DNA of 18,476 bases from a bacterium (GTDB taxonomy: Bacteria > JAJVIF01 > JAGGVT01). Position 1 is the stretch's first letter, and each line of letters opens with the position of its first letter. A model generated the notes under the pieces. It saw nothing but the letters and a program-made list of their open reading frames with translations. It ran no database searches and was not told the DNA's origin. Where the stretch lies: positions 1-18,476 of the forward strand of contig JAGGVT010000131.1 in the NCBI GenBank assembly GCA_021157815.1, read 5' to 3'. Made by a program: the position numbers and the translations under genes. Below are positions 1-18,476 of this stretch, one piece after another.

Positions 1-2
1 CC

Positions 3-503
3 GCATATATTGAGGGTTCTGTATATACACTGCATCACCAGTCGAATGTGCGAGTGTCGAACGGGTACGCGTATATCGGGACGGATGCGTACGGGATTCA
101 TATTGTCGATGTCGATCCGCCGGAAGAGGCGCAGGAAGTGCAATATATCAATTTTGGCGATTACGAGTCGGTTTATGAAATCGACGTTGTCGGTGATTAT
201 TGCTATGTCGCCAACGAGGCAAACGGCCTTCAGATAATCGATGTGTCGGTGCCTGAGGATGCTTTTGTTGTGAATCAGGTTTCATCTCCGTGCGGGTTTG
301 GAGTGAAAGTTGTTGACGGGATAGCGTACCTTGCGGATTGCACGAAAGGCGGGTTGACGATTGTCGATGTCGATCCGGTTGAGGATGCGTTTGTTGTCGA
401 GGAAATCAATACTCCGTTCAACGGATGGGGTCTGGATGTCGCGGATGGGTATGCGTATGTGAATGATTATCACGACAGTTTGCAGATAGTGCAGATTTAT
501 TAG
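3..503 (+). CDS. LVIVD-repeat beta-propeller protein, C-terminal part (5' end outside window)
   Basis: The reading frame is open from the first bases of the window to a TAG at 501-503, so the gene begins upstream; the GTG at 48 is only an internal codon. The visible ~166 residues contain four repeats of about 40 residues, each with a G-Y/I-x-Y/A-x-V/I strand followed by a strand like GLQIIDVSVPEDAF or GLTIVDVDPVEDAF. This is the LVIVD repeat pattern, which folds as beta-propeller blades in extracellular or cell-surface proteins. The last blade ends at the C-terminus (LQIVQIY), as in the complete LVIVD protein at 15640-18288 (ending LKIIKLW), so the 3' end is natural. The linker differs from that paralogue (VDPVEDAF against SDPxNPE), so the two are related but not recent copies. 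Ligand and role are unknown. Confidence 0.8.
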   Translation, partial: AYIEGSVYTLHHQSNVRVSNGYAYIGTDAYGIHIVDVDPPEEAQEVQYINFGDYESVYEIDVVGDYCYVANEANGLQIIDVSVPEDAFVVNQVSSPCGFGVKVVDGIAYLADCTKGGLTIVDVDPVEDAFVVEEINTPFNGWGLDVADGYAYVNDYHDSLQIVQIY

Positions 504-587
504 GAGCGATCGCATTGCACCCACAAATCACAAAAAGACGTGATGTGTGGGCGGCCCCCGTGCTGTGTTAATCGCATAAAAGAAGAT

Positions 588-621
588 ACTCGCACTGGGA
601 AACCACTCGCACTGGGAAAAG
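588..621 (+). repeat. Tandem duplication of a 17-bp unit
   Basis: The unit ACTCGCACTGGGAAA plus two bases occurs twice back to back (588-604 and 605-621). The copies are identical over the first 15 bases. It could be a replication-slippage product; no function is evident. Confidence 0.75.
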
Positions 622-626
622 CAAAT

Positions 627-714
627 CGTCATTCCCGCGAAAGCGGGAATCCATTGTTAACTACGATAGATCACTGAAAAGATAAAATGGATTCCCGCTT
701 TCGCGGGAATGACG
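627..714. repeat. Intergenic inverted repeat with 29-bp perfect arms, each arm itself a palindrome
   Basis: The left arm (627-655) and right arm (686-714) are perfect reverse complements over 29 bp, separated by a 30-bp spacer. Each arm contains its own hairpin: ATTCCCGC, then GAAA, then GCGGGAAT at 631-650, and the same with TTTC at 691-710. The structure can therefore form either one long cruciform or two short stem-loops, the first with a GNRA-type tetraloop. This looks like a dispersed intergenic palindromic repeat (REP or MITE-like). No coding sequence lies inside it and there is no T-run to make it a classical terminator. Confidence 0.85.
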
Positions 715-847
715 GAATTTTACTAACTACAAACTGAGCCTTCATTATTGTATTCCCCTACACTTTCACTCAAACAGGCACTTTCACCGAACAGTGAAAA
801 GGGTGAAAATAGTGAAAATTCGACTTGCGATTCTTTCCGATGACGGG

Positions 848-3800
848 TTATAAATCCACAAGGAGTTCTATCGATACGCAATTCAGCGATGCCACTCCGA
901 AATGTTCCTCGACTTTTCCCCTTATGACAAACGGGCCGTGGGTTTTGGCGAGGTGGGCGTACCTCTCATAGGCGGCGGGGAACATGGTTACCTCGTAGGT
1001 GCCGCTTAAATCCTCCATTGAGAAGAATTTCATCAGCCGTCCGGATTTGCGTGTGCGGATTGTTTTTTGCGCGACCATCCATCCGACCATCGTGATGCGC
1101 TTTTGGGCGTGGAGTATCATTTCCGATGCCGGGACAATGTTGAGCTTTTTTATTTCATCGGTGAAACACTCCAGCGGGTGGCAGGTGACAATTCGTCCGA
1201 AGTGTTTTAGTTCCATTTGGAGTTTTTTGCGCGTGGTGAAATCCGCGCGTTTTGCTATTTGCGGTGCGGGGTCGTGCGAGGGGAATAGTTCGGCGGGTGA
1301 TTGTTTCAGCGGTTTGTTGTAGATTTGGCTTTGCATGAGGAGTTGCGGGCGGGGTGTTCCGAGGGAATCGAGCGCGCCACATTCTATGAGAATTGTCAGT
1401 TGCGATGGTGTTATTGAGGTTCGGCGGACGAAATCGTGGAGGGATTTGAATACGCCGTCGGATTCACGTTTGGCGATGATTTTGTTGATTGTTTTTTGTT
1501 CGAGGTTTTTGATAATGCAGAACCCGAGTCGGATGTGTTGATGATTTTCTCCCCCCTTTAATCCCCCCGCGAGCGGGGGGAGATAAGAGCGAATAAAATT
1601 TCTGGAAAGACAGGAGCAAATGGAATTGCAGTTCTCTCTCTTCCCGTTTGCGAGAAGGGTTGGGCCAACTCCCTCCCCTTTCAGAGGGAAGGCTGGGGTG
1701 GGGGCAATTTCCGCAACATAAAGATACTTGCTGAAGTTGATATCCGGTGGGAGGATTTTGACTCCGAGACGCCGGGCCTCTGATATGTAGGCGCTTAAGC
1801 TGTAAAAGCCGCCGAAGTTTGACATTACACTTGCCATGAAAAGTGCGGGGAAATGGACTTTGAGGTATGCCATCTGGAAACTCAGGATTGCGAATGATGC
1901 TGAATGCCCTTTGCAGAATGAGTATCCGGCGAATGATTTTATCTGCCGCCAGATTTCGGTCGCGATTTCGATGTCGATCCCACGTTCGATACACGCATGG
2001 ATGAAATCATCCTCGAACTGTCGCATCGATTTCCGCCCCCTGCCCTTTCCGCTCATCGCGCGCCGAAGGAGGTCGGCCTCGGCGAGTGTCATTCCGGCGA
2101 TGTAGTGAACAACACGGATGACATCCTCCTGGTAAATCATTACGCCGTACGTTAGTTTCAAAATTTGTTCGAGTTTGGGGTGCAGATATTCCACTTCTGA
2201 TTGGTTATTGTGGCGTTTGATGTATTCATCCATCATTCCGCTTTCCGCGACACCGGGGCGGATTACTGAACTCGCCGCTGTGAGGCCCTCGAAATCGACG
2301 ACGTGGAGTTTTTGTAAAAGGCTGCGCATCGCGGGTGATTCAATATAGAAACATCCCATTGTTTTACCCGAGCGTATGAGTTCGATTGTTTTCGCGTTGT
2401 TGAAGACCATGTTCTGATTGTTGATGTCTGGCGCTTGTCCGCTTCTTTTGAGAGTGTCCATGATATCGGTGAATACGCCGAGAGAGCGGTTGCCGAGAAG
2501 GTCGATTTTAATTAGTCCGACAGCTTCGACGGCGCGCATCTCGAATTGCGTTACAGCAAGCCCTTTTCCGCTCTGGCCTGATTTTTGCAACGGGAGATGG
2601 TTGGTGATTGGGTCCGGTGTGATTACAATCCCGGCGCAGTGGATTGAGAGATGCTGCACGAATCCCTGAATTTTACCGGCGATGGCGAGAACGTCTTGCC
2701 AAATTTTCAGATCGAACGGAAACTCGCGCGTTTTCGGGTAATGCTCGCTCAGTTTCGACATGCTGCCATCCCATCCCCACGGGATTTTTTTTGAGACGGA
2801 AAGCGCCTCGTTTTCAGGGATGCCGTACGCCTTTGCGACCTCTCGAATCGCGCTTCTCATGCGAAATGTAACATGGGTTGAGATCATCGCGACACGGTCA
2901 CGGCCATGGCGTTCATAAACCCATTCGATTATTTCATCGCGGCGTTTCCAGCTGAAATCGATGTCGATGTCCGGGGGAACGTTTCGCCACGGATTGAGGA
3001 ATCGCTCGAAGAAAAGATCGCTTTTAATCGGGTCAACGTGAGTTAATTGAAGACAGTAGCTGACAAGCGAGTTTGCCGCGGAACCCCGTCCGATACAGGG
3101 GATATCCCTTTCACGAGCGAAGCGAACGATGTCCCAGACTGTGAGGAAATAGGAGGAAAATCCAAGGCGTTTAATCATGGAGAGTTCTGATTTCAGGCGG
3201 CGTTTGGCATCATCGGATGGATTCGGCATCCGGAGTTTCAAGCCATCATGCGCGATGCGGGATAAAAAGACGTGGTCGGTTTCACCGTTGGGTACCTGGA
3301 ACTGTGGAGATATCCAGCGGTAGAAAGTTGGGGTGTAATCACACATCGCTGCGATTTCATTTGTGCGTTCGATTGCGCCGGGGAATCGTTCACGCCATCG
3401 GGTGAGTTGGCCGATGTGTTTCAGGCAGCGGTCACGAGGTAAATAATCGGAATCTTTCAAGCGGTTGACTGAGGTTAGGAGTCCAATCGCACGTAGGACT
3501 TTGTGGGTTTCCCAGCGGGTTTCATCGGTGCCGTATGATGCCGCGGTTATGACTGTTTTGATTCCGAGCCGTTCGGCTTCGCGTGCGAGGCGGTAGTTTT
3601 GTTTGAGTGTGCGAGTGTTGTCGGATGCGATGATTTCTGCGTAGATGTTTCCCCCCCTTAATCCCCCCGCGAGCGGGGGGAGACAATTTGCTTCCTCCCT
3701 CTTCTGATCGTAGCCTGGGAATCCATTTCCCGGGGTTTTTGCGGACAGGCTGTCCGCGTTCCCGGGGGGGTGTTTTGAAAGCTCGGTCAGTAAATTCGGG

Positions 3801-4171
3801 TCGTGTACGAGAACAATTACGTTCTCATCCGCTTGCAGGAGTGTTTGGAGAAAATCGAAATTTTTGTCGAGGTGGCGGCTGGTGATTGTTTGTGAAATGA
3901 ATTCGTAGCCCTTTCTGTTTCGCGCGAGGATAATGGCGGTGCGGTGGGATACGTTTGGTTCAGTTAATTCGCAGCCGATGATTGGTTTGATTCCGGCATC
4001 TTTGGCGGCTTTTGCGAATGGTACAACGCCGGCAAGGGAATCGCGGTCGGTGATTGCGATTGCGCTCTGGTTGAATTTTGATGCCCACTCGATAATGTCC
4101 ATCGGGGATGATGCTCCGAAGTGTAGAGAGTGCGAGCTCGCGGTGTGCAGATTTATGAATGAGTTAGACAC
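848..4171 (-). CDS. dnaE: DNA polymerase III alpha subunit, DnaE2-like (non-replicative type), with in-frame repeat insertions
   Basis: The 1107-residue product is a C-family DNA polymerase. An N-terminal PHP domain (about 1-250) opens with NLHTASSHS and has AITDRDSL near 39-46. The palm domain has GRGSAANS at 361-368, PPDIDIDF at 399-406 (catalytic D401 and D403) and KIDLLG at 555-560 (D557), so the three catalytic aspartates are present. A finger/HhH region with AGYSFCKGHSASFA (near 748-761) and a C-terminal OB-fold (about 1025-1107) follow. GRGSAANS, PPDIDIDF and the short C-terminus fit the DnaE2/ImuC-like branch better than replicative DnaE1, which is inference from remembered family motifs. 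PHP metal ligands look lost: LHxH reads LHTA and TDH reads TDR. Two segments (about 133-175 and 822-878) are translated repeat elements. Translation starts at GTG 4171 at the predicted transcript start. No imuA or imuB partner lies nearby. Confidence 0.9.
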   Translation of the reverse strand: MSNSFINLHTASSHSLHFGASSPMDIIEWASKFNQSAIAITDRDSLAGVVPFAKAAKDAGIKPIIGCELTEPNVSHRTAIILARNRKGYEFISQTITSRHLDKNFDFLQTLLQADENVIVLVHDPNLLTELSKHPPGNADSLSAKTPGNGFPGYDQKREEANCLPPLAGGLRGGNIYAEIIASDNTRTLKQNYRLAREAERLGIKTVITAASYGTDETRWETHKVLRAIGLLTSVNRLKDSDYLPRDRCLKHIGQLTRWRERFPGAIERTNEIAAMCDYTPTFYRWISPQFQVPNGETDHVFLSRIAHDGLKLRMPNPSDDAKRRLKSELSMIKRLGFSSYFLTVWDIVRFARERDIPCIGRGSAANSLVSYCLQLTHVDPIKSDLFFERFLNPWRNVPPDIDIDFSWKRRDEIIEWVYERHGRDRVAMISTHVTFRMRSAIREVAKAYGIPENEALSVSKKIPWGWDGSMSKLSEHYPKTREFPFDLKIWQDVLAIAGKIQGFVQHLSIHCAGIVITPDPITNHLPLQKSGQSGKGLAVTQFEMRAVEAVGLIKIDLLGNRSLGVFTDIMDTLKRSGQAPDINNQNMVFNNAKTIELIRSGKTMGCFYIESPAMRSLLQKLHVVDFEGLTAASSVIRPGVAESGMMDEYIKRHNNQSEVEYLHPKLEQILKLTYGVMIYQEDVIRVVHYIAGMTLAEADLLRRAMSGKGRGRKSMRQFEDDFIHACIERGIDIEIATEIWRQIKSFAGYSFCKGHSASFAILSFQMAYLKVHFPALFMASVMSNFGGFYSLSAYISEARRLGVKILPPDINFSKYLYVAEIAPTPAFPLKGEGVGPTLLANGKRENCNSICSCLSRNFIRSYLPPLAGGLKGGENHQHIRLGFCIIKNLEQKTINKIIAKRESDGVFKSLHDFVRRTSITPSQLTILIECGALDSLGTPRPQLLMQSQIYNKPLKQSPAELFPSHDPAPQIAKRADFTTRKKLQMELKHFGRIVTCHPLECFTDEIKKLNIVPASEMILHAQKRITMVGWMVAQKTIRTRKSGRLMKFFSMEDLSGTYEVTMFPAAYERYAHLAKTHGPFVIRGKVEEHFGVASLNCVSIELLVDL
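1538..1708 (-). repeat. In-frame insertion in the polymerase gene: core of the MITE-like element
   Basis: Codons ~822-878 separate two stretches that are normally near-adjacent in the family (a PPDIN...YVAE part and an HIRLGF part). The inserted DNA has the same module order as the elements at 5562-5761 and 15309-15494. Module one is a C-tract, then TTTAATCCCCCC, then GCGAGCGGGGGG (1551-1582). Next comes an AT-richer centre, then a TTTGCGAGAAGGG-like word (near 1648-1659). Last is CTCCCTCCCC followed by GGCTGGGGTGGGGG (1669-1704). The terminal inverted repeats are not recognisable. The frame stays open for 57 codons and yields the peptide YLPPLAGGLKGG. Ends are approximate. Confidence 0.75.
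3647..3775 (-). repeat. In-frame composite palindrome insertion in the PHP domain of the polymerase gene
   Basis: Codons ~133-175 lie between the LLTEL and NIYAEI stretches of the PHP domain. The insertion holds one module of the MITE family (CCCCCCCTTAATCCCCCC then GCGAGCGGGGGG, 3651-3682), translated as LPPLAGGLRGG. Beside it is a different palindrome, GCGGACA-GGC-TGTCCGC, flanked by CCCGGGG and CCCGGGGGG tracts (about 3728-3770), translated as PPGNADSLSAKTPGNG. Two repeat families therefore sit side by side without breaking the frame. Boundaries are estimated from where the polymerase-like sequence resumes. Confidence 0.7.
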
Positions 4172-4177
4172 GCGTTT

Positions 4178-4205
4178 ATTATACTATATTTTTGTTTAGC
4201 GTCAA
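4178..4205 (-). promoter_or_regulatory. Sigma-70-type promoter of the polymerase gene
   Basis: Read on the minus strand there is TTGACG (4205-4200), a 16-bp spacer and TATAAT (4183-4178). The expected transcription start, 6-8 bases downstream, falls at 4170-4172, on the GTG start codon at 4171. The mRNA is therefore predicted to be leaderless or nearly so. Confidence 0.7.
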
Positions 4206-4285
4206 GAGGGTTTGGCGCAAATATGCGGAATCCGTTTTTACCGTAAATTTCGGTAAAATCAGAATGAGCAAAATAGGTAATAAAT

Positions 4286-4468
4286 CGGTGTCAGACACCT
4301 TGAGTGTCCTAATATAGGGTGTCGGACTCCTTCATATTAATTGCACAATGATGCTGTGAGGCATGAATCGATCGGTAGACGAGTTTTACAATATATGGCA
4401 TTTGATATTAACTTGGGATATCGGTGTCAGAGCCCTTGACAATATCATTATCAAGGGCTCTGACACCG
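4286..4468. repeat. REP-like palindrome cluster (CGGTGTCAGA family)
   Basis: A word of the form CGGTGTCAGAcaCCTTGA occurs at 4286-4303, again with two changes at 4422-4439, and as a perfect reverse complement of the latter at 4451-4468. A degenerate copy (GGTGTCGGACTCCTT) lies at 4318-4332. The 4422-4439/4451-4468 pair makes an 18-bp perfect stem with an 11-base loop. No T-run follows, so this is more like a REP element than a terminator. Confidence 0.7.
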
Positions 4469-4618
4469 GTAAAATCAACACATTTCATCCGCAAATCTGT
4501 TGCGGGTAATTTTACCGATAATCATAACCCACCAATATTTGCTCGCTGCAAGTCGCATCGTGTGATAAAATAAATAATGATTCAACTTTTCATATACGGA
4601 ATGTATCTTATATAACAG

Positions 4619-5530
4619 ATGGTTCGGAAAATACTCTACATAGCGATTACGTTGATTGCGTTTAACATGTTCTGCGGATTTAATATCCAGCGGATTCCAC
4701 GGTGGTTTCAGGCGCAGTGGGATTACTACAACGGCAAGTATGTATCATCCTCTGAACATTATGAAAAAGCCTGTGATGGTGATACGGACTCGGTTATGCA
4801 GTATAACCATGGTGATGCGCAGTATCGTGATGGCGATTTCGAGGCGGCGGAAGAGTTATATACAAAAGCGGTTGAATCGAATTCTGAATTTGTTGACGCG
4901 TATTATAATCAGGGGAACGCGAGATTCAGACAGGGGAATCTTGAAGGCGCTGTTGAGTCTTATGAAAACGCGCTTGAAATTGATCCTGAACATGAGGACG
5001 CGCGATATAATCTAGAATATGTGAAAAAACTTCTCGAACAGCAGAATAACACAGGCGACAACGCTGATTCCCAGGAGGATAAACACAGCCAGAATCCTCA
5101 GTCATCCGAGAAGGAGGGTCAAAGCGACAGGGATGAACAACCTGAGGACAGCAAGGGCGGCAATTCTGATGAAGGCAGCGAAAGCAAGGACGCCGGTGAA
5201 TCAGCGAGTGGCATGGAACAGGAATCCGATGAGCAGATGGGTGAAAGCGGCAGCGGAAACAGCGGGGAAACTGAAGAGGAGCAGCCATCAGAGGCTAAAC
5301 AAAGTAACTCATCCGGACTGTCCGATGAAATGGTCGATCAGATTCTCGAGGCTCTTGCCGAGGAGGAACAGGCGCTCGCTGGCCAGCTGGAACGCCGACA
5401 GCGCAATGAAGATGATGAAATGAACGATCCGTTTGGAATATTCAACGACCTTTGGTCGATTCCAGATGATCTGGACCCGTTCGCAAAAAAGAAACGCAAG
5501 AATCGCGATAAGGAAGAGGTTGACTGGTAG
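4619..5530 (+). CDS. TPR protein, BatC-like, with acidic low-complexity region
   Basis: The 303-residue product starts with a hydrophobic segment (5-20) that can serve as signal peptide or membrane anchor. Two to three tetratricopeptide repeats follow, at about 57-90 and 92-125, the last reading AYYNQGNARFRQGNLEGAVE. Residues ~140-232 are low complexity (E, S, D, G, Q, N). A short helical segment (about 233-263, MVDQILEALAEEEQAL) and a basic tail ending KEEVDW close the protein. TPRs, a polar linker, an LEALxxEEQ helix and a terminal DW match BatC-type proteins of Bacteroides aerotolerance (Bat) operons, usually found with von Willebrand A-domain partners and a MoxR ATPase. No such partner lies here, so the assignment rests on architecture. 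No Shine-Dalgarno site precedes the ATG. Confidence 0.75.
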   Translation: MVRKILYIAITLIAFNMFCGFNIQRIPRWFQAQWDYYNGKYVSSSEHYEKACDGDTDSVMQYNHGDAQYRDGDFEAAEELYTKAVESNSEFVDAYYNQGNARFRQGNLEGAVESYENALEIDPEHEDARYNLEYVKKLLEQQNNTGDNADSQEDKHSQNPQSSEKEGQSDRDEQPEDSKGGNSDEGSESKDAGESASGMEQESDEQMGESGSGNSGETEEEQPSEAKQSNSSGLSDEMVDQILEALAEEEQALAGQLERRQRNEDDEMNDPFGIFNDLWSIPDDLDPFAKKKRKNRDKEEVDW

Positions 5531-5561
5531 CGGTTTTGTGATGTGACAGCAGAGGGTTTAT

Positions 5562-5761
5562 GAGCGTGTCGGAAAAGGCATCGCAAACAAGTTTCCCCCC
5601 ACCCCAGCCCTCCCCGCGAGCGGGGAGGGAGCATACTGTTTCTTCCCTTCGCAAGCGTATGGATCGGAAATATTATTTACAAATGCAAAAAATATTTCCC
5701 CCCGCTCGCGGGGGGATTGAGGGGGGGATGAGATATAGAAACTACCTTTCCCGACACGCTC
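5562..5761. mobile_element. MITE-like element, copy 1 (200 bp, terminal inverted repeats, TTAT/TTAA flanks)
   Basis: The ends are inverted repeats: GAGCGTGTCGGAAAAGG at 5562-5578 and its complement at the right end to 5761, with one mismatch in 17. The right flank is TTAA (5762-5765) and the left TTAT (5558-5561), consistent with a duplicated TTAA target after one mutation. Inside are two GC-rich palindromic modules: CCACCCCAGCCCTCCCC plus GCGAGCGGGGAGGG (about 5594-5630) and CCCCCCGCTCGCGGGGGG (about 5697-5714). An AT-rich centre holding CCCTTCGCAAG lies between them. No transposase is encoded, so it would be non-autonomous. It aligns throughout with 15309-15494 in reverse orientation. Confidence 0.8.
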
Positions 5762-5790
5762 TTAAACATCCTGCGATTTTTTGTCTCACT

Positions 5791-6732
5791 ATGAAGAAAC
5801 TCAAAATTCCAATCATTGCGATAGCCCTGGTGTTGATCATTCAGGGGGTGCCTTATGCGGGAGATACAGGCAGGACCGGATTCGCGGTGGCATCCGACGC
5901 ATCGGTGTTTCTGCTTGTGCCATCGAGTGAAAAGAAAATCCATCACTTTAAATCAAGCGGAGTTTTAATTGGTAAATTCGGTGAGGAGGGTGCTGTCGAG
6001 GGGCAGCTGCTTATGCCGGTTGACATGGCCATTTACAAGAACAAACTCTATATCTTGGATCTTTTCGGTCCGCAGATAAAAGTGTTTTCTCTTTCAGGCA
6101 AACCGCTTGATGAGTTCGGCAGGGATTTCCCAAAGGATCAGAAACTTGTAAAACCGCTTATGATGCGCATCCGTTACAGCAAGACCGGTGAAAAGGATAT
6201 CCTGTATGTTCTGGACAAGGGGAAAAACCTGATAATGAAATACACGCTGGATGGCAAATTTATCGAGGGGCTTGACCTTCCGCCGGATGATGAGAGGTAT
6301 TTCCACTGGATGACATCGTTTAATGTGGACAGCGGGGATAATCTGTGGTTTACGACTGATTCAATCGACGATACAGCGCTTAGGCATGTTCTTGTTTATG
6401 ATGAAGCCGGATTCCCGAAAAACGATTTCAGCATGACCAAGATTGGCGACGGGCTTGGCTTTTTGTCGGATATAATCCCGCTTGAGGATGGAGAGTATAT
6501 TGTCGCGGACAGTTCGCTGGATATGTCATCGTTGTACACAGGCGCTATTATGCTTTTCACCGCCACTGAGCCATCCGGGCAATATTCAATTTATGATACG
6601 AATAAATTCAAGTTTTATTCCCCTGAACGGATTTCGATTGTCGGCAGTTCGATGTATGTCCTTACCAGCAATAATCTGCTTTTGAAGTTGGATAAGAATT
6701 ATCATGTTTTGAAGACGTGGAATCTGCAGTAA
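5791..6732 (+). CDS. Secreted NHL-type (six-bladed) beta-propeller protein
   Basis: From ATG 5791 the product is 313 residues with a clear signal peptide: MKKLK, hydrophobic IPIIAIALVLIIQG, and a likely cleavage near PYAGD. The rest is a set of short beta-propeller blades. Examples are GVLIGKFGEEGAVEGQLLMP-type NHL strands near 55-75, LYILDLFGPQIKVFSLSGK, ILYVLDKGKNLIMKYTLDGK and MYVLTSNNLLLKLDKNYHVLKTW. NHL-like propellers are usually exported binding or scaffold modules; ligand and partner are not known here. The frame is open upstream to an ATG at 5560, but those 77 codons are translated MITE DNA, so 5791 is preferred. No Shine-Dalgarno motif is visible. It may be co-transcribed with the TPR gene ending at 5530. 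Confidence 0.75.
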   Translation: MKKLKIPIIAIALVLIIQGVPYAGDTGRTGFAVASDASVFLLVPSSEKKIHHFKSSGVLIGKFGEEGAVEGQLLMPVDMAIYKNKLYILDLFGPQIKVFSLSGKPLDEFGRDFPKDQKLVKPLMMRIRYSKTGEKDILYVLDKGKNLIMKYTLDGKFIEGLDLPPDDERYFHWMTSFNVDSGDNLWFTTDSIDDTALRHVLVYDEAGFPKNDFSMTKIGDGLGFLSDIIPLEDGEYIVADSSLDMSSLYTGAIMLFTATEPSGQYSIYDTNKFKFYSPERISIVGSSMYVLTSNNLLLKLDKNYHVLKTWNLQ

Positions 6733-7107
6733 ATCGACTTGCTTGAGGAGATGTCGCCCGTCAAAAGTGTTCAATTATTTAACACTTTATCGGATAAGTA
6801 TGTTAGCATTTGACCATACGTTAAAATATTTTACAAAAATAGTTGATTATCCACATCATATAGCGCAACGTTTTAGCGTATTATCACACATGTTTGATTA
6901 CCCACAAAGGATTTTCGAAGATACATAAAGAAGAACGAGATAGATTTTGTTAAATCCGTTTACCGGGAGCCGTTTTGTTCATTATTTTAACACTTTGGGA
7001 ATCCGATTATTGAACATAGCGTTGCTCTTGCCTAAACACTATCGACAGATATTATCCCTTTTTTGACCTTATTACTGACCGATTGATCTTAATCATTGTG
7101 AAAAAAA

Positions 7108-7131
7108 GCGCAAAATCGTTGGGTTTTGCGT
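7108..7131. terminator. Probable bidirectional intrinsic terminator
   Basis: CGCAAAA (7109-7115) pairs with TTTTGCG (7124-7130), possibly extended by a few inner pairs. Downstream on the plus strand is TATTTTT (7131-7137). On the minus strand the stem is followed by a run of seven T (complement of 7101-7107). It could end transcripts from either of the convergent flanking genes. Confidence 0.55.
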
Positions 7132-7335
7132 ATTTTTGCCAGAAAACCATTAAAAAACACAAAAATCTCTTACATTTCAGCATATTTATGACGCTCTAAA
7201 TAATTATTTTTATTTTTTGAACGGTTTGCAGTGTACATCATTGTAAAATAAAAATACCGCGAAGTCAGATGAACCTTTTGGCAGGATTATTGCTATCTAA
7301 TGAAATGGCAGGTATTTTTTATAGACAGTTATGTA

Positions 7336-7373
7336 CAAGGAAGTCTGGGTATCCTCCTCCCCAGACTTTCTTG
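7336..7373 (+). other. Strong stem-loop with C-rich loop, possible structured RNA
   Basis: Fourteen bases on each side pair with one G-U pair: CAAGGAAGTCTGGG at 7336-7349 and CCCAGACTTTCTTG at 7360-7373. The loop is TATCCTCCTC. A complementary stretch, GTCTAGGGAGGAG at 7393-7405, could pair with 7354-7366 instead, giving two mutually exclusive structures. No open frame uses it. Strand and function are uncertain; it may belong to a small RNA or be only a relic. Confidence 0.4.
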
Positions 7374-7442
7374 CATTTTAGTTGTTTTTTTAGTCTAGGG
7401 AGGAGAAACGGTATTTCGCTTTTCACCCACAACCAAAGGAAA

Positions 7443-7467
7443 AACCCGGGAGTAATATTCCCGGGTT
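7443..7467 (-). terminator. Rho-independent terminator downstream of asnA
   Basis: AACCCGGGA (7443-7451) and TCCCGGGTT (7459-7467) form a 9-bp perfect stem with a 7-base loop. On the minus strand the stem runs into five T (complement of 7440-7444). It lies about 185 bp beyond the asnA stop, after the tandem repeat, so the repeat would be transcribed as part of the asnA 3' UTR. Confidence 0.8.
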
Positions 7468-7496
7468 GAGATTCTCCAATAATTCTTCCAACTTAT

Positions 7497-7640
7497 TAAC
7501 TTGCTAACTTGCTAACCTGCTAACCTGCTAACTTTCTAACCTGCTAACCTGCTAACTTTCTAACCTGCTAACCTGCTAACCTGCTAACTTGCTAACCTGC
7601 TAACCTGCTAACCTGCTAACTTGCTAACCTGCTAACTTGC
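7497..7640. repeat. Tandem array of 18 copies of an 8-bp unit (TAACYTGC)
   Basis: From 7497 the sequence is 18 consecutive 8-bp units: twelve... variants are TAACCTGC (most common), TAACTTGC and TAACTTTC. A partial unit TAACCCTC follows at 7641. Some units form a higher-order pattern, with TAACTTTC at units 5 and 8. There are no unique spacers, so it is a micro/minisatellite and not a CRISPR. It begins 11 bp after the asnA stop codon in the direction of asnA transcription. Confidence 0.9.
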
Positions 7641-7651
7641 TAACCCTCTTT

Positions 7652-8782
7652 TTACTGAAGCAGGTGGATATTCTTATCCGCGCACATGTCTCGCAGCACT
7701 TTAGGCCAGACTGTAACGCTGCATTCGCCAAGTGCGACCTTTTTAAGCAAGAGGCTGTAAGTGCGTGACTGTCCGATACCGCCGCCGATACTCAGCGGGA
7801 TTTCATCGTCCAGAATCATTTTGTGGTATGGCATTTCAAGAAAATCAAGCTGGCCTGTTATTTCAAGCTGCTGTTTGAGTGTTTCTTTTGTGATGCGGAT
7901 ACCCATTGATGTCAGCTCATGGCGCCGTTTTGTAACGGGATTATAGACAAGAATGTCGCCGTTAAGGCCGTGCATTGGGCGGCCATCCTCGGAAACTGTT
8001 TCCGTGACCCAGTCGTCATAATCCGCCGCTCGCATTTCATGCGGATAGCCATCTGCCAGCTTCCAGCCGATTCCGATGATAAAGACCGCGGGGTATTCTT
8101 TGATTATCGCGGTTTCACGTTCTTTTCGCGGCATATCAGGATATTTCGCAAGAATGTCTTCCGCGTGGATGAAATGAAGTTCCTCGGGAAGGCCTGGATA
8201 TTTGTCTGTTTTAAGCTGAGGGAACATATCCTGCGCGAGTTTTTCAGCGCCTGTGATAACTTTCCAGATTTTTTTAACAACCTCTTTCAGATAGGCAAGG
8301 CTTCGCTGTTCAGGTGTGATGACCAGTTCCCAGTCCCACTGGTCAACGTATGAACTGTGGTCATGATCGAGGAAATAATCTTTTCGAACCGCTCGCATGT
8401 CGGTGTAGAGTCCCTCGCCGACCTTCATGCCGAACTGTTTAAGCGCGAATCGTTTCCACTTGGTCGCTGCCTGAACGACCTGAGCGTTAACCGGATTCTT
8501 CTCATAATCGTTTTTGATGTAGAAATCGATTGGCGTTCGTGAGCCGTCGCGGTCGAGGTAATCGTTCATGCCGCAATCTCTGTCCATAATCAATGGACTT
8601 TCCACACGAATCAGGTTGAGCTGTTTGCTCAAACCGTCCTCGATGTAGTTCTTCACCGCAGTAATAGCAATCTGCGTTTCCTTTGGATTAAGCAGCGGCG
8701 TGTAATCATCAGGAAGAACGCCTCTAAGAACATCATAATCTCCGATACCCGGACCTGCCAGGTCTGCCTTCTTGTCTGCCAT
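7652..8782 (-). CDS. asnA: Aspartate--ammonia ligase (asparagine synthetase A)
   Basis: AsnA makes L-asparagine from aspartate, ammonia and ATP in the cytoplasm. The 376-residue product has the conserved blocks of this class II aminoacyl-tRNA-synthetase-like family: SYVDQWDWELVI, a KYPDMPRKERETAI stretch, ADYDDWVTETV, HGLNGDILVYNPV, LTSMGIRI and near the C-terminus LSIGGGIGQSR (about 330-340). The frame extends upstream to 8833, but ATG 8782 is chosen because GGAG lies 10 bases before it and the longer version adds only an arginine-rich stretch. E. coli AsnA is about 330 residues; the excess here is mostly an N-terminal extension before the aligned core. It appears to be a single-gene transcript with its own terminator at 7443-7467. 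Confidence 0.95.
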   Translation of the reverse strand: MADKKADLAGPGIGDYDVLRGVLPDDYTPLLNPKETQIAITAVKNYIEDGLSKQLNLIRVESPLIMDRDCGMNDYLDRDGSRTPIDFYIKNDYEKNPVNAQVVQAATKWKRFALKQFGMKVGEGLYTDMRAVRKDYFLDHDHSSYVDQWDWELVITPEQRSLAYLKEVVKKIWKVITGAEKLAQDMFPQLKTDKYPGLPEELHFIHAEDILAKYPDMPRKERETAIIKEYPAVFIIGIGWKLADGYPHEMRAADYDDWVTETVSEDGRPMHGLNGDILVYNPVTKRRHELTSMGIRITKETLKQQLEITGQLDFLEMPYHKMILDDEIPLSIGGGIGQSRTYSLLLKKVALGECSVTVWPKVLRDMCADKNIHLLQ

Positions 8783-8833
8783 AATTATCAATCTCCGACG
8801 TATTAGTGATTTACTATTTCCAAACAGACGCAT

Positions 8834-8862
8834 AAAATAACATCAAAAGGTTGGAAATTCAA
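8834..8862 (-). promoter_or_regulatory. Possible asnA promoter
   Basis: On the minus strand TTGAAT (8862-8857), a 17-bp spacer and TATTTT (8839-8834) match the sigma-70 consensus at four of six positions each. This would give a leader of about 45 bases that includes the GGAG site. The match is moderate and could be chance in AT-rich DNA. Confidence 0.35.
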
Positions 8863-8995
8863 ACAAATTTCATATAAAAATAAATAGCGACAGTCCCCTC
8901 TGGAGAAGCCCATTAACGCTGTGCTATCAGCCAAACATTTTCCCCGGCAAAGGGATGCTGGGTTACAAATTAGTGGTTTGAATTTTAAACTGAAA

Positions 8996-9023
8996 AAAGC
9001 CCGGCGAATAATCGTCGGGCTTT
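8996..9023 (-). terminator. Rho-independent terminator of the cytochrome gene
   Basis: AAAGCCCGGCGA (8996-9007) pairs with TCGTCGGGCTTT (9012-9023) over 12 bp with one G-T pair and a 4-base loop. On the minus strand it ends in six T (complement of 8993-8998). It lies 23 bp after the stop codon of the cytochrome gene and isolates it from asnA. Confidence 0.9.
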
Positions 9024-9046
9024 GTTGTTTCTTATTTGGTTTATTC

Positions 9047-10159
9047 CTATTTAAACGGCATATAAAGCTTCTTCATCTGGTCTTCTGTTAATGGTGAGCC
9101 GTAGCAGAAATACTGAATAAGCGGATCTTCCGCATCTTCTACCTCAACCCATTTGTCATCCTTTTTGTTGAGGAAAAGAAAATCGATTTTTTCATCTACG
9201 GTTGGGATTACTCCTTTCCAGAAAACAACGTCATCACCCTCGAATCTGGCGATCGGAACTTTCTTCCCTTCTTTCATCAGCATGACCGCCTCATTGGCGT
9301 GGCAGGCATCGCAATCGCGCCCCTTTTTCATGACCGAGTGTGTGAAATACGGCCCGAATCCCGCGAAGGTTTTGTTCTCGTAAACAAGAGTCATCAAAGT
9401 GCCTGACGTTACTTTGTTGTCATAATTGATGAGGAACATCCAGTCTTTAGTGGGGATGAAATTCCCCGCTTTGCTTTTCGTCTCAAGGAATCTGCTGAAA
9501 TGGCAATTGTAGCAAGCCATCGTGTTTGACACATGGCAAGCCGCGCAGTCGAGTTTGCCCTTATGGACATTATGCGCTCTTTTAGTCGTGTCCACTGGTG
9601 TTCCAATGCCATCCTCCGAATGGCAGTCCTCGCAACTGGTCTGCATGTAACCAACCTCGCGCATGCATGTTGGGCTTACTCCGGTACCGTGGATTTCCCG
9701 TGCTATATGGCATGTGCTGCACTCGAAACCCATATCGAAATGAACATCCGGGGTTCCCGCTGCTTCATCCAAGGAAATTGTTTTACCCTCCCGACTGTGG
9801 CAGGGAAGGCAAGTGCCCATATCCTGCGCTTTGGCAATGCTGAAAACCATGCCTGATTCCGTTTTCTGTGCGTGGCATGTGTCGCAATTTTTTGCATGGC
9901 AGTTCTTGCAGCTAAGGTCTTTATATGGGATTCCGGTAACCTGCATGAACCCATCATCAGCTTCATAACATCGGCGCATTCCCTCTGTAGTAAAATGCAA
10001 ACTGTTCTGGTAAAAAGAGCCAACTATGCTTGTGAACTCATCCGGCTCCAATGAGTCATCAGCGGATGCCCTGTTCGCAACCATCGGAATACTGCATGAG
10101 AGAACCCAAATGGCAATAATGGCAACTGTCATTGAAACAAACGGCATCAATCGTTTCAT
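9047..10159 (-). CDS. Octaheme c-type cytochrome, exported
   Basis: The 370-residue product carries eight CXXCH heme c motifs, beginning at residues 84, 92, 117, 147, 176, 205, 216 and 283 (CKNCH, CDTCH, CLPCH, CSTCH, CEDCH, CAACH, CYNCH, CDACH). An N-terminal export signal covers about 1-34. Cleavage may be after ASA near residue 33, or the VLSC at 19-22 could be a lipobox, so periplasmic and lipid-anchored forms are both possible. Several extra histidines (for example 140, 196, 199) are candidate distal heme ligands. Such proteins carry electrons in the periplasm or act as multiheme reductases; no catalytic CXXCK heme is present. The ~60-residue haem-free C-terminus is unusual. ATG 10159 has GGAG six bases upstream. 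No cytochrome maturation or quinone-oxidising gene is adjacent, so the partner is unknown. Confidence 0.9.
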   Translation of the reverse strand: MKRLMPFVSMTVAIIAIWVLSCSIPMVANRASADDSLEPDEFTSIVGSFYQNSLHFTTEGMRRCYEADDGFMQVTGIPYKDLSCKNCHAKNCDTCHAQKTESGMVFSIAKAQDMGTCLPCHSREGKTISLDEAAGTPDVHFDMGFECSTCHIAREIHGTGVSPTCMREVGYMQTSCEDCHSEDGIGTPVDTTKRAHNVHKGKLDCAACHVSNTMACYNCHFSRFLETKSKAGNFIPTKDWMFLINYDNKVTSGTLMTLVYENKTFAGFGPYFTHSVMKKGRDCDACHANEAVMLMKEGKKVPIARFEGDDVVFWKGVIPTVDEKIDFLFLNKKDDKWVEVEDAEDPLIQYFCYGSPLTEDQMKKLYMPFK

Positions 10160-10249
10160 GGCAAACTCCGGTCGGAAAGATTCAATTAGTAATGGGCAGA
10201 GATCATATTCATGCCAAACTGCATTTTTAAATGCCTGACTTTATATAAC

Positions 10250-10255
10250 ATTATA
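10250..10255 (-). promoter_or_regulatory. Possible -10 box of the cytochrome gene
   Basis: TATAAT on the minus strand lies about 90 bases upstream of ATG 10159. Seventeen bases further upstream is a poor -35 (TTTAAT). A small palindrome, GCATTT-TT-AAATGC (10221-10234), lies just downstream in the leader. Confidence 0.4.
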
Positions 10256-10316
10256 CAGAGAAAAACTCAAGCATTAAATCACATTCAGACGGTGGCGGAC
10301 TCCATTGGTATTTTGC

Positions 10317-10322
10317 TATAAT
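10317..10322 (+). promoter_or_regulatory. -10 box of the methyltransferase gene, very short leader
   Basis: A consensus TATAAT ends 11 bases before ATG 10334, so transcription should start about 4-6 bases before the start codon. There is no Shine-Dalgarno motif in that space. No good -35 is visible. Confidence 0.5.
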
Positions 10323-10333
10323 ATATTGCTGTA

Positions 10334-10882
10334 ATGAAAAACAACTTACCTGAAGATTTTTACGACAAAATCAAACCCGCGCTTCATCGCAAGATAGGAA
10401 GAGAGCTAAAACTCGCAAGGAATATTTTTAATCTTGGCTGTGGCGCAGGTGAACTGGTGAAGTATTTAACAGATGAATACCACCAGAATGTAACTGGCGT
10501 GGATATATCCACTGACAGTTTCCCGTATCAAAAGCGAACGCCATCCGGGAGACGGTTTCGATGCATTCGCTGCGATGCGGGCAACATGGATTTCGCGGCG
10601 GACGAATCCGCGGACGCTGTAATAATCATGTGGGCATTGCATGAGATGGCGAATCCCGATGCGGTGCTGCGTGAGTCATATCGAATTCTCAGGCCTGGCG
10701 GCAGAATTATAATTGTCGAATTTCCCAAAGGGTCACTTGCGCAGGAATTATGGAACGAGGATTATTTCGAGCCGCATGAAATAAAACAAATGCTTTTGAA
10801 AAACGGATTTCGCAGCGTTTCCAATCGCCTTATTAAACAGGAGCAGATTATGTGGGGAAGCGGCTGCTGTCCGGCAGATTAG
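10334..10882 (+). CDS. Class I SAM-dependent methyltransferase
   Basis: The 182-residue product has the Rossmann-like methyltransferase core: motif I IFNLGCGAGE at 31-40, an acidic loop after strand 2 (VTGVDIS, 53-59), RCDAGNMDF at 79-87, AVIIMWALHEM at 95-105 and LRPGGRIIIVEF at 119-130. This is the UbiE/Methyltransf_11 pattern, which transfers a methyl group from S-adenosylmethionine to a small molecule or other acceptor. The substrate cannot be read from the sequence. The protein is shorter than UbiE-like enzymes (about 230-250) and ends in a cysteine pair (GSGCCPAD), which might bind metal or be incidental. It is divergent from the cytochrome gene and probably monocistronic. Confidence 0.85.
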   Translation: MKNNLPEDFYDKIKPALHRKIGRELKLARNIFNLGCGAGELVKYLTDEYHQNVTGVDISTDSFPYQKRTPSGRRFRCIRCDAGNMDFAADESADAVIIMWALHEMANPDAVLRESYRILRPGGRIIIVEFPKGSLAQELWNEDYFEPHEIKQMLLKNGFRSVSNRLIKQEQIMWGSGCCPAD

Positions 10883-11240
10883 AATAAAAGAGCATTATCT
10901 TTGTTGGCGCTTCAATAAACTGTGTAGGTTATTTGCACCCCCGTAAAAAAAGGGGCATTCCCCGATAACGGGGTACGTCCACATGAGGCTTCATATCTGA
11001 TGTTATCAATATACTATGCTGTAACCCCTTATTTATACTGTGTTTATTCGCTTGGTTGGGATAGTTCCCTTTTTTTACTTAATCTAAACTCAACCCGCAC
11101 GATTTATTGAAGAACCATAAAAAAAGGATTTAACAACACCCACCCACCATTAGATGGGCAGGTGTTGCATATATTCGTGTGAGATGCAAAAGAAATTGCA
11201 TATCAGAAATGAGATTCCTGTAAATCAAACCACATTAAAA
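10883..11240. other. Intergenic region between convergent gene ends
   Basis: This 358-bp region has several short hairpins but no gene. CCCC and GGGG blocks at 10938-10974 can pair in alternative ways, the clearest being CCCCG-ATAA-CGGGG near 10957-10972. A possible minus-strand terminator lies at 11134-11167. Confidence 0.5.
11134..11167 (-). terminator. Possible terminator of the DUF2135-type lipoprotein gene
   Basis: CAACACC (11134-11140) pairs with GGTGTTG (11161-11167), and four further inner pairs follow a two-base mismatch. On the minus strand the stem is followed by TTAAATCC and then a T-run. It lies about 75 bp after the stop codon. The T-run is displaced by eight bases, so the call is tentative. 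Confidence 0.4.
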
Positions 11241-12836
11241 CTACAAGTCAATATCCGCGACATTATCCCACCATGATGATTTGCCGGTTCTGCGATTTGA
11301 CGGACCCGCTTCCCCTGGCCTGCTTACTGACTGGATGTGAGACCACTCACCGAAATACACATCATCTTTGTAAATAAGAATGTTAGAAAGCACAGCCAGG
11401 CCTGTTCCATGATCGGAATAGTAATGGACATCAATTTCATAAGTGCCGTGAATCAGAGTGTGTCCCTCATCAACCGACAAGTAATAATGTTCAGGGCCGT
11501 AACCGGTAACATCATCAAGATCCAGCCGTGCGCCTGTATCCGGGCTGACCTTGTTGGCATACCAGCAGGTAAATCCAGCAGGTTCGGTTGTGTAGAGGTC
11601 AACATCAGTATTGTTCTGGTCCCATGTCAGTCGAACCCAAAGATTCGCGCTTGTCGCGGTACAGTTGATTGTAACGGAGTCCATGCCAATTCCGCCCGGA
11701 CCTTCAGCGATAACCTTTACTACATTTTCACCCACTAACAAAACAACTTCATCATCGAATGTTCCGCTGCTGACAGCGATAACCTGCGGGTCGCCGTTGA
11801 CTTCAATTGTCGCCTCGTCACCATCGAAATTTTCTATGGTTCCGGAAACTGTTGTGAAATGTTCAGATGTTTCGAATGGATCTTCCGCGGGAGTTGTAAT
11901 TGTAACTATTGGCGGATCAACTCCACCCTCAACAGGGATTTCAACTAGATTATAGCACCACAAGGGTGAACCGAAAGATTTAGTTCCGATCCAGGTTGGA
12001 TATGATACACCACCTTCCGCGAGAAGTTCATTCTCGAAATAAACCTCAAAATTATCAGGATGCTCAGGATCAGCAACCATGTATTTGGGTGAACCAACAA
12101 AACGGGTCAGATCAGCGCCAACAGCTTGAAGGTCCCACTGGTGGTCCGCAACAACACAAGACAGAGACGCCCAACCGCCATCCTCATCATTGAGTTGGCC
12201 AAGCAAATTAATATTGTAAATTTCAAAGGGCTCCTCACAGAAAAACGGCATACTTACCGCGATTGCATATCCAACATTCCCGCCGTTATACTCGAGGAAA
12301 AGCCGTCGTGTATCAGTCGCCCCCGGACCAACAGGGAACATCCTGTTGGGATCGGATTTCGCAAATGCAAGATACGGACTGATTGTCGATGAGTACAGCG
12401 TTGTGTAGCTGTCAGGATTCTGAACTTTGCTTGCGCCAAGGTTGTTGAAAATGATGCGAACATCGAAAACCATCAAGCTGGTTGGATTTTCGAGAGTAAG
12501 ATCGATTTCAAACAGGTTGCCCACCACATTGAGAATATCAACGGTGAAAGCGCCTGCACCAAGAATGAACGATGTAGCGTTGAAATTTCTCTGTGAGTCA
12601 CGGTTTTCAACAACGTTGAATCCGCCTTGGCCGTCAGGAACAAGTTGGCCGGTAAACGCATTTTGCCAGCCGGTGTCCTCCATCGGAATGTTACATGCGG
12701 TTTCAGGATTAAAAGCTGAAACCAGATCAATTCCCGCGCCATCATGATTGGGTGACACAGGGGAATCCCCCGAGCTTGAGCAGCCAAACATTATCAGTAC
12801 AACTGCCAGAAGAGCAAATACCTTCAAGAACCTCAT
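11241..12836 (-). CDS. Lipoprotein with family-specific N-terminal domain, Ig-like domain and DUF2135-like domain
   Basis: ATG 12836 is chosen because GGAGG lies eight bases upstream; a TTG two codons earlier is less likely. The 531-residue product has a lipoprotein signal ending FGC (Cys19) and a Ser/Pro-rich linker. An all-beta N-terminal domain (about 83-300) matches residues ~85-260 of the lipoprotein at 15640-18288: NPDSYTTLY against NPDCWTGLY, AKSDPNRMF against AKDEPNRVF, CEEPFEIYN against CEEPYEITD. Residues ~309-392 look like a bacterial Ig-like domain (PIVTITTPAEDPFETSE, VSGTI, GENVVKVIA). Residues ~399-500 resemble DUF2135/YfaP (VRLTWDQNNTDVDLY, YGPEHYYL, GTYEIDVHYY). The protein should be anchored in the envelope; its role is unknown. 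Confidence 0.75.
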   Translation of the reverse strand: MRFLKVFALLAVVLIMFGCSSSGDSPVSPNHDGAGIDLVSAFNPETACNIPMEDTGWQNAFTGQLVPDGQGGFNVVENRDSQRNFNATSFILGAGAFTVDILNVVGNLFEIDLTLENPTSLMVFDVRIIFNNLGASKVQNPDSYTTLYSSTISPYLAFAKSDPNRMFPVGPGATDTRRLFLEYNGGNVGYAIAVSMPFFCEEPFEIYNINLLGQLNDEDGGWASLSCVVADHQWDLQAVGADLTRFVGSPKYMVADPEHPDNFEVYFENELLAEGGVSYPTWIGTKSFGSPLWCYNLVEIPVEGGVDPPIVTITTPAEDPFETSEHFTTVSGTIENFDGDEATIEVNGDPQVIAVSSGTFDDEVVLLVGENVVKVIAEGPGGIGMDSVTINCTATSANLWVRLTWDQNNTDVDLYTTEPAGFTCWYANKVSPDTGARLDLDDVTGYGPEHYYLSVDEGHTLIHGTYEIDVHYYSDHGTGLAVLSNILIYKDDVYFGEWSHIQSVSRPGEAGPSNRRTGKSSWWDNVADIDL

Positions 12837-13165
12837 GATCAATACCTCCGATAAATAAGAGAAAATACATAAACAACTCTACCTGACACAAAAAACAGCC
12901 AGAGTCGTCTAATATAATTCGATGATTTTCTTTGCTCGAAAAATAGAATCGAGCATATTTCTTTTAATAGTATATCACATGCACGGCATACTACATATAT
13001 TATATGTAAGACTATTTTGCAGATGGCTTAATGCGACGCTTGGCGCTATGTCGAAGTCAGGCAAGAACGCAAAAAGCCGGGGGGCTGCAAGGAAGATGTC
13101 TCAGAGCCTGATAATGAATCCGTAACCACTTGAAACGAAAATATTAATCTGGTAACCTTCAAAGC
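12837..13165. other. Divergent intergenic region upstream of holB
   Basis: This 329-bp region has GGAGG for the lipoprotein gene at its left edge, and a perfect AT palindrome TACATATA-T-TATATGTA at 12992-13008 that could be an operator. Two overlapping short basic frames (ATG 13031, 26 codons, and ATG 13048, 25 codons ending at 13125) have no ribosome site and no known relatives that I recognise. I do not call them genes. I looked for SRP RNA or tRNA and found neither. Confidence 0.5.
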
Positions 13166-14281
13166 GTGAGCGAATCCAACGACATTTTCCCCGGGTTAAT
13201 CGGTGGCGACAGAGCGAAAAAACTCATCGGCGCGACCCTGAGGCAGAATCACCTTTTACACAACTACATTTTCGAGGGTCCTCTTGGAATCGGCAAGTTC
13301 CCTTTCGCGGTGGCGTTTGCGAGAAGCATCATCTGTTCGAATCCACAAAACGGAATCGCGTGCCGCCAATGCGATAACTGCCGTCTCTTTGATAAAGGAC
13401 ATCACCCAGACGCGCTTATTATGAGCCGGGATGCCGAGCTATCTGTGGATGAAGCGAGAGAAATAAACAACATCGTTATGCGCACTCCGCAAAGGTCGGA
13501 TCGAAGAGTTGTGATTCTGGATGGAATCGACCGCATGAACCCACACGCTGGGAACGCTCTGTTAAAAACATTTGAGGAAGCTCCGGGAGGAACGATTTTT
13601 ATTCTGACAACTCACCGCGTGGAGAAACTTCTTCCAACGATACTTTCAAGAAGCCTTCGCGTTCCCTTTTTTCTTCTGCCAACCGACAGGCTTGCTGATG
13701 ATTTCGCTCGGACTCTCAACCTGGATACAAAAACAGCGCAACGGGCAGCGGAACTCGCCTCCGGCAGGCCCGGATGGGGTATTCGCTTTATTCTCCATCC
13801 CAAATTCCGTGAGCTGCACGAGTACGGACAATCAATTTTCAAAGACTCCATGCTGGGAAAACCTCTGACTGATATATTTCACATTGAATCGCTAATCGAA
13901 AATTTCATGCGTGAATGCGCTGAGATGTTCACTGACCAGGAAAAAATATCCGGCATGGATTGTGAGATGATTGCCAGGCGGCTGGATGGGGAAACTGTTA
14001 ATTTCAAACCTGTGAATTTTCTTCTCGAACTAAAAAAGAAAGGGAAAAAGAAAGAAGGTCGCAAGGAACCGGAACGTAATTTGAACGCGCTTGGATTTAT
14101 TTTGCTTGGCGGCATTTTCAGGAACATGATAGCCAAAGGTGATCTTCAAAATAACCCGGCGCGATACATCCCCTATATGAAAGCGCTCCTTGAAGCCCCA
14201 AGGCTTATAGAAAAAAACTTCAACAAGAACCTTGTGATTGAAAGATTCATTTTATCCTCATGCAATAAGTTTGGGGTATGA
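13166..14281 (+). CDS. holB: DNA polymerase III delta' subunit (clamp loader)
   Basis: Delta' is part of the clamp-loader complex that places the beta clamp on primed DNA. The 371-residue product starts at GTG 13166 with no clear Shine-Dalgarno site. It has a P-loop region GPLGIGKF at 38-45 in which the usual Thr/Ser after Lys is Phe. A zinc module follows (C57, C66, C69, C72: CSNPQNGIACRQCDNC), then SVDEAREI (93-100), VVILDGIDRM, NALLKTFEEAP at 130-140 and a modified SRC box, SRS at 161-163. These changes fit a delta' that no longer hydrolyses ATP, as in E. coli. The C-terminal third is divergent and has a Lys-rich stretch (KKKGKKKEGRK). It is followed 68 bp later by the PSP1 gene, an order also found in Firmicutes (holB-yaaT). 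Confidence 0.88.
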   Translation: MSESNDIFPGLIGGDRAKKLIGATLRQNHLLHNYIFEGPLGIGKFPFAVAFARSIICSNPQNGIACRQCDNCRLFDKGHHPDALIMSRDAELSVDEAREINNIVMRTPQRSDRRVVILDGIDRMNPHAGNALLKTFEEAPGGTIFILTTHRVEKLLPTILSRSLRVPFFLLPTDRLADDFARTLNLDTKTAQRAAELASGRPGWGIRFILHPKFRELHEYGQSIFKDSMLGKPLTDIFHIESLIENFMRECAEMFTDQEKISGMDCEMIARRLDGETVNFKPVNFLLELKKKGKKKEGRKEPERNLNALGFILLGGIFRNMIAKGDLQNNPARYIPYMKALLEAPRLIEKNFNKNLVIERFILSSCNKFGV

Positions 14282-14300
14282 CTTTCAGCCGGTAATGCCT

Positions 14301-14306
14301 TATAAT
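14301..14306 (+). promoter_or_regulatory. Possible -10 box in front of the PSP1 gene
   Basis: A consensus TATAAT lies between holB and the PSP1 gene and would give a leader of about 37 bases. No good -35 is seen, so read-through from holB may be the main source of transcript. Confidence 0.35.
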
Positions 14307-14349
14307 CTTTCATTGTTAAATAGTGATTCATGGAGATTCTAATAGATAG

Positions 14350-15267
14350 ATGGAACCATTCGACAATCCTGAATTAACCGAGACTCCCAAACTGCGTGAC
14401 CTTTCCGAGGAGAAGAAAGAGCCTGCTCAGATTCACGAGGGTGGGGTGTTCCTTGTGATTACAAACGGAAGCCTCAGGCTTCACAAATATATCCATATTG
14501 ACAACGTGGATATGGTCAAACGCGGAAATGTCATTGTATTTGAGGACAACTACGGCTCAGACTGGGGCATCGCGCACAGCTACACCACCGAGGATTTTCA
14601 ATTCGAGGAGGAGGAGGAACCGGGAGGGCGGTTTGTCCGTATCGCCACCGTTGATGATTTCCTTCAGATTGAGCAATTAAGGAAAACAGAAAAAACAAGC
14701 CTTGCAACCTGTTCAGAGCGTATCAAAGCACATGAACTCCCGATGAAACTTCTGTCGTGTGATTACCGCTTCGACCACTCGAAAGTAACTTTTCATTTCT
14801 CCGCGGAAAACCGGGTTGATTTCAGAATACTTGTGCGCGACCTGGCAAGCATATTCAAATGCCGCATCGAACTTCACCAAGTCGGAGTCCGTGATGAAAC
14901 CCGCATTTTCGGCGGGATTGGCTTCTGCGGCCGCCGCCTGTGCTGCATGACTCATTTAAGCAAATTCGATCCTATTTCAATCAAGATGGCTCGAACGCAG
15001 AATCTGCCGCTGACTCCAACGAAAATCAGCGGTGTATGCGGACGGCTTCTCTGTTGCCTGAATTACGAATACCCGACATACCTGGCGCTCACAGAGGGGC
15101 TTCCCCATGTCGAGGATTCAAAATCAATTGACGGCAAAATGGCGAAAGTCCTAATGGTCAACCCGTTGAAAGGGGAAGTGATAGTGCAATTTGAAGATGG
15201 CAAACGCGAGAAGTTGACCAAAGAGGAATATGAAAAAGGTATTAAACTACAGAATAATGAAAGTTGA
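14350..15267 (+). CDS. ricT: PSP1 C-terminal domain protein, YaaT/RicT family
   Basis: The 305-residue product has a variable acidic N-terminus (1-28), a short beta domain (about 30-100) and the hallmark PSP1 region (about 118-240). That region includes RVDFRILVRDLASIFKCRIELHQVGVRDE, IFGGIGFCGRRLCC (187-199), SIKMARTQNL and ISGVCGRLLCCLNYE (226-240). The paired C-G-R-x-L-C-C motifs give six conserved cysteines (193, 198, 199, 230, 235, 236). In Bacillus subtilis RicT these kinds of cysteines help bind iron-sulfur clusters in the RicA-RicF-RicT complex, which modulates RNase Y-dependent mRNA maturation. Outside Firmicutes the role is not established. The ATG has only a distant GGAG (14 bases), and translation may be coupled to the mRNA from holB. 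Confidence 0.9.
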   Translation: MEPFDNPELTETPKLRDLSEEKKEPAQIHEGGVFLVITNGSLRLHKYIHIDNVDMVKRGNVIVFEDNYGSDWGIAHSYTTEDFQFEEEEEPGGRFVRIATVDDFLQIEQLRKTEKTSLATCSERIKAHELPMKLLSCDYRFDHSKVTFHFSAENRVDFRILVRDLASIFKCRIELHQVGVRDETRIFGGIGFCGRRLCCMTHLSKFDPISIKMARTQNLPLTPTKISGVCGRLLCCLNYEYPTYLALTEGLPHVEDSKSIDGKMAKVLMVNPLKGEVIVQFEDGKREKLTKEEYEKGIKLQNNES

Positions 15268-15308
15268 TTCGTTTGCATTTTTTCCCTCCTGAATAACAAA
15301 AAGCTTAA

Positions 15309-15494
15309 GAACCTGTCGGAAAAGGTTGTTTTTATATCGCATCCCCCCGCGAGCGGGGGGAAATGTTTTTTGCATTTGCATACGATATATCCGGTCTTTA
15401 CACTTGCGAAGGGAAAATACAACATTCTCCCTCCCCGCTCGCGGGGAGGGCCGGGGTGGGGGAGATTGATTGCGTTACCTTTCCCAACACGCTC
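15309..15494. mobile_element. MITE-like element, copy 2 (186 bp, perfect TTAA target duplication)
   Basis: The element is flanked on both sides by TTAA (15305-15308 and 15495-15498). Its terminal inverted repeats (GAACCTGTCGGAAAAGG at the left; complement of GAGCGTGTTGGGAAAGG at the right) match at 13 of 17 positions. The inner modules are CCCCCCGCGAGCGGGGGG (about 15342-15360), the centre word CTTGCGAAGGG (15404-15414), and CTCCCTCCCCGCTCGCGGGGAGGG plus CCGGGGTGGGGG (about 15427-15463). This is copy 1 in reverse order and strand. It lies 41 bp after the PSP1 stop, where its palindromes could also act as a transcript end. Confidence 0.85.
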
Positions 15495-15567
15495 TTAATC
15501 CCAGACCTACATTTAATCCCCATTGAGTAATTCAATACAGGCATAAACCAATATGAGTAATATATGG

Positions 15568-15573
15568 TAAAAT
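15568..15573 (+). promoter_or_regulatory. Possible -10 box of the large LVIVD lipoprotein gene
   Basis: TAAAAT here predicts a transcript start near 15580, giving a leader of about 60 bases. The leader contains GGAGG at 15626-15630, nine bases before ATG 15640, and this decides the start. No clear -35 is seen. Confidence 0.4.
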
Positions 15574-15639
15574 GGTTTTATGGAACGCAAAAGTGATTGG
15601 CTCTTTAATAGCCATTTATTTATTCGGAGGCGCGGGAAA

Positions 15640-18288
15640 ATGACAAGAACAGTTTATGTACTCCTATCATTTGTCGTGATTTTGATAGTTGCTTTTGGAT
15701 GCTCATCCGGCAATTCATCGCCTGTAACACCTCAGGATATCAGCACTGATATTCCAACCGGTGAAATGGAGGCGGAAAGCCGTAAGCTGCTTGGAGTATG
15801 GAATTTGGAATTCGATGCTGAATCGCTTGAGGCGATTGTAACGCCATCCAGATTGGCAAACACTCACTATCAGGTGAAATATTTAATTCCGACGCCGGAA
15901 GTGGTAATTAACGCTTATCATCCGAATTACGTTGTGGATGCTGATGTTACTCTCACGAATCCATTTACGTTTGACGCTTATGATATCCGCCTGATTCTCT
16001 TCACCGATGATGAATCCCATATACTGGAAAATCCTGACTGCTGGACAGGCCTTTACGATATTCCTGCCGGAATGCCGATAAATCCGTTCAAGGCTTATGC
16101 GAAAGATGAGCCAAACCGAGTTTTTGCCGGAGGGACGAATCACACGGAAAACCTTCTTGTATTTTCACCCCCGGGAAGCCATCCGATTCAGTTCGCAATT
16201 GACGCATCTTTTCCCGTTAATTGCGAGGAGCCGTACGAAATCACCGATTTTAATCAGGGCGTTCTATATGATGAAATTGGTTATTCAACAGATATTGAAA
16301 TCACAGTCCGCGACTGGCAGGACGATGCCAATGAGGTCAAACTCTACTGCCCCGAAATAACGGGAGGAACGTTACTGACGTTTGACCAGATTGATCCTGA
16401 TAAGTGGCAAGCCGAGATTATTAATGAAACCGGCGCGTTATCTGGTGAGTATGAGGGATATGTCATAGCAACATCATCAAACTCAGGTACGCTTGCTTTG
16501 TATGATGAGGTTGCGATTATCGTAAATCATGGAGTTTTTGACCCCATTAATCCGGAAATTGTTGCTTCTCTTCATCTCATGGATTTTGCCAGAACTGTTG
16601 CCACTAATGGTAATTATGCTTATGTTGGTGAAGGTGATAATCGAGCCGATTCAAAAATGAAAGTTTTGGATATAAGTAACCCGGTTCATCCTGAAATTAT
16701 TGGGCAAGTCGATTCACTTTGGTCATTTGATATTTTTCATCAAGGTGATTATGTTTATCTCTCAGGTGATAAATCCTCTGATTCCACCTTGGAAATAATC
16801 GATGTGAGTAATCCGGAAACTCCTTTTATTGCCGGGTCAATCGAAATATTTGGTTATCCTTGTGCATGGAGTGTTTTCGTAAAAGGTGATTACGCGTATG
16901 TCGCATGTGGATTTAATGGTCTCATAATTGTTGATGTTAGCGATCCCACCACTCCCGCTATTGTGGGGGAAGTAGATGGCATGAATGCAACCGATGTTTA
17001 TATTCAGGGGAATTATCTGTATCTGGCAGTGGTTTCGAATTTGATGATTTTTGATATTAGTGATCCGATTAACCCAATTGAAACCGGAGTGGTTGATGTT
17101 TATTCTTCAAGGCTCACCATTGATGGTAATCTGGCTTTTGTAATTGAACGGACCACATATATCAGTATTGTAGATATAAGTGACCCGTCAAATCCGGAAG
17201 TTCTAAGCCAACTAGTGGCACCCTATGATGCGCATAGAGCAGTGATAAAAAATAATTATGCTTTTGTTGGTTCAGATGAGGGAATTGATGTGATTGATTT
17301 CAGTGATCCGACACAACCGGAATTCGTTGAAAGATTATTCACAGAAAATGCAAATATGATTGAGATTCAAAATGATTATGCTTATGTTGCAGATCAGATG
17401 GGTGGCTTCCTTATTGTTGATATCACGAATCCCACTGATTTAATTCTTCAGGGTGGTGTTCCAATAATTAAACCAAGCTCTATTGAAGTAAAAAACGATA
17501 TTGCTATCTCAGATAATGGCATATCAGGTTGTGCAATTCTTGATATAAGTAATCGAAATGATCCGCAAGTCTTATCATTTGACCTAACACTTAACCCGGA
17601 AGAAATTATAATCGTTGGTAATTATGCTTACTTTGCTGGTAACAAATTAACCATACTCGATATCTCTGATCCAACGAACCCTGAGACTATTTCAATCTAT
17701 GATCCCCCGGAACTATTTCACTGTATTGCAATTCAAGATGAATGTATTTACGGAGGAACCAATAATGATTACTTCATAATTGTTGACATTAGCAATCCAT
17801 CTGAACCTGAACTCTTGAGTCAAATTGACACATGTACGAAAGGCATCGCTGTTAATGGTGATTACGCTTATGTCGCAGCTACGGAAGAGGGTTTTAAGGT
17901 GATAGATATCCATGACCCAATTAATCCTCAAATTGTCGGGCAGGTTTTTACTCTAGATGCTGTAGATGTCGTAACTGATGGGTATTACGCATATATCGCA
18001 GACTTTGAAGAAGGATTGAAGATAGTTAATATTAGCGATCCAGCTAATCCTGAAACAATTGGACAGGAATTCATAGACAGGCCAAGATCTATAGTCGTTG
18101 ATGGTGATTATGCCTATATGGCTTTAGATTCTGGTGCGTTGAAAATACTCAATATCAGCGATCCATCAGATCCTTTTGTGTACAGCATGATTGAAACTGA
18201 GGGTGCTACATATGATGTTAAAGTTGAAAGAAACTACGCTTACCTGGCTGATTTGGATGGCGGCCTGAAAATAATTAAATTATGGTAA
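15640..18288 (+). CDS. Lipoprotein with shared N-terminal domain and 14 LVIVD repeats
   Basis: From ATG 15640 (GGAGG nine bases upstream) the product has 882 residues; an upstream in-frame ATG at 15580 would put 20 polar residues before the signal and is rejected. The signal peptide ends AFGC (Cys21), a lipobox. Residues ~45-300 form a beta-rich domain shared with the lipoprotein at 11241-12836 (NPDCWTGLY, AKDEPNRVF, CEEPYEITD). From about residue 304 to the end are 14 repeats of ~41 residues with the pattern GDYAYVA...GLKIVDISDPxNPEIVG, the LVIVD repeat. Fourteen repeats suit two seven-bladed beta-propellers in tandem, which is inference from repeat number. The protein is probably surface- or periplasm-anchored and may bind proteins or carbohydrate; no catalytic residues are seen. 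Confidence 0.88.
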   Translation: MTRTVYVLLSFVVILIVAFGCSSGNSSPVTPQDISTDIPTGEMEAESRKLLGVWNLEFDAESLEAIVTPSRLANTHYQVKYLIPTPEVVINAYHPNYVVDADVTLTNPFTFDAYDIRLILFTDDESHILENPDCWTGLYDIPAGMPINPFKAYAKDEPNRVFAGGTNHTENLLVFSPPGSHPIQFAIDASFPVNCEEPYEITDFNQGVLYDEIGYSTDIEITVRDWQDDANEVKLYCPEITGGTLLTFDQIDPDKWQAEIINETGALSGEYEGYVIATSSNSGTLALYDEVAIIVNHGVFDPINPEIVASLHLMDFARTVATNGNYAYVGEGDNRADSKMKVLDISNPVHPEIIGQVDSLWSFDIFHQGDYVYLSGDKSSDSTLEIIDVSNPETPFIAGSIEIFGYPCAWSVFVKGDYAYVACGFNGLIIVDVSDPTTPAIVGEVDGMNATDVYIQGNYLYLAVVSNLMIFDISDPINPIETGVVDVYSSRLTIDGNLAFVIERTTYISIVDISDPSNPEVLSQLVAPYDAHRAVIKNNYAFVGSDEGIDVIDFSDPTQPEFVERLFTENANMIEIQNDYAYVADQMGGFLIVDITNPTDLILQGGVPIIKPSSIEVKNDIAISDNGISGCAILDISNRNDPQVLSFDLTLNPEEIIIVGNYAYFAGNKLTILDISDPTNPETISIYDPPELFHCIAIQDECIYGGTNNDYFIIVDISNPSEPELLSQIDTCTKGIAVNGDYAYVAATEEGFKVIDIHDPINPQIVGQVFTLDAVDVVTDGYYAYIADFEEGLKIVNISDPANPETIGQEFIDRPRSIVVDGDYAYMALDSGALKILNISDPSDPFVYSMIETEGATYDVKVERNYAYLADLDGGLKIIKLW

Positions 18289-18320
18289 AAGCGTAATTCG
18301 AAATCTGTATCAACGCTTTT
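18287..18320. terminator. Possible bidirectional terminator between convergent genes
   Basis: AAAAGCGT (18287-18294) and ACGCTTTT (18313-18320) form an 8-bp stem with an 18-base loop. It overlaps both stop codons of the convergent genes. The T-run is only four bases and is part of the stem, so termination strength is uncertain. Confidence 0.4.
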
Positions 18321-18476
18321 CAAGATGCACAATCAGGAGCCAGATATCGGCGGGACGGACGCCCTCTATTCTGCCCGCCTGACCAATTGTTGCCGGCTTG
18401 ATTTTGTTGAATTTTAGTCTGCCTTCGAAACTTAATCCCTTGAGTGAATCGTAATCGAAGTCCGGCGAAAGTTTAA
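18310..18476 (-). CDS. mnmG: tRNA uridine-5-carboxymethylaminomethyl modification enzyme MnmG (GidA), C-terminal end (start outside window)
   Basis: Reading the minus strand from the window end gives about 54 residues ending at a TGA (18312-18310). They include [17 protein letters not shown], then [18 protein letters not shown] and [14 protein letters not shown]. This is the conserved C-terminal domain of MnmG, whose usual form is I-P-x-x-F-D-Y...GLS.E...KL...P.T.GQA.RI.GV.PADI..L...L. MnmG, with the GTPase MnmE, modifies the wobble uridine of certain tRNAs; its C-terminal helical domain contacts MnmE and tRNA. The fragment is too short for most gene callers, and the rest lies beyond 18476. 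It converges with the LVIVD lipoprotein gene with only 21 bp between the stops. Confidence 0.88.

Follow-up and report, generated by a model that had tools for sequence, protein, structure and literature searches.

A gene for a DnaE-type polymerase contains a stretch of codons that also resembles an intergenic repeat of the same genome, which raises the question of whether a dispersed palindromic element can settle inside a conserved coding sequence and be kept in frame. The window, meaning the whole stretch of DNA that was analyzed (18,476 nucleotides), is contig 123 of an uncultured bacterium's MAG of 3.2 Mb in 221 contigs with 90.9% completeness. The preliminary description had read some 57 codons of the polymerase gene as the core of a MITE-like element translated in frame. 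We followed up this proposal with homologue alignments, structure prediction, and a survey of repeats in the host genome and in a genome collection with three genomes of the host's class and none of its family.

A second DnaE with two private insertions

The polymerase of the window (Table 1) is the second DnaE of the genome and DnaE2-like, while the other one, a protein of 1,191 aa encoded on contig C80, is the main DnaE. Pfam matches in the window product are PHP, DNA_pol3_alpha, finger, HHH_6, and OB; as domains, the protein has PHP, NTPase, finger, HHH, and OB. The score for TIGR00594 is above the cutoff. The curated error-prone polymerase model NF004225 gives 661 bits against a cutoff of 939, and the DnaE model NF004226 gives 746 against a cutoff of 1002. 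With the inserts removed, the protein has about 1015 aa, the size of a DnaE2/ImuC, a second DnaE of about 1000 to 1080 aa without a long C-terminus. As the curated error-prone cutoff is not reached, DnaE2-like is the careful name; the enzyme is probably error-prone (mutation-prone). No ImuA or ImuB homologue was recognized by eye among the listed ORFs of the window.

Alignment with 39 homologues set the extent of insertion I. Matches to homologues, whose identity reaches 50%, break off at residue ~820 and begin again at ~878, and the same residues were found in no homologous DnaE. The stretch of residues ~822 to 878 described at first is indeed private, with its limits refined to 823 to 877. 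Insertion I splits the Pfam HHH_6 match, which spans protein positions 803 to 944 for a model of 90 positions. The gene has another in-frame insertion, insertion II, which is missing from the preliminary description; it directly follows the PHP core and lengthens the protein by about 37 residues. The uninserted state of both sites is deduced from homologues that share 50% identity or less with the protein. The peptides encoded inside the inserts include GEGVGPTLLANGK and EEANCLPPLAGGLR.

AlphaFold2 gave a confident fold for the whole protein (mean pLDDT of 86.9, pTM of 0.86), with pLDDT below 50 only at residues 136 to 171, 826 to 875, and 955 to 965. Insertion I is flanked in the model by short strands at 819 to 821 and 879 to 881, and is predicted to form a disordered stretch in a beta-turn of the HHH domain. 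Such a gene, with two sites and three repeats, might be in decay, that is, a dispensable polymerase collecting insertions and nonfunctional though open, and second polymerases are usually dispensable. We consider decay unlikely, since the 1107-codon frame is intact, the catalytic and structural columns are invariant, and the fold is confident. As the preliminary description had stated, the ORF is open through insertion I, and neither a stop nor a frameshift occurs elsewhere in it. The catalytic aspartates (D401, D403, and D557), also described as kept, are in invariant alignment columns. The inserts would be translated, and the enzyme presumably retains polymerase activity.

Upstream of the polymerase gene, at 4284 to 4471, there are repeats of the TCGGTGTCAGACACCTTGA type, one pair of which is a near-perfect inverted repeat (4419 to 4471). 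Farther along the window, at 7497 to 7645, 18.6 tandem copies of TAACCTGC lie just downstream of an asnA-like gene (7652 to 8833, minus strand).

Table 1. Features of the polymerase gene and of two intergenic elements (positions in the window)
Feature	Position	Strand	Details
DnaE-type polymerase III alpha subunit, second in genome, DnaE2-like	848..4171	-	1107 aa, GTG start; Pfam, TIGR00594
Insertion I (codons 823-877), lacking in homologous DnaE	1541..1705	-	Alignment; AlphaFold2
Module A of core (CCCCCCTTTAATCCCCCCGCGAGCGGGGGGA), minus strand reading LPPLAGGLKGG	1550..1581	+	
Module B of core, degenerate (GCCCCCACCCCAGCCTTCCCTCTGAAAGGGGAGGGAG), read as APTPAFPLKGEGV	1669..1706	-	
Insertion II, codons ~135-172, absent from homologues	3650..3776	-	Alignment; AlphaFold2 pLDDT <50 at 136-171
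Second module A copy, read as LPPLAGGLRGG	3650..3681	+	
GTAG-tagged REP (GTAGCCTGGGAATCCATTTCCCGGG)	3710..3734	+	One of 47 in sampled loci
Third repeat, with GCGGACAGGCTGTCCGC palindrome	3738..3766	+	At least two other places, C219:9667 and C215:9426
Full intergenic element: outer inverted repeat, B, AT-rich center, A, outer inverted repeat	5558..5765	.	
Full intergenic element, opposite orientation to the 5558..5765 copy	15305..15498	.	

Probable origin of the inserts in repeats of the host genome

In the 3.2-Mb genome, the 14-base stem CCCCGCGAGCGGGG was found at 144 places when up to one mismatch was allowed, and a reversed-pattern control at 0, so that the repeat is not a product of chance. 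From fetched stretches covering nearly all stem occurrences, about 75 core elements were resolved, which bears out the proposal that the stretch in the polymerase gene belongs to a genome-wide repeat. The typical element is bounded on both sides by the outer inverted repeat TTAAGAGCGTGTCGGAAAAGG, between whose two copies come, in this order, module A (CCCCCCCTTAATCCCCCCGCGAGCGGGGGGA), an AT-rich center, and module B (the reverse of CCCCCACCCCAGCCCTCCCCGCGAGCGGGGAGGGAG). The core from A to B comprises two stems and measures about 130 to 155 nt, and the outer inverted repeats of many intergenic copies are about 21 bp long; some intergenic copies are the A-to-B core alone, without them. Many elements are nested within further palindromes (AGCAGAGGGTTT..AAACCCTCTGCT; CGTCATTCCCGCGAAAG..CTTTCGCGGGAATGACG), one of which is itself a CGTC-type REP. 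At L091:2851-3153, six module A units are arranged in tandem with 46-bp spacing and one module B at the end. Rfam gave no match in the window.

The exact pattern of module A has no match in the other records of the collection (84,980 species genomes). An exact 18-base core gave 45 matches in the host genome versus 1 in 384 other genomes; this lone foreign match was judged to be due to chance, and it does not come from any of the three genomes of the host's class. Going by these searches, the A/B module is almost confined to the host lineage.

On the plus strand, positions 1550 to 1706 read TCCCCCCTTTAATCCCCCCGCGAGCGGGGGGAGAT ... CCCGTTTGCGAGAAGGGTTGGGCCAA CTCCCTCCCCTTTCAGAGGGAAGGCTGGGGTGGGGGCA, with the modules present as originally described. 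The module order shared with the intergenic copies holds for the core modules and not for the outer repeats or the AT-rich center: insertion I is the A-to-B core only, and its center matches no center of the intergenic copies. Likewise, the term MITE-like suits the copies with outer inverted repeats and not the copy in the polymerase gene. The insert as defined by alignment (165 nt) slightly exceeds the core in length (~155 nt), and its exact ends are uncertain. By its sequence, insertion I is an in-frame copy of the core of the genome's palindromic repeat.

We also considered a repeat-driven misassembly or a chimera, which could have put repeats into the gene. The MAG is broken at the elements, with many contigs ending inside one, so that the element limits the assembly. 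Nevertheless, both inserts are internal and in frame, with continuous homologous coding sequence on their flanks, and a misjoin would need to have preserved the frame twice. Moreover, the center and the degenerate B module of insertion I have no close match in any other copy. An assembly artifact is thus very improbable.

Insertion II, also in frame, is composite: its DNA matches three repeat types, with module A joined to a GTAG REP and to a further palindromic repeat. Its GTAG part has the tag and the stem-loop of such REPs, is multicopy, and occurs in a genome with RAYT genes and flanking REPs. CGTC REPs are present as well, with 61 genome-wide matches, and at 627 to 714 of the window two REPs of this type stand head to head (CGTCATTCCCGCGAAAGCGGGAATCCATT). 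The A/B core belongs to neither type: the GTAG tag is absent from its ends, and no CGTC tag with an AT-starting stem was found in it. Nine Y1/RAYT-family genes were found in the genome, two of them flanked by GTAG/GTAA-CCCGG REPs. These loci, with RAYT-type transposase genes at L236:1360-1884 and L237:406-942 and the GTAG/GTAA-CCCGG palindromes on their flanks, look like REPtrons. By analogy, the GTAG part of insertion II may plausibly have been moved by RAYT-type HUH transposases. No autonomous partner with the outer repeats of the A/B element was found near four DDE_Tnp_1 matches or eight of the nine Y1 genes, and no clear target-site duplication was seen by eye at the copies in the polymerase gene.

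The survey covered ~75 elements of the core type, 47 REPs with a GTAG tag, and 61 with a CGTC tag, and clear in-frame copies in the middle of a gene were found only in the polymerase gene of the window. The main DnaE on C80 contains none of the core elements that were located. ORFs at seven other loci were rejected as in-gene copies, three (L081, L261, and L262) as the element lies upstream of the signal peptide and four (L111, L115, L239, and L347) as the frames look spurious. Taken together, it is very likely that dispersed palindromic repeats of this genome have twice entered the coding sequence of the second polymerase, the DnaE2-like one, presumably by transposition, and stayed in frame.

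Precedents and other DnaE2-like genes

Di Nocera, De Gregorio and Rocco described in 2013 GTAG and CGTC REPs in frame in genes of DNA synthesis and repair, including DnaE2, with the REP-bearing repair genes sometimes the sole decorated ORFs of a species (PMC3733652). A bias toward repair genes was proposed there and, without a test, an effect of intragenic REPs on mutability. The host shares with these cases the in-frame palindromes in DnaE2, the composite inserts, the lone decorated ORF, and the RAYT genes flanked by REPs. It differs in that insertion I and the module A parts have no GTAG or CGTC tag, and the two-stem element from A to B, found in another lineage, is longer than the REPs of that study and was not found described in it. 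REPs nested in larger palindromes are also known (PMC3733652); full host elements likewise sit inside other palindromes, though with different sequences.

The parallel drawn at first was with Rickettsia palindromic elements (RPEs), palindromic sequences of ~150 bp that occur as in-frame insertions in genes unrelated to one another, where the resulting peptides are predicted to do no harm, and of which nearly half lie within genes (PMC10969869). This parallel is sound as a process, as the polymerase copies are likewise palindromic insertions in frame within a conserved gene. The organism, however, is another one, and here a single gene is hit; that the sequences differ is the judgment of the preliminary description. 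Intragenic REPs are the closer precedent. With MITEs, the host elements share high copy number and many intergenic copies with ~21-bp outer inverted repeats, whereas the polymerase-gene copies are missing terminal inverted repeats, with no clear target duplication by eye and no autonomous partner near the transposase genes searched.

An alignment of 110 DnaE proteins was searched for private insertions, and several DnaE2-like ORFs had insertions with hairpin DNA. In three further genomes (G059, G061, and G062), the DnaE2-like gene bears independent in-frame insertions that repeat elsewhere in the respective genome, strong in two; the inserted repeats have high copy number in G059 and G061 and a few copies in G062. 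In G059 there are two insertion sites, one of them in the loop that also bears insertion I. For the private DnaE2 insertions of G060, G063, and G035, a clearly multicopy state could not be confirmed, and that of G001 is weak as a genomic repeat. Among the loci with such insertions, the DnaE2-like gene of a groundwater Planctomycetota MAG has two in-frame, high-copy repeats of its own genome (L153:5157-5273 and 5979-6083), one in the loop of insertion I, and the DnaE2-like gene at L192 has an in-frame hairpin insertion (L192:3078-3194) that is a high-copy repeat, with more than 100 matches in its own genome.

Since the beta-turn of insertion I bears other insertions in some homologues (L153, L171, L225, and L158), one might suppose that the extra residues are an ancient DnaE2 domain from which the intergenic elements derive. 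Yet the loop insertions differ in sequence, a search for relatives in which these residues form a conserved domain found none, and the gene copy is much less regular than the ~75 intergenic ones, of which many have outer repeats. We regard this derivation as hardly conceivable.

Nothing comparable was found in the DnaE1 loci of the same genomes. The four strongest DnaE2 ORFs, two of which are the same contig, had hairpin scores of at least 16, versus at most 14.5 in the DnaE1 controls. One sequence placed among these controls, L283, has a hairpin score and position identical to those of L171 and is probably that DnaE2-like gene itself. In-frame repeats were seen in 3 to 5 of ~90 DnaE2 and 0 of ~32 DnaE1, numbers too small to show a difference.

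Survival of the inserts and significance

The two insertions could have survived because of a combination of features. The core element, A to B, adds ~55 residues in the beta-turn of the HHH region, and module A, the GTAG REP, and the third repeat ~37 residues after the PHP core. The GC-rich stems have few stop codons, leaving the element open in some frames, and the net length is a multiple of three. Both sites are loops, with disorder predicted for the added residues, and in an accessory gene partial impairment may be tolerated. Core elements have on average about 2 of 6 frames open, and in 38 of 43 one frame or more is free of stops, which makes in-frame survival possible but selective.

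A bolder reading is that DnaE2-like genes are preferred or selected targets, and that the inserts alter the polymerase, in a mutator or regulatory sense, and are kept for that. All clear mid-gene copies of the host are in one gene, and with an even spread of in-frame survivors over ~2.56 Mb of coding sequence (80% ORF cover), the probability that this 3-kb gene is hit again would be ~0.1%. The in-frame repeats of G059, G061, and G062, with G059 hit in the same loop, and the bias toward repair genes proposed in 2013 (PMC3733652) point the same way. An accessory gene with indel-tolerant loops would nevertheless give the same pattern, and essential genes are avoided by the copies anyway. The comparison of DnaE2 with DnaE1 is too small to establish preference, and both inserts are predicted to be disordered, in loops away from the conserved catalytic motifs. 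We therefore hold selected targeting to be doubtful. It is similarly a long shot that DnaE2-like genes across phyla have been invaded repeatedly and nonrandomly, in frame and often in the same loop, by whatever palindromic repeat the genome carries, through SOS-type synthesis or a useful tuning of mutagenesis.

Insertion of the host's own repeats into its accessory polymerase gene remains the preferred reading. The phenomenon is already known and little understood; new are the repeat family and lineage and the second, composite insertion in the same gene. Selfish palindromes turned into protein sequence might supply proteins with new segments, and repair-polymerase genes as their favored targets are a suggestion that has stood since 2013. 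The host genome is a clean case: of its three repeat families, nearly every copy that was located has been examined, and a single gene holds insertions at two sites. Along with the other DnaE2-like genes that carry their own genomes' repeats, it makes the question of target bias countable.
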